DNA from: a virus
IMG/VR virus record: IMGVR_UViG_3300027816_000148
Coordinates: 1 to 48,161 of that record
Length of the DNA: 48,161 bases
Direction: 5' to 3' (one strand)
Part shown: piece after piece, positions 1 through 48,161 of the stretch
Position numbering within the stretch: the first letter of the stretch is position 1
Layout: every line of letters begins with the position of its first letter
The notes under the pieces: generated by a model
Seen by the model: the letters and a program-made list of their open reading frames with translations, nothing else
Database searches by the model: none
What the model was told of the DNA's origin: nothing
Program-made: the position numbers and the translations under genes

Positions 1-21
1 CACATTCAATCCTGCTTGGGA

Positions 22-378
22 CTAATCCCAATACATTTGATTGTGACACTGATAAAAATAATCACGCTCTAGAGCAACCATGTCTTCATAGTCAACTCTG
101 TAGTTGAACATGGGATTGCCCCCAATGGATATTCTAACATAACTAGCTGGTGCCCACTCAGGACCTGGCGTTTGTTTTTTGTACTGTATGAACCATGCAT
201 TGTTGTTGTGTTGGAACGAGTGTCCTCGCTGGTTGCGCCAGTTGGCCACAATGTCAGCAAACACTGCCTGTGGCAAACTCCATGTGTGTGCATGTGCATC
301 ACTCACACGTATGCTCAAGTCCACAGACTCGCGATCCTTGAACACATACAATTTTAATGGTTTGGTAAATTCTAACAT
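22..378 (-). CDS. Hypothetical phage protein (118 aa)
   Basis: This is a soluble-looking 118-residue protein that I do not recognise. It has no signal peptide or membrane segment and is rich in aromatic residues (Trp, Tyr, Phe) towards the C-terminus. The ATG is preceded not by a Shine-Dalgarno but by TAAGTA five nucleotides upstream (384-389 on the plus strand). The plus-strand gene at 10284 shows the same arrangement, which suggests a leaderless late transcript. It lies just downstream of tRNA-Gln, at the end of the tRNA array. Coding potential is supported by the reasonable length and the promoter-like element; the function is unknown. Confidence 0.6.
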   Translation of the reverse strand: MLEFTKPLKLYVFKDRESVDLSIRVSDAHAHTWSLPQAVFADIVANWRNQRGHSFQHNNNAWFIQYKKQTPGPEWAPASYVRISIGGNPMFNYRVDYEDMVALERDYFYQCHNQMYWD

Positions 379-383
379 AACAC

Positions 384-389
384 TACTTA
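384..389 (-). promoter_or_regulatory. Late-type promoter element TAAGTA
   Basis: TAAGTA lies 5 nt upstream of the ATG of the 22-378 gene. It is a variant of the TAAATA element seen at the same distance before other genes in this window. The assignment is by analogy with T4 late promoters (TATAAATA). Confidence 0.4.
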
Positions 390-393
390 TTTG

Positions 394-470
394 TGGCAGG
401 AGATATAGGATTCGAACCTATGCGTGTCGGAATCAAAATCCGATGCCTTAACCAACTTGGCGAATCTCCA
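394..470 (-). tRNA. tRNA-Gln (anticodon TTG)
   Basis: A full cloverleaf can be drawn: TGGAGAT acceptor strand, anticodon loop TTTTGAT, T-arm with GGTTCGAATCC, and an encoded CCA. The first pair is U1.U72 rather than U1-A72, a weak first pair as is usual for Gln tRNAs. Confidence 0.93.
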
Positions 471-481
471 ATAAAACTACA

Positions 482-556
482 TGGTGGATGAGAGTAGAGT
501 CGAACTACCACTTGACTCCGTATGAAGGAGGCGCACTACCATTATGCTACTCATCC
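482..556 (-). tRNA. tRNA with anticodon CAT (Met or lysidine-type Ile)
   Basis: The acceptor pairs GGATGAG with CTCATCC, the anticodon loop is TTCATAC, and ACCA is encoded. A CAT anticodon may mean elongator Met or Ile2 (after lysidine modification); the sequence alone does not decide. The 5' end directly abuts the encoded CCA of tRNA-His with no spacer. Confidence 0.88.
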
Positions 557-633
557 TGGGGTGCATGATGGGGGTCGAACCCACGCATATCGGAATCACA
601 ATCCGAGGTCTTAACCACTTGACGACACGCACC
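557..633 (-). tRNA. tRNA-His (anticodon GTG)
   Basis: The acceptor is GTGCGTG/CATGCAC with the His-specific extra G at position -1 opposite discriminator C73. The anticodon loop is TTGTGAT and CCA is encoded. The 3' A of the CCA is immediately followed by the first base of the next tRNA, so RNase P processing must create both ends at once. Confidence 0.93.
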
Positions 634-748
634 ATATAGGAGCACTCTCAACAGCAGGCCTAGAAGGCAATCTGGTTGCTGAAACTTTTGCATCTGCAGA
701 TACTAGGTTTCTTCTTCCGCTTTGACTTACGCCAAGAATGCTTTTATA
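634..748 (-). other. 115-nt inter-tRNA spacer, no recognised gene
   Basis: This spacer lies between tRNA-Lys and tRNA-His. It contains a possible GAAAC/GTTTC stem and short GC-rich stretches but no T-arm signature (GGTTCRANTCC) and no convincing ORF. I cannot assign it. Confidence 0.4.
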
Positions 749-822
749 TGGTAGGGGTGTTCGGGAACGATCCGAATTTTACTGGTTAAAAGCCAGTTAC
801 TTCACCTTAAAGTTTCACCCCC
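749..822 (-). tRNA. tRNA-Lys (anticodon TTT)
   Basis: The acceptor is GGGGGTG/CACCCCT with discriminator A and encoded CCA. The anticodon arm is ACTGG-CTTTTAA-CCAGT. The T-loop is slightly unusual (GGATCGTTCC) but the arm pairs. Confidence 0.92.
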
Positions 823-872
823 ATAGGTTTGGGTATCTTATCACTGTCCATCGGGACTCTCCTTTAAAAATC

Positions 873-946
873 TGGTAGCCTGTAGAGGTTACGATCCTCT
901 GTCGCTCGATTATCAGTCGAGTGCTCTTCCATTGAGCTAACGGGCT
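873..946 (-). tRNA. tRNA-Ile (anticodon GAT)
   Basis: The anticodon arm is CTCGA-CTGATAA-TCGAG, giving GAT. The acceptor AGCCCGT/ACAGGCT has one internal C-A mismatch (position 5-68). ACCA is encoded. Confidence 0.9.
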
Positions 947-950
947 AAAT

Positions 951-1025
951 TGGTACCGCCATATGGAATCGAACCACAATTTCCAGGTTCGTAGCCCGGT
1001 GTATTATCCATTATACTATAGCGAT
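951..1025 (-). tRNA. tRNA-Arg (anticodon ACG)
   Basis: The anticodon loop is CTACGAA on a CCGGG/CCTGG stem, giving ACG, which becomes ICG if the host deaminase acts. The acceptor ATCGCTA/TGGCGGT uses two G-U pairs. ACCA is encoded. It lies 4 nt from tRNA-Ile. Confidence 0.92.
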
Positions 1026-1030
1026 GTTGT

Positions 1031-1105
1031 TGGTGCCGACTATCGGATTCGAACTGATGACCTATCGCTTACAAGGCGATTGCACTACCACTGTGCTAAG
1101 TCGGC
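1031..1105 (-). tRNA. tRNA-Thr (anticodon TGT)
   Basis: The acceptor GCCGACT/AGTCGGC pairs perfectly. The anticodon arm is ATCGC-CTTGTAA-GCGAT and ACCA is encoded. It is the first tRNA downstream of the GIY-YIG endonuclease gene. Confidence 0.94.
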
Positions 1106-1111
1106 ATAGTT

Positions 1112-1765
1112 TTATTTTAATTTCCTACCTTTGGTGTACCCTAAGGACAAAAACTTATCTAGATTATTTTTATGAATTTTTTTATTACCAAATTCATAAT
1201 GTGTTACCCAACAAGTTCCAAATTGTGAATTTTTAATACCTTTTTGATGTATAGAAGATTTTTCTCCTATTATTCTTTTTGTTTCTTCCGTATGACACTT
1301 GCCGGCAAATCTACCAGGCCGACCTTTTAACGAATTTGATATTTTTTTATATATTCGAGTAGCATAGCCAGTATCCTCATCTTTAAGAGTTTTCTGAGTT
1401 GCTCTTCCTCTTGCAAGATCCGCGGTTACATTAGGTGTTTTACCATTCATCCCATACAGATTTTTACCGGTATTATTAATATAATCAAATCCGCCAAACC
1501 CACCTATTTTTAAATTATAGGTGTTATTTTCACTGAGAAAATCTTCGTTTACTATTTCGGCTTCTTTGGCATACATGAGGTCAGGATTATCAAATATATA
1601 CAAAATTTCCCTGGTAAAGTTTTCTAAGCCATACTTTTTTTGTGCATGTATTAAATATTTGCCCGAACCCATGTAATTGTCATCAAGATTTTTGGTCTTA
1701 TGTGATCCTATGTAGATCTTGCCATTAACCTTATTTGTAACTTTGTAAATTGTATAATATATCAT
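1112..1765 (-). CDS. GIY-YIG homing-type endonuclease (Seg-like)
   Basis: The N-terminus has the GIY-YIG signature: a YTIYKVTN strand followed by KIYIGSHKT, then the R/E region (NFTREIL and the KEAEIVNEDFL helix). T4 Seg enzymes and other free-standing homing endonucleases have this layout. The family makes double-strand breaks that spread the gene between related phages. I chose the ATG at 1765 because TAAATA lies exactly 5 nt upstream (1771-1776), the same spacing as at other late-type starts here; an upstream ATG at 1780 is possible. The gene is clearly AT-richer than its surroundings, sits inside the tRNA array, and its upstream neighbour tRNA-Asn has lost its encoded CCA at that junction. 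All of this is consistent with insertion of a mobile gene. Confidence 0.88.
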   Translation of the reverse strand: MIYYTIYKVTNKVNGKIYIGSHKTKNLDDNYMGSGKYLIHAQKKYGLENFTREILYIFDNPDLMYAKEAEIVNEDFLSENNTYNLKIGGFGGFDYINNTGKNLYGMNGKTPNVTADLARGRATQKTLKDEDTGYATRIYKKISNSLKGRPGRFAGKCHTEETKRIIGEKSSIHQKGIKNSQFGTCWVTHYEFGNKKIHKNNLDKFLSLGYTKGRKLK

Positions 1766-1770
1766 ACAAT

Positions 1771-1776
1771 TATTTA
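1771..1776 (-). promoter_or_regulatory. Late-type TAAATA element before the GIY-YIG gene
   Basis: TAAATA is separated by 5 nt from the ATG at 1765, with no Shine-Dalgarno between. The spacing is identical to several other genes in the window. Confidence 0.45.
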
Positions 1777-1812
1777 TCAAAGTTCGAGACTTAGAATCTA
1801 AGTCTCCAAGGG

Positions 1813-1885
1813 CTCCTCAGGCTGGGCACGATCCAGCGACCAACAGATTAACAGTCTGCTACTCTACCAACTGAGCTACTGAGGA
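1813..1885 (-). tRNA. tRNA-Asn (anticodon GTT), CCA not encoded
   Basis: The acceptor is TCCTCAG/CTGAGGA and the anticodon arm is GCAGA-CTGTTAA-TCTGT. After discriminator G the DNA reads CCC, not CCA, so unlike its neighbours this tRNA needs CCA addition by the host enzyme. The homing endonuclease gene begins 48 nt downstream. Confidence 0.92.
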
Positions 1886-1893
1886 ATAATTTT

Positions 1894-1983
1894 TGGCGGA
1901 ACGTTAGGGAGTCGAACCCTATCAGCGGCTCGTCACCACCGCGGGATTAGCAATCCCGTGCCTTACCATCCGGCCCACGTTCC
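1894..1983 (-). tRNA. tRNA-Ser (anticodon GCT)
   Basis: This is a class II tRNA of 90 nt with a long variable arm. The acceptor is GGAACGT/ACGTTCC, the anticodon arm CGGGA-TTGCTAA-TCCCG, and GCCA is encoded. Confidence 0.94.
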
Positions 1984-2028
1984 TTTATGCTATTATATAG
2001 CAGACACACTTTTGTGTCAAATTTAATT

Positions 2029-2103
2029 TGGTGGACCGTCCCGGGATCGAACCGGGGACTGAAGCTTGCAAAGCTACTGTGTTCCCATCTATACCAACAG
2101 CCC
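2029..2103 (-). tRNA. tRNA-Ala (anticodon TGC)
   Basis: The anticodon arm is GTAGC-TTTGCAA-GCTTC. The acceptor is GGGCTGT/ACGGTCC with two G-U pairs including G3-U70, the alanine identity element. ACCA is encoded. Confidence 0.94.
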
Positions 2104-2108
2104 ATGTG

Positions 2109-2182
2109 TGGCGTACCTCCAAGGACTCGAACCTTGACTGACGGTTTTGGAGACCGCGGTGCTGCCATTACACCAGAGATAC
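2109..2182 (-). tRNA. tRNA-Trp (anticodon CCA)
   Basis: The acceptor is GTATCTC/GAGGTAC, the anticodon arm GCGGT-CTCCAAA-ACCGT, discriminator G73 (typical of bacterial Trp), and CCA is encoded. Confidence 0.93.
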
Positions 2183-2351
2183 CCGACACACTCTTGCGAA
2201 TGTGTGTATTAAAGCACTCTAAAATACTTAGGCTGCCTGTTCTTAAAGAATGCTTTAATACGCTGTAATTTTTCACTTCACAAAAGAAGCTTCATCCTAC
2301 AGGCCGCCCATTTGCAGTTTAGAGTGATGCAGGCTCTCGTTGCCATTGCAC
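2183..2351 (-). other. Structured spacer with possible tRNA remnant
   Basis: No ORF is credible here. A perfect 10-bp inverted repeat (TATTAAAGCA at 2251-2260 and TGCTTTAATA at 2207-2216, minus-strand sense) encloses a TTCTTTAAGAA palindrome. Around 2280-2345 there is a D-arm-like sequence (AGTGCAATGGCAAC) but no 5+7+5 anticodon arm and no T-loop. If it was a tRNA it is now degenerate. Confidence 0.3.
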
Positions 2352-2390
2352 TAAAAGAAAAACCCTGGAGTGTTTAGTTCCAGGGTCCTT
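2352..2390 (-). terminator. Rho-independent terminator
   Basis: On the minus strand, a CCCTGGA / TCCAGGG stem (2363-2369 with 2379-2385) with a 9-nt loop is followed directly by TTTTTCTTTT. It would end transcripts coming from the radical SAM gene and the upstream RNA array. The downstream tRNAs then depend on readthrough (antitermination) or their own promoter. Confidence 0.75.
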
Positions 2391-2578
2391 TGGGTAGAAT
2401 ACTATTGTACTTTACACGGACCCCGGGTCTCCTGGAATGCTAATCACGCGACCGTTCGCATGCGTCCAGGCTGAAGGCTGGATAAACATGGATGGTTTAG
2501 CAAGTGAATAGAATTTTGTTTTCATCATGTACCTATTGTAACGTATTTATGGTTGACTGTCAACCTGTTTTTGAACTT
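2391..2578 (-). other. Non-coding spacer with inverted repeats
   Basis: This spacer lies between the radical SAM stop codon and the terminator. CCTGGA at 2431 can pair with TCCAGG at 2465, and the CCAGG at 2466 can alternatively pair with the nearby CTGG at 2478, so two mutually exclusive folds are possible. No ORF or tRNA is recognised. Confidence 0.3.
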
Positions 2579-3775
2579 TTATTTATCAAGTTCGCCGAAT
2601 ACCTCAACATAGTTGGCACCACGAATGGAGTCAATCAAGTTGATGTATTTGTAAAATTTTTCATTGGCCTCGGCATCATATTGATATGTGCTTAAAAAAT
2701 TCAATGAGTATACCACAGCTTTGGATATCATAAAGTTCTTTTTGTACTTCTCTCTTGCTTGTAAGAGATCGTTTAAAAACTGTTGATGTTGTTCCACGGT
2801 CATGCCATTAACATTTAGATGGTCGGCATCTCTAAGATTGCCCACCCGCAACATGATGTTATGTGTATCACAGAATTCCAGCAATGGCAACAATGCCAGA
2901 CGGCTAGTATGTTGTAACACATGATTTACTCCAACCATGCCAAACGACAAGTTTTTTAACTGTTGTAGTTTAAAAATATTGTCCCTAACTGTAGTCCAAT
3001 CGCTACCATAGCGCAGATAATCATTATGTGCACCTATACCTTCAAGGCTAACAGTGACGCTGAGCTCTTTAAACCTTGCTAACAAATCATATACCTCATC
3101 AGTCAATGATGTAGCATTGGTTGTCAAGGTCATTATTACATTTTCTGGATTTGGTATGCTTTTTAAGAAAACAATTGCTTCTGGCGTTATCAACGGCTCG
3201 CCACCATGCAAGAACACATGATCAATACGTTGATTGATCTTGTTCAAGAAGTTGGCAAAGTCGTTGGTTTTCCACCACTTTTTCTCTGCATTCTCGTCAA
3301 CTGTATAAACCCGCAGATTTTTAAATCTTGGCTTGTGTATCAGTTGTTCAGTTTGATGGCTACTTGAGCACGAGGCACTACATTGAATGCATCGTAAATT
3401 ACAAAAGTTACCAAACATCACAGTCACTGACCGTGGTGATTCAATTCGAGTTGTATCAAAATTTGAGTTAATATAATCTTGAAATATGTTGTTGAGATTC
3501 ATTCGTTGACTATCGACAACTTTGACTTCTTTATGAGAGTCAATGTCTTCTCTAGCCCAACATTTATGACAGCCAGGCGACTTTATGCCATTTATAAGAT
3601 CTTGCCTTAGACGACTCATGTCAACAGATTGCCAACGATCGTAGTCGCGAAACGTGGGTATTTCTCCAAATCCACTGGCTTGATGATCAAATTCGCAACA
3701 CGGCAGCAATGTGCCGTTAGCATTGACCTGCAACCCTACAAACGGTGCGATACAAAATGTTTTGGATTGAGTCAT
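2579..3775 (-). CDS. Twitch-domain radical SAM protein
   Basis: This 398-residue protein has the radical SAM iron-sulfur signature CxxxCxxC (C125, C129, C132), a following GGEPL motif that helps bind SAM, and an N-terminal cysteine-rich part (Cys near the start, a CC pair and CxxC) of the kind seen in twitch/SPASM-type radical SAM proteins. Such proteins are common but uncharacterised in T4-like marine phages; related enzymes modify peptides or other substrates. The start is set at 3775 because the longer reading frame would run into the tRNA at 3781-3856. A second protein with its cysteines at the same residue numbers is at 28558-29736. Substrate unknown. Confidence 0.85.
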   Translation of the reverse strand: MTQSKTFCIAPFVGLQVNANGTLLPCCEFDHQASGFGEIPTFRDYDRWQSVDMSRLRQDLINGIKSPGCHKCWAREDIDSHKEVKVVDSQRMNLNNIFQDYINSNFDTTRIESPRSVTVMFGNFCNLRCIQCSASCSSSHQTEQLIHKPRFKNLRVYTVDENAEKKWWKTNDFANFLNKINQRIDHVFLHGGEPLITPEAIVFLKSIPNPENVIMTLTTNATSLTDEVYDLLARFKELSVTVSLEGIGAHNDYLRYGSDWTTVRDNIFKLQQLKNLSFGMVGVNHVLQHTSRLALLPLLEFCDTHNIMLRVGNLRDADHLNVNGMTVEQHQQFLNDLLQAREKYKKNFMISKAVVYSLNFLSTYQYDAEANEKFYKYINLIDSIRGANYVEVFGELDK

Positions 3776-3780
3776 ATAAT

Positions 3781-3856
3781 TGGTTGCGGGAGGAGGAATC
3801 GAACCTTCCATCTGTGAGCTTATGAGACTCACGTGCGACCACTACACTTTCCCGCG
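3781..3856 (-). tRNA. tRNA with anticodon CAT, initiator-like C1xA72
   Basis: The anticodon loop is CTCATAA. The acceptor reads CGCGGGA/TCCCGCA, so the first pair is a C1xA72 mismatch, the hallmark of bacterial initiator tRNA-fMet. Other initiator marks are missing: the anticodon stem lacks the three G-C pairs and the D-stem has T11-A24. Position 8 also appears to be A instead of the near-universal U. ACCA is encoded. It is either a divergent initiator tRNA or a Met/Ile2 tRNA with a mismatched end. Confidence 0.8.
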
Positions 3857-3862
3857 GTAATA

Positions 3863-4062
3863 TTTATATTGATAACAATACTGCTTTGTGTTTAAAGGTA
3901 CTGAACATCCTTGCGGGTAGCTCACTTCCTTCCAAGCGACATGTATGACTGTGACTAGCAGTCCTCCGCGGCATTGCCCGACCAGCGGTCCTTGGATACG
4001 TAGATCCCCAGCAGTTGGGATTCTCAGTCTAAGAGTTTCTGACACATTGTTATCAATATAAA
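3863..4062 (-). ncRNA. Structured RNA domain closed by a 17-bp stem
   Basis: A perfect 17-bp inverted repeat (3863-3879 with 4046-4062) closes a 200-nt domain lying between tRNA-Cys and the initiator-like tRNA. Inside are many short hairpins in the minus-strand sense: ATCCC/GGGAT, GACC-GCT-GGTC, GACT-GCT-AGTC, GGC-AAT-GCC, and a TCCAAG/CTTGGA pair. There is no credible ORF. With the domain at 4147-4304 and the segments at 4305-4508 and 4826-5110 it seems to form one large structured RNA from which tRNAs are cut. Confidence 0.7.
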
Positions 4063-4065
4063 ATT

Positions 4066-4143
4066 TGGAACACAGGGTGAGATTTGAACTCACGACTTTA
4101 CGGATTTGCAATCCGTTGCATTTGACCGCTCTGCCACCTGTGC
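4066..4143 (-). tRNA. tRNA-Cys (anticodon GCA)
   Basis: The acceptor is GCACAGG/CCTGTGT with discriminator U73 (Cys identity), the anticodon arm ACGGA-TTGCAAA-TCCGT, and CCA is encoded. It sits exactly between two RNA domains closed by perfect 16- and 17-bp stems, only 3 nt from each, like a module inserted in a larger RNA. Confidence 0.93.
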
Positions 4144-4146
4144 ATA

Positions 4147-4304
4147 TTTTTATAGTCAAGCACCGAGAGATGCCGATTTGTCAACAAAGTAGCTAGCTCT
4201 GACAAGCGAATGGCAGTTGTATTAGGACCTGTTCCTCGCACAGTTAGGCCCGAATAGTGACAGCGTCCCGTCACGATACCTGTATCGATGCTTGACTATA
4301 AAAA
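4147..4304 (-). ncRNA. Structured RNA domain closed by a 16-bp stem
   Basis: A perfect 16-bp inverted repeat (4147-4162 with 4289-4304) closes a 158-nt domain directly upstream of tRNA-Cys. Internal hairpins in the minus-strand sense include GATAC-AG-GTATC, GTGAC/GTCAC and CTGT/ACAG. No ORF is credible. The paired arms are too long and too perfect to be chance, and the dense internal pairing argues for a functional RNA rather than a terminator. Confidence 0.7.
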
Positions 4305-4508
4305 CAAAATGCTCTGCATCCCCCGGCGGTAATTGTAGTACATCAAGATACGACGCTATCGTACCCATCACACGTACCTTCCACCCGCTTCCCGACAGGG
4401 ACCGTTCTCGCATTGCTAGCGGCCTTTCGGTTTAAAGACTACCACCCGTAGTTGTCACACTACTTCTCATCCTGTGGGTCACAGTATCCGGAGACACCCG
4501 GAACGTTC
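4305..4508 (-). ncRNA. Dense-hairpin segment of the large structured RNA
   Basis: This is the 204 nt between tRNA-Tyr and the 16-bp-stem domain. In the minus-strand sense it contains TCCGG/CCGGA, CTGTG-ACC-CACAG, GTAGT/ACTAC, CC-GAAA-GG (a GNRA tetraloop), TCCC-TGTC-GGGA and TACGA/TCGTA hairpins in a row. There is no credible ORF. I read it as part of the same ornate RNA as its neighbours. Confidence 0.6.
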
Positions 4509-4593
4509 TGGTGGAGATGATAGGGATCGAACCTATCGTGACCGAAGTCGGAGGAGTTACAGTCCCCTGCCACACCATTGCGGCGGCATCTCC
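4509..4593 (-). tRNA. tRNA-Tyr (anticodon GTA)
   Basis: This is a class II tRNA of 85 nt with the long variable arm expected of bacterial Tyr. The acceptor is GGAGATG/CATCTCC by antiparallel pairing, the anticodon loop CTGTAAC, and ACCA is encoded. Confidence 0.94.
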
Positions 4594-4598
4594 ATGTG

Positions 4599-4673
4599 TG
4601 GTACTCGATAGCGGAGTCGAACCGCTCTTGCCTGGATGAAAACCAGATGTCCTAACCGATAGACGAATCGAGC
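4599..4673 (-). tRNA. tRNA-Glu (anticodon TTC)
   Basis: The anticodon arm is TCTGG-TTTTCAT-CCAGG, the acceptor GCTCGAT pairs with ATCGAGT (G1-U72), and ACCA is encoded. It lies five nucleotides from tRNA-Tyr. Confidence 0.94.
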
Positions 4674-4750
4674 AAAAAAGATGAAGTCAAGGTTGCAGGA
4701 CCTAGTGCCTCTTGCGAGGGAAGTATCCAGGCGATATGGCTTCAAAAACT
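4674..4750 (-). ncRNA. 77-nt structured spacer with GNRA hairpin
   Basis: Between tRNA-Asp and tRNA-Glu, the minus-strand RNA contains CCTC-GCAA-GAGG, a stem capped by a GNRA tetraloop, plus a GAAG/CTTC pair. It is probably another part of the large structured RNA. No ORF. Confidence 0.45.
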
Positions 4751-4825
4751 TGGCGGTCTCAAGGGGTAACGATCCCCTTCTTTAGCAGTGACAGTGCTAC
4801 GTGCGTCCATGAACACTTTGAGACC
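4751..4825 (-). tRNA. tRNA-Asp (anticodon GTC)
   Basis: The acceptor GGTCTCA/TGAGACC is perfect, the anticodon arm is TAGCA-CTGTCAC-TGCTA, discriminator G73 is typical of Asp, and CCA is encoded. The T-loop (GGGGATCGTTACCCC) is slightly atypical. It is the first tRNA of the array downstream of the promoters. Confidence 0.92.
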
Positions 4826-5110
4826 AAAATTCACTATATGAAAACACATAGGGATGTTTGATAGAAATAACAGTTTTGAACCTGCCCTACCGTGCCGTCC
4901 ACGGAGTTGTCTATCAAACACATTACTTGCCAACCTGTTCCAGCGCGATTATACAGTATCCACCTTGCGGCTTCGTTTCCATCTTTCATGTAACTTGGAA
5001 GAGTCTGTGCGGCCACAGATTATTCTCTTGCCAAGTTACCTACTGGGTTGGTAACCCGATGTGTTTACATATAGTGCCCGGATTGTATCCGAGTACCATA
5101 CAAACTTAAC
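4826..5110 (-). ncRNA. 5' part of the large structured RNA
   Basis: This 285-nt stretch follows boxA and precedes tRNA-Asp. It contains a long composite hairpin: GTAACTTGG/CCAAGTTAC (4990-4998 with 5031-5039) enclosing AAGAG/CTCTT and TCTGTG-GCCG-CACAGA. It also contains CGGAT-ACA-ATCCG, GGGTT-ACC-AACCC, and an 11-bp stem (4855-4865 with 4910-4920) that closes a three-way junction holding CCGTG/CACGG and a T-arm-like GGTTCAAA element. Short ORFs overlap it but none has a ribosome binding site. Confidence 0.65.
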
Positions 5111-5143
5111 TTTTTAAAGAACATCTAGTTAATTTCTAACTAG
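5111..5143 (-). promoter_or_regulatory. rrn-like boxB hairpin plus boxA antitermination leader
   Basis: Directly at the predicted transcription start, CTAGTTA-GAAAT-TAACTAG forms a 7-bp hairpin (5125-5143). It is followed at once by TGTTCTTTAAAAA (5111-5123), very close to the boxA of bacterial rRNA leaders (TGCTCTTTAACA in E. coli; TGTTCTTTAAAAA-type in other gammaproteobacteria). The order promoter, boxB, boxA is that of rrn leaders. NusB/S10-dependent antitermination of the untranslated array is inferred. Confidence 0.65.
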
Positions 5144-5148
5144 TCTCT

Positions 5149-5177
5149 AGTATAACACAATGGCTATATCTAGTCAA
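5149..5177 (-). promoter_or_regulatory. Sigma-70 promoter, proximal, for the RNA array
   Basis: TTGACT, exactly 17 nt, TATACT on the minus strand; transcription should start near 5142. It is the proximal of two tandem promoters. Confidence 0.8.
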
Positions 5178-5246
5178 CTTGTTTTTGCAAGTCCCTTCAC
5201 TTTGGAAGGATTCTGCTAAGAACACTTTGTTTCTTAACTTGTTTCT

Positions 5247-5275
5247 ATTGTAGCAAATTGCGAATATTACGTCAA
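5247..5275 (-). promoter_or_regulatory. Sigma-70 promoter, distal, for the RNA array
   Basis: TTGACG, 17 nt, TACAAT on the minus strand, with ATTTGC just before the -10 as in the promoters at 9499 and 9874. Tandem promoters are typical of strongly expressed stable RNA operons. Confidence 0.75.
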
Positions 5276-5283
5276 CCTCCAAT

Positions 5284-5313
5284 AAAAAACCCGCTTAGTG
5301 CGGGTTTTTATAA
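5284..5313. terminator. Bidirectional rho-independent terminator
   Basis: AAAAAACCCGC-TTAGT-GCGGGTTTTT works on both strands. For the minus strand it ends the DUF4214-like gene just before the RNA-array promoters. Confidence 0.85.
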
Positions 5314-5335
5314 ATGTAATACTTTTGTTTACATT

Positions 5336-6235
5336 TTATGCAACAAACGGAGTGTACTCAATTCCTGTTGTTGCTAACCCTACTAATCCAATTGTGGTTT
5401 CAAAAGCTGCCAACTCACTTGCGGCTACTAACACATCTGCTTGGCTTAAATTGTTACTGGTCATCCAAGCTGTGTAGTCGGTAACTTGAGTCAATGTAGC
5501 ATCAGTACCAAATACGTTTTTGTAAACATGCTTGATGAATGTTTCATTGCTGACACCGCCTGCGTCTGTTTTGTATGTGTCAGTGGCCAACAATGCTGTG
5601 GCTAGTTCTTTGTTTGTCCAACCTGCATCAGCAAGATGGATACCAATACCTTTGTATGCGTTGGTAACATCTGCTGTACCTAGTGCGGCTGCCAACAATG
5701 CATAGACATCACCTGCACGACCTGCGGCATCATAGGCAATGGCTTTGTCTGTGAACACCACACGCTCGTGATCAGCAAGGTTAAATTCCATGTTGCTAAC
5801 CAATGTGCTGGCTAACTTTACATTGTCAGCAGTTTTAGTTGTAGTGAACTCTGTGCTGGCACCGCCCATGGTGTAAGTGTCAATACCGGTTGTACCAGTA
5901 ACGTCAACTACTACGTCAACTGTGCCATCGCCTGTACGACCGGTACCCACTACACCAAATGTAGCAACTTTACCAGCGGTACCAACTGTGGCTACGGTAA
6001 CAATTAGATTGTTGGCTACAGTGCCACCTAATGCTGTACCAGCAAGAGTGATAGTGTCACCAGCTAGATAACCAGTACCTGCGCTAGCGGCTAAACTGTC
6101 AAGTACAACAGAATAAACTCCGTTTGTTTTTGTAACATCAAATGCGGCATCAACACCTGCACCGCCTGTTAATCCAGTGATGTTCTGATAGGTAGCGTTT
6201 ACCGGTTTGTCTTTGATTGTAATTGTTGTTGTCAT
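5336..6235 (-). CDS. Gly/Thr/Ala-rich protein with DUF4214-like C-terminus
   Basis: This 299-residue protein has a low-complexity N-terminal two thirds made of Gly, Thr, Ala and Val in a beta-repeat style (residues 15-130). The C-terminal part has the pattern NETFIKHVYKNVFG and a following SQADVLVAASE helix, like DUF4214, a helical domain found in secreted adhesins and S-layer proteins. I chose the ATG at 6235 over one at 6262 because AAGGA lies 7 nt upstream of it. The gene is bracketed by its own sigma-70-type promoter (6265-6293) and strong terminators on both sides, so it is a monocistronic unit, probably highly expressed. A virion or host-surface decoration role is possible but unproven. 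Confidence 0.75.
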   Translation of the reverse strand: MTTTITIKDKPVNATYQNITGLTGGAGVDAAFDVTKTNGVYSVVLDSLAASAGTGYLAGDTITLAGTALGGTVANNLIVTVATVGTAGKVATFGVVGTGRTGDGTVDVVVDVTGTTGIDTYTMGGASTEFTTTKTADNVKLASTLVSNMEFNLADHERVVFTDKAIAYDAAGRAGDVYALLAAALGTADVTNAYKGIGIHLADAGWTNKELATALLATDTYKTDAGGVSNETFIKHVYKNVFGTDATLTQVTDYTAWMTSNNLSQADVLVAASELAAFETTIGLVGLATTGIEYTPFVA

Positions 6236-6264
6236 TATTTTTCCTTGTAAAATGAATATCAACT

Positions 6265-6293
6265 AGTATATAGCGTTTGTACTAATAAGTCAA
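6265..6293 (-). promoter_or_regulatory. Sigma-70 promoter of the DUF4214-like gene
   Basis: TTGACT, 17 nt, TATACT, about 30 nt upstream of the ATG at 6235. Confidence 0.7.
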
Positions 6294-6298
6294 TAAAA

Positions 6299-6322
6299 AA
6301 GGGCACAAAAATGCCCTTTTTG
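6299..6322. terminator. Rho-independent terminator after tmRNA
   Basis: A GGGCA-CAAAAA-TGCCC hairpin has an A-run on one side and a T-run on the other, so it can act on both strands. For the minus strand it ends the tmRNA coding piece. Confidence 0.8.
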
Positions 6323-6327
6323 GTGGT

Positions 6328-6504
6328 TTCTGTTACGAGGTATTTCCTACCCTAGGCTGCGTTTAGGCTGCCAAAGCGAACTGTTCGTCGTTTGCATTTA
6401 CGTTTTGCGTGTCTTCGGCCGGGAAACTCCCAACCCTAACGGCTTCTACATTGCCGGACTGTCCATTTCGTTACTCTTGACCCAATCGATCCTGTGTCAG
6501 GCCC
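6328..6504 (-). ncRNA. ssrA: Permuted tmRNA, coding piece (tag ANDEQFALAA)
   Basis: This is the mRNA-like half of a two-piece tmRNA. It rescues stalled ribosomes by adding a degradation tag. The 5' end GGGCCTG (6504-6498) pairs in seven positions with CAGGTCC at the 3' end of the acceptor piece, which is encoded upstream; this circular order defines a permuted ssrA. The tag frame starts at the GCA resume codon at 6395 and reads ANDEQFALAA, then TAA at 6363. The ALAA end is the ClpXP-type degron. TTGGGTC (6485-6479) can pair with GATTCAA of the acceptor piece to form helix P2. The 3' limit is approximate; a terminator follows. Confidence 0.88.
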
Positions 6505-6603
6505 CTCATAAGGAATCTATGTATCACTAACCAATAAAAATAATTTATTGGAACTGCTAAACATAACACAATGTGATACCATTCTAACTTCATAAAATCC
6601 TTA

Positions 6604-6690
6604 TGGTGGACCTGGCGGGCACTGCCCCCGCGTCTTGAATCCTTTTCTCTCTACTTCATACAGTCTTAAACTTGCTCCACTATCTGAATA
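6604..6690 (-). ncRNA. ssrA: Permuted tmRNA, acceptor piece
   Basis: This is the tRNA-like 3' half of the two-piece tmRNA. It ends CAGGTCC-A-CCA, so CCA is encoded (6604-6606). The T-arm is GCGGG-GGCAGTG-CCCGC, with a T-loop lacking the usual TTCRANT, a feature I recall from alphaproteobacterial and other permuted tmRNAs. Excision of the roughly 100-nt linker (6505-6603) would give the two-piece RNA. The 5' end is approximate and may overlap the end of the small gene at 6666. Confidence 0.85.
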
Positions 6691-6845
6691 TCCAGCCTTA
6701 ACGGCTGATCCCAGTTGACCCAGGGTATGGTGCCGTCTTCTCTGGCACTCTCAATGTCATCCAAAATTTCGGTGACATTGTAGCCAGGACCAGGAATAAT
6801 ACGTTCCTGCCATAGTTGATTTTGCATTGAGATAGTGATTTTCAT
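6666..6845 (-). CDS. Small hypothetical protein (59 aa)
   Basis: An open frame of 59 codons starts MKITISMQNQ and is acidic with several Trp. There is no Shine-Dalgarno, but TAAATA lies exactly 5 nt before the ATG (6851-6856), as for other late-type starts here. Its 3' end overlaps the likely 5' end of the tmRNA acceptor piece, so precursor processing and translation would compete. Function unknown. Confidence 0.6.
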   Translation of the reverse strand: MKITISMQNQLWQERIIPGPGYNVTEILDDIESAREDGTIPWVNWDQPLRLDIQIVEQV

Positions 6846-6850
6846 ATCAA

Positions 6851-6856
6851 TATTTA
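6851..6856 (-). promoter_or_regulatory. Late-type TAAATA element
   Basis: TAAATA is 5 nt before the ATG at 6845, and AATAAATA extends the match to the T4 late consensus. It could also contribute to transcription of the tmRNA precursor. Confidence 0.45.
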
Positions 6857-7411
6857 TTAGTCAACATCAATATCATCATCCTTCACAATCCATCCTAGAC
6901 GAAACAGGTCCTCGCGAATCTCATCAGTGACTACACTTTCGGGCACATAATTTTTTTTAGCTAGTATAGCTGCCTCTATTTCCGGACTAGACTCACTGCC
7001 TCCGCCAATTACACCGCCAATGCCTGAACAGTACCAATCCATATAATCACCTTGTACTCGCATGTCTGCAATGATACCGCCAGCATACCGCCAGCTACAA
7101 CTCCAGGTTTGATTCTTAAGAGTGGCCCAGACTTCGTTTTTTTGAAAGGTACGATTGCACATGGCCGCATAGAGATTTTGTGAATAGGACTTGCTAGAAC
7201 GAACTTTGGCCAACATGAAATCAGAAGTACGAAGATCATACTCCATGTTGTTTTGTTGCCATTCGGTATCTTGTTCTTGGGCCATCTTGTTAATATTTGC
7301 TTGTTCAAACATTTTGATGTAGGCTTCGTTGGGTTTTTTGCCGCTTTCTGCACATCGTTTGATGTAGTTTTCTTTTTGGAAAGTATTACGACTAGGACTA
7401 CAACTGATCAT
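6857..7411 (-). CDS. Conserved phage hypothetical protein (184 aa)
   Basis: The middle of the protein (SYSQNLYAAMCNRTF, WSCSWRYAGG, ADMR, GDYMDWYCSG) resembles a family I recall from T4-like cyanophages and pelagiphages, of unknown function. The ATG at 7411 has GGAG 5 nt upstream, a good Shine-Dalgarno. The C-terminus is acidic. It lies between tRNA-Leu (upstream) and the 59-aa gene. There is no signal peptide or membrane segment. Confidence 0.75.
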   Translation of the reverse strand: MISCSPSRNTFQKENYIKRCAESGKKPNEAYIKMFEQANINKMAQEQDTEWQQNNMEYDLRTSDFMLAKVRSSKSYSQNLYAAMCNRTFQKNEVWATLKNQTWSCSWRYAGGIIADMRVQGDYMDWYCSGIGGVIGGGSESSPEIEAAILAKKNYVPESVVTDEIREDLFRLGWIVKDDDIDVD

Positions 7412-7425
7412 TGTTACTCCAAAAT

Positions 7426-7509
7426 GGTACGAGTGGAGGGACTTGAACCCTCAATCCTTGCGGCGCAAGATTTTAAGTCTTGTGTGTATACCGATTCCAC
7501 CACACTCGC
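7426..7509 (-). tRNA. tRNA-Leu (anticodon TAA)
   Basis: This is a class II tRNA with a long variable arm. The anticodon arm is CAAGA-CTTAAAA-TCTTG, the acceptor GCGAGTG/CACTCGT, and ACCA is encoded. Confidence 0.94.
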
Positions 7510-7513
7510 GGTA

Positions 7514-7675
7514 TTATCCTCCCCGACCAGTAACCTTTTTAACAGGTTTGCCCACTGGCTGTGGTGCTGTTGTTTTTTTAACTGACTTGGAACCCTTGGC
7601 AGGTTTTGCATCAGGATGTTGTGCGGCATGCTTTTTCTCTAGTGCCGCTTTTACTGCTGTGATATATGAAGCCAT
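7514..7675 (-). CDS. Small basic Lys/Pro/Ala-rich protein (53 aa)
   Basis: An ATG with GGAG 7 nt upstream opens a 53-codon frame. The protein starts MASYITAVKAALEKKHAA, then turns into a Lys/Pro/Ala/Thr-rich tail like those of small DNA- or RNA-binding phage proteins. It stops 5 nt before tRNA-Leu. The overlapping 71-aa frame in another phase lacks a ribosome site and was rejected. Function unknown. Confidence 0.65.
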   Translation of the reverse strand: MASYITAVKAALEKKHAAQHPDAKPAKGSKSVKKTTAPQPVGKPVKKVTGRGG

Positions 7676-7709
7676 TGTGTTCTCCTAGTACTTGTTATTT
7701 AACAAGGCA

Positions 7710-7784
7710 TGGTCCGGCCACTAGGAATCGAACCTAGATTGATAGCTTAGAAGGCTACTGTATTATCCATTATACTATGGCCAG
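7710..7784 (-). tRNA. tRNA-Arg (anticodon TCT)
   Basis: The anticodon arm is GTAGC-CTTCTAA-GCTAT, the acceptor CTGGCCA/TGGCCGG has one T-G pair, and ACCA is encoded. It reads AGA/AGG codons. Confidence 0.93.
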
Positions 7785-7790
7785 AGAGTT

Positions 7791-7867
7791 TGGTGCGCCC
7801 ACAAGGACTTGAACCTTGGACCAAAGGATTATGAGTCCTCTGCTCTGACCAACTGAGCTATAGGCGC
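7791..7867 (-). tRNA. tRNA-Met, elongator type (anticodon CAT)
   Basis: The acceptor is GCGCCTA/TGGGCGC, the D-arm AGCTCAGTTGGTCAGAGC, the anticodon arm GAGGA-CTCATAA-TCCTT, and ACCA is encoded. The overall pattern resembles bacterial elongator Met; Ile2 cannot be excluded. It is the third CAT tRNA in the window. Confidence 0.92.
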
Positions 7868-7900
7868 ATTGTTTTATTGTACAAGGAAAACTATTTATAG

Positions 7901-8026
7901 TCAACCCATTTGGCGTATCTCTACCACCTGATACCGGCTGTATGGGTAGTGTTCCTGTAGCCATTCCAACAGGCCCTCTTCCCAAGGTAGTACCACGGTC
8001 TCAGCAGAGTTTACAATCACTCTCAT
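7901..8026 (-). CDS. Very small hypothetical protein (41 aa)
   Basis: This frame starts MRVIVNSAETVVLPWEEG and overlaps the stop of the previous gene by ATGA (8023-8026), which suggests translational coupling. The sequence has a normal amphipathic composition. Function unknown. It ends about 33 nt before tRNA-Met. Confidence 0.55.
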   Translation of the reverse strand: MRVIVNSAETVVLPWEEGLLEWLQEHYPYSRYQVVEIRQMG

Positions 8027-8145
8027 AGTAAGGACTTGATGTAGGCAATCACAGCTCGCGCTTCTGTGAAGTCTGTGATCTCGGGTGCAAGAGCCTCATA
8101 TCTGTAAGAGGACCATCCTAGTTGACTAAAGTCTGCTCGTTTCAT
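8023..8145 (-). CDS. Very small hypothetical protein (40 aa)
   Basis: This frame starts MKRADFSQLGWSSYRYE. It begins in an ATGA overlap with the upstream gene (8142-8145) and ends in another ATGA overlap with the next one. Two consecutive coupled overlaps make it likely to be real. Function unknown. Confidence 0.55.
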   Translation of the reverse strand: MKRADFSQLGWSSYRYEALAPEITDFTEARAVIAYIKSLL

Positions 8146-8462
8146 GCTGTTATCCAATCAGTTTTTTCTTTTATCTCGATGTTTTCTGCACCGTCGTATT
8201 CGCCGATACGAAACTCAGTTCCCTCAGGCAACCATGCCACCGCTAAGTCTTTCATACCACCTTTATAGATGTCTGGATACTTGAGAATGACATAGGTTTC
8301 CATCTCTGCCCATTGCTCAGTTTCCACAAACTTTACGATCGCTGGATCAAATACAAGTTCTGGTACTCCCTTGTTCCAAGTGCTCCAACCTGCGCCAAAT
8401 CCTGGTGAGTATAGCACAGCCACTTTGCCGTTGTCAATCAACTTAGTAATATTCTTTGTCAT
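8142..8462 (-). CDS. Conserved phage hypothetical protein (106 aa)
   Basis: The N-terminal half carries KVAVLYSPGFGAGWSTWN, a block I recall from a phage family of unknown function; the C-terminal half is acidic. I chose ATG 8462 (MTKNITK), which overlaps the upstream gene by about 20 nt and has GGAT about 9 nt upstream; 8471 is an alternative. It is co-transcribed with its neighbours in a run of small early-type genes. Confidence 0.7.
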   Translation of the reverse strand: MTKNITKLIDNGKVAVLYSPGFGAGWSTWNKGVPELVFDPAIVKFVETEQWAEMETYVILKYPDIYKGGMKDLAVAWLPEGTEFRIGEYDGAENIEIKEKTDWITA

Positions 8463-8847
8463 AGTCAGCATCCGTTTCAATTTCCACATGCCCAAACTTC
8501 AGCAGGCCCAGGCTTACTTTTCTGACTTCAAATGGTTGTGCAAATTCTACAATAGCACCCAGACTCTCAATGTCATCGTAAGTGTTGTCGCGAATGTCTT
8601 CAACTTGTACACAACCAATAGAGCCCGAGTCCACCATGTGTTCGGTACCAATGTTGCTGTTGTATGTGCCGTCACCCCAGGCTGTGCCAAAGCTGGCAAA
8701 CCGTCGACCATCCTTCAAGACAAACTCGCCTTCTACGCCACGGCCTTCATGCTGAGGTGGAAAGAACATGGCACATGCCTCGTCCCATTCCGGGTGCATG
8801 ACATAGCACAAGTCACCAATGTAATATCGTCCTGCTGGCATTGTCAT
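8443..8847 (-). CDS. Conserved phage hypothetical protein (134 aa)
   Basis: It begins MTMPAGRYYIGDLCYVM, a block typical of a family of phage proteins without known function (GRYYIGD.CYV). It is rich in Gly and acidic residues and probably a small beta domain. GGAG lies 8 nt before ATG 8847; a GTG nine bases upstream is possible. It starts 3 nt after the stop of the upstream gene. Confidence 0.72.
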   Translation of the reverse strand: MTMPAGRYYIGDLCYVMHPEWDEACAMFFPPQHEGRGVEGEFVLKDGRRFASFGTAWGDGTYNSNIGTEHMVDSGSIGCVQVEDIRDNTYDDIESLGAIVEFAQPFEVRKVSLGLLKFGHVEIETDADYDKEYY

Positions 8848-8849
8848 TT

Positions 8850-9080
8850 TTACCACTCCTTTTTGTCGCCGGTAGCTTCGTTGTTACGATAGCCAGCGGC
8901 GTAGGCCGCAACCTCTGCGTCAGTCATTTGATCTATGTCAATACGAGGACTCTTGTGAGTGTCTCTCACAAAGTAATGTGGCCAGTAATCACGACCGTAA
9001 TAGCTGTCACAGACGCCGCGATCGTAAGGACCACCGTGGCGTTCATCGTAATAACTGGATTGTGCGTGTTCTTTAATCAT
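8850..9080 (-). CDS. Small conserved phage protein (76 aa)
   Basis: It contains PYDRGVCDSYYGR, close to a short motif (DRGxxDSYYxR) repeated across unrelated phage genomes, and a C-terminal acidic/Ala segment. AAGGAG stands 6 nt before ATG 9080. The longer frame to 9311 would overlap the next gene heavily and was not chosen. Function unknown. Confidence 0.7.
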   Translation of the reverse strand: MIKEHAQSSYYDERHGGPYDRGVCDSYYGRDYWPHYFVRDTHKSPRIDIDQMTDAEVAAYAAGYRNNEATGDKKEW

Positions 9081-9090
9081 TGTCATCTCC

Positions 9091-9468
9091 TTAAGCCGCT
9101 TTGCGGAAATATTGATAGGGCAAGCCCAGTGTCCAAGCAAGGTAATCATTGTCACCATTGGTCTCTTCGGCTTCGTGGATCCAACGCATAGCCATGGCCT
9201 GGTCCTTGGCACCTGTGCTGAGCAATTCAGCAACACGGCGTTCAAACATCTCAACAGCCTTGGTTTCGGCCGCTTTGCGAGCTGTCTCTTCGCGGTCAAT
9301 GGCTTGACCAAGGATCACAAACTCAGATGTAAAGTCATCAAGAGTCCAGGCAGAAGTATCAACACCACGGGGACGAACACCGTAGGCATCCTTGTACATG
9401 TCCCAAAATGTGCATTGGGCTTGCTCTAGTTCTGTCATGTCTTCCCAACTTGTAAATTCTGTAGTCAT
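9091..9468 (-). CDS. Conserved phage hypothetical protein (125 aa)
   Basis: It starts MTTEFTSWEDMTELE, with DMYKDAYGVRPRG near residue 30, a motif recurrent in large-phage proteins of unknown function. The rest is mostly helical. AAGGAG precedes the ATG at 9468, and a strong promoter (9499-9527) lies directly upstream, so this is the first gene of the small-gene operon 7901-9468. Confidence 0.75.
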   Translation of the reverse strand: MTTEFTSWEDMTELEQAQCTFWDMYKDAYGVRPRGVDTSAWTLDDFTSEFVILGQAIDREETARKAAETKAVEMFERRVAELLSTGAKDQAMAMRWIHEAEETNGDNDYLAWTLGLPYQYFRKAA

Positions 9469-9498
9469 TTGTGGCTCCTTATTTCTTACTATGTTCAT

Positions 9499-9527
9499 AT
9501 TATAGCAAATGGGCAATTATTGGTCAA
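9499..9527 (-). promoter_or_regulatory. Sigma-70 promoter TTGACC-N17-TATAAT
   Basis: TTGACC, 17 nt, perfect TATAAT, with ATTTGC before the -10. The same extended pattern recurs at 9874 and, as ATTTGCTACAAT, at 5247. It drives the small-gene operon. Confidence 0.8.
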
Positions 9528-9868
9528 CCAATTTGCTTAACACGCACGTCAGTGTTCAATGCAGGCATGTACTGACGGATCAGTTCACGCTCAATATCGT
9601 GTGCGGCTTGCTTGCCACGCACAATGTCAATGATGGCATAGTTAACAGCCTCTTCACCTGCGGCACGAATTGCTTCGTACAGGTTCCAACTCTTGTCTTC
9701 TGTGCGGCTACGATAAATGTGCTTGTTGATTCGGCTACGCAAACTCATGTTGATTGTACGCTGAGTCTTGGCAGTGATGCCCACATAGTACTCCAATCCA
9801 ATTTGGATGAAGTAAACAATGTGTGTACGATCGACACGTTTTTTGCGGGGTTGCTTTTTTAAGTTCAT
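9524..9868 (-). CDS. Small GIY-YIG domain protein
   Basis: This 114-residue protein is essentially one GIY-YIG domain: HIVYFIQIG, then EYYVGIT, an Arg-rich helix ([14 protein letters not shown]), a Trp, and a terminal ERELIRQY that supplies the catalytic Glu and Tyr. The basic N-terminus (KKQPRKKR) suggests nucleic acid binding. The 17-nt-spaced promoter at 9874-9902 places the transcription start at or next to the ATG, so the mRNA may be leaderless. It could be a DNA-processing nuclease or a homing endonuclease relic; host-DNA degradation is possible. Confidence 0.82.
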
Positions 9869-9873
9869 AGTGT

Positions 9874-9902
9874 ATTATAGCAAATCGAGCATTTCTGGTC
9901 AA
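9874..9902 (-). promoter_or_regulatory. Sigma-70 promoter TTGACC-N17-TATAAT
   Basis: TTGACC, 17 nt, perfect TATAAT. Only five bases separate the -10 box from the ATG of the GIY-YIG gene, so transcription would start almost on the start codon. Confidence 0.8.
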
Positions 9903-9916
9903 CCGAAATAGTGTGG

Positions 9917-9957
9917 CAAAAAAACCACAAAAACAAGGTAATACTCAAGTATTACCT
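9917..9957 (-). terminator. Rho-independent terminator
   Basis: GGTAATACT-TG-AGTATTACC is a near-perfect hairpin (9936-9957), followed on the minus strand by T-rich sequence with runs of five and seven T. It ends the 56-aa gene transcript. Confidence 0.65.
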
Positions 9958-9967
9958 GGATAATCCA

Positions 9968-9999
9968 ATAATATTATCGGGGATTATCGATAATATTAT
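9968..9999. repeat. 12-bp AT-rich inverted repeat
   Basis: ATAATATTATCG and its perfect reverse complement (9968-9979 and 9988-9999) flank an 8-bp loop. Further GGATTAT/AATTATAG repeats surround it. It lies between two small minus-strand genes; a protein-binding site or melting element is possible. Confidence 0.55.
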
Positions 10000-10022
10000 A
10001 GTGGATTATAGTCAATTATAGA

Positions 10023-10193
10023 CTATTTTCTCTTGATAACCTTGATAATTTCAGCTTCAAAATGCTCTGAATATCTACGTTCATCTCCGCTATTTTCAGA
10101 GTTGGGATATTCTAAGCATTCACGGAGTTTATCGGCAAGTTCCAAGATCTCTTTAACTTTGGGATTAACGATAAAAGTATAGAGTTTAGACAT
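10023..10193 (-). CDS. Small hypothetical protein (56 aa)
   Basis: An ATG with AAAGGA 8 nt upstream opens 56 codons (MSKLYTFIVNPKVKEILEL...). The protein is charged, probably helical, and ends VIKRK. A TTGACC-N17-TAAACT promoter overlapped by a palindrome lies upstream. Function unknown. Confidence 0.65.
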   Translation of the reverse strand: MSKLYTFIVNPKVKEILELADKLRECLEYPNSENSGDERRYSEHFEAEIIKVIKRK

Positions 10194-10218
10194 ATTGCTT
10201 TCCTTTCTCTTATTAATT

Positions 10219-10258
10219 ACTGTATAAACAGTTTAACAGATTGGGATTATTTGGTCAA
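10219..10258 (-). promoter_or_regulatory. Promoter with overlapping palindrome
   Basis: TTGACC, 17 nt, TAAACT (10230-10258), with the palindrome ACTGT-ATAA-ACAGT at 10219-10232 touching the -10. The palindrome could be a repressor site. Confidence 0.45.
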
Positions 10259-10270
10259 CTGTTTTGTGTT

Positions 10271-10278
10271 TATAAGTA
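10271..10278 (+). promoter_or_regulatory. Late-type element TATAAGTA
   Basis: TATAAGTA is one mismatch from the T4 late consensus TATAAATA and ends 5 nt before the ATG at 10284, with no Shine-Dalgarno between. Confidence 0.5.
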
Positions 10279-10283
10279 TTTCC

Positions 10284-11345
10284 ATGAACTTTGATCCCTT
10301 TACACAAGAGCCCATTCATCGCAAAGGAATTTGGAACAGTGGGTGCCTGTCACAAGAGCATGCTACACTAGATTATTTTGAAACCACACTAACTAATCTT
10401 GGGTGGCAAAGAGATGATCAGCAACGACGCAATTGGCATCGTGAAGATAAAAAAGTTGTGTTGTGTCTAGTCGACGACATACGTGATTGCGCCAGCGATT
10501 ACCATATAGACGTTCCTTACATGTTTGATCGCAACACCACAGTGATCACTGACAACTATGTCGGGTGCCCTACACAATATCAAGTTTGGCAATTGCCGCC
10601 TAGTTTCTACGGAATCTACAGTCACAATGAGCCCATGCCAGAATGGCAACCTGATCGACAGTTTTGTTTTAGCGTTAATCGTATTGATACACGACGACTC
10701 AAGCTCATGTTAGAATTGGCCAAGCGCATACATTTACACAAAGGGTATGTAAACTTTAACTGCCAAGATCAATTTGACGGCAATACATTTGGTGGTACTG
10801 ACCGCTTGCCTGCAGTGTTTGAAAAGTACTGGAACAACGAACTGTCAGATGACGACAAAGCGGCCTGGCAAGCCAGCTACAAACTACTGGCACCACAAAT
10901 GCCATTAAAAAACTATGACCACTCGCACCATGAAATATACACTCGTAGTTGGTTAAACGTTGAATGCGAAACTTACAGTAGCGATAACACGGTGGCACTT
11001 AGTGAAAAAATCTTTAGACTGCTCACATTACCTGTACCGTGGACCGCATACATGGGACGATATGCTGTGGCCTACTTAGAAAGTCTTGGATTTGATTGCA
11101 TGAGCGACATGATTGATCACAATCACTATGATAGACTCAAAGTTGTAGAAAACAGAATAGGCATTTTTGTATGGAAAAGTATCACTGATACATCAAAAGT
11201 GCTTATGAATGGAAGCCAAGATCAAATACGTGCCCGATGTTTGAAAGCAGCCACATACAATCGAGAACTACTCAAGCTCTACAAAAACAACTGGGACGCA
11301 GAATTTGAGCAATGGAAGCAGGCCTATTTGCCTCACCTGGCATAG
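10284..11345 (+). CDS. Exostosin/GT10-like putative glycosyltransferase
   Basis: This 353-residue protein has a C-terminal block (LNVECETYSSDN, LSEKIFRLL, PWTAYMG, YLESLGFD) with the pattern of exostosin- and fucosyltransferase-like GT-B enzymes, in which SEK-F lies in the sugar-nucleotide site. The plus-strand gene at 12001 is a paralogue with the same block (VTEKTFHAL, IPIIIGY, CRQMGFD). The start at 10284 is chosen because a TATAAGTA element stands 5 nt upstream and the longer frame needs a TTG. Its 3' end overlaps the convergent gene by 13 nt. The acceptor is unknown; virion proteins, host glycans or modified DNA are all possible. Confidence 0.6.
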   Translation: MNFDPFTQEPIHRKGIWNSGCLSQEHATLDYFETTLTNLGWQRDDQQRRNWHREDKKVVLCLVDDIRDCASDYHIDVPYMFDRNTTVITDNYVGCPTQYQVWQLPPSFYGIYSHNEPMPEWQPDRQFCFSVNRIDTRRLKLMLELAKRIHLHKGYVNFNCQDQFDGNTFGGTDRLPAVFEKYWNNELSDDDKAAWQASYKLLAPQMPLKNYDHSHHEIYTRSWLNVECETYSSDNTVALSEKIFRLLTLPVPWTAYMGRYAVAYLESLGFDCMSDMIDHNHYDRLKVVENRIGIFVWKSITDTSKVLMNGSQDQIRARCLKAATYNRELLKLYKNNWDAEFEQWKQAYLPHLA

Positions 11346-11974
11346 ATGTCCCAATTAATATGGCTTCTAGCCCAGTCAATTGAAAACTCAAACGTATCTT
11401 GTTGTGTGTCAAGATAGCGTTGCATCATAGCAACACGTTGATCAACATCATGCAAATGATGCGCAGTGGTATGGTCACCAATTTCTAACCATTCAATCCT
11501 GCCAGTATCGTTGACTCGTAGTGCAATATTAGCACCGCGTCCAAATCCCGTAGCCCGCATGAGGTCTCGATTGGTGTGTATTTGACGCCAGTCAGAATAC
11601 TCTCCAACTTGGGCGATTGGCACAACGACAATCACACTTACTGTACCTGGATCAAGCAAAAGACTCAAGGCCATTAATCTAGTGTCACCGCAATCTACTA
11701 CAAATTGATCTTGTTCTTGATGCACAAGGATGGGTTTGCGGATAGGCTCTGCACCCAATCGCTGATACATCCAATTGACCCATAGCAATCTAGCAATCTC
11801 ATCTTGGTATGCTGGATTCCAAGTTGTGATGTTTCTGCTGTGTACCAGCTGTTGATTAACTGTGCATACGCTTTGCGGCAATGTGCAAACTGGTTGTAGA
11901 TCTTCCACAGGCCATTGCGGATGATAAAACATAGCCCATTGGTTGCCTAGTGCTTGTTCAATTGTTAATTCCAT
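11333..11974 (-). CDS. ParB/sulfiredoxin-fold-like protein (putative)
   Basis: In this 213-residue protein, the stretch RKPILVHQEQDQFVVDCGDTRLMAL resembles the ParB N-terminal (Srx-fold) core, where a conserved D-G-x-x-R loop follows a beta hairpin. The rest is unfamiliar. The gene starts 26 bp from the divergent gene at 12001, and TAAATA lies 4 nt before its ATG. ParB-like folds in phages range from DNA partition and nuclease to nucleotide-using enzymes, so no function is assigned. Confidence 0.5.
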   Translation of the reverse strand: MELTIEQALGNQWAMFYHPQWPVEDLQPVCTLPQSVCTVNQQLVHSRNITTWNPAYQDEIARLLWVNWMYQRLGAEPIRKPILVHQEQDQFVVDCGDTRLMALSLLLDPGTVSVIVVVPIAQVGEYSDWRQIHTNRDLMRATGFGRGANIALRVNDTGRIEWLEIGDHTTAHHLHDVDQRVAMMQRYLDTQQDTFEFSIDWARSHINWDIYAR

Positions 11975-12000
11975 GGTGTATTTACGGGTTAAATACTTCT
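11975..12000. promoter_or_regulatory. 26-bp divergent late-type promoter
   Basis: The whole gap between two divergent start codons contains TAAATAC on each strand (minus: 11979-11984; plus: 11990-11995), back to back around CGGGT. Spacing to the ATGs is 4 and 5 nt. No Shine-Dalgarno fits in the space, so both mRNAs are predicted to be leaderless. Confidence 0.6.
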
Positions 12001-12987
12001 ATGAGAAATTACCTACAAATTTTTAACGACACACTAGGTCCAATGGGGTTTGACATTGTCGAGGGGTATGATGCTGCTAAACGTCCATATGGTGGCGACG
12101 ACCACGGTTGGCCTTTGGAATTGCCTGAATGCGAGTTTACAGAAAAAACTCTAGTGGTCATACATTTTCCTGATTTTGTTACCATAGACGATGACGGATT
12201 CTGTGTAGAGTTAGACAAGATTGAAAAATTTTATGGCAAAAACGCACACAGAGTTCTAATCACTCATTGGACTCACGACTTAGAAAAATTTCACAACGGG
12301 TCTCTCAATTTTATTAAGTTTAGCAATCACAATGTAGAAACCAGTGTACAATTACGCGAGAGATTTGATGAGTGGAAGCACATACTTGACCAACCCAGAC
12401 CATATGCCTGGCAGTGCCTTAATGGTAGAATCTGTGCCCACCGACAAATTACTGTGGACATTTTAAAAGACTTTGAAAATGGCTGGGTGAGTTTAGGTAT
12501 GGATATTCCACTACCTCAACATCAATATCCATATGATTGTTACCCTGGCACCGAAAACGATGATAATTTTATAATGTTGAATTACGTTTATGGGTCAACT
12601 GCTGTCAACATTGTGACAGAAACACAATTTTATCAACCCACAGGAATTGTCACAGAAAAAACATTCCATGCATTGATGGCCGAACAGATACCTATCATAA
12701 TCGGATACAAAGGAATTGTTGAACACTGCCGACAAATGGGATTTGACATGTTTGATGATCTAGTAGATCACAGCTACGATACAATACCGGGTCCAGGTAG
12801 AATACATGCGGCTATAGAGTTGAATCGAGATCTCATTCAAGGAAAAATAGATCTTGCACCCTACAAACAACGTTTACAAAGAAATCGTGAATATGTGTTG
12901 TGGGGATTAATAGATAAAATGCAAGCAGACTTTGTTGCTGACGCTCGAAAATTAGCTGATAAGTTATTGCCTAGATATACCCCGTAG
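12001..12987 (+). CDS. Exostosin/GT10-like putative glycosyltransferase
   Basis: This 328-residue protein is a paralogue of the product of 10284-11345. The C-terminal block VNIVTETQFYQ, GIVTEKTFHALM, IPIIIGYKG, CRQMGFDMFDDLVDHSYD matches the nucleotide-sugar-binding half of exostosin/fucosyltransferase-like GT-B proteins. The ATG at 12001 follows TAAATA by 5 nt. The gene ends in a 24-bp convergent overlap with 12964-13329. The acceptor is unknown. Confidence 0.6.
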   Translation: MRNYLQIFNDTLGPMGFDIVEGYDAAKRPYGGDDHGWPLELPECEFTEKTLVVIHFPDFVTIDDDGFCVELDKIEKFYGKNAHRVLITHWTHDLEKFHNGSLNFIKFSNHNVETSVQLRERFDEWKHILDQPRPYAWQCLNGRICAHRQITVDILKDFENGWVSLGMDIPLPQHQYPYDCYPGTENDDNFIMLNYVYGSTAVNIVTETQFYQPTGIVTEKTFHALMAEQIPIIIGYKGIVEHCRQMGFDMFDDLVDHSYDTIPGPGRIHAAIELNRDLIQGKIDLAPYKQRLQRNREYVLWGLIDKMQADFVADARKLADKLLPRYTP

Positions 12988-13329
12988 AAACTTTTCAAGG
13001 TCACCGTACAAGGAATACATCATGGCTTCCTTGCTGCCAAACAGCAACAACTTGGGCTTCTTGCCAAGAAAGATATAGTACGGACAAGTGAGTTTACGAT
13101 CAAGTGTTAGTAATTGTCCAGGCTTTGCTGGCATACTTGCAGGGACATCAAACTCGTAGTGTGCAATTTCCAACCGACTAAACACAAAAAAGCCTTCGGC
13201 AGTTAACCGAAGGCCAGCATGTTCGTCGGGATTCTTCCACCACTCTTGCATTGCTTGATCTAATGTGGGCTTGATATCCCACTTGAGTTGATCTAATATC
13301 TGTTGAGTTAGAGAGATCTTATTGAGCAT
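12964..13329 (-). CDS. Conserved phage hypothetical protein (121 aa)
   Basis: It contains EHAGLRLTAEGFFVF, a block I recall from T4-like marine phages, plus a C-terminal basic and hydrophobic stretch (YYIFLGKKPKLLLFGSKEAMM). It begins inside the end of the upstream gene (11-nt overlap). Its stop region overlaps the convergent glycosyltransferase-like gene. Function unknown. Confidence 0.72.
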   Translation of the reverse strand: MLNKISLTQQILDQLKWDIKPTLDQAMQEWWKNPDEHAGLRLTAEGFFVFSRLEIAHYEFDVPASMPAKPGQLLTLDRKLTCPYYIFLGKKPKLLLFGSKEAMMYSLYGDLEKFLRGISRQ

Positions 13330-13615
13330 TGGGGAACACTTGCGCCCCTTGTGTCAACAGCACCACACTGAACTTGTCTGTTTTAAACTGTGCGTTGAGT
13401 TTACGGGCCAAATTGATTGCATGGCCAGGATTTGAAAAACTAACCTTTTTGTACTTGGGCCCAGGATACTGCGTCAGCATGTTGCTGGTCTTTAGGTTGA
13501 TAGGTTTCGAGTCGTAGAACACAGCCCACACCCCTTCCGACGCCAGCACTTGCTCGGTCTTGTAAGTTTGTTTGTTTGTGTGCTCTATTAACACACTGGG
13601 TTTAGGTCTGCTCAT
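13319..13615 (-). CDS. Hypothetical protein (98 aa)
   Basis: This small basic protein (MSRPKPSVLIEHTNKQTYKTEQV...) is probably an alpha/beta fold. AGGAG lies 9 nt before the ATG. Upstream, AGCAT-AAATA-ATGCT (13629-13643 region) forms a hairpin whose loop carries a TAAATA promoter-like element. Function unknown. Confidence 0.7.
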   Translation of the reverse strand: MSRPKPSVLIEHTNKQTYKTEQVLASEGVWAVFYDSKPINLKTSNMLTQYPGPKYKKVSFSNPGHAINLARKLNAQFKTDKFSVVLLTQGAQVFPNAQ

Positions 13616-13632
13616 TGATAAACTCCTAGCAT

Positions 13633-13638
13633 TATTTA
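13633..13638 (-). promoter_or_regulatory. TAAATA element inside a small hairpin
   Basis: CATAAATAATG lies within the inverted repeat AGCAT/ATGCT, 17 nt upstream of an ATG that has a good Shine-Dalgarno. It differs from the leaderless set in spacing. Confidence 0.35.
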
Positions 13639-13655
13639 TGCTAAAACTGGGTACT

Positions 13656-13859
13656 TTAAAAAGTACCTCCGGTCAATTCAACCTTTACAACCTCATCAAC
13701 TTTGCTCTGATCTTCACGTAGTTTCTCAAGTGTTAGCAACAACTTGGTGATATCTGCGTGTAGATCCTTGGCATCTTTGAGTGGTAATGTAACATCTCTG
13801 CCACCGCGGCTTTCTTGTGCCTTGATCAAATCAATAAACCGATTTATATGTAAACTCAT
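13656..13859 (-). CDS. Small hypothetical protein (67 aa)
   Basis: This is a helical, charged small protein (MSLHINRFIDLIKAQESRGGRDV...). It overlaps the upstream stop by ATGA (13856-13859), indicating translational coupling. It resembles small helical conserved proteins of T4-like phages, but no function can be given. Confidence 0.7.
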   Translation of the reverse strand: MSLHINRFIDLIKAQESRGGRDVTLPLKDAKDLHADITKLLLTLEKLREDQSKVDEVVKVELTGGTF

Positions 13860-14212
13860 TTGTTTTCCTGTTCAAGTTCGGCCATTTTGGCATGGTACCG
13901 ATCCCAATAGCTGTGATACACAGCATGATTCTCTTGGCTGATAGTGTTCATCCACTTCAGATGAACTTCCTGATTGCGCCATTTGATCTGCACATTGTAC
14001 TGATCAGTTCTGTCATGAAAGCAATCACCGGCGGCAATGGCAGCGTGTACTGCTTCCTCGTGTATGCGATCCTGCTCCAGCCATTCGGCATTTTCTTCAG
14101 GAGTAAGGTATTTTTCTCCCCACTCATTGATGGTAATAGTGCCGTGCTTGACTGTGATTACTTTGTCGTAATCAGGATCTTCACCGAATGTGGTATCAAC
14201 TTTTGTGGTCAT
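13856..14212 (-). CDS. Hypothetical protein (118 aa)
   Basis: This is an acidic, His/Trp-rich helical protein (EENAEWLEQDRIHEEAVHAA). It is coupled by ATGA overlaps to both neighbours (14209-14212 and 13856-13859). No domain is recognised. It sits next to the MazG-like pyrophosphohydrolase, in an operon of nucleotide and replication genes. Confidence 0.7.
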   Translation of the reverse strand: MTTKVDTTFGEDPDYDKVITVKHGTITINEWGEKYLTPEENAEWLEQDRIHEEAVHAAIAAGDCFHDRTDQYNVQIKWRNQEVHLKWMNTISQENHAVYHSYWDRYHAKMAELEQENK

Positions 14213-14577
14213 TTTTTTAAGAAAGGTTTTAGATCAGGAGGTGTCCATCCCACTGGCTTGAGTACTTTACCATCTTCACGCTTGCGAACCTTGCCAGTTT
14301 CTCGATCGATCTTGGCAAAGTTAGTGCTCATAACTTCCTTCCAGCCGCCTTCGCTGTTGGCACCAAAACTGTGTAGTGCACCAATAGTAACCACAAGGAT
14401 GTCTAGTAATGCGTCAACGATTTCTTCATCGTCGTTGTCGGCAAGAGCAACCTTTAGTTCTTTGTGTTCTTCTTCAATAAGAGCACAATACATTTCAAAC
14501 TGTGTGCCATTAAACTCGTCAACTGACTGGTCGCAGGCTCGCATGAATTTTTCCTGATCACGAAACGGATTTGTCAT
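14209..14577 (-). CDS. MazG-like/PRA-PH-fold NTP pyrophosphohydrolase
   Basis: This 122-residue all-alpha protein has the MazG-type metal-binding pattern: EEEHKEL followed about 20 residues on by DEEIVDALLDILVVTIG (ExxE...ExxD). The tail ID..TGKV.KR.DGKVLKP..W.PPDL is shared by phage phosphoribosyl-ATP pyrophosphohydrolase-like proteins. Such enzymes hydrolyse (d)NTPs or non-canonical nucleotides to monophosphates and may clean the nucleotide pool. The start at 14577 (MTNPFRDQ) fits the family N-terminus; a longer frame reaches 14631. Confidence 0.8.
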   Translation of the reverse strand: MTNPFRDQEKFMRACDQSVDEFNGTQFEMYCALIEEEHKELKVALADNDDEEIVDALLDILVVTIGALHSFGANSEGGWKEVMSTNFAKIDRETGKVRKREDGKVLKPVGWTPPDLKPFLKK

Positions 14578-15007
14578 TGGCTTCTTCTTTAGAGTGGTAA
14601 GGTCCTTGATACTTGTAGCGTTCGAGCACAATTAGTTTGGGGTTTTGTACCGGCTTCCAGTTGCGATGTTGTTTGATCATGTACCATCCAGCGGCGTACC
14701 ATGATTTACTTTTGGTATCTTTGGTAAACAGCGGCAATTTATGTTTCACATCCCAGATAGGATTGTGTGCTCTGCACCCAGTAGGATATCCATGAACCAC
14801 ATCTGTGGCTGGTTTGGTTGCTTTTTCGGCTGGCTCAAATTCCACATTCTCACGTTTGCGCAACATGGGAATGGTTTTGTACAGTCCTGTTTTGTTCTCA
14901 ATAGTTATTTGATAACCATCGTTAACTGCTTGAATATTACCAACTTTTTGGTCGTCTTTTTTCAAGATCCAATACTCGTTGTCAATTACTGGTTTGGCGT
15001 GTATCAT
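14558..15007 (-). CDS. Conserved phage hypothetical protein (149 aa)
   Basis: The C-terminal half (WYAAGWYMIKQHRNWKP, NPKLIVLERY, YQGPY) is a block I recall from T4-like marine phages with no known function. There is no signal or membrane segment. It overlaps the RNase H gene by 26 nt upstream and the MazG-like gene by 20 nt downstream. It is probably part of the replication operon. Confidence 0.75.
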   Translation of the reverse strand: MIHAKPVIDNEYWILKKDDQKVGNIQAVNDGYQITIENKTGLYKTIPMLRKRENVEFEPAEKATKPATDVVHGYPTGCRAHNPIWDVKHKLPLFTKDTKSKSWYAAGWYMIKQHRNWKPVQNPKLIVLERYKYQGPYHSKEEANDKSVS

Positions 15008-16001
15008 TTAATACTCCTTTGTATGTTTCGTTTAACCAACGTCCGAATGACTCTGCTGAATCACTACACTTGGTCAACTCATATTTGCCACAGAATTTGA
15101 GAAAGTGACTGCCCACTTGTCCCACATCCTTGTGACTGATCTGTTCCCGGATCACAGCATCCACTGTGTCTTTAATCGCATCCGGTTGTGCGTTGAGATC
15201 GATCAATGTACAATTACGTTCATAATCGTCTAATACTCTGTGCTCTAGTCCATTGTGGTCTGACCAACGCTGAAGCATCATGTTGTTCCAAGAATATCCT
15301 CGCTTGTCTCTGTCGGCAAAGGCCTCACGGAGACCAACTTTATTCTTTGTCCCTTTTTCACGTACTCCCGGATAAGCAGAGAATACGTTGTCTGACGTGT
15401 CACCACGCATGCACTTCTCAAATAGTAGCCAGGCCGGATCCGGGATGGTTTTTGGTTGTTTAGTTTTTTTATCTGTAACAGGCTTACCCTTGGCATCAAA
15501 TATGCCCTCCAGTGTGATCAGTTCATCTGTAATGCCGTTGTATTGTGTGACGTTAGTTGCGACTAATTGAACAAAGTCTGTGTCTGAACTAACTACTACG
15601 TGATCGTCTTGGGGGTGTAATGATATCCAACGTGCAATGATGTCATCTGCTTCGGCTGTTGCGCAACGGATCACACTGCAATTGGTTCGGTCTGACAAGT
15701 ATTTAGTCAGATTGTCATAGGTCTCCCAGAACATTTTGTCCTCTTCTGCTTCGTCCTCAGTCATTTTACCACGTGCCACAGCACGGTTTTTCTTGTAGGG
15801 CTCGTAGTAGTCTTTGCGCCACGATCGACCCTCCAGTGCAAAAACCACGTGATCTGCCTGAAAACGCTTGGCTACTTTATTGGCAGCCATCATTGTAACG
15901 TGTAGCGCAAAGCCTAGTTTAGTCCAAGTGTCACTGGCTCTGTGGGCACCGTGACGTGCTCGGAAAAACATGTTGGCTGTGTCAATAAGTAGGTATTTCA
16001 T
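14982..16001 (-). CDS. rnh: RNase H / 5'-3' exonuclease, FEN family (T4 rnh-like)
   Basis: This 339-residue flap-endonuclease-family nuclease has the ordered metal-binding motifs: DTANMFFRA at the N-terminus, FALEGRSWRKDYY, ATAEADDIIARW, SSDTDFVQL, and a later GDTSDNV that matches the H3TH region. T4 RNase H removes RNA primers and adjacent DNA from lagging-strand fragments. The length (T4: about 305) and context are consistent. It overlaps the SGNH hydrolase gene by 20 nt. High confidence in the family, good confidence in the primer-removal role. Confidence 0.92.
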   Translation of the reverse strand: MKYLLIDTANMFFRARHGAHRASDTWTKLGFALHVTMMAANKVAKRFQADHVVFALEGRSWRKDYYEPYKKNRAVARGKMTEDEAEEDKMFWETYDNLTKYLSDRTNCSVIRCATAEADDIIARWISLHPQDDHVVVSSDTDFVQLVATNVTQYNGITDELITLEGIFDAKGKPVTDKKTKQPKTIPDPAWLLFEKCMRGDTSDNVFSAYPGVREKGTKNKVGLREAFADRDKRGYSWNNMMLQRWSDHNGLEHRVLDDYERNCTLIDLNAQPDAIKDTVDAVIREQISHKDVGQVGSHFLKFCGKYELTKCSDSAESFGRWLNETYKGVLNDTRQTSN

Positions 16002-16710
16002 TTGGACTCAATAGTTGGTTGCGTTTAATGTATTGTAACACATATTCCGCCCAATAGCAATGGGCATCTGGCCCAAAATGCCAACTATTGGGGTTAACCG
16101 TTTTGAATCCATTGCTTCTCAGCACCGAATTGTAAGTCATATCGTCGGCATATGGATGCATGTAGCTAGACCCCCACGCTTTTTGGTCTGTGATGCCATC
16201 AAAATGACTGTTGCCATTGAACATAACGTGCCGAATTTCCTGTGCTTCCAGTTCTTGATGAAATTCCCAAATTTCTTTATGGGCACGTTGCCTGCATTCT
16301 TCCCAATCTATATCAATGACAAATTGTTTGTAGCGTTGTTGTAGTGCTTCTGGAACATCGTCAATCCCCGATGCATTCACTTGAAAGTCGTGATCTTCAT
16401 GCCACCACTCTTCTCGTTCCCAGGTGGTCCATTGGATAACCATAAAGCAATTGTTGACTGCATCTGGGTTGGCCTTGATCCATTCTCTTGTGGTACGCAT
16501 GATGCGTGTGTTCGAACATCCAGACTGTGCATCTAGGTATAGGATAGCACGTAGCCAGTTAGCAAGCTCGCATCCAAAACTTGCACGTTCATTGTCAGGA
16601 TGTGGCATACGGCCTAGGCCATAGAACAACCCATCATCCTGTGCCCAGCTGTGAGGATTTACTGCCTCGGCTGCGGCAGCATGACTATCACCGTTTACAT
16701 ACAGAATCAT
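15982..16710 (-). CDS. SGNH/GDSL hydrolase-like protein (1 of 3)
   Basis: This 242-residue protein starts MILYVNGDSHAAA, with the GDS nucleophile block of SGNH hydrolases. A GCSN block follows at about residue 65, and GPDAHCYWAEYV near the C-terminus supplies the Asp-x-His of the triad. Family members are esterases or lipases, often sugar O-deacetylases. Two paralogues follow at 16688 and 18220. The substrate is unknown; the neighbouring sugar-nucleotide genes suggest a glycan. Confidence 0.78.
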   Translation of the reverse strand: MILYVNGDSHAAAAEAVNPHSWAQDDGLFYGLGRMPHPDNERASFGCELANWLRAILYLDAQSGCSNTRIMRTTREWIKANPDAVNNCFMVIQWTTWEREEWWHEDHDFQVNASGIDDVPEALQQRYKQFVIDIDWEECRQRAHKEIWEFHQELEAQEIRHVMFNGNSHFDGITDQKAWGSSYMHPYADDMTYNSVLRSNGFKTVNPNSWHFGPDAHCYWAEYVLQYIKRNQLLSPNEIPTY

Positions 16711-17356
16711 AGACTTGACGTTGTTTCATGTAATCAACCAAGGTCTGTGCCCATGCCGCATGCGCATCTTCATTGTAGTGTTGCCAGCCGGGTGTAATTT
16801 CTTCAAACTCGTGTTCCACACAGTAGTTGATGTAGCAAAGATTTTGCTGGTAAGGATGGAAAAAGCAATCGTTCCAATCCAGTTGTTCAGCTGAGTTGGC
16901 AACTTGGAACGCATTAAACGCATTAAAGAACAAGTGCGGAATGCCACGCTCTTTGAGAATCAAGTGCAAGTTGTAAATCTTATTGTGCCAATAGTAGCCC
17001 ATCACACGATGCCACTCGCCTTCTTTCTGAATGTGATTCTTCCAGAACTGATAGCGACGGCGAAACTCTTCAGGGATACGTTGTCCCACATCCAACTGAT
17101 TGATTTCGTGAAATGCACCTTCAAAGTACCACTGCTCACGACCATGTTCGGTCCAGCCAATCACTACCAGATCTGGCTGATTATCTTTGAGGTACTCAAG
17201 TGTTGAATTGTAGATCAAGTCATTGCTGGCACCACTTACAGACAAGTTTGTGCCTGTGCCGCCTAAGTGCCTTGATAGTTCACCAATCATACTACGGCTG
17301 CGGTCTTGCAACTCCTCACCATTCATGTTGGAGTCACCGTTAAACAGTATGTTCAT
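16688..17356 (-). CDS. SGNH/GDSL hydrolase-like protein (2 of 3)
   Basis: This 222-residue paralogue has MNILFNGDSNMNG (catalytic Ser), SGASNDLIYNST (oxyanion-hole Asn block), a VIGWTEHGREQW strand, and NEDAHAAWAQ (Asp-His). All triad residues are present, so it is probably an active hydrolase. It overlaps neighbours by 4 nt (17353-17356) and 23 nt. Substrate unknown. Confidence 0.8.
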   Translation of the reverse strand: MNILFNGDSNMNGEELQDRSRSMIGELSRHLGGTGTNLSVSGASNDLIYNSTLEYLKDNQPDLVVIGWTEHGREQWYFEGAFHEINQLDVGQRIPEEFRRRYQFWKNHIQKEGEWHRVMGYYWHNKIYNLHLILKERGIPHLFFNAFNAFQVANSAEQLDWNDCFFHPYQQNLCYINYCVEHEFEEITPGWQHYNEDAHAAWAQTLVDYMKQRQVYDSVCKR

Positions 17357-17826
17357 TTTTTAATACTTTTAATTGTTTCTGCTTCAGCAACTCGCTTGCG
17401 CAAACTGCTGGAACTAAACGAATGATCACGCTTGTTAAATATTACCTGTACACCACGACCAGCACCTTCGTTGCGTCCAGTAAAGTTTTGGTCCTCATAT
17501 TCTGTGCCCAGAATTCGAACATCCAGTGGTAAAATAAGCAACAGGTCAATCAAGTCTTGTTCAGTTTGATATACAACAACTTCATCCACATAACGGCAAG
17601 CACTAAGTTGAATTTGTCGTTCTACTATGCTTTGAATAGGATGATTTTTAGTATCGGGTCTGTCAATTGTGGGATCAGTTTGCAATCCGCAAATTAGATA
17701 ATCACAATGATTCTTTGCCTCTGATAACATAGCAACATGGCCGGCATGCAACATGTCAAAGGTTGAAAATGTAATGCCAATCTTTTTACCTTGTGCTTTT
17801 AGTTCTTTGATGTGATTAAAAATCAT
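17353..17826 (-). CDS. Cytidylyltransferase-like nucleotidyltransferase
   Basis: This 157-residue protein has the HxGH signature (TFDMLHAGHVAML, residues about 22-34), TDPTIDRP, the ER of VERQIQLSACRYVDEV, and SFSSSSLRKR, which corresponds to the ISTTxxxxR motif. This is the TagD/GCT and HldE-C family, which joins CTP or ATP to a phosphorylated alcohol or sugar. It lies between SGNH hydrolase genes, linked by ATGA overlaps on both sides, and probably makes an activated sugar or polyol for the phage glycan pathway. The exact substrate cannot be read. Confidence 0.85.
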   Translation of the reverse strand: MIFNHIKELKAQGKKIGITFSTFDMLHAGHVAMLSEAKNHCDYLICGLQTDPTIDRPDTKNHPIQSIVERQIQLSACRYVDEVVVYQTEQDLIDLLLILPLDVRILGTEYEDQNFTGRNEGAGRGVQVIFNKRDHSFSSSSLRKRVAEAETIKSIKK

Positions 17827-18227
17827 GATACTTCACTCCTGCCATTGCCAATATCTTTGCTTTGCACCCAGATGCCCGAATTCTTGATTGCTTGTTCTTG
17901 TTCCCAAGTTTCCATAACAACATGTCTACAAACGTTCTGGAACCACTGGTCCACAATGTCTGCATCTACTTTGCCTTGATAGCCTGCCTTGATCAATCTG
18001 GCAACAAAGATATCGTTCCAGTCTAGTTCAAATGCACCTTGATGTAGATTATTAAGATCCACGTCCATGCCCAACACAGCCACATAAGGCTCGCCGGCTT
18101 CGGTAGCCAACTGCTTGGCAGTCTTATCGGGCTCCTTCTTCTTAGGAGGTGCCGATTTTTGGGGAGGTATTATTTTATCAACCTCTTTGGCGGGTTTACT
18201 AAACCAACTTTTGATGTTTTTAATCAT
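17823..18227 (-). CDS. Conserved phage hypothetical protein (134 aa)
   Basis: The N-terminal third is basic and Pro/Lys-rich (linker-like). The C-terminal part (GEPYVAVLGMDVDLNNLHQGAFELDWN, GYQGKVDADIVDQWFQNVC) is a block I recall as widespread in T4-like cyanophages and pelagiphages with no known function. ATG 18227 is preferred over 18260 because it leaves only an 8-nt overlap. Confidence 0.78.
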   Translation of the reverse strand: MIKNIKSWFSKPAKEVDKIIPPQKSAPPKKKEPDKTAKQLATEAGEPYVAVLGMDVDLNNLHQGAFELDWNDIFVARLIKAGYQGKVDADIVDQWFQNVCRHVVMETWEQEQAIKNSGIWVQSKDIGNGRSEVS

Positions 18228-18954
18228 ATTCTTTTCTGATGTTATATCCAAGGTTATCAAGCCATTGTGTTAGTACATCTGCAAACTGTGCATGTCCAGA
18301 TTCGCTTAAATGTCCTGTCTCTAATCTTCTCAATGGATCATGTTGTTCAGCCCACTGTTTAATATAAAAATCATGCAGTTGATACAAATTACTTTGTTGT
18401 TGACACCATTGCACCTGGTGCAATGATTCTATATATGGAAAAGAGTGTACTGGAATTTCTGTGTTCTTTGCTGCCGAAAAACAAAATAATGTTGCACCTA
18501 GTGACTCAACGGTATGAGCAAACATATACAATGATGTATAGAAATCCGTTAATTGTTTGTGTACAAACAAATCTTCAGTAATCAAACACTTTTGTTCTAT
18601 AGTAGCTTGATTTAACCCTGTCAGTACATCTAGAGTTACTAGACAAGGTTTGCAATGTTCTAATTTACGCTCTCGGTCTGGAATACGACTAATCACTTGT
18701 TGGTTATCACCGTAATACCAAACTTCTAACCGTCTTACAAAACTCCAACCAACAATAACTAATGGATTAGTATACTGTTGTTTAAGCTCTGCTAATGTTT
18801 CTATTGTGCTTCTACAAATACGATCGTTATTGCTGCCGCTCTTGGCAATATTAATCACCGGCAATCTGGATTTCTTGTGCAAAAAATCTGAGTAGACCTT
18901 ATGTCTATTTTTTTCAGAATAGCTGTCACCATTGATCAAGATGCAGTCAAACAT
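18220..18954 (-). CDS. SGNH/GDSL hydrolase-like protein (3 of 3)
   Basis: This 244-residue third paralogue has CILINGDSYS, AKSGSNNDRICRST, IVGWSFVRR, and LSESGHAQFADVL at the C-terminus. In the last block the expected Asp of Asp-x-x-His is replaced by Glu (SESGH), so activity is less certain than for the other two. The gene is AT-richer than its neighbours. It begins directly after the QueE stop codon. Confidence 0.75.
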   Translation of the reverse strand: MFDCILINGDSYSEKNRHKVYSDFLHKKSRLPVINIAKSGSNNDRICRSTIETLAELKQQYTNPLVIVGWSFVRRLEVWYYGDNQQVISRIPDRERKLEHCKPCLVTLDVLTGLNQATIEQKCLITEDLFVHKQLTDFYTSLYMFAHTVESLGATLFCFSAAKNTEIPVHSFPYIESLHQVQWCQQQSNLYQLHDFYIKQWAEQHDPLRRLETGHLSESGHAQFADVLTQWLDNLGYNIRKEYD

Positions 18955-19800
18955 TTACTTACCCCAGCCATTGCCCCAAAGATCAACGTGTAATCTTGGG
19001 CTATACCAGTAGCCACGTTTGAGTGCTTCGTCAGCAACGTTGATACGATTGCCATCGTACACACTGACAACACCACCCACGGGCATTACAAACACAGGAC
19101 CTGAAAACTGTGCAAGCCTGTACTCATCAACAGCACGATCCAATTCGTCAAAGTCTTGCACCTTCTCAACCACAAACTTGAGATAAGTTATACCATATGT
19201 TTCAAGATCAAAAATAATCTCTGGCTTGATTGCCTCTTCCCACTTCTCGCCTGACACACTGAGCTTGGGACTTACACTGAATGTGATCTCACCGTGCCAG
19301 TTATTCAAATACAGTTTGAAGTCTCTTGATAATTCTTGAGTACCATTGGTCTCAAATGTGATGTGTCGTAAGCCACGCTCGTGTAGTTTATCCAACAATG
19401 CAGGATATGCACGTTGCCAACCCAGCAAGGGCTCGCCACCTGTGATAACCAAGTGTACAGGATTACCATTGGGCTGTTGCCAGTTTCCATGCGGCAACAA
19501 TGCTGCCATCTTTTCCACCAGCTCATCTTCTGTGTAGGTAGGACTGAGTTCTTTGAATGCAGGATGCCATGACGCATAGCTGTCACAGCCAGTGCTCACC
19601 AGTGGCAGTTCTTCAAATGTCTTGTAGAGATGCACACTCTTGGCAACTTCATCTGCTTCTTTGCTAGACTCGCCTGGCTTGCAACCAAACCCTGAACAGG
19701 TGAAGTTACACCCAAACATACGAAGAAACACGCTGGGCACACCAACATAGCGACCTTCACCTTGTGCTGAATAAAATAGTTCTGATACTTTAAATTTCAT
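18955..19800 (-). CDS. queE: 7-carboxy-7-deazaguanine synthase (QueE)
   Basis: This radical SAM enzyme converts 6-carboxytetrahydropterin to 7-carboxy-7-deazaguanine. The 281 residues start KVSELFYSAQGEGRYVGVPS, diagnostic of QueE, then CNFTC (C31, C35) with further Cys at C40 and in GCDSY (C72), and VITGGEPLLGW for SAM binding. The spacing of the third cysteine is not the usual CxxxCxxC: either C40 or C72 may be the third cluster ligand, as in other phage QueE/NrdG-like proteins. ATGA overlap with the methyltransferase gene couples their translation. FolE and QueD are in the same operon. Confidence 0.9.
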   Translation of the reverse strand: MKFKVSELFYSAQGEGRYVGVPSVFLRMFGCNFTCSGFGCKPGESSKEADEVAKSVHLYKTFEELPLVSTGCDSYASWHPAFKELSPTYTEDELVEKMAALLPHGNWQQPNGNPVHLVITGGEPLLGWQRAYPALLDKLHERGLRHITFETNGTQELSRDFKLYLNNWHGEITFSVSPKLSVSGEKWEEAIKPEIIFDLETYGITYLKFVVEKVQDFDELDRAVDEYRLAQFSGPVFVMPVGGVVSVYDGNRINVADEALKRGYWYSPRLHVDLWGNGWGK

Positions 19801-20585
19801 AATTTTCTTGCTTTAACTAGTAGATGCCAACCCAAATATTCTTTAACAGCTTGACGATGCGATTCTGTCATGGCTTCAAACCACGGTTCCAATTCATAAC
19901 GCCCTGCCTTGTACGAATCTACATTATACATGAAACAGTGGTCCTGACGCAACCTCTCAATGTACCATCCATTGTCTCTGTTCATCAATTGGTGAATTTC
20001 ATCTTTGCTGAATGCCTGTGCGTATGGACAACCTGCTTGTGCTTCAAATTGGTCTAGACCCTTTTGGATCATAGCATACTTCCAGGAGTTTTTGGCATAC
20101 ACCATAAATCGGAATTCACCACCATATTTGACCACTTCATGTACATTGGCAATAATCTTGTCAATGCCCGGGAAGTGATGTATCACACCGTAACTGTAAA
20201 CAAGATCAAACTCACCTAGTTTGGCAAGTGCTACTCCATCAGTTGCATCTACATTGTAGAACTCGCCTTCAAGGCCTAGTGTTTCGAATCGTTGCTTGCT
20301 TAATGCAATACTTTGATCGCTCAAGTCGATACCCACATACTCAGCACCATGCTTGGCAAATTCTTCTGCATCTGATCCAATGCCGCAACCGATTTCCAAC
20401 ACACGTTTGCCAGCCCACAAGTGAAACCCTGCAAATTCAGCAATGTGCGGCTCTACACGATAGCGTCGCTCGCTTACTTCACGAAAAAACTCGGGTGTGC
20501 CAAGATCACTTTGTCCATGTTTAATATTACACGGTTGTGTGTTCCAGTAGCGTTTAATACGTTCTTCAAGACTTAATTGTTGCAT
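19797..20585 (-). CDS. SAM-dependent methyltransferase (class I)
   Basis: This 262-residue protein has motif I VLEIGCGIGSDAEEFAKHG (about residues 60-78), GIDLSDQSI (motif II), DLVYSYGVIHHF (motif IV) and VKYGGEFRFMVY. It fits small-molecule or sugar methyltransferases of the UbiE type. Start 20585 (MQQLSLEER) is preferred because the longer frame would cover the GT2 gene. Its position between GT2 and QueE in one coupled run raises the possibility that it acts on the deazaguanine or on a sugar added to it; this is inference. Confidence 0.82.
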   Translation of the reverse strand: MQQLSLEERIKRYWNTQPCNIKHGQSDLGTPEFFREVSERRYRVEPHIAEFAGFHLWAGKRVLEIGCGIGSDAEEFAKHGAEYVGIDLSDQSIALSKQRFETLGLEGEFYNVDATDGVALAKLGEFDLVYSYGVIHHFPGIDKIIANVHEVVKYGGEFRFMVYAKNSWKYAMIQKGLDQFEAQAGCPYAQAFSKDEIHQLMNRDNGWYIERLRQDHCFMYNVDSYKAGRYELEPWFEAMTESHRQAVKEYLGWHLLVKARKL

Positions 20586-21453
20586 TGTTTTTTTCTGCTT
20601 CCTGTTGACGTGCCTTTTCAGCAAAGTGGCTGTGAGGATTTTTAAACTGCACCATTTGTTTGTTAACATCGTTTAACGCTAACTTTTCCCAGGGATCTTG
20701 TGTACCACGGAAGATGTTGGCAAAGAAACTCATGTCTTGACCACATTCAGTTTCGAGATACTGTGCTATTTTTGCACAGTCAGTATGACGAACGTCCATT
20801 TGCTGTACGCTGTGAAAGTCTCGTGGATCTCGAGGATTGCCTTCTAACATGGGACGATTCTGGAATGTTTCGTCTCCATTGTTGCCTGTAAGGTCATGGC
20901 GATCATGCAACACATCAACTGGAATACGTTCCCAGATGTCCAGCATGTAAGCCTGCTGACTTAACCATGCATCAGAGATTTGATGCGGGCTTAGGTATCC
21001 CAACAAGTCCAACCACTTGCGTGGCACAATAGGAAATATACTGTAAGGATGATCATTGTGTGTATGAAAGGCCAACAGCTTGAACTCACCATCGTGAGTC
21101 ATAATTTCTTGATCCCACCCACCTGTTTCCATCACAGCATCATCGTTCCAGAATACCAACCAACGTGCATCACTCTTGCGAGCAAGTTCATTCACATATT
21201 CATTGAGACGAATGTATCCCAGGGGATTGAACGTCATTGCTGTGTAGTTTACCTTGTGTTCGTCCAGCCAAGGCTGTAGTTCATCAACAAAACATTGTGT
21301 GCCCACATCATCGTCGTTGTCAAACCCAAACATGATTTGAATGCGACTTGGGTCAGCCGCTAGTTCAATCACGCTTTTTACACTGCGTTCTAGTGAGTCT
21401 GATCGCCCACGAGTGGGCAACAAGATTGCAATATCAAATTCAGGTGTTGTCAT
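20566..21453 (-). CDS. GT2-like (GT-A fold) glycosyltransferase
   Basis: This 295-residue protein starts FDIAILLPTRGRSDSLERS, the GT-A nucleotide-sugar loop. FGFDNDDD and WLVFWNDDAVM follow; the latter is the likely DxD-type metal site. The C-terminal Asp/His-rich part probably completes the active site. ATGA overlap with queD (21450-21453) makes it co-translated with the 7-deazaguanine pathway. The acceptor is unknown; a modified DNA base is a real possibility given the context, and a virion glycoprotein is the alternative. Confidence 0.78.
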   Translation of the reverse strand: MTTPEFDIAILLPTRGRSDSLERSVKSVIELAADPSRIQIMFGFDNDDDVGTQCFVDELQPWLDEHKVNYTAMTFNPLGYIRLNEYVNELARKSDARWLVFWNDDAVMETGGWDQEIMTHDGEFKLLAFHTHNDHPYSIFPIVPRKWLDLLGYLSPHQISDAWLSQQAYMLDIWERIPVDVLHDRHDLTGNNGDETFQNRPMLEGNPRDPRDFHSVQQMDVRHTDCAKIAQYLETECGQDMSFFANIFRGTQDPWEKLALNDVNKQMVQFKNPHSHFAEKARQQEAEKNNATIKS

Positions 21454-22004
21454 TCAAATAAATCCTCATTCCATTCTCTATGGCCTTCTCTAAACGCCAT
21501 GTTTGCTTGTGTTTCACGTACTTCCACTCGGTAGCACCACAGGCGTTGTGCTTCACCCTCGCCCCAAAAGTCTGGAATGTAAACACCGTTCACATACTTG
21601 TACAGCATGTCAGCAAGTGATTCACATCCTACTCTGGGCAAGATTGTAAGTTTAGCCAGTTTACGACGTTCCATTTCTTTGTAGAACTCTAATTCAGGAT
21701 CATCTGCACTGACCAGGGTTGTGTGATCAAATTGATCTTCTAAAATTTTCTTGAGTTCTTTCAATCCGCCATAGTCAGCGGCCCAGTTGCGAACATCAAG
21801 GTCGTTTGTACCAAAGTAAAACTTCATTGAGAAACTGTAACCATGATTCAAGTTACAATGACTGTCAGCCCTCCATTGGCGATAAGCACAAGGAAATGCG
21901 TCAATGTACTCTTTGGTACTGGTAAACTTGTATTGAACAGGTCCGCGATATGGAAGATTTTGTTCCATGTGTTTAATTAGATCCTGAGTTGATGATAGTG
22001 CCAT
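21450..22004 (-). CDS. queD: 6-carboxytetrahydropterin synthase (QueD-like)
   Basis: This enzyme turns dihydroneopterin triphosphate into 6-carboxytetrahydropterin, the step between FolE and QueE. The 184 residues contain the catalytic Cys and zinc His pattern H49-C50...H54-G-Y, then ADYGGLKELKKIL and FDHTTL, and GCESLADMLY in place of the usual PTxExLA. It is longer than bacterial QueD (about 120) because of an N-terminal extension and an insert, as in other phage versions. AGGAG precedes the ATG and lies at the base of a hairpin (22011-22035). Confidence 0.85.
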   Translation of the reverse strand: MALSSTQDLIKHMEQNLPYRGPVQYKFTSTKEYIDAFPCAYRQWRADSHCNLNHGYSFSMKFYFGTNDLDVRNWAADYGGLKELKKILEDQFDHTTLVSADDPELEFYKEMERRKLAKLTILPRVGCESLADMLYKYVNGVYIPDFWGEGEAQRLWCYRVEVRETQANMAFREGHREWNEDLFE

Positions 22005-22010
22005 TATTAT

Positions 22011-22035
22011 TCTCCTATGTTAAATTTTAGCATAG
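22011..22035 (-). promoter_or_regulatory. Hairpin touching the queD ribosome binding site
   Basis: In the minus-strand sense, CTATGCTAAA and TTTAACATAG pair (22015-22035), and the AGGAGA Shine-Dalgarno begins inside the 3' arm. Translation of queD may be limited until the hairpin opens. It could also be a binding site for a repressor protein. Not a recognisable preQ1 riboswitch. Confidence 0.4.
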
Positions 22036-22090
22036 GCTTGCAGAATTTATATAGCGGGATGAATGCTCTAAAGGCCGCTGAGATCATTAC

Positions 22091-22492
22091 TTATGCTGGC
22101 TTTGTGTAACCACTAGCTTTATAGTTGGCCTGTCCGTGGATCACGCCTCGAACACCGCCAATGGGATTGGCACAATCTCCTACCCGTCGTGGAATCAAGT
22201 GTATGTGTGGATACATCACAGTTTGACCTGCTGCCTCGCCGCAGTTGATACCCACGTTGTAGGCTTCCCACTCGCCGGTTACCACTTTGTGATGACCAAA
22301 ACGGAAAGCATACTTCAAGGCTTCTTCGATAATTTCATTCTTGTTCCACCGTGGCACAAACAACAAATGTCCCTTGGCCACTGGGTAAGCATCACGGAAC
22401 ACAGCCACATGATAGTCTGAATGCTCTGTGGCCTCATCTGACCATGGTGCGGCACCTGCTGCCGCTGCCTCTTCTAGTGTTTCATATCTCAT
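22091..22492 (-). CDS. HIT-family nucleotide hydrolase/transferase
   Basis: This 133-residue protein of the histidine triad superfamily has AKGHLLFVPRW, then GQTVMYPHIHLIPRR near residue 100. The canonical HxHxH is Y-P-H-I-H here: the catalytic middle His and the last His are kept, the first is Tyr, and Pro-His resembles GalT-type variants. HIT enzymes hydrolyse AMP-lysine, Ap4A or nucleotide conjugates, or transfer nucleotides to sugars. ATGA overlap with folE (22489-22492) couples the two. The role in the deazaguanine/glycan operon is unknown. Confidence 0.85.
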   Translation of the reverse strand: MRYETLEEAAAAGAAPWSDEATEHSDYHVAVFRDAYPVAKGHLLFVPRWNKNEIIEEALKYAFRFGHHKVVTGEWEAYNVGINCGEAAGQTVMYPHIHLIPRRVGDCANPIGGVRGVIHGQANYKASGYTKPA

Positions 22493-23301
22493 CTTGGGGC
22501 AAACTCCTGTTGTAATTTAATGTTGTCAAAAAACTCTTTCTTCACCGACGGATCAGTCTTAAATGCACCTTTGAGTACTGTGGTCTGTGTGAGACTAGAG
22601 TGTGCCATGATGCCGCGATTCTCACAGCAACCATGTGTGGCCTGAATGTACACTGCTACGTTTTCGGAGTCAGTAGCTTTACTAATCTCACGGGCAATGT
22701 CGTTACAAAGTTCCTCCTGGAGAGTTCCTCGTCTGGCGCACCATTGAGCAATTCGGGTATACTTACTAAGACCAATAAGTGTATTGGCAGCAATAATGCC
22801 AATATAAGCAACGCCAGCCACAGGTTGGTGATGATGGCTACACATAGAGCGCAACTCACTACGTACAACAAGCATACCCTCATAACGATCCGCCGAATCA
22901 TTTGGAAACGCTGTGGCGTCAGGTCCTGGTTCATATCTACCCTCCATAATTTCATTGAAGTACATTTTAGCAAGTCGTCTTGCTGTGCCATGCGAGTTTG
23001 GATCTGTTTCTCGATCAATTAGCAAGCGGTCAAGCACCAGTTCAAACGCTTCAGTTGCTTCATCTATAAGGGTATGTTTCATCTCTTCTGACACATAATC
23101 ACTAATGTTGTCGCCTGCCCAAAAACGTTTGTTATCACGTTTCATCTTGGTACGAATGGCATCTGCTAGATACCCTTCTTCGTAGCCCTTGTCGCTCATG
23201 TCCTTGCTGGCTTTTTCAATTGGGGACTGATGTTTGTCAGGTACGAATGTGTTTTTTGAATCCGAATGGATAACGGGATGCGGGATAAAGTCTTTTGTCA
23301 A
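22489..23301 (-). CDS. folE: GTP cyclohydrolase I (FolE), TTG start
   Basis: This enzyme opens GTP to 7,8-dihydroneopterin triphosphate, the first step to 7-deazaguanine (and folate). The 270 residues carry the zinc site MCSHHHQP (C154, H157) and THGCCENRG (C225/C226), with HGTARRLAKMY and ERYEGM-type regions before it. The N-terminal 70 residues are a non-catalytic extension. The frame opens at TTG with GGAG 7 nt upstream. The promoter TTGACA-N17-TACAAT lies 40 nt upstream, making folE the head of the deazaguanine operon. Confidence 0.93.
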   Translation of the reverse strand: MTKDFIPHPVIHSDSKNTFVPDKHQSPIEKASKDMSDKGYEEGYLADAIRTKMKRDNKRFWAGDNISDYVSEEMKHTLIDEATEAFELVLDRLLIDRETDPNSHGTARRLAKMYFNEIMEGRYEPGPDATAFPNDSADRYEGMLVVRSELRSMCSHHHQPVAGVAYIGIIAANTLIGLSKYTRIAQWCARRGTLQEELCNDIAREISKATDSENVAVYIQATHGCCENRGIMAHSSLTQTTVLKGAFKTDPSVKKEFFDNIKLQQEFAPR

Positions 23302-23340
23302 TTTAGTTCTCCGAGTTAATGACGTGGATGTCTTTGTGCT

Positions 23341-23369
23341 ATTGTAATGTATTTAGATCGTTGTGTCAA
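23341..23369 (-). promoter_or_regulatory. Sigma-70 promoter of the folE operon
   Basis: TTGACA, 17 nt, TACAAT; it overlaps the last codons of the short DegT-like gene. It should start the transcript folE-HIT-queD-GT2-methyltransferase-queE. Confidence 0.78.
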
Positions 23370-23962
23370 GGTATAATTTTAATTTTACGTAGATCTGGAT
23401 AATCTACTGGTATTGGACTTGGCCGATTTACCTTGACTCCTTCTAACAAGGCAAGTCCTTGAATGGCTTCTTCAATTGTGGGTTTGTAGTGATAGCCAAC
23501 TCGAAATACCTGTTGTGATTCCCATGGTTTGATGGTCAAGTCTCTGCCGTCATAACGTTGAGCCAGCATGGTATCGTAGGCTTCAACATCATCAAGAAGG
23601 ATAGCACCACCACGACCAATGTGTAATGGTTTGCCATGCCCAAAACTCAAGCAGGTCAATGTGTCTGGGCGATACATATCTTGTTCGAGTCGGCGAGCAC
23701 TATCCCAAATACGTGTTTCAAGTATGGGATATTCACCAACCCATCGTTGCCAGGCATGATCAAGATATTCATACTCAATGCCTAACTTGTGCATGGTCAT
23801 TGGTATACTCAAGTATGTGTAAGGTTGCATCTTACAATGTTTGACCTGATCATATCGTAGGCACATTTCGATTGCATGGGTACAGCAATCGGTCATGATT
23901 GCATACGGAGCACCTGTAAACTCCGCTAGTGCTCGTTCAAACTGTAGTATTTTATCGAACAT
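23366..23962 (-). CDS. Short DegT/DnrJ/EryC1-type aminotransferase-like protein
   Basis: This resembles PLP-dependent sugar aminotransferases of the DegT family: an N-terminal FERALAEFTGAPYAIMTDCCTHAIE block and SFGHGKPLHIGRGGAILLDD, which carries the PLP-binding Lys region (family pattern S-F-x-x-x-K-x-l-x-x-G-x-G-G). It is only about 198 residues against the usual 360-400, ending soon after the central domain. It is either a minimal phage form or a C-terminally truncated enzyme. The start at 23962 (MFDKI) is chosen; 23977 is possible. It follows galE with overlap. Confidence 0.7.
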   Translation of the reverse strand: MFDKILQFERALAEFTGAPYAIMTDCCTHAIEMCLRYDQVKHCKMQPYTYLSIPMTMHKLGIEYEYLDHAWQRWVGEYPILETRIWDSARRLEQDMYRPDTLTCLSFGHGKPLHIGRGGAILLDDVEAYDTMLAQRYDGRDLTIKPWESQQVFRVGYHYKPTIEEAIQGLALLEGVKVNRPSPIPVDYPDLRKIKIIP

Positions 23963-24899
23963 ACCAAGCCCAGGCATGAGTGATCATATCGTCTAGCGTG
24001 TACTTTTGCCAGTCTTTGTACACTTGCCCAAACTTGTCTGCACTAGCAGTTAACACAGCAGGATCTCCTTCACGCTTGTTGCCAACTACTACTTTTAACT
24101 GGCGTCCTGTAATACGTGTGGCTGCCTTGATAATTTCTGCATTGCTGGTACCTTGATTGGTTCCAAGATTGTACACACCAGGGGCAAGATTATCGTACAA
24201 CGCACTCACGTGCGCATCGGCAATGTCTTGTACGTGAACGTAATCACGTACACAAGTACCATCTTCGGTGGCATAGTCGGTACCATACAATGTAAATGGT
24301 GTGTCGTCTCGCAAACTCTCTAGCACTCGGGCAATGATATGTGTGGCACCTGGCTCTTGTCCATGTCGAGCTTGCATGTCTGCACCACACGCATTGAAGT
24401 ATCGGAATGCCACGTAGTCTAAGTTGTATGCCTTATGATAACTTTCCAACATCATCTCTACCATGAGCTTGCTTTCGCCGTAAGGACTAACAGGCTCGGT
24501 GGGATCAACTTCGTGACAAGGAGGCATAATTGGTTCACCGTACACAGCCGCTGAGGAACTGAAAATAAATCTAACTTTAGGCAAGGCCTGCACAATAAAG
24601 TTCAGCAAGTTCATGGTCTTGGCCACGTTGTTGCCGTAGTAGTCCGAAGGCTTCTTGATACTGGGACCAACCAAGCTGGTGCCTGCACAATGTATAATGG
24701 CATCGGGCTGGGTTTCTAACAATTTCTTGTAGGCAATGTCGCTGTCAAAGTCGGCTTGAAGAAAATTATCAAGTTGTCCTACTTGATGTTTTTGCAAAGG
24801 TCTACGGTCAATACCTATAACAGTATGTCCCGCACCTTTTAACTGCAAGGCAATTTGTCCGCCAATGTAGCCGGCGACGCCTGTGACTATTACATTCAT
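23952..24899 (-). CDS. galE: UDP-glucose 4-epimerase (GalE-like)
   Basis: This 315-residue extended short-chain dehydrogenase has VTGVAGYIGGQIA (NAD-binding GxxGxxG), SSSAAVYGEP (catalytic Ser), YGESK (YxxxK catalytic pair), and the FRYFNACGAD and EDGTCVRDYVHVQDIADAH blocks that are specific to GalE. It interconverts UDP-glucose and UDP-galactose (or the N-acetyl forms). It overlaps the glycosyltransferase gene by 4 nt and supplies nucleotide sugar to this operon. Confidence 0.93.
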   Translation of the reverse strand: MNVIVTGVAGYIGGQIALQLKGAGHTVIGIDRRPLQKHQVGQLDNFLQADFDSDIAYKKLLETQPDAIIHCAGTSLVGPSIKKPSDYYGNNVAKTMNLLNFIVQALPKVRFIFSSSAAVYGEPIMPPCHEVDPTEPVSPYGESKLMVEMMLESYHKAYNLDYVAFRYFNACGADMQARHGQEPGATHIIARVLESLRDDTPFTLYGTDYATEDGTCVRDYVHVQDIADAHVSALYDNLAPGVYNLGTNQGTSNAEIIKAATRITGRQLKVVVGNKREGDPAVLTASADKFGQVYKDWQKYTLDDMITHAWAWYVR

Positions 24900-26098
24900 G
24901 TTTCAATCTTTACAACTTGATATTTTTCATGCGCAACATGATCACGATAGCGATTGCCTGCACGATTCCACTGCTCGCCTTGACCTTGCATGATATCAAT
25001 CACACGGTCAATAGTGCCGTTGTTCCAGTCCGAGATAAGTCCCATGTTGTGATGTGGCTTGTGCAACATGTTTTGCATTTTGTGATAAGCATCATCAATT
25101 GACCAAGGCACATACAAGCGTTCTGGGTCGTTGGCAAAAGTCTCTGGGAAACTGCGATATGCAGGATACACAACATTTGCACCCAATGTATCTGCTTCGG
25201 ATACTGTATTACTTACCCAATCTTGCAAGGCACAGTTGAACAGCACTCTGGTGTCGTTTAATAACGCATAGTAATCGTTCTTGCTGAGGTTCTCATAGAT
25301 CTTGAGCTTGCCTTGTGCTTCCATTTGTCTAGCACGAGTAATAAACTCTGGATTGTTGCTACGCAACGGACCACCTTGGAAGATAGCAAACTCACATGGT
25401 TGGTTGGTCAACTGCCCATACATCTCAATCAAGTCCATGAAGAAACCTGGCTGCTTCTCTTGATCAAAACGTGCGGCAAATCCCACACGACGTGGACGCT
25501 GATCAAACGGACGAATGTTTTCTGCACCGCCGATGCGCCCTAGTACTTCTTCCTTGCCAAATGCTAGGCCACTAATATTGTATATAGGAGCACGCCATCC
25601 AGCAATGCGCATATGAGCAACCATCTCTTCGTTCGTTGCGAGAACTCCATCCACGAACTCATTAACCATCTGTTCGTAGAGTCCCATCCATTTTGCCATA
25701 CCCCATACGTGTACGAAGTCATCAGGATCAATGGACTGAGCAAGACAGCGCACATACACGCGAGGACGTTGATCAGCAGGAACCTGATTAAGGATGTAGG
25801 GTAAACTTTCAATACCGGGTTGAAACATGTCTTCAAAGTAGATAACATCCGCACTAGTAACCTCTCCATTCTTCATCATTTGAACCAAGTTCATCATTTG
25901 GCTCATACTAAAATAACTGCGTCCATGTGCGTCTAGCACCTGTCCTACTGAAATAGCTTGGCTATTGTCAATAGTGGTTCCAGGAACATACACAACGTCA
26001 AGACCTCTGCGGTCAAACACTCGCCGGTTCCATTCTGTGAGCTGTAATGTGTATCGGGCTTCATAGCTCTCTAAGCCCATGTAAAACAGCTTTCTCAT
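24896..26098 (-). CDS. GT-B glycosyltransferase-like protein
   Basis: This 400-residue protein has a Rossmann-type GT-B layout. VGFAARFDQEKQPGFFMDLIEMY near residue 225 resembles the start of the GT4 C-terminal domain. QDWVSNTVSEADTLGANVVYP matches the region where GT4 enzymes hold the conserved E of the EX7E motif (SEADTLG). I chose ATG 26098, which overlaps the upstream stop codon as ATGA. It is co-operonic with galE and DegT. The acceptor is unknown. Confidence 0.78.
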   Translation of the reverse strand: MRKLFYMGLESYEARYTLQLTEWNRRVFDRRGLDVVYVPGTTIDNSQAISVGQVLDAHGRSYFSMSQMMNLVQMMKNGEVTSADVIYFEDMFQPGIESLPYILNQVPADQRPRVYVRCLAQSIDPDDFVHVWGMAKWMGLYEQMVNEFVDGVLATNEEMVAHMRIAGWRAPIYNISGLAFGKEEVLGRIGGAENIRPFDQRPRRVGFAARFDQEKQPGFFMDLIEMYGQLTNQPCEFAIFQGGPLRSNNPEFITRARQMEAQGKLKIYENLSKNDYYALLNDTRVLFNCALQDWVSNTVSEADTLGANVVYPAYRSFPETFANDPERLYVPWSIDDAYHKMQNMLHKPHHNMGLISDWNNGTIDRVIDIMQGQGEQWNRAGNRYRDHVAHEKYQVVKIET

Positions 26099-26322
26099 GC
26101 TGGACGATATCCAGCAAAGCGTCGAGCATCTTCCCACCACATGTTCTTGGCATTCTTGCCCAACATGTATTTGTTGAACTGTTGGAATGCATAACTTTTA
26201 AAGTTATACAAGTCCGCTTCGTTGTAGCGATAACCATAGTCCTGGCAGAATTCGTAGAGTTTCTCAAGATCTTCAAAGATCTCACGAACGCGAGGATTGG
26301 ATTTGAATTGTGGCTTGGCCAT
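26095..26322 (-). CDS. Small conserved phage protein (75 aa)
   Basis: This is a basic, aromatic-rich helical protein (MAKPQFKSNPRVREIFEDLEKL...). AAGGA lies 7 nt before ATG 26322. It resembles small proteins found in T4-like marine phages; no function is known. It is coupled to the glycosyltransferase by an ATGA overlap. Confidence 0.7.
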   Translation of the reverse strand: MAKPQFKSNPRVREIFEDLEKLYEFCQDYGYRYNEADLYNFKSYAFQQFNKYMLGKNAKNMWWEDARRFAGYRPA

Positions 26323-26356
26323 TTTATTTTCCTTAAATTTAAGATAATTTACAACG

Positions 26357-26614
26357 TTATGATACTGACTGTTTACTTGATTCAACTGTTGAAACGTGTT
26401 CAATGTAGTCTTTGTAACTCTTGTTTTTATGATTATGCAGTCTTTTGTAATATAAGTCTATCACTGTTTTTGCCGATCTGAAGGGAAACAATGACGGAAT
26501 TAATCCATGCACAATAGACAAAATTCCGGCCCATATCATTGTAAAGCCTGCTGACACTGCCCATCGACAATGACTACTATATGATTCTTGACTATCCTGT
26601 AGGTGTTTAAACAT
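26357..26614 (-). CDS. DUF6356-like small membrane protein
   Basis: This 85-residue protein has SYSSHCRWAVSAGF, a single hydrophobic segment TMIWAGILSIVHGLIPSLFPF (about residues 25-45), and then a basic helix. The motif H-x-x-x-A...IHG-IP-LF is that of DUF6356, small inner-membrane proteins of unknown function. It starts exactly at the stop of the ANL gene (26614). The pairing of an acyl/aminoacyl-adenylating enzyme with a membrane protein hints at a lipid- or cell-surface-directed activity. Confidence 0.7.
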   Translation of the reverse strand: MFKHLQDSQESYSSHCRWAVSAGFTMIWAGILSIVHGLIPSLFPFRSAKTVIDLYYKRLHNHKNKSYKDYIEHVSTVESSKQSVS

Positions 26615-28086
26615 TAGTGTTCCTCGGTGTTTCGAAAATATTTTCGTATCATATCTTGATTAATTTTAATACCTGAAATAAACTCAAGTTTGTTTAAATT
26701 GGCTGCTTTAGAAATATGTACTAACTCACTGCCAAACATCAAATTCAATTGCTGGTTAACAACATCCTGTAAATGTTGTAGATCATCGTTGTTCCATAAC
26801 ACAAGATACAATGATTGTTGTGGTTCATCCACTATGATGTCACCATCAAACCCAATCAACTTGCTTATGTTAGAAATTTTTGCTAAATCAATTTTTACAT
26901 CATTGATTCGATACTGATTTGATTTTCCTAGATGTTGATAACAATTATGATCGATTTTTTTAAACTTATCGTCCATGACATGATCAATCCATCCGTTTTT
27001 TGTTTGTACCCGTGTGCCATCTGGCAGCAAAGTCAATGTAAAATAATCGTCTAGTGTGTAAAAAATTGTTGGATCAAACTCTTCGGCATTGCTGTCTGTT
27101 AATGAATTTATCATTACTGGTCCGCTAGTCTCAGTACAACCAAAAATACTTACAATTTTAATGTTGCGACCTTTGATTAAATTTTTGTACTGAGGTTTAA
27201 TATAAGACAATGTATAAACAGTAAGATCCGTAAAACTCATGTTGAATTTAACTACTGAATTTAAGAAGTTATCCATCATAAAAGTATAAGGAAACAAAAT
27301 ATGATTTATGTCAAGATATTCAGTCCACGAGAGTTGATTTTTGATGTATTTTTCAATTTCTTCAAGATTTGATGAATCAATCCACGGAGCGCAAAAATGA
27401 AAATCTGATTTTAACAGCGCCGGCAAATAAAAAACAGGCATGGTACTACCATGATACAAATTTTTAATATGAACGACACGACCATTAAAATTTAAAACTT
27501 CAGCATTTCGTTGAGATATATCTAAAATATACTGATAGTTGTGTGTGATTTTTTTTGACACTCCGGTGCTACCTGATGTAGCCGACGACAACATTTGTGT
27601 TTTAGACCAATCAAAATTAAGATCTATTGATGATATATCGTTGGTGTTTGTATTTTCGTCTGAACTTTTGATTTTTGGTAGCAGCCTAGAGTCAATTCGA
27701 TGTTGTGAATTATTATTCCAGTAGCTCATGTCATCACACATATTATCCAACGTGTCATCATACACTAATATATCCAATGGCATAAAATCTTTGTGCGATG
27801 AGCTATCATCAAACTTAGACTCTAACACTACAAAATTGGCACCAATTCCTATAGCGGCATACAACATACAAATGTATTCAAAATTAAGTTCGTGCAACAA
27901 ACCAATGGAGGGATTGGTTTTTTGCAGGTTCAACGAACGATATATGTTAATCCACTTAGTGATTCCTTTTTCTAAATGATGGTGTCTGTATATAAAGGGA
28001 CCATTACCATCATCATCTATTGATGCTTGAAAAAATCGAGCATTGCTGTTAACAAGGTCGCTCAGATTTGATATTTGTGCAGTCAT
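26614..28086 (-). CDS. ANL-superfamily adenylating enzyme (AMP-binding)
   Basis: This 490-residue protein has the core motifs of the acyl-CoA synthetase/NRPS adenylation/luciferase superfamily. A3 is SSATSGSTGVSKK (ATP phosphate loop, T170-K178), A5 is FGCTETSGP, the A7/A8 region is YQHLGKSNQYRINDVKIDL, and an A10-like end has Lys residues. These enzymes activate a carboxylic acid as acyl-AMP and pass it to a thiol or amine. The gene is markedly AT-richer and more Asn/Ile/Lys-rich than its neighbours, suggesting recent acquisition. No carrier protein is visible nearby. The acyl substrate is unknown. Confidence 0.83.
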   Translation of the reverse strand: MTAQISNLSDLVNSNARFFQASIDDDGNGPFIYRHHHLEKGITKWINIYRSLNLQKTNPSIGLLHELNFEYICMLYAAIGIGANFVVLESKFDDSSSHKDFMPLDILVYDDTLDNMCDDMSYWNNNSQHRIDSRLLPKIKSSDENTNTNDISSIDLNFDWSKTQMLSSATSGSTGVSKKITHNYQYILDISQRNAEVLNFNGRVVHIKNLYHGSTMPVFYLPALLKSDFHFCAPWIDSSNLEEIEKYIKNQLSWTEYLDINHILFPYTFMMDNFLNSVVKFNMSFTDLTVYTLSYIKPQYKNLIKGRNIKIVSIFGCTETSGPVMINSLTDSNAEEFDPTIFYTLDDYFTLTLLPDGTRVQTKNGWIDHVMDDKFKKIDHNCYQHLGKSNQYRINDVKIDLAKISNISKLIGFDGDIIVDEPQQSLYLVLWNNDDLQHLQDVVNQQLNLMFGSELVHISKAANLNKLEFISGIKINQDMIRKYFRNTEEH

Positions 28087-28091
28087 AGAAT

Positions 28092-28514
28092 TTAGTTATT
28101 GATTTCATACTTAATAAGAGCTCCGTTTTCACCATCTTCGGAGACCTCAATCCAGACAGCTCTGTCTGGATATCGATTTGCAATTTGAATGTACAGGTCA
28201 TCTGACATCATTTCGCAAGATTTGTAGTCGAGTTGGAGTGCTCCATCGCGGTAGAGATTCTCGAGCCATCGCTTGAACTGAATGAATTCGATATCTCGAT
28301 CATTGTGTAATACGTCGATCCAGACTCGAAAATGGAATATATGACGATGAGGCACGCCAAGAAAACTAACATCGTATTCATCACCGGTTGCCAGAGCAGG
28401 ATCACTAGCGGCAGCAGGGTACTTGTGGATGCCTTCTTTGCGGAAGGTGACCCAGATTTTTCTATCTGCATATTGTTTAATTCTGTCAATTTTTTCTCGT
28501 TGCTCTTGATTCAT
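28092..28514 (-). CDS. Conserved phage hypothetical protein (140 aa)
   Basis: This is a compact conserved-looking protein with WVTFRKEGIHKYPAA, VSFLGVPHRHIFHFRVWIDV, RDIEFIQFKRWLE, LDYKSCEMM and WIEVSEDGENGA. I recall near-identical blocks in T4-like marine phages, where the function is unknown. The many His/Asp/Glu could form a metal site. A promoter-like TAGACA-N17-TATTAT (28542-28570) precedes it. Confidence 0.8.
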   Translation of the reverse strand: MNQEQREKIDRIKQYADRKIWVTFRKEGIHKYPAAASDPALATGDEYDVSFLGVPHRHIFHFRVWIDVLHNDRDIEFIQFKRWLENLYRDGALQLDYKSCEMMSDDLYIQIANRYPDRAVWIEVSEDGENGALIKYEINN

Positions 28515-28541
28515 GTGTTACCTTTGGTTAGAACATAGTGT

Positions 28542-28570
28542 ATAATACTACAAATAATCATGTTTGTCTA
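28542..28570 (-). promoter_or_regulatory. Possible promoter TAGACA-N17-TATTAT
   Basis: It has 17-nt spacing and lies at the end of the radical SAM gene, upstream of the 28092-28514 gene. The match is weaker than for the other promoters. Confidence 0.4.
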
Positions 28571-29736
28571 TGGGTGTATATGTCCGAAAACACTGTGTGA
28601 CTGTCCAGATGTCTGCGTTGATCAAGTTCTGCCAATCGATCAAACAGATTATGATAGCCGTTGTCTGACACAGGCACATCCAAACAATCCAGTACAAACT
28701 GTAGTTCCTGGTCGAATCTAGTGCCTGTTGGTGATCTTTGAGCAATGATTTCTTTGACCTCTGCAATGTAGGATGCAGGTAATGCCCTGGCATCACACCA
28801 GATAAACTGATGTCCATTGTTGATATAGGCAAGATTCAAGTGATCATAATCACGTGCATGACCATTGTCAAATAAGAAATCAACATAGTCCCATATGGTC
28901 TTGGCATTGAGTGCAGAGAACACCATGTTAAATTTGACCTTGTGTGTGGCGGGGATTGCGGCTTTGAGTATGTTTAAGTTTTCAGCAAACACTGTCCAAT
29001 CACCAGGATAGCGAATGTAGTTGTATCTGTCGCCCATGTCCTCAGCACTGATCAACCAATCCACGTTGGGAAACTTGGTCAGTAGCTCAAAGATTCTGTT
29101 ACCACGGATCATGCTGAGATTGGTATTCACAACAAGATGGCAGTGCGGATTGATCTCCAACAGCTTTTCCAGGATCACTTGGTTCTCTTTGATCAACAGT
29201 GGTTCGCCTCCGGCCATGTAAATCTTGCGCAAGTCTACAGCATTGTCCACAAAGTATTGTGTGACATCGGCAATGGCGCTTTCGTCAATCTTAACAAACT
29301 GTTTTAGCTCACTAGCCCAGGTTGAACTTAGATCAGGGCCGCAGTACACGCATCCATAGTTACAGGTATTTCTGAATCTCAAGTCAGCATACTGTAGTTT
29401 AAAGTTTTCAGGCCGATCAAAAAATGCTTTGTCTGGTTGCCATGTATCAAACTCAACCAGTTGATTGTCTCGGTGATACTTGCGACCTTCATCAACGTTG
29501 TTTCCGGGTGCATAACAAACCTTACAGCCTTGAGCACGTTGGCCTGCCAACATCTCTTGCTTGATTTGAATATTCTTGCTACCGTCCACAATATTTTGTA
29601 GTTTGGTCTCGTGTAAATTACCAAGATTGTTATGAGCAATACAACAACTGTCTACCCTGCCGTCGGTTTCTACATAGATACTGCCCCACGGCAATGGACA
29701 AAATGCATCATTGTTCCAGTATTGTGTATCACTCAT
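28558..29736 (-). CDS. Twitch-domain radical SAM protein
   Basis: This 392-residue protein has the cluster signature CNYGCVYC at C125, C129 and C132, a GGEPLLI SAM-binding motif, N-terminal CPLPWGSIYVETDGRVDSCC and QGCKVC. The layout and even the residue numbers of the cluster match the protein at 2579-3775, so the two are paralogues. Family members modify peptides or small molecules. No precursor peptide is apparent nearby. It lies directly downstream of the PD-ExK nuclease gene. Confidence 0.87.
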   Translation of the reverse strand: MSDTQYWNNDAFCPLPWGSIYVETDGRVDSCCIAHNNLGNLHETKLQNIVDGSKNIQIKQEMLAGQRAQGCKVCYAPGNNVDEGRKYHRDNQLVEFDTWQPDKAFFDRPENFKLQYADLRFRNTCNYGCVYCGPDLSSTWASELKQFVKIDESAIADVTQYFVDNAVDLRKIYMAGGEPLLIKENQVILEKLLEINPHCHLVVNTNLSMIRGNRIFELLTKFPNVDWLISAEDMGDRYNYIRYPGDWTVFAENLNILKAAIPATHKVKFNMVFSALNAKTIWDYVDFLFDNGHARDYDHLNLAYINNGHQFIWCDARALPASYIAEVKEIIAQRSPTGTRFDQELQFVLDCLDVPVSDNGYHNLFDRLAELDQRRHLDSHTVFSDIYTHRQT

Positions 29737-29741
29737 GTATG

Positions 29742-30299
29742 TTATTCAAACGTAATATGTTTGTTAGATGTAGCCATAGACATAGCCTCTATCCGTTTTA
29801 CTGCACTATCTGACACTCTGAATTGGTACGAGCGAGATCCTTTGACTGTGCGTTCAAAATACCCATATGATCCACCAGAGATGTAGTTGCCACGATCACC
29901 GTCAATAATTTTTTGTCTAGCGATTTCGTAAGACTCTTCAAATTTTTCTTGTATGTAAGGCGAAGAAAAATCATAAACCTCTGAAGAAATAATCTTCTGA
30001 TCTTTGGTCTTGACTCTAAGTTGCTGTTGAAGTTTTTCACAAATAACAGACTCGCGGTAGGATTTTTGAATGATATCTTCTGGAAGCATCGTGCCAACAC
30101 TTTGTGCAGACGTGGAATCTATATCTCTTGACTTAACTTCGAGTCCAACTGAGGGTAGATCTGGTCCAGATTGATTTGATATTGGAAACCCTTGAGCACG
30201 AAGACGGTTTTCAATATTTCTGCCAGCGGCACCATGAGTTTTTGGAGGCACTGACTCGCCCACAAGATTCGCTTTGATTTTAGTGACTTTTACTTTCAT
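29742..30299 (-). CDS. PD-(D/E)xK endonuclease-like protein
   Basis: This 185-residue protein has KTHGAAGRNIENRLRAQGF, followed by GPDLPSVGLEVKSR, a PD...ExK nuclease motif (Asp, then Glu-x-Lys), and STSAQSVGTM. This is the arrangement of MutH/Sau3AI-like restriction nucleases and their phage relatives. It would cut DNA. It is coupled by overlap to the 30296 gene and lies two genes from the DpdA-like enzyme. It may attack unmodified host DNA while phage DNA carrying deazaguanine resists, but that is inference. Confidence 0.72.
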   Translation of the reverse strand: MKVKVTKIKANLVGESVPPKTHGAAGRNIENRLRAQGFPISNQSGPDLPSVGLEVKSRDIDSTSAQSVGTMLPEDIIQKSYRESVICEKLQQQLRVKTKDQKIISSEVYDFSSPYIQEKFEESYEIARQKIIDGDRGNYISGGSYGYFERTVKGSRSYQFRVSDSAVKRIEAMSMATSNKHITFE

Positions 30300-30805
30300 A
30301 GTACAGTATCCTTTGTATATTTAGACCAATCTGTAAACACCGAACGTTTTTGTAATGTGTGCAGACTATGACACCATACACCAGGATTGGTTGCCGCAAA
30401 GTCCTTGTCATCTATTTTGACAGTGGCATTGTACCCTAGTTGTCGTATGTAAGGTATCTTGACAGAGATCATGGGAATAAAATTATTGTGCTCACACAGG
30501 CCAGATTCTAACAGACCTTCCACTTGCGAAACATCAATGTCCAATGTACATTGATATCCTTGATCCAAACATTGTTGAATCATGTTTTCCCAAGGTGTCC
30601 AAAACACACTATCGTTGGTGCGTATGCTAGACGGAAAGCTCATGTTAGCACCAAAGTAAATGTGCTCACAGTCAGCCAGTTGATCTTGTATATCTGTTGC
30701 GGATTGTAATCCTACTACAAACAATGTTTTCTTGCCGAATGCAGGAGTGTGTTCTACTTCTGTTCCAGTAAAGAACTTGACGTTGTTGTGACCTTGTCTA
30801 TTCAT
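30296..30805 (-). CDS. Conserved phage protein next to DpdA
   Basis: This 169-residue protein has VKFFTGTEVEHTPAFGKKTLFVVG, HIYFGAN, CTLDIDV, FIPMISVKIPYIRQLGYNATVKIDDKDF and NPGVWCHSL. I recall the family in T4-like cyanophages with no known function. ATGA overlaps couple it to the DpdA-like gene upstream and the nuclease downstream, so it may belong to the DNA-modification module. Confidence 0.78.
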   Translation of the reverse strand: MNRQGHNNVKFFTGTEVEHTPAFGKKTLFVVGLQSATDIQDQLADCEHIYFGANMSFPSSIRTNDSVFWTPWENMIQQCLDQGYQCTLDIDVSQVEGLLESGLCEHNNFIPMISVKIPYIRQLGYNATVKIDDKDFAATNPGVWCHSLHTLQKRSVFTDWSKYTKDTVL

Positions 30806-32385
30806 TGCTGTTCCTGTTCCAATTGATCTAACGCTGAGGTATCTAATTGTACACTATCATCGGATTTGGTGTCAACTTCTGGTTCATCAAACGAGAATAA
30901 TGCGTTGAACTGTGTTCGGGCATTCACCGCTTTCTTTCCTTTGAATCCACGGCCGCCTATAATTTCAGTCCAGTATCCAGTATCGCCACCGTACTTTTCA
31001 ATTTCGGCTAGGCTGTTTTCTTTAGTTGAAGCTGAAAAGATGCGATCAATAATGTCCTCAAACTTGTCATAATCACCTTTGCTATATTGCATCATAGCAG
31101 GACGTGATCCTGCATCAAATCGTCGATTGGCTTCCTGTACCGCGGTCAAGTGCATCCAAACATTATGTCCCATGAGCAAAGCATAGCTAAAACTATCCCA
31201 GGATGTTTTGCCTTCTTTGCCAATCTTGTTTAGGTCCCCTGGTTTGTAGATGCAGATGTCTTTCATCTTGAACAAGTTGCTTAGTGGACTATCTTCCCAA
31301 CGCGGATACACCCCGTCGGCTACTACTCCGTCACTCCACTTGCGTGTGTCTGTGGCATATTTTTTGTCGTCGGCTGAAGGAGCCATGCGATACGACCACT
31401 TTTGGTTGTGCTCGAAGACATTTTCAAAATACACCTGTCCGTTGGCTGTTGCAAGGAACGGACTGGCGCAGTCAAACGAGATAGTGAATTGCGGGTTGAC
31501 ATATTTTCTTACAGCTCTCTGAATTACAGTTAATAAAACGGCCCACTCCAACTTGGAGGTTCCCAAGAAGTGCATCCAATCATGTTTGCCCTCTTGTAGT
31601 AGATTGTCGTAGCGCAATGTCACTAAACGTTTGAGGATCAAGTGTACATCGCACATGTTTTGTCCACCCATGCCCCACCCATCAAAATGTCGATCTGGGT
31701 ACACAGCAGGGTCGCAGAAGTGTTTCATTTGCTGATACCATTCTTCTGCTGATGTATGGTTATCGCCTTGTAGCACATTTAAGAAACGTGCGCCACCTTG
31801 ATCTTTGCCCTTACGGTGTTTGATAAAGTATTCATTGTTGAACTTGGTGGCCGCAACTGCTTCGTCTAGTGTTTTGATTTGACACGCATCACTAGCTTTC
31901 TTATCGTGGATAACCCAGGTGGGAATATCCAGCCCCATACCATAGTTGCTGATAGTGTCCAACCAAGTAAGCACAGACTCACGTTTCTTTTGTGCTTTGG
32001 CACAACCTGAGTTGGCTTTCCAGTCGCCTTCCCACAAGCCTTTGGCAATCTGGAATCCACCCGAGTCTCCTAGCATGATAGTGTTGGGATCACGATTACG
32101 AACCATGTCCTCCGACCAGTCCGTCTTGGTCAAGTCCAAGTTGGCATGACCACCAGAATACAGCGACCATTTGTAAGGGAACAAGCCTTTAGAACTGTTG
32201 AGCCAGTTCATTTGTTCCATGTCAGTTAGTCCCTGTGGCAATCTAGCAGGATCTACATATGGTCCATTTACGGGATCACGTTGCTTGCCCACAAACGTGG
32301 CGTAGAAGCCCGAGATTGCCGGAAGGAACACAGCATAGTCATTCTGCTTGGCAGTTAAGTTGTCTTGAACTACAGGCTCGGTCAT
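30802..32385 (-). CDS. dpdA: DpdA-like TGT-family DNA base transglycosylase
   Basis: This 527-residue protein of the tRNA-guanine transglycosylase superfamily has GDSGGFQ (D107-Q112, general acid/base and base recognition), FDGWGMGG (234-241) and TISFDCASP (D305, the nucleophile position of TGT). The length and phage origin fit DpdA, which replaces guanine in DNA with a 7-deazaguanine such as preQ0 or its derivatives. FolE, QueD and QueE in this window make the precursor. TAATG overlap with the clamp gene places it in the replication operon. A tRNA-modifying role cannot be ruled out. Confidence 0.85.
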   Translation of the reverse strand: MTEPVVQDNLTAKQNDYAVFLPAISGFYATFVGKQRDPVNGPYVDPARLPQGLTDMEQMNWLNSSKGLFPYKWSLYSGGHANLDLTKTDWSEDMVRNRDPNTIMLGDSGGFQIAKGLWEGDWKANSGCAKAQKKRESVLTWLDTISNYGMGLDIPTWVIHDKKASDACQIKTLDEAVAATKFNNEYFIKHRKGKDQGGARFLNVLQGDNHTSAEEWYQQMKHFCDPAVYPDRHFDGWGMGGQNMCDVHLILKRLVTLRYDNLLQEGKHDWMHFLGTSKLEWAVLLTVIQRAVRKYVNPQFTISFDCASPFLATANGQVYFENVFEHNQKWSYRMAPSADDKKYATDTRKWSDGVVADGVYPRWEDSPLSNLFKMKDICIYKPGDLNKIGKEGKTSWDSFSYALLMGHNVWMHLTAVQEANRRFDAGSRPAMMQYSKGDYDKFEDIIDRIFSASTKENSLAEIEKYGGDTGYWTEIIGGRGFKGKKAVNARTQFNALFSFDEPEVDTKSDDSVQLDTSALDQLEQEQQ

Positions 32386-33107
32386 TACTTGCTTTGTGCC
32401 GGTAAGAGATAGTTGTAAACAGCAACACCGGAGTCTACTGTGATTTGTGCAACGCCATCATCGCTGATGCGAATTGTTTTGTCACCAACCAAGTCCATGA
32501 TGCTGGCAAACTGTTTGGCTGGATAACTCCAAGCACGTTTCAATTGACCTGTGATGTCTGATTGAAACACAAAGTTGCCGGCGTGTGTAGAGTGATCACC
32601 AAAGTAAAACTTCAAGTCTGTGCCATCAGTTTTGACTTGAAAGTTTGGCTCTTCTGCGTTGGCACTCATTTGCATTTTCAGTCGCATGATGCTGGCAACT
32701 GCAGGCTCAAACTCAATGTGCCAAGGCACAGATTTCATTCTAGCAGTTTTCAATTTCTCACTAACAACACCCGATGTCATGAATCGATAGTTGTTTTTAA
32801 AGTCGCCTGTTTTGTTCACAAAGTCAATGCCATCCGGCTCTGTGGGTGTTTTGCGTGTGATAGTAAGTTTGGCATCCTCTTTATACTCTTGCAAGTTAAG
32901 CAAGGTTTTGAGTTTGCTCAAGTTGGGCATACCAAATGTACCAACAAAGTCTGGCACGGGATTTTTATATTCGCCTTTGACGATCACGCTCAAATCTTCT
33001 GCCAAGCCCTCAATTTGCGTAGTGTTCTCATCGCCTACAATCTTGATCAGGTCAATGCAACCAAGATCATATGTGTGTTGTACCAAGTCTAATAGACAGT
33101 CTCTCAT
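32385..33107 (-). CDS. DNA polymerase sliding clamp (gp45-like)
   Basis: This 240-residue protein matches the T4-like processivity clamp in length (T4: 228) and layout: GTFGMPNLSKLKTLLNL, a central KSVPWHIEFEP segment, DLKFYFGDHSTHAGNFVF, and WSYPAKQFASIMDLVGD...IRISDDGVAQITVDSGVAVYNYLLPA at the end, a typical clamp C-terminus. It tethers DNA polymerase and in T4 also activates late transcription, which matters here because of the TAAATA elements. AGGAG precedes the ATG, and a promoter-like pair lies upstream. Confidence 0.85.
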   Translation of the reverse strand: MRDCLLDLVQHTYDLGCIDLIKIVGDENTTQIEGLAEDLSVIVKGEYKNPVPDFVGTFGMPNLSKLKTLLNLQEYKEDAKLTITRKTPTEPDGIDFVNKTGDFKNNYRFMTSGVVSEKLKTARMKSVPWHIEFEPAVASIMRLKMQMSANAEEPNFQVKTDGTDLKFYFGDHSTHAGNFVFQSDITGQLKRAWSYPAKQFASIMDLVGDKTIRISDDGVAQITVDSGVAVYNYLLPAQSK

Positions 33108-33127
33108 AAGTTTCTCCTAAGTGTTTA

Positions 33128-33156
33128 AGTATACAGGGTTTATTTAGATCGCGCAA
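33128..33156 (-). promoter_or_regulatory. Possible promoter TTGCGC-N17-TATACT
   Basis: It has 17-nt spacing and a good -10, and lies in the short gap before the sliding clamp gene. Confidence 0.45.
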
Positions 33157-34081
33157 CTATTTTGGCTAAAGTTTGTCCGCCTCTCAGCGAACTAATTTGG
33201 CCAGGACGTTGCAGTTCCAACCATGATAAATCACCAAGACCTGTGTGTTGATATAAGATATCAAACCCTGCTGATTCGGCTGCCTGACAGATTGCTCGTC
33301 CAGGTGTGTAGCACATGAATTTTTGTTCAACTAATTGTACGCTGTGCGCACGATCACAATCGTTGATGGTCATGATAACCACGCCACCAGGACGTAGTTT
33401 TTGATACAGCTCCGTAAGGTAGCGTGTAATTAGTTCAATAGGACGGAAGTTAAAATAGTTATAGGCAAAGATCAATCCAAACTGGTTATTAGGCAACGCG
33501 GCCAGTATGTGTTCATCTGTTTCGTTGATCACGTAAGGTCGCAGTCTTGCCCGGTATGTGTCATTGAACTCGCTTAGTGCAGGATCCATTAGATCTCGGT
33601 GTTGATCCACAATATACAAAGGATCCAATGGCACAAGTTCTTGTATGAATGTTTCACAGCTAGGCCTGATGATCATACCAGGCACACGCCAGTCAGTATA
33701 ACTGCGTAGACGGGTGCGCAGGATCAGATTGCTTTCTTCGTCGATTGCTAGCTTTCTATTCAGCAGGTACTCGTTGCTTTCCCAGCACATTTCATCTTGA
33801 TAGAATCGTGTGCTTTCTTTGTAGTAGGCAATTTCTTGCTTTTTGATCTGTAGATCAAGATCGCTTTTGAGTCCAGAGAACACTTTGTCAAATTGATCAA
33901 ACGAATCCTTTACAGCAGAGAATCGTTTTTCAATACGATGTTTGTAAAATCCAATGTCTGACTCGTTGCTAGCAACCACATGATTTATAGCAGACAGCTC
34001 GTGTTCTGCCTGACCACGTATGGCGGTAAGACTCATACTTTCGAGTTGATTACGATAGGCAATAATGCTACTGAGTTTCAT
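33140..34081 (-). CDS. Methyltransferase-like protein with coiled-coil N-terminus
   Basis: This 313-residue protein has an N-terminal half that is helical and heptad-like (residues 1-110). The second half resembles a class I SAM methyltransferase: YIVDQHRDL, FGLIFAYNYFNFRPIELITRYLTELYQKLRPGGVVIMTINDCDR. The motif I glycine loop is not obvious, so catalytic activity is doubtful. It lies between polymerase and clamp and overlaps the polymerase ATG. I recall similar proteins at this spot in T4-like marine phages. Confidence 0.6.
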   Translation of the reverse strand: MKLSSIIAYRNQLESMSLTAIRGQAEHELSAINHVVASNESDIGFYKHRIEKRFSAVKDSFDQFDKVFSGLKSDLDLQIKKQEIAYYKESTRFYQDEMCWESNEYLLNRKLAIDEESNLILRTRLRSYTDWRVPGMIIRPSCETFIQELVPLDPLYIVDQHRDLMDPALSEFNDTYRARLRPYVINETDEHILAALPNNQFGLIFAYNYFNFRPIELITRYLTELYQKLRPGGVVIMTINDCDRAHSVQLVEQKFMCYTPGRAICQAAESAGFDILYQHTGLGDLSWLELQRPGQISSLRGGQTLAKIVARSK

Positions 34082-36738
34082 TCAAATGCAAATAAACTTG
34101 TAAATGTGTTTTCTGTGTTGGTAGCACTTGCTAAAGCCCATTCCAACACACCCAGCAAGTTGTCAACCTTTTGGTCCACAACAGTTGCTTCCATTAGTCC
34201 GTCATCAAACGGTAATTCCTTAAACCAATCTGGTAGGCGTTGTTCATCAGTGGGATAGCCGATGCTGGTCCAGCCAAGTGCATTTGACTTGAGCTTGCAC
34301 ACAATAGTTTTCATACCATCCACAATCTGCATTGAGTAGTTGTCACCATTCATCCTACGCATTTGATTCCAGTTCATTGCGGCCCTAACATGCCCGGGCA
34401 TGTTGGCTTTGCCAAGGCGAGCTTCTTCTGCCGCATACTTGGTCAAGTTATTCACACGCTTGGGCGAACCTTTTTCCCAACCTGGACGTTCCATAAACTC
34501 GTACTTGAATTCACGAATGCGTTCAATGATTGCTTCACGTGTGGCACCATGCAATGTACTATTTAGAATTTCCAACAAGAAGTCTTGAATAACCTTGGGT
34601 GTATCACTGCGCTTCAAGTCCAGCCCCATGGCCTTGGTCTTGCCTTTTTTGCCTTCTACATCCAGTCTTTTGCCTTCTAAGTCAATGATGTTTACAGCAT
34701 AGCGTTTCTTTGTGATAAACAATCCGCGATCCGCGACCAGTTCACGGCCTGCCGCAATCAACGCACCCATCTCTCTTGGACAATGAAATGCCTGTTCCAT
34801 AAAGCCTGGGAAGCTAGCATTAACTTGTTCAGCAATAGAGTCATATAATGCAATGGCAGTTTCCTTTGACCACTCCATGCGACCTTCTTCCACTTCCTTC
34901 TTTAGCACTGGCCAAGCAGTAAAGTAGCAGGAGTCTGTATCACCATAAATGATAGCTTCGCCTGTGTGATCATAGATGCCTGTGATGCATTCGTTAATGT
35001 GTGCATCCATGTGCCGGGCAATGGCACGACCAGTTAGCGTGGTACTCTGTCCAATCCTGTGATCAAAGAATCTGCAACCTGAATTCAAAATAGCACCATA
35101 CAAACTGTTCAAATTAATTTTCTTGACCAGTTGTCGCTTGTCCCAGAATGCTTCTTCTTTTTTGTCCTTGGCTGTTTTCTTCTTGGCCTGCAGTTCTTTA
35201 CGTTCTGAGTACCAACGTTCCAGCAAGCCCGGAATGATACCCTTCTTCTCATATGTAAGGATGGTACCATTTGCACTCATGATCCAGGGCTGATTGCTGT
35301 CAAACATGATGGTCCAAATCTCAGCCGCCGAGTGTGTGCTTTCTGTGCCATCTTGCCAGTCAATGGTGATCTCTGTGCCACGTTGTTGTTCCATCACAGC
35401 AGTATATTCCAAACTGCCAAACAGACCCTCCCAAGCAGCCGCAAAACTTGCGCCTTTGGCCATCTTTTCTTTGATGTAGTGGTCAGTCATGATAGGACGC
35501 AGTTGCCCCACCACAGTTTCTGGACCCATGTTCATGGCACGAATGGCCGAAGGATACAGACTGTTAATGTCAACTGATCCAATCCAATCATGCAAGCCCT
35601 TTTTAGGATAAGCTACATACGCACCTGCGGCCTGTGTGTCATCATCTGTAAGACGTTGCTTGCGATTGGGTACCACCATGCCACGTTCATGGGCTTCATT
35701 GATAATAGCTTGCTCAGTCACTGCCACAGCACCCATGGTGGTCTGGAGCAACACAGTATTGGCATGTGCCAGTTCACTTGCTAGAGCCAAGAACTGTAGT
35801 TTACGATCCAGTTTGTGTAATAGCAAGGTATCTTGTCTGTTGTATTCAATAAACTTTTTAAAGTGTTGATTGTATAGTTGATCCAGTGTGCCTTCAAACT
35901 GTGTCTTGCGTTCATTGAGTTCATATTCGCCAATGGCATCTAAACTGTAACTATGACGTTCTTCGTATGTGTACTTGCGATACAGTTGCATATAGTCCAT
36001 ATGCACACGACCAACCAAGTCATATGTTTGATTCTCACTGCCGAAGCGTTCGAACATGCGCATCTTAGGCAGTTGTCCCCACAAGCAGAATTTGCGTGTG
36101 TCGTCTTTGGATAGCACACGAGTGCAACGATTCACAGTATATGGAATATCGTAGCCCTCTGAGTTCCAGCCCGATAACACATCTGCATCTTCAATCAAGT
36201 CAAGGAATGTTTTGATCATGTCCTCTTCTCGTTCAAACAGTAGTGTGTTTTCAAAGTCCTTCACTAGTTCTTGTGCAGTCTCCCACGTCAGCCCCTTGGG
36301 CGGCACAGCTAGTGTAATCAATTGATCCAACCAGTTTAGGTAGACTGAGATTGCAGTGATGGGATTGAATGGATCACTCACTGGCGAGAAACCTCGCTCT
36401 TTGTCAAAGTCTACCTCAATGTCGAAAAATGCAACATTGAGTTCTGGGGCGTCTTGGTCTTTGTAGTTTTCTTCTAAACAACGAAAGATTGGGTTGATAT
36501 CACTCTCATACAATTGCTTGCTGGAGTGCATTTTGACTTCCTTGCGGAACTCTTTGTTGTTGCGGGTACTGAAACGACTAACAGGTGTGCCGTAGATGCT
36601 TTGGAACTTGCCTCGGGCATCGTCATAGTAGAAGATGTAGTTGGCAGGATACTCTTGGTATTTCCTCACGCCATCTCGGCGTTCTACCACATGAATGCGA
36701 TCGTGTTCACGATCATAAAGTGCGTCAATATAACTCAT
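34078..36738 (-). CDS. Family B DNA polymerase (T4 gp43-like)
   Basis: This replicative polymerase has 886 residues (T4 gp43: 898). Exonuclease motifs are FFDIEVDFD (D106, E108), GWNSEGYDIPY and YNRQDTLLL. Polymerase motifs are A DINSLYPSAIRAMN, B KINLNSLYGA, and C YGDTDSCYF. All catalytic carboxylates are present. The hydrophobic C-terminus FTSLFAFE resembles the clamp-binding tail of gp43. GGAG stands 6 nt before the ATG. The leader carries a perfect TATAAATA (36807-36814) about 70 nt upstream. The clamp and DpdA genes lie downstream in the same run. Confidence 0.97.
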   Translation of the reverse strand: MSYIDALYDREHDRIHVVERRDGVRKYQEYPANYIFYYDDARGKFQSIYGTPVSRFSTRNNKEFRKEVKMHSSKQLYESDINPIFRCLEENYKDQDAPELNVAFFDIEVDFDKERGFSPVSDPFNPITAISVYLNWLDQLITLAVPPKGLTWETAQELVKDFENTLLFEREEDMIKTFLDLIEDADVLSGWNSEGYDIPYTVNRCTRVLSKDDTRKFCLWGQLPKMRMFERFGSENQTYDLVGRVHMDYMQLYRKYTYEERHSYSLDAIGEYELNERKTQFEGTLDQLYNQHFKKFIEYNRQDTLLLHKLDRKLQFLALASELAHANTVLLQTTMGAVAVTEQAIINEAHERGMVVPNRKQRLTDDDTQAAGAYVAYPKKGLHDWIGSVDINSLYPSAIRAMNMGPETVVGQLRPIMTDHYIKEKMAKGASFAAAWEGLFGSLEYTAVMEQQRGTEITIDWQDGTESTHSAAEIWTIMFDSNQPWIMSANGTILTYEKKGIIPGLLERWYSERKELQAKKKTAKDKKEEAFWDKRQLVKKINLNSLYGAILNSGCRFFDHRIGQSTTLTGRAIARHMDAHINECITGIYDHTGEAIIYGDTDSCYFTAWPVLKKEVEEGRMEWSKETAIALYDSIAEQVNASFPGFMEQAFHCPREMGALIAAGRELVADRGLFITKKRYAVNIIDLEGKRLDVEGKKGKTKAMGLDLKRSDTPKVIQDFLLEILNSTLHGATREAIIERIREFKYEFMERPGWEKGSPKRVNNLTKYAAEEARLGKANMPGHVRAAMNWNQMRRMNGDNYSMQIVDGMKTIVCKLKSNALGWTSIGYPTDEQRLPDWFKELPFDDGLMEATVVDQKVDNLLGVLEWALASATNTENTFTSLFAFE

Positions 36739-36806
36739 AGTCTCCGTTTGTGGCCGGTAAGCCGTGATTCATGCTCGTAACGTGAGCGACTCGCTGTTGA
36801 GACAGA

Positions 36807-36814
36807 TATTTATA
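36807..36814 (-). promoter_or_regulatory. Perfect T4-late-type element TATAAATA
   Basis: An exact match to the T4 late promoter consensus lies 68 nt upstream of the DNA polymerase ATG and overlaps the stop codon of the DsbA-like gene. Late expression of a polymerase would be unexpected, so it may be fortuitous. Confidence 0.4.
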
Positions 36815-37073
36815 GAGTTTTGCCAACGGTTTCTAAAATTGTTTCTAGTGTTTCGTGGTCTTGTTTCTCTTGACCAAAGCTGGCTTTGTGTGCTAACTTG
36901 ACTGCTTTTTTAAGAATAGCAGGTTTAACTTCAAGTTCTTCCGCAACAGCTTTGATGGTGTCATTGAGACCACCTTGTAATGTATCAATTTCATGCATGA
37001 CTTGCATGCCCTCGTTGATAATTTGCACGAGTTTGATCTTTTGATCGCCATTGAAAGTTTTGGGTTGTGACAT
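36810..37073 (-). CDS. DsbA-like double-stranded DNA-binding protein (putative)
   Basis: This is an 87-residue helical, charged protein. Its length and pattern (NDTIKAVAEELEVKPAILKKAVKLAHKASF, then ETLETILETVGK) parallel T4 DsbA (89 aa), which binds DNA at late promoters, with a shared DEL.V...FN/L-K..K core. AAGGAG precedes the ATG, and a sigma-70-type promoter with TACAAT lies upstream. Identification rests on pattern only. Confidence 0.55.
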   Translation of the reverse strand: MSQPKTFNGDQKIKLVQIINEGMQVMHEIDTLQGGLNDTIKAVAEELEVKPAILKKAVKLAHKASFGQEKQDHETLETILETVGKTL

Positions 37074-37092
37074 AAAATACTCCTTGTTTTCT

Positions 37093-37121
37093 ATTGTATA
37101 CTTGTTCTAGAGCAAAGTCAA
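37093..37121 (-). promoter_or_regulatory. Sigma-70 promoter TTGACT-N17-TACAAT
   Basis: It has 17-nt spacing and lies 20 nt upstream of the DsbA-like ATG. It should start the minus-strand transcript leading into DNA polymerase. Confidence 0.7.
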
Positions 37122-37147
37122 ATAATGTTTGGTTCAATATAGCCAAA

Positions 37148-37153
37148 TAAATA
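37148..37153 (+). promoter_or_regulatory. Late-type TAAATA element
   Basis: AAATAAATA ends 5 nt before the ATG at 37159, with no Shine-Dalgarno. Confidence 0.5.
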
Positions 37154-37158
37154 TTTGT

Positions 37159-38040
37159 ATGCCAAAATTCCACGTTGAGATCAACAATGAGGTTGATTTC
37201 TACATCAATCTCTACGATACAGAACTTGCTGAACGATTCTATCAAGCCCATGCTGAGGTAAAACGAGAACATCCTGACTGGGCACAAGCCCGCCTCCAAG
37301 ACTACAATCGATTCAACATCACATACTTTAAAGAACTGATTGCACAAGCACAAGCACAAAACATTGTGAATTGGTCACACTATGAAATATTGCCTGGAGC
37401 AGAAAACTATGCTGCCAATCAAGTGGTGTTTAATCACATGCATAGAGATGTAGAAGTCCGCGCTGGAATTGAGAAGTATGCTGGTCTTGAAGATGATCAG
37501 CGACTGTTGGTTGATGAACTGCATTGGTGTTTGCACAGCCTCGAATCTCCAGACGCTCCCAAGGATTACAAATTTGTACCCAGAGATGTAGTACAGATTA
37601 CCTATCGTGGTGAACTGGTGCGTCCTGAAATGCCCAAGGATACTGTGTTTAAAAAACAATTGTTACCTGGAGAAATCATGCTAGATTATCCTTACGTGGG
37701 CAAGGAGCCCTTGTACTGCATCATGCACGATGATAACGACATGCTAGAACAAGCCTGTAAAATTATTGAACACATCAGTTACAGCTGGAAATTGCATTTA
37801 TCACCGAGAACAGCAACACAATGGGCCGGAGGACCACGTTGGCCCAGAGATGTTGATGCCGCCCTTACCGCGTGGTATTATCAATATCAAGACAGGCTTG
37901 ATCGTATGGGATACGGACTAGATCTTATTTTAGCTAGATCTGGATTTTGTCCTGTAGGAATAGTTGACGACGTGTCTAAATTAGATTACGTGCGCCGCCA
38001 GCCTGTTATCAAACTTACCAACTACGAATTAATAGAATGA
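37159..38040 (+). CDS. Hypothetical phage protein (293 aa)
   Basis: This is an acidic soluble protein that I do not recognise. Two regions are alike in layout to the minus-strand protein at 40049-40951: a mid part with VVFNHMHRDVE (compare SWCNSLHRFFT), and the C-terminal RMGYGLDLILARSGFCPVGIVDD (compare RWGMAPEQVIYDYPVGAIQDQ). They may be distant paralogues. The ATG follows TAAATA by 5 nt. An ATGA overlap couples it to the next plus-strand gene. Confidence 0.65.
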   Translation: MPKFHVEINNEVDFYINLYDTELAERFYQAHAEVKREHPDWAQARLQDYNRFNITYFKELIAQAQAQNIVNWSHYEILPGAENYAANQVVFNHMHRDVEVRAGIEKYAGLEDDQRLLVDELHWCLHSLESPDAPKDYKFVPRDVVQITYRGELVRPEMPKDTVFKKQLLPGEIMLDYPYVGKEPLYCIMHDDNDMLEQACKIIEHISYSWKLHLSPRTATQWAGGPRWPRDVDAALTAWYYQYQDRLDRMGYGLDLILARSGFCPVGIVDDVSKLDYVRRQPVIKLTNYELIE

Positions 38041-39401
38041 AAAAAGACTTTCCTGAAATTGCTGTTGTCATGTACAACAATCTCCCTGCACGGTGCCACG
38101 AGGTTGAACAAAATCTCTGTGACTTTACCAAATTTAAAATCAATGGACAGCACAATCTCCATACCTACGAAACTAAAAACATTACTGAGATGCTGACCAC
38201 TTTGTCTGCTACGCATCGATGGGCTGTGGTAATTGCTGCCGGAAACATTTTGCAAAGCCAAAAGTTAATCATGGATAGTGTAGAATATGCTAAAAAAGAA
38301 AATTCACCTCTGAGTTGTCACATACTAGATCGTGGCGGTTATTTTCACCTGCATCCGCAGTACTTTACCATTGACCTTGAAGTGTATCAATCACTTGGAT
38401 TTCCTCCGTTTGAAGAAACACCCGGACCAGTTGATATCAACACTAAAATTACTGAGCGTAGTATAGACAATGTGCATGACGACTACACTCCTTGGTGGTT
38501 ACACTCGGGAACTGAAACAAAAACCTATGCTAGCGATCAAGGATATTTTGGTATCAATGTTGTGGCCGCGATGATCAACGCTGGCCACAACATTGTTAAC
38601 ATACCTCGTGAACTTCGTCAAAGAAAAAACTACTGCTACCCTGAACATCAATTGGCAGAGATAAAAAAGTTGATTGCTGATCCGTTGTATGTGCCGGTCA
38701 ACGACAATGGTCCAATTTGGTGGTTTGCACATGATCTAAGAATGATAACAGATGGATTACAGAAAGGGTACTACGTGATGAATACAGAACCTTTGTACCT
38801 AGACAACCCCAAGCTCAGTGATCAGGAATTTGATTGTTTTGTGGGAGTAGCCAGTGGTGTCAAACCTGCATGTTTGATTGGCAAGTTAAAATTTGCTGAC
38901 AATTCTCGTATAGTACTTGTAGACATCAGCCCTGCGGCACTGAAGTGGCAAAAACATCTGCTGGAATCCTGGGACGGAGATTTCCGCACATTTGAAACAG
39001 TGTTTAGAGCATTTGAAAAACAAAACACTGATTTGATTCCTATCTATTTTAGAGACCAATCTTTTGAAAATCTGTTTGTTTGGTTTTTTGAAAACGTACA
39101 AATGGATTCAGTAGAATTTCAGCAATGCTGGAAACGATATCAAACCATGCAAGTAGAATTTGTGGAATTAAACCTACTAGAAACACCTAGCATGCAATAT
39201 GTAGTTGATACCATTAATCAACACCAGCATGGTGCCTATGTGTGGTCAAGTAATTTGTTTCACATGGACTATTTGAGTTTTTACCGCACTGACCGTTGGG
39301 CTAGAGACAAACTACTTGAGTTTGTTGGAAAATTACGCCAGGAAACTAAGATACCAGTGGCGTCAGAGTTTCTTTGTTTTCTTGAGTTTTATAACTGTTG
39401 A
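38037..39401 (+). CDS. Large hypothetical phage protein (454 aa)
   Basis: It starts in an ATGA overlap with the upstream gene. The sequence has an N-terminal alpha/beta domain (IAVVMYNNL...WAVVIAAGNIL). A region around residues 265-330 (FVGVASGVKPACLIGKL...RIVLVDISPAALKWQKHLLE) resembles a Rossmann or methyltransferase-like beta-alpha unit. The motif is too weak for a call; a glycosyltransferase or methyltransferase are options. Its 3' end overlaps the convergent oxygenase gene by 56 nt. Confidence 0.65.
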   Translation: MKKDFPEIAVVMYNNLPARCHEVEQNLCDFTKFKINGQHNLHTYETKNITEMLTTLSATHRWAVVIAAGNILQSQKLIMDSVEYAKKENSPLSCHILDRGGYFHLHPQYFTIDLEVYQSLGFPPFEETPGPVDINTKITERSIDNVHDDYTPWWLHSGTETKTYASDQGYFGINVVAAMINAGHNIVNIPRELRQRKNYCYPEHQLAEIKKLIADPLYVPVNDNGPIWWFAHDLRMITDGLQKGYYVMNTEPLYLDNPKLSDQEFDCFVGVASGVKPACLIGKLKFADNSRIVLVDISPAALKWQKHLLESWDGDFRTFETVFRAFEKQNTDLIPIYFRDQSFENLFVWFFENVQMDSVEFQQCWKRYQTMQVEFVELNLLETPSMQYVVDTINQHQHGAYVWSSNLFHMDYLSFYRTDRWARDKLLEFVGKLRQETKIPVASEFLCFLEFYNC

Positions 39402-40080
39402 CCAACAACGGTGCCAACTGGTGCATGTGGCACCCACCATGCACAATCATGTGAAAGCGATCCTCATCGCTGTTGTTGTGTACGCAATGACGATAATGAT
39501 TGTTAAAATAAAATGCACTGCCTGAATCTTTGAAGGGCAAGGTGCCTTGCTCGGTAACTAGCCTGCAACCTTCAGGGTTGTTCAAACTGATGTTGATTGC
39601 ACCTCCCAAGAACGAATTCACGTTGTCACTGTGTGGAACAATATATCCGCCAGCTTCAAGCAACATAAATCTCACTCGAGAATAGTGATGGTACGGCAAA
39701 ATTTCTTTGAGAAACTTAACAGTTACCGGACACTGATCCTGTATCTCCGTCCAGTCGTACTTGGCAGTTTTAGAGTCTAATCCATATGTTTCGGCTACAT
39801 TGGTCTTAGTAGCACTGATTCCGTGTACCGCTAGACTTTTCCATCCACGATGATGTTCTTCATCAGCACGATGTTCTACAAACATGTGTCGCAATGCTTG
39901 AGCTTCTGACAACATTTCTTCAAAGGGAATAGCAAGACCCTGCAGTTCAAGCCATGGTGCATGACTGTGGTTAAAAATCCAGTTGCCTTGATACTCAGCT
40001 GAGCCTGCAGGCAACAAAGGGTACTGATATGTTTTATCAGCGTTCTCTTCAATGAAGCTTTTTATAAGTGGTGTTGACAC
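39346..40080 (-). CDS. 2OG-Fe(II) oxygenase, aspartyl/asparaginyl hydroxylase-like
   Basis: The core RVRFMLLEAGGYIVPHSDNVN (His-x-Asp iron ligands), INISLNNPEGCRLV, then GSAFYFNNHYRHCVHNNSDEDRFHMIVHG (distal His and the 2-oxoglutarate Arg) is the aspartyl/asparaginyl beta-hydroxylase domain. Such enzymes hydroxylate protein side chains or small molecules. I place the start at GTG 40080, which has AAGGT 7 nt upstream, because the ATG at 40155 would overlap the upstream gene by 107 nt; this is uncertain. It is the second oxygenase-type gene of this operon. Confidence 0.82.
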   Translation of the reverse strand: MSTPLIKSFIEENADKTYQYPLLPAGSAEYQGNWIFNHSHAPWLELQGLAIPFEEMLSEAQALRHMFVEHRADEEHHRGWKSLAVHGISATKTNVAETYGLDSKTAKYDWTEIQDQCPVTVKFLKEILPYHHYSRVRFMLLEAGGYIVPHSDNVNSFLGGAINISLNNPEGCRLVTEQGTLPFKDSGSAFYFNNHYRHCVHNNSDEDRFHMIVHGGCHMHQLAPLLVNSYKTQENKETLTPLVS

Positions 40081-40951
40081 GTTTGTTACCTTGTAATTTT
40101 TTATGTATGATTTGCACAAGATCTTGGTCTTGTATGGCGCCAACAGGATAATCATATATCACCTGTTCAGGTGCCATGCCCCATCGAGCCAGCCATTGTT
40201 TAAAACTATCACTGTTGTATACTCGTTGTCTAAAATCACTGACCTGTATCAACAGTGACCCGTTGTTGCTGTGATGTCCTGTGGTATCCCAGTCATTGGG
40301 ATTGTCACCATCTAAGTAGCTTCTAATGATAGACTTACCTAGTATCTGTGGACCAAATATAACTGATGCATGTTGTGGACTATGATATTGACGATGTGCA
40401 TTGTCCATCTTCCACCATCCAGGGTCATCAAATGCCGGTTCTTCACTGCAGTATATTTCATCAAAACTAAAATCTGGCTCGTAATCTATATCAGCAGGCA
40501 AATACACTTCAATGGCATGAATTGCATCATTTAAGGATTGCAAAGAATTAGTTAGAGTGGTTCTTAGTAATTTGCTCAATTCAGATGGCATGCGAGACAT
40601 ATCTCTAACATTTACTGTTTGCTGAGTGTGTGTAAAAAATCTATGTAAACTATTGCACCAACTGCGATTTATATCTGCTGGAGTAAATGGCATTTTGTTT
40701 GGATACTCATATCCAAACTTGGCTAATTCTTTAACTTCTTTAACACAAATTTCTAAGTGTGTTTCTATAACTTCTTGATTGTAACGTCGGGGGACTGTGT
40801 TTGATGATATAAACCCCTGTGCAGTTCTTGGTACAGATAGTACAGAGTTGGCCCAGCTTTGCACACCAGGATTATCCAGAAGATGTATTACAAGGTCAAT
40901 TGGTTGATCTGGAAACTCAAATGTGATGACCATGGAGTTTTCATGCGGCAT
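40049..40951 (-). CDS. Hypothetical phage protein (300 aa)
   Basis: An acidic protein with no recognised domain. The layout (an N-terminal beta part, a DINRSWCNSLHRFFTHTQQ helix, and a C-terminal RWGMAPEQVIYDYPVGAIQ block) is similar to that of the plus-strand protein at 37159, so they may be paralogues. It lies between two 2OG-oxygenase-like genes with overlaps on both sides, and might provide or bind their substrate. Confidence 0.65.
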   Translation of the reverse strand: MPHENSMVITFEFPDQPIDLVIHLLDNPGVQSWANSVLSVPRTAQGFISSNTVPRRYNQEVIETHLEICVKEVKELAKFGYEYPNKMPFTPADINRSWCNSLHRFFTHTQQTVNVRDMSRMPSELSKLLRTTLTNSLQSLNDAIHAIEVYLPADIDYEPDFSFDEIYCSEEPAFDDPGWWKMDNAHRQYHSPQHASVIFGPQILGKSIIRSYLDGDNPNDWDTTGHHSNNGSLLIQVSDFRQRVYNSDSFKQWLARWGMAPEQVIYDYPVGAIQDQDLVQIIHKKLQGNKRVNTTYKKLH

Positions 40952-41606
40952 GAACTATTATAATGTCTTTGTGTTGATATCTTTCGCACTGCAACCAATT
41001 GTTACTGGCATGCATTTGTAGTCTTGGAAACATACCCACAGTGCCTAGTTTGTACTGATAGATTCCGTCAAGTTCCATATAGTCTGTAAACATAGGATCT
41101 CCTTGATAACAATGCCCAAGATGATGCTCTTTGCTTAGATTGTTTTGTTGTTGGTATGTGTCATGATGATCTTTGAAATATACCACTTCGCGATTGACAT
41201 CTTCCCAAGATCGATATTGCTTTTTCCACACAATAGTTTTGAATTCAGGATCATCCATCATGGGAATAATCAAACTAAAACAAGTTTCAGGATCAGGTTC
41301 GGTTATTATAGGATCTACGTGCAAGTGATGTGGCATCATCTGACGCTGATATGCAATATACAGTCCAGCTTTGGGTGGCAGACGCCTACGTACAATTTTT
41401 TCAACCAACTGGTACGCAGGATCTCGCCCATCAAGCACTACTCTTCGATCTAGAACACCGTTGTTACTACGTCCAAATCTACGTTCTAAATGCTCGGGGT
41501 TCATGGTAAGATCTTGACCTTCGGACTCGATCCTTTTTGCCATGTCATTTTGCAACCAGGCAAGTTCTTCTGGAGCAACAATATCCAAACTTTCTACTTT
41601 TGTCAT
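40941..41606 (-). CDS. 2OG-Fe(II) oxygenase-like protein
   Basis: In this 221-residue protein, MPHHLHVDPI gives the His-x-Asp iron ligands, CFSLIIPMMDDPEF is the following strand, and PRLQMHASNNW offers the distal His. This fits the cupin-like 2-oxoglutarate/Fe(II) oxygenase fold found as several unassigned proteins in T4-like marine phages. Substrate unknown; hydroxylation of a protein, a nucleic acid base or a small molecule are all open. Confidence 0.68.
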   Translation of the reverse strand: MTKVESLDIVAPEELAWLQNDMAKRIESEGQDLTMNPEHLERRFGRSNNGVLDRRVVLDGRDPAYQLVEKIVRRRLPPKAGLYIAYQRQMMPHHLHVDPIITEPDPETCFSLIIPMMDDPEFKTIVWKKQYRSWEDVNREVVYFKDHHDTYQQQNNLSKEHHLGHCYQGDPMFTDYMELDGIYQYKLGTVGMFPRLQMHASNNWLQCERYQHKDIIIVHAA

Positions 41607-41713
41607 AGCAGTATATAGCTCACTTTTGGGTTCACGGTAGCGAATCGTTACATCAAGGCAGCAGCCGCCTCACACTATCGGTAACAAGTTACCGGTCCTA
41701 AGGTGTGTTAGAG
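41607..41713 (-). other. Intergenic hairpin region
   Basis: CGGTAAC-TT-GTTACCG forms a 7-bp hairpin (41679-41694), with CACAC and GTGTG further out extending the fold. No T-run follows. It may be a processing site or operator. No ORF. Confidence 0.4.
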
Positions 41714-41953
41714 TTATTCAAATAATGGAACAGCGTTGGCGTAGGCCACCCACTCTTCAAATATAGCATTAGCGGCATCATTTGCGTCTGATGGATGTGC
41801 TGATGGATTTGCTTCTTGCCAGATTTTGTGCTTTGCAGCCGCTACCCACCATGCCGCCTGCCGCTCTGTATTGTCATTAATCCAGTCATCAAATCCAAGT
41901 TTGTCGTCATCATGTGTGGATACGTTTCCATTTGCGCTTCGATATATTGCCAT
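41714..41953 (-). CDS. Small hypothetical protein (79 aa)
   Basis: This acidic, Trp/Ala-rich helical protein (MAIYRSANGNVSTHDDDKLG...WWVAAAKHKIWQEANP) is not recognised. AAGGA lies 7 nt before the ATG, and the gene follows the large LysM protein gene by 10 nt, so it probably belongs to that late unit. Confidence 0.68.
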   Translation of the reverse strand: MAIYRSANGNVSTHDDDKLGFDDWINDNTERQAAWWVAAAKHKIWQEANPSAHPSDANDAANAIFEEWVAYANAVPLFE

Positions 41954-41963
41954 AATATATTCC

Positions 41964-44555
41964 TTATCTAGCTAGTTGTTGGCTGTGTGTTCTTCTGCGC
42001 AATGCGCCAATTCTAGTGACTTCGTTAAGCAAGCGACTGCGCTGTGCATCAGCTGACTCACTGAGTTGTCCAGAAAACTGACGGTTGATGTATTTTTTAA
42101 TAAACGCAACGTCATCCTTGGTCTGCACAGTTTCTAGCATTTTTTTCACCTGCTTGATTGTTTCAGCAACAGGTTGTGCCTTGGCTGCGGCAGCAATACG
42201 TGCCTGCAACTTTGCTTGTTCATCTGGAGTTGCGCCACCTGATGTGACTTTAGGTGTCTTTGGTGTGGTAGGAGCCGCAGGTGCGCCAGGCGCTTTAAAT
42301 GTAGTAGTGGTCTTGCCGTATCCAGTGGGACCAGCGCCAAAGTTAGCAGTCTTTGCAGGAGCTTTTGTAGCTGTCTTGGCATACTTCTCCATACCAGGCA
42401 TTTGCATTACATTGGTAGCATTAAACGACGCTGTGTTATTTGGTTGTGTAATCTTACCTGGCGCAGGAGTAGTACCAGTTGCTGGCGGCAATCCAGCAGT
42501 TGGGCCGCCAGTAAGTGCAGGTTGTTGTGCTCCGCCCGCTGCCGAGATTTGTGCGGGTGTTGCTCCTGAACCATACATTCGTGCCAGTTTTTCTTTTTCG
42601 TACGGCTTACCAGTGTCTGGATCAATAGCATTGATTTCACCAGTCTGAATACCAGCACCACGTTGCGGTGCAGGCGTACCATTGGGAACTGTTGCTGGTG
42701 CTGTGTAAGGAATACCCATCTTGCTGTATACATCAGTGATAACACCTTGTGGTACACCTTGCTTGGCCAAGAAATCCGCAAGGTAATCTGAATCAGTTTG
42801 GTGCCCTTGTTGTTCCCACTCTGTTTTTAGTTTAGCGGCTGTGATCTTGCGTGTGAAGTTCTGTGCTTGTTTGCTGAGATAGCCGCCAACTTTGCCAGCA
42901 GTTTTGTCCAGCCAGTTAAGACCCTTGCCAATCATTCCAGGCTTTACTGCTCCGGCTTGTGGTGCATCGGGCATGTCTTGACGAGGCACAGCAGGTATAT
43001 TTGTACGATTAGGACCCATTGCGTCAAGTTCTTTTAACAACGAACGACGATGACGATCAACGTTTTCGATCACGGTCAACACACCCTTGTGTGTCAAGTG
43101 TATGTTGCGAGCAGGTGCACGGCCCGTGCTTTCGTTTAGAGCCCAGGCCATCACGGTGAGTTTCTGATCAATCAACTGCTCGGCTGGCAGCTTGAGCAAC
43201 CGTACAGCAGGTAACCAACTTTCCTGTACCGGGTTTGAAAATTCTTGTGGGTTAAAATTCTTAATGTAGGCTTTGCCGTTAACTATGTAGGCAGTAACAT
43301 CCTGTCCAGCATAGTTAACTGGAACTGTTTCAAGACCGGGACCAAGTCTTGGCTGAATACCACCCGATGGGAAAGCATAAGCCTGTACTTCTCTTCCGTC
43401 TGGCAGAGTCAATGTACCACTGTTTCCGCCATCGGGAAAAGACAATAAAGGTCCTGAAGGTGTCGTGGGCACTGCGGCGTCTACAGCGGCACCTCCGCCC
43501 AACGGTTCTGGGCTCATACCTGCTGTTTGGCCACCACCGCCTGCGCCTGGCGCCTTGTCTCCATACATGCCGCCCTTGTAGTCTGCCCACAAACTACCTT
43601 GTCCTGGAGTACCCGCAGCAGGTAAATTAATTTCTTGTCCTTGCTGCAATGCTTTGGAAAAATCAATATCTGGATTTGCCGCACGAATTAATTCAGGTGT
43701 GGTACCTTGAGCCTGGGCAATAAAGCCCAGTTGGTCTCCCTTGACTATGGTGTATGTTCCGCCTCCTGCACCAGGTACAGGTGGAGTATTACTAGGATCA
43801 TTATAGAAATCTGGATCGCCTGCTGGTAGCGGAGTGTCATTATAGAAATCTGGATCGCCTTGTGGTAAAGGAGTGTCATTGTAAAAATCTGGATCGCCTT
43901 GTGGACCACTTGGTGTAGACAACAGGTCCTGAATTTCTTGTGCGCCAAGACCCATGAGTGCGGCGCCTATGCCCTTGCCAATGATACTGGATAGTTTTTC
44001 GCCTTTGATGGCAGCATCGATAGCAGCGGTAACACCAGCAATAACAGGCAACCCTGCACCGCCTGTGGCTAGGCCAGCCAAGGCAATCAGTGCTGTCTTA
44101 ACAAACAACTGTGTCTTAGGATATTCTTTGGCCAGCAGTCGATACTTCTTGATTGAATCCATGACCTTGCTGTTGGGACCAAGTTTATCACGCAACGCAC
44201 CAGTAGCATCATTATAGGCAGCATCAACTCCAGCAACAGGAGTAGACTTAGTGATAGAACTTAAAACACTGTTTATGGCATCCTTGGTAGAATTATATGC
44301 ACCTGATACAGCATCTTTACTTCGGCCCAACGCTGTACGATTTTGTCCAGAGGCATTGGCACCTGCTTCGATGGCCGCAAACAAGTCAAGAATTTCTTTC
44401 TCGCTCATCTTGCGTTCAGCCAACATGCGACTTAGATTATGGAACTTGCGATAAGTTACATCTTCTTTTAGCAATTTGTTGTGACGGCTCTCACTAAAAA
44501 ACTGTCGGGTGTTACCAACTACAGTGTAGGTTGTGAATAATTGATCTACTATCAT
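41964..44555 (-). CDS. LysM-containing putative virion protein (863 aa)
   Basis: A large, modular, Pro/Gly/Ala/Thr-rich protein. Residues 1-150 are helical. A hydrophobic Gly/Ala stretch at 155-185 could insert in a membrane. Residues 220-253 contain three 13-residue repeats around GDPDFYND. Residues 267-312 (TYTIVKGDQLGFIAQAQG...QGQEINLP) are a LysM domain that binds peptidoglycan. Low-complexity linkers follow. A LysM module plus a hydrophobic segment fits an internal or tail protein that meets the cell wall during entry, or a host-directed effector. No lytic domain is recognised. Confidence 0.78.
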   Translation of the reverse strand: MIVDQLFTTYTVVGNTRQFFSESRHNKLLKEDVTYRKFHNLSRMLAERKMSEKEILDLFAAIEAGANASGQNRTALGRSKDAVSGAYNSTKDAINSVLSSITKSTPVAGVDAAYNDATGALRDKLGPNSKVMDSIKKYRLLAKEYPKTQLFVKTALIALAGLATGGAGLPVIAGVTAAIDAAIKGEKLSSIIGKGIGAALMGLGAQEIQDLLSTPSGPQGDPDFYNDTPLPQGDPDFYNDTPLPAGDPDFYNDPSNTPPVPGAGGGTYTIVKGDQLGFIAQAQGTTPELIRAANPDIDFSKALQQGQEINLPAAGTPGQGSLWADYKGGMYGDKAPGAGGGGQTAGMSPEPLGGGAAVDAAVPTTPSGPLLSFPDGGNSGTLTLPDGREVQAYAFPSGGIQPRLGPGLETVPVNYAGQDVTAYIVNGKAYIKNFNPQEFSNPVQESWLPAVRLLKLPAEQLIDQKLTVMAWALNESTGRAPARNIHLTHKGVLTVIENVDRHRRSLLKELDAMGPNRTNIPAVPRQDMPDAPQAGAVKPGMIGKGLNWLDKTAGKVGGYLSKQAQNFTRKITAAKLKTEWEQQGHQTDSDYLADFLAKQGVPQGVITDVYSKMGIPYTAPATVPNGTPAPQRGAGIQTGEINAIDPDTGKPYEKEKLARMYGSGATPAQISAAGGAQQPALTGGPTAGLPPATGTTPAPGKITQPNNTASFNATNVMQMPGMEKYAKTATKAPAKTANFGAGPTGYGKTTTTFKAPGAPAAPTTPKTPKVTSGGATPDEQAKLQARIAAAAKAQPVAETIKQVKKMLETVQTKDDVAFIKKYINRQFSGQLSESADAQRSRLLNEVTRIGALRRRTHSQQLAR
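43800..43916 (-). repeat. Three tandem 39-bp repeats
   Basis: The units at 43800-43838, 43839-43877 and 43878-43916 encode the 13-residue GDPDFYND repeats of the LysM protein. The third is the most diverged at its end. Copy number may vary by recombination. Confidence 0.85.
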
Positions 44556-44556
44556 T

Positions 44557-45246
44557 TCAACGTTCTTCCAAATAATCTTGATTGCCTTGGGGCCGGCGGT
44601 TACGCTTCTGGAATATCTTTACTGCCATGTCGGCATCATTGACATTGCGGAAACGTGTGGGCAACTTACGCTCGCCTTGACGAATTTCAAACCCTCTTTC
44701 TTCATCCCCGTAACACTCTAACATACTGCCATCTTCCATGGGGTAAGTTTTTACAGGTGCTTCGGCCATTACAGGTTCTTGTACCGGTGCTTGAGCAGGT
44801 ACAATATCTAAATCTTGTTGTGTGGGATCTTCTTCTATTTCTTCATTTTCAGGATCTGGGTCATTGGCAATGTCCAACTCGTCCTTGGCCTTGCGCACTA
44901 AGTGGCTGTCAATTTTATTGTTGTCTTCCAGTCTCTCAAGATAATCCACAAAGGTACGTTTGACTTTGCTCAACATGTCTTCTTCAACTTCTTGCATGGC
45001 TTCTTCTAACGGGCTCTTGGTAGGCTCAACGCTATCTCCTACCAGTTTACCATCCATGGGGTGTTTCTGATAGGGCTTTTTAGTAAGTGTGGGTGAAATA
45101 TCTTTAGGCTTGAACAGCGCAGGTAACTGGTCCGCAGACTTTTGCTGTTTGTTTAATCCGTGCTTGACATTCACAGGAGTAAGTTTACCTTCCTCTACTG
45201 TGGCCAAGCGATCAAGTATTGATCTAATGTCTGCTGATGAACTCAT
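44557..45246 (-). CDS. Hypothetical phage protein (229 aa), acidic
   Basis: An acidic, largely disordered or coiled protein: helical segments around 75-125 (LEEAMQEVEEDMLSKVKRTF...), an acidic Gln/Pro-rich middle, and a C-terminal small domain with ERGFEIRQGERKLPTRF. ATGA overlap (45243-45246) ties it to the dps gene. It may be a virion or assembly factor by location; no family is recognised. Confidence 0.68.
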   Translation of the reverse strand: MSSSADIRSILDRLATVEEGKLTPVNVKHGLNKQQKSADQLPALFKPKDISPTLTKKPYQKHPMDGKLVGDSVEPTKSPLEEAMQEVEEDMLSKVKRTFVDYLERLEDNNKIDSHLVRKAKDELDIANDPDPENEEIEEDPTQQDLDIVPAQAPVQEPVMAEAPVKTYPMEDGSMLECYGDEERGFEIRQGERKLPTRFRNVNDADMAVKIFQKRNRRPQGNQDYLEER

Positions 45247-45683
45247 GCTCTAGCGTCTTTCAAATAACTGCGCAGTTGCCAATGGTATTTTCCGTGTTGA
45301 CTCAGGCGTTGGCTCACAAAGTCCGCAATGCCTTGTTGATTTTCTTGTTCTGCTTCTGCAAAGCATTGATTTAGAATTTCAATCATCTGTTGATTGTTGG
45401 CCAAAAGTTCTTCCAACATAAGTCTAGCACGAGGTATCTTGGTTTGTCCAGATATCTTAGTCAGTTCAGCAAAACGTTCAAAACTTCCCGGAGCATAATC
45501 ATCTAGGTATCTGATGTATTCTGCAGTGGGATCTATTGCCGAATAGGCATCTTCATAGATGTTTTGAAAAAACTCATGCAATTCTCCAAAGTCAGGTCCT
45601 TCCACATTCCAGTGAAACTGCTGGGCCTTTAGGTAATAAGCAAAATTACTTGCTAGGAGAATTTTTAAAGCGTCCGCTAACAT
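45243..45683 (-). CDS. dps: Dps-like ferritin
   Basis: This 146-residue protein of the Dps/miniferritin family forms hollow shells that oxidise and store iron and can protect DNA from peroxide. The ferroxidase ligands H24, H36, D51 and E55 have exactly the 12-15-4 spacing known in Dps (L. innocua H31, H43, D58, E62), within QFHWNVEGPDFGELHEFF and EDAYSAIDPTAEYIRYL. It lacks the Lys-rich N-terminal DNA-binding tail of E. coli Dps. I chose ATG 45683; a longer frame to 45731 would overlap the upstream gene further. It sits among putative virion genes. Confidence 0.9.
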   Translation of the reverse strand: MLADALKILLASNFAYYLKAQQFHWNVEGPDFGELHEFFQNIYEDAYSAIDPTAEYIRYLDDYAPGSFERFAELTKISGQTKIPRARLMLEELLANNQQMIEILNQCFAEAEQENQQGIADFVSQRLSQHGKYHWQLRSYLKDARA

Positions 45684-45864
45684 TCTTGTTCCTTTTGTAT
45701 TCTTTAGGTGTGTTGGGGGTTGGATCAGCACCTGTTACATATTTACCTGCTAACAAAGATCCGCCATTTCTTGACACTAAACCCAGGCTGCTTTGAACAG
45801 GGGCAATTGATCCTGCGCTTGTACCGCCTACGCTGGCGTTTTCCATGATTTCTTTAAATCGCAT
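45646..45864 (-). CDS. Small conserved phage protein (72 aa)
   Basis: The N-terminus MRFKEIMENASVGGTSAGSIAPV is a motif (EI.E..S.G.TSAGSIA) that I recall at the start of several small T4-like marine phage proteins; the rest is basic and Pro/Lys-rich. AAGGA lies 7 nt before the ATG. It overlaps the dps start by 38 nt. Function unknown; it could be a virion-associated peptide. Confidence 0.68.
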   Translation of the reverse strand: MRFKEIMENASVGGTSAGSIAPVQSSLGLVSRNGGSLLAGKYVTGADPTPNTPKEYKRNKNVSGRFKNSPSK

Positions 45865-46141
45865 TGTGGATCCTTAGGGTGTTGTGAGATATGAATTCTG
45901 CTGATCCGTGGTTGACTCTAGGGTTGCTCACAACAAGATTGCCCTCGCCAATCAACTGATATTCTATTGCATAATCACCAGGTGGTGCAGAGATAGGAAT
46001 AACTTCTTCAAGACTTTGATCTTGCCAGATATAGGTACGTTCAGTAAACAATTCGTTGTTTACATACAAACGATAGCTAGGCGGAGAGTTGTGCCACTCA
46101 CAGCTTACATCGTATTCAATTTGAACGTCTTTTACAGGCAT
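45854..46141 (-). CDS. Conserved phage hypothetical protein (95 aa)
   Basis: A small beta-rich protein (VQIEYDVSCEWHNSPPSYRLYVNNELFTERTYIW...), probably a sandwich of the carbohydrate-binding or tail-accessory type. The PPSYRLYVN-EL block recurs in T4-like marine phages as I recall. The ATG follows TAAATA by 4 nt, opposite the divergent desaturase gene. First gene of a minus-strand run leading to dps and the LysM protein. Confidence 0.72.
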   Translation of the reverse strand: MPVKDVQIEYDVSCEWHNSPPSYRLYVNNELFTERTYIWQDQSLEEVIPISAPPGDYAIEYQLIGEGNLVVSNPRVNHGSAEFISHNTLRIHNAI

Positions 46142-46189
46142 AGTGTATTTAGCTATGGTTTTATCTGTGTTGATCCAAGTAAATAAACA
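46142..46189. promoter_or_regulatory. 48-bp divergent late-type promoter region
   Basis: TAAATA occurs on the minus strand at 46146-46151 (4 nt before ATG 46141) and on the plus strand at 46180-46185 (4 nt before ATG 46190). The architecture is the same as at 11975-12000. Confidence 0.55.
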
Positions 46190-46891
46190 ATGACTGAACT
46201 AATCTACACTCTAGTGGTCACACATATTACTATAATTTGTGTCACACTATTCTTACACCGTGGCCAAGCACACCGCGGTATTGTTTTTGCTCCTGTACTA
46301 GAACACTTCATGCGTGCCTGGTTGTGGCTCACTACAGGCATGGTCACTCGGCAATGGGTGGCAATACACCGCAAGCATCACAGATTTACAGATGAACCCG
46401 GCGATCCTCACAGCCCAGTACACTACGGCATATGGCGTGTGCTGTTTCAGGGTGCAGGACTTTATCATTCGGCTAGTAAAGATGCTGAAATGGTTGCACA
46501 GTATGGTGCAGGCACACCTGATGACTGGATTGAACAAAACATCTATACCAAGCACAGTCGCTTGGGTATTGTGTTAATGTTATTGATCAATATTGTGTTG
46601 TTTGGTGCCTGGGGTGTGTTGATATGGGGCATCCAAATGATATGGATTCCATTCTGGGCAGCCGGAGTTATCAACGGCATTGGACATTGGTGGGGGTATA
46701 GAAATGGCGAAACTAAAGATAAAAGCAGGAACATTATGCCTTGGGGCATTGTTATTGGCGGTGAATGTTTGCACAATAATCATCATCTTGAACCCGGCAA
46801 TCCTCGTCTCAGTCGCCGCTGGTTTGAATTTGATATAGGATGGATGTGGTTGAGTGTGTTTAGACTCGTGAGTCTTGCCAAGCTACGTTAG
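46190..46891 (+). CDS. Membrane fatty acid desaturase
   Basis: This 233-residue integral membrane di-iron enzyme of the acyl-lipid/acyl-CoA desaturase type has the three histidine boxes HRGQAH (H23, H28), HRKHH (60-64) and HNNHH near the C-terminus. Hydrophobic segments are at 5-22, 38-52, 125-150 and 155-170. Each box is intact, so it is probably active in introducing double bonds into host membrane lipids. It is shorter than most bacterial desaturases (about 300-380). Being on the plus strand with a TAAATA element 4 nt before the ATG, it should be expressed late. Confidence 0.92.
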   Translation: MTELIYTLVVTHITIICVTLFLHRGQAHRGIVFAPVLEHFMRAWLWLTTGMVTRQWVAIHRKHHRFTDEPGDPHSPVHYGIWRVLFQGAGLYHSASKDAEMVAQYGAGTPDDWIEQNIYTKHSRLGIVLMLLINIVLFGAWGVLIWGIQMIWIPFWAAGVINGIGHWWGYRNGETKDKSRNIMPWGIVIGGECLHNNHHLEPGNPRLSRRWFEFDIGWMWLSVFRLVSLAKLR

Positions 46892-46893
46892 TT

Positions 46894-47118
46894 TTATGAT
46901 ATTTTTACCACACCACTGACCACTGAGTCTTTGCCGTATTGTCCTTGCAACAGCAGTTTGGCCATGGCTGGACTTTTGGCAAACACAGCTACATCAATGC
47001 TGGTACTGTAGTCAGGATTTTTTACTTTTACTCGAGCCTGGTATACTTGAAATCCTGGTGCTATGGATTCATTGAGATTGTATTGTGATCCTGTGACATT
47101 GGTTGCATACTGTTTCAT
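46894..47118 (-). CDS. Small hypothetical protein (74 aa)
   Basis: A small beta-rich protein (GFQVYQARVKVKNPDYSTSIDVAVFAKSPAMAKLLLQGQYG) that resembles small single-domain phage accessory proteins; no family is named. Its stop lies 2 nt from the convergent desaturase stop. ATGA overlap with the next gene (47115-47118) suggests coupling. Confidence 0.68.
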   Translation of the reverse strand: MKQYATNVTGSQYNLNESIAPGFQVYQARVKVKNPDYSTSIDVAVFAKSPAMAKLLLQGQYGKDSVVSGVVKIS

Positions 47119-47315
47119 TTTTTGCGACCTGATTTCATGTTAGCACACCAGTGATACATCTTGGCCTTTTCACCAGACGCATTCTTGGCACGAGCACGTA
47201 GATCAGTAACTGACCCTGAGCAACTGGCACCTGCACGTTTCACACGTCCTGGGCGGCTCTTGCCTTTGACTTTACCGTCTGCAAAGTTTTCATCAACAAA
47301 CTCATGTGCTCTCAT
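47115..47315 (-). CDS. Small basic conserved phage protein (66 aa)
   Basis: A Lys/Arg-rich protein with two Cys and a His: RVKRAGASCSGSVTDLRARAKNASG, then KMYHWCANMKSG. I recall this block in T4-like phages without function. The basic charge suggests nucleic acid binding or packaging. It is coupled by ATGA overlaps to both neighbours. Confidence 0.75.
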   Translation of the reverse strand: MRAHEFVDENFADGKVKGKSRPGRVKRAGASCSGSVTDLRARAKNASGEKAKMYHWCANMKSGRKK

Positions 47316-48161
47316 AACTCGTCCTTGAACAAATACACCTGTATAGGAGTACCAGACTTTAGTGCATCTGCTGATCTGTGATGTCCGTCAAGTATGTACA
47401 ACTTGTTGTTTTTTTGTAGCACAACAGGATGTTGTTTCATTGTGGCAAATGCGGGCTTGCCCCCACCTTGAGTGCTCAACCAGTCTTGTGTGGCCAACAA
47501 GTGTCGCGGATTGACTTGTAGCAATATGGGCTTGGTACCAGCATCCAGTAATCCGTGTACACGATCTTTTAAATCACCTGAGAACTTGAACTTGCTGTCA
47601 TATGGCTGTTTAGTAGCAGGATGTGTTTTGCCACGATACTCGCTCATGCGCAATGGCATACTGAAGAACTCTACACCTTCGTCAACGTCCTCTTGACCTG
47701 GAGGATCAATGTCGTGTGTTTTCAATCCCAGGCGCTTGAACTGCTTCAAGTAAGGCTGTTCAAACTCGTCACTGGGAAACACAATCACTGTGTGTGGTGG
47801 GCCTTGATTGTACTCTTCAGGCTTGGCAGCACTGATGTTGCTGATGTCCATGCCCAGTTGATACCAGTCTTGTGTGTCGCTAACATCAACCTTGGTTGTT
47901 CCTGCGGGCATTTGAGGTGGGGTTTCTGGACCCAGTGGTGCATTCAAGTCTCTATACTTGCCTTGTCCTTGGCTGGGTTGTGGCATACCTTCCGCCACAC
48001 CTTGCTCTCGAACTTTTTTTGCTTGTTGTCTTGGAACATCACGCACTAGACTATGTTTGCCATCGTAGTGCCATCCTGGGAAATATTTGCCTGCTGACTG
48101 GAAGAAACGCTGATACATCACTGCTTGTCTTTCTCCAGCACCTTGCATGATAATTTCATCA
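47312..48161 (-). CDS. ParB/Srx-fold protein, 5' end outside window
   Basis: The C-terminal part (KQHPVVLQKNNKLYILDGHHRSADALKSG) is a clear ParB-type Srx-fold core with the DGHHR loop. The preceding 200 residues are Pro/Gln-rich and unfamiliar. An ATG exists at 48148, but the frame stays open to the window edge, so the true start may lie outside. ParB-like phage proteins may bind DNA, act as nucleases or use nucleotides; the role is unknown. Confidence 0.72.
   Translation of the reverse strand, partial: DEIIMQGAGERQAVMYQRFFQSAGKYFPGWHYDGKHSLVRDVPRQQAKKVREQGVAEGMPQPSQGQGKYRDLNAPLGPETPPQMPAGTTKVDVSDTQDWYQLGMDISNISAAKPEEYNQGPPHTVIVFPSDEFEQPYLKQFKRLGLKTHDIDPPGQEDVDEGVEFFSMPLRMSEYRGKTHPATKQPYDSKFKFSGDLKDRVHGLLDAGTKPILLQVNPRHLLATQDWLSTQGGGKPAFATMKQHPVVLQKNNKLYILDGHHRSADALKSGTPIQVYLFKDEL

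Follow-up and report, generated by a model that had tools for sequence, protein, structure and literature searches.

A phage-encoded, circularly permuted tmRNA whose intervening sequence is proposed to be a slot for exchangeable small genes

tmRNA is among the most conserved RNAs of bacteria; in its circularly permuted form, the segment between the two pieces has so far been treated as processing waste. The two-piece tmRNA of phage Melnitz has been published, and 53 two-piece tmRNAs have been counted among public phage genomes (PMC9004378); one tmRNA, its form not stated, is listed in a Sinorhizobium jumbo phage (PMC11242549). Within the intervening sequence (IVS) of permuted tmRNAs, a tRNA-Ala gene has been described in one case and a repeat in another (PMC11915505). 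The former, GCA-2688965 sp002688965, resembles the locus reported here in that another gene lies within the IVS, but it is a single RNA gene in a nominally archaeal bin, whereas the phages carry protein genes in many genomes. Intron-form tmRNA likewise can have a protein gene in sequence that is removed from the mature RNA: a self-splicing group I intron interrupts the T-loop, and some of these introns carry homing endonuclease genes (PMC11915505); our locus has neither intron nor homing endonuclease, and excision would be tRNA-type processing. An earlier note on this DNA had proposed a permuted tmRNA in a phage, which is real but already known (PMC9004378); the unusual feature, a long IVS with an ORF, had escaped it. 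For protein genes in a tmRNA IVS, no previous report was found in the literature searched (mostly outside subscription journals).

The window (the whole stretch of DNA analysed, 48,161 bases) is an IMG/VR virus record of a large freshwater phage. Among named phages, the nearest matches to its B-family DNA polymerase (34078-36738) come from Sinorhizobium phage Phosso (51% identity) and Agrobacterium phage Atu_ph07 (47%), both jumbo phages and by this gene the closest cultured relatives; very close relatives in IMG/VR include contigs of up to 364 kb. The window also encodes a QueE-like radical SAM protein (18955-19800) and two more radical SAM proteins (2579-3832 and 28558-29736), with possible 7-deazaguanine or other modification roles. 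When the tmRNA region was compared with named phages by BLAST, only tRNA matches or chance matches came up. A permuted tmRNA was detected above cut-off in Phosso, and the same search found none in Atu_ph07. The comparison drew on over 100 additional viral contigs that carry related tmRNA, from which 88 distinct genes could be divided into pieces by acceptor pairing.

The locus in the window comprises the following features.

6604-6717, minus strand: tmRNA acceptor piece, its 5' end approximate (start of the Rfam alpha model match), with P2 5' strand (6660-6665), T-arm (6615-6631), acceptor 3' strand (6608-6614), A6607 and CCA (6604-6606)
6505-6603, minus strand: IVS of 99 nt, bounded by the acceptor pairing and absent from the mature tmRNA of the family
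6598-6602, minus strand: Shine-Dalgarno-like AAGGA, 4 nt upstream of ATG (6593)
6471-6593, minus strand: IVS ORF, MKLEWYHIVLCLAVPINYFYWLVIHRFLMRGLTQDRLGQE followed by a stop, hydrophobic, 40 aa, its final codons extending into the coding piece
6507-6605, minus strand: IVS-closing helix, CAUAAGGA (6605-6598) with UCCUUAUG (6514-6507), fold z -6.1, covering the Shine-Dalgarno (SD) sequence
6319-6504, minus strand: tmRNA coding piece, with 5' acceptor strand, D-loop region, P2 3' strand, tag frame and 3' domain
6363-6395, minus strand: tag reading frame ANDEQFALAA plus stop (GCA..UAA), from ARAGORN and the sequence
6296-6321: terminator-like hairpin with a 10-bp stem directly past the 3' end of the coding piece, from a scan and the sequence; it came up on the plus strand in the scan, with a T-rich tail after it when read on the minus strand

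Positions 6319-6717 (minus strand) are an intact, phage-encoded, circularly permuted tmRNA. The earlier note had read the locus in this way, with the tag ANDEQFALAA, and had pointed to ARAGORN and two-piece tmRNA models as a check. Both bear it out. ARAGORN calls a permuted tmRNA with this tag at c[6272,6696], in addition to 19 tRNA genes in the window. The Rfam model tmRNA_permuted (RF04321) matches over its full length at 6665-6363(-) with 108.1 bits (E 2.9e-20, cut-off 47), and alpha_tmRNA (RF01849) matches at 6717-6319(-) with 71.8 bits (E 1e-17, cut-off 50). As had been claimed, the acceptor piece is encoded upstream of the coding piece, with its CCA at 6606-6604, and seven acceptor base pairs form across the pieces, CAGGUCC (6614-6608) with GGGCCUG (6504-6498), among them G3.U70, the signal for alanine. 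The pieces are further joined by the P2 helix, which has six pairs, GACUGU (6665-6660) with ACAGUC, rather than the seven first counted. The tag begins with an alanine codon and ends in a degradation signal of a hydrophobic residue followed by Ala-Ala. The locus thus has piece order, acceptor, T-arm, D-loop region, P2, tag frame and 3' domain in common with bacterial tmRNAs of RF04321 and RF01849. A second, sub-threshold RF04321 match at 4315-4536 overlaps tRNA-Tyr and looks like its T-arm.

Several features of the wider set are signs of selection for function, as judged from sequence comparison. G3.U70 is kept in all 88 parsed phage genes, and so is an intact tag frame; the tags start with Ala-Asn, nearly all end in a hydrophobic residue plus AA, and the commonest are ANDSQFALAA (36 genes) and ANDEQFALAA (26). 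P2 pairing is maintained through differing sequences in relatives (GACUGU/ACAGUC, UGCUGU/ACAGCA, AGCGU/GCGCU). The acceptor end is CCA in 69 genes, CCU in 17 and CCG in 2; the last two could be repaired by a CCA-adding enzyme. A search for SmpB genes that was positive in ten control genomes found none in 28 phage records of the clade, so the phage tmRNA would have to rely on SmpB from the host. Such a supply by the host is expected, and the absence of the gene from the phages is still compatible with membership among permuted tmRNAs. Two side observations concern unusual members. The tmRNAs of L086 and L087 have a 27-aa tag (ANVNKTVTVSGKNIKFSARSAKEALAV in L086, similar in L087) whose protein sequence is conserved despite silent DNA changes and which ends in LAV instead of LAA. 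In 17 of the 88 genes (e.g. L288 and L151), a 23- to 24-nt IVS is accompanied by ACCU for ACCA and a hairpin that pairs ACCU with AGGU.

The IVS sets the phage genes apart from bacterial ones. In 30 bacterial permuted tmRNAs it spans 5-47 nt, with one of 115 nt, and is mostly a plain hairpin, whereas in the window it is 99 nt long with an ORF, and the 88 phage genes range from 23 to 491 nt. A short, non-coding IVS is a feature of the bacterial genes, not a formal defining criterion for permuted tmRNA. Three classes of phage IVS were distinguished: those of at most 34 nt, which include many relatives with 23-34 nt between the pieces; structured ones of ~55-108 nt without a good ORF; and those filled by one ORF. 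Forty-nine phage IVS reach 80 nt or more; in 35 of them a single ORF covers at least 70% of the sequence, and the remaining 14 have no such ORF. An SD-like motif lies in the first 12 nt of the IVS in 31 of the 35 ORF-filled cases, usually right after CCA, and in 1 of the 14 others (Fisher 1e-7). Compared with dinucleotide shuffles, ORF length is significant (p<=0.05) in 16 of 17 IVS over 160 nt, a count from which Phosso was left out. The ORF stop lies inside the IVS in 23 genes, in 18 of which it is a TGA separated by a single nucleotide from the mature 5' end of the coding piece (..TGAT|GGG); in 12 genes the frame continues into the coding piece, and one of these read-through frames, that of L110, lacks both an SD and a conserved product and probably arose by chance.

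The IVS without ORFs show features of their own. Phosso (L109; record PV764938, 349596-350198) has an unannotated permuted tmRNA with a 410-nt IVS and no clear ORF. The IVS of L249 (2587-2687 of its contig, minus strand) has no ORF and folds into D-loop- and T-loop-like hairpins, and those of L186 and L224 contain T-arm-like hairpins; the structured, ORF-less class may be tRNA mimics. A Y RNA-like identity (YrlA, RF02553) was considered for ORF-less IVS and rejected: the related loci L249 and L222 reach 36.8 bits (E 1.8e-4 for L249) against a cut-off of 69, the window has no match, and the model also matches most control genomes. Eleven weak YrlA-like matches occur on contig L333 (375,937 bases; best 36.7 bits at 275391-275459), most of which may be tRNAs.

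The cargo varies among the phages, and several of the IVS ORFs belong to recognizable protein families. Pfam matches were obtained to DUF2061 (72.6 bits, cut-off 23.1), Oxidored-like (43.2, cut-off 24) and CxxCxxCC (26.6, cut-off 23), and PHROGs and Pfam searches of the cargo ORFs gave no convincing family beyond these three; the other cargo consists of single membrane spans and of proteins of up to 151 aa without a family. Genes for DUF2061 membrane proteins are also free-standing in related contigs, the gene in the L162 IVS has a counterpart directly upstream of the tmRNA in L083 and L137, and that in the L179 IVS is free-standing in L087. Since cargo families are found free-standing or upstream of the tmRNA, the slot appears to exchange genes with the rest of the genome. 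Between homologous cargo pairs, 39 of 67 changes fall at codon position 3 (p 2.6e-5). On these sequence comparisons, we propose that the IVS serves as a slot into which small genes can be exchanged. In L086 and L243, the IVS offers the Oxidored-like frame no usual start codon; upstream, the frame stays open as far as an ATG in the acceptor piece, 56 nt ahead of the IVS, and from there it runs through T-arm, CCA and IVS into the coding piece.

A second phage lineage shows the same arrangement. The ssrA of Melnitz, a cultured phage of OM43 (Methylophilales), resembles the window in being a phage two-piece tmRNA with an SD and a conserved ORF in its IVS; it differs in belonging to the Kyanoviridae, in its clearly alpha-type tmRNA and in the glutamine riboswitch that follows. 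Its 142-nt IVS contains the SD GGAGAAG and an ORF beginning MFKWLSKTRLVVITRDYFRERNRKADAKIPKYLSGTRSVY (peptide beginning MFKWLSKTRLVVITRDYF), and its record (MZ577097) annotates the tmRNA only, with no CDS within. Homologs that match most of the ORF are present in 18 marine contigs, a number that leaves out three further matches covering only the end located in the tmRNA. The SD is kept in 10 of 10 Melnitz-type homologs examined, changes are in excess at the third codon position (e.g. 13/11/26), and a permuted tmRNA is present in 7 of 7 marine contigs checked. The span is short in HTVC008M, and in Caulobacter phage CcrColossus an 81-nt IVS contains no ORF. A gene-bearing IVS is thus not universal in phages, and to judge by these sequences it occurs in at least two unrelated groups.

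Three homologous IVS together make the case for the window ORF. Taken alone, its open frame is no longer than expected by chance in shuffles (p 0.13). However, the same protein occurs in two other tmRNA backbones, L281 (MTIEWYHIVLCLAVPINYIYWCIIHRFLMRGLT) and L344 (beginning MKHLEWYQILLCLAVPINYFYWCVLHSFFMMG), and changes between the window and L344 number 5/1/10 at codon positions 1/2/3. We consider it quite probable that this ORF is a real gene, and its product is probably membrane-inserted. The reality of the IVS ORFs, as assessed by sequence comparison, is well supported across the family and moderately so for the window. The window ORF crosses the position where RNase P is expected to cut, so that cleavage there would separate the ORF from its stop codon.

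The two ends of the IVS are joined by a helix, which in the window extends the acceptor stem. Across IVS of at least 50 nt, this helix has a mean of 10.2 bp, compared with 5.9 when partners are swapped between genes, and reaches at least 7 bp in 88% of IVS versus 29% with swapped partners; changes on both sides within the family indicate covariation. In ORF-bearing IVS the closing helix takes in the SD, and the final codons of the ORF (e.g. KVSL and stop) fall in its 3' strand. Because the SD overlaps the helix, AAGGA may serve the helix partly or alone; for the same reason, the site would be hidden once the precursor folds. A ribosome positioned on the stop of the ORF would sit over both the RNase P site and the acceptor strand.

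The tmRNA anatomy, ORFs, SD sequences, codon-level selection, content exchange and helix, all drawn from sequence comparison, are best explained by an intact permuted phage tmRNA with a gene slot in its IVS, where cargo translation competes with maturation (probability roughly 0.74); from them we infer processing, charging, tagging, translation and competition. A single transcript would be cut by host tRNA-processing enzymes into an acceptor and a coding piece, which would be held together by acceptor stem and P2 and charged with alanine. With host SmpB as partner, ANDEQFALAA would be added to nascent chains on stalled ribosomes. The IVS would double as a gene slot, with its own ribosome-binding site and a small gene in the window and other small genes in relatives. 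Since the ribosome-binding site is paired in a helix stacked on the acceptor stem, cargo would be translated mainly from nascent or unfolded transcripts, and its translation would compete with folding and cutting of the tmRNA. More tentatively, the locus might act as a switch through which one transcript yields either cargo protein or rescue RNA, with phages swapping the cargo freely. In the cargo state, ribosomes would keep the closing helix open and a terminating ribosome would cover the RNase P site; in the rescue-RNA state, the helix would be closed and the ribosome-binding site hidden.

Other readings of the locus appear less probable. The p value of 0.13 for the window frame, the structured, ORF-less IVS of many relatives and the 410-nt IVS of Phosso are what would be expected if the permuted phage tmRNA were an ordinary one, its long IVS were non-coding and the window ORF were a chance frame in an AT-rich loop. 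This is rather unlikely, given that the window protein is conserved in L281 and L344 on different tmRNA backbones, with mostly third-position changes relative to L344, and that SD, stop placement, Pfam matches and codon bias extend across the family. It is less likely still that the tmRNA is a decoy or decayed copy that binds the host's SmpB or EF-Tu and so blocks its trans-translation, with the locus kept for its small ORFs. Such a role would have a parallel in the tag-less phage tmRNA of DS6A, reported to inhibit endogenous tmRNA (PMC11915505), and would agree with the CCU and CCG ends of 17 and 2 of the 88 genes and with the lack of a phage SmpB in 28 records; however, the tag frame with its Ala-Asn start and almost invariable LAA-type end is intact in 88/88, G3.U70 is present in 88/88, and P2 varies while its pairing is kept.

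The two pieces could also be separate small RNA genes on either side of an unrelated gene, with no common precursor, and some IVS are indeed nearly 500 nt long with a complete gene (L179). We regard this as very improbable: only 23-34 nt separate the pieces in many relatives, the closing helix spans the ORF, joins the IVS ends and changes on both sides, and the terminator in the window stands only after the coding piece.

The tmRNA does not fix the host, for which an alpha- or betaproteobacterium is plausible. The earlier note had taken the permuted gene to point to a host with a tmRNA of this type, an inference that proved weak. In the phage clade, alpha-type T-loops (GGCRGTN) and other T-loops carry the same tags, and the best model is alpha_tmRNA for some relatives and beta_tmRNA for several. 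The tag search it had suggested for finding the host, run over 84,980 genomes, returned exact matches in Rhodocyclaceae, Uliginosibacterium, Limnobacter, Pasteurellaceae and a few others, all with one-piece tmRNAs, in addition to L137 (contig CAIMTR010000195, 3004 bases), which is binned as a gammaproteobacterium, carries a phage-type tmRNA and 7 tRNAs, and is probably a misbinned phage fragment. RF04321 scores above cut-off in 157 of 398 Pseudomonadota genomes.

If the preferred reading is true, selected protein genes reside in the IVS of two unrelated phage lineages, and standard annotation, in which the IVS is masked as tmRNA, skips a class of phage small proteins. As Melnitz is in culture, with OM43 H5P1 as its host, the prediction is directly testable. 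The permuted layout, of unclear use so far, would then provide room for embedded genes, and a single transcript may couple the rescue of ribosomes to the expression of small proteins.
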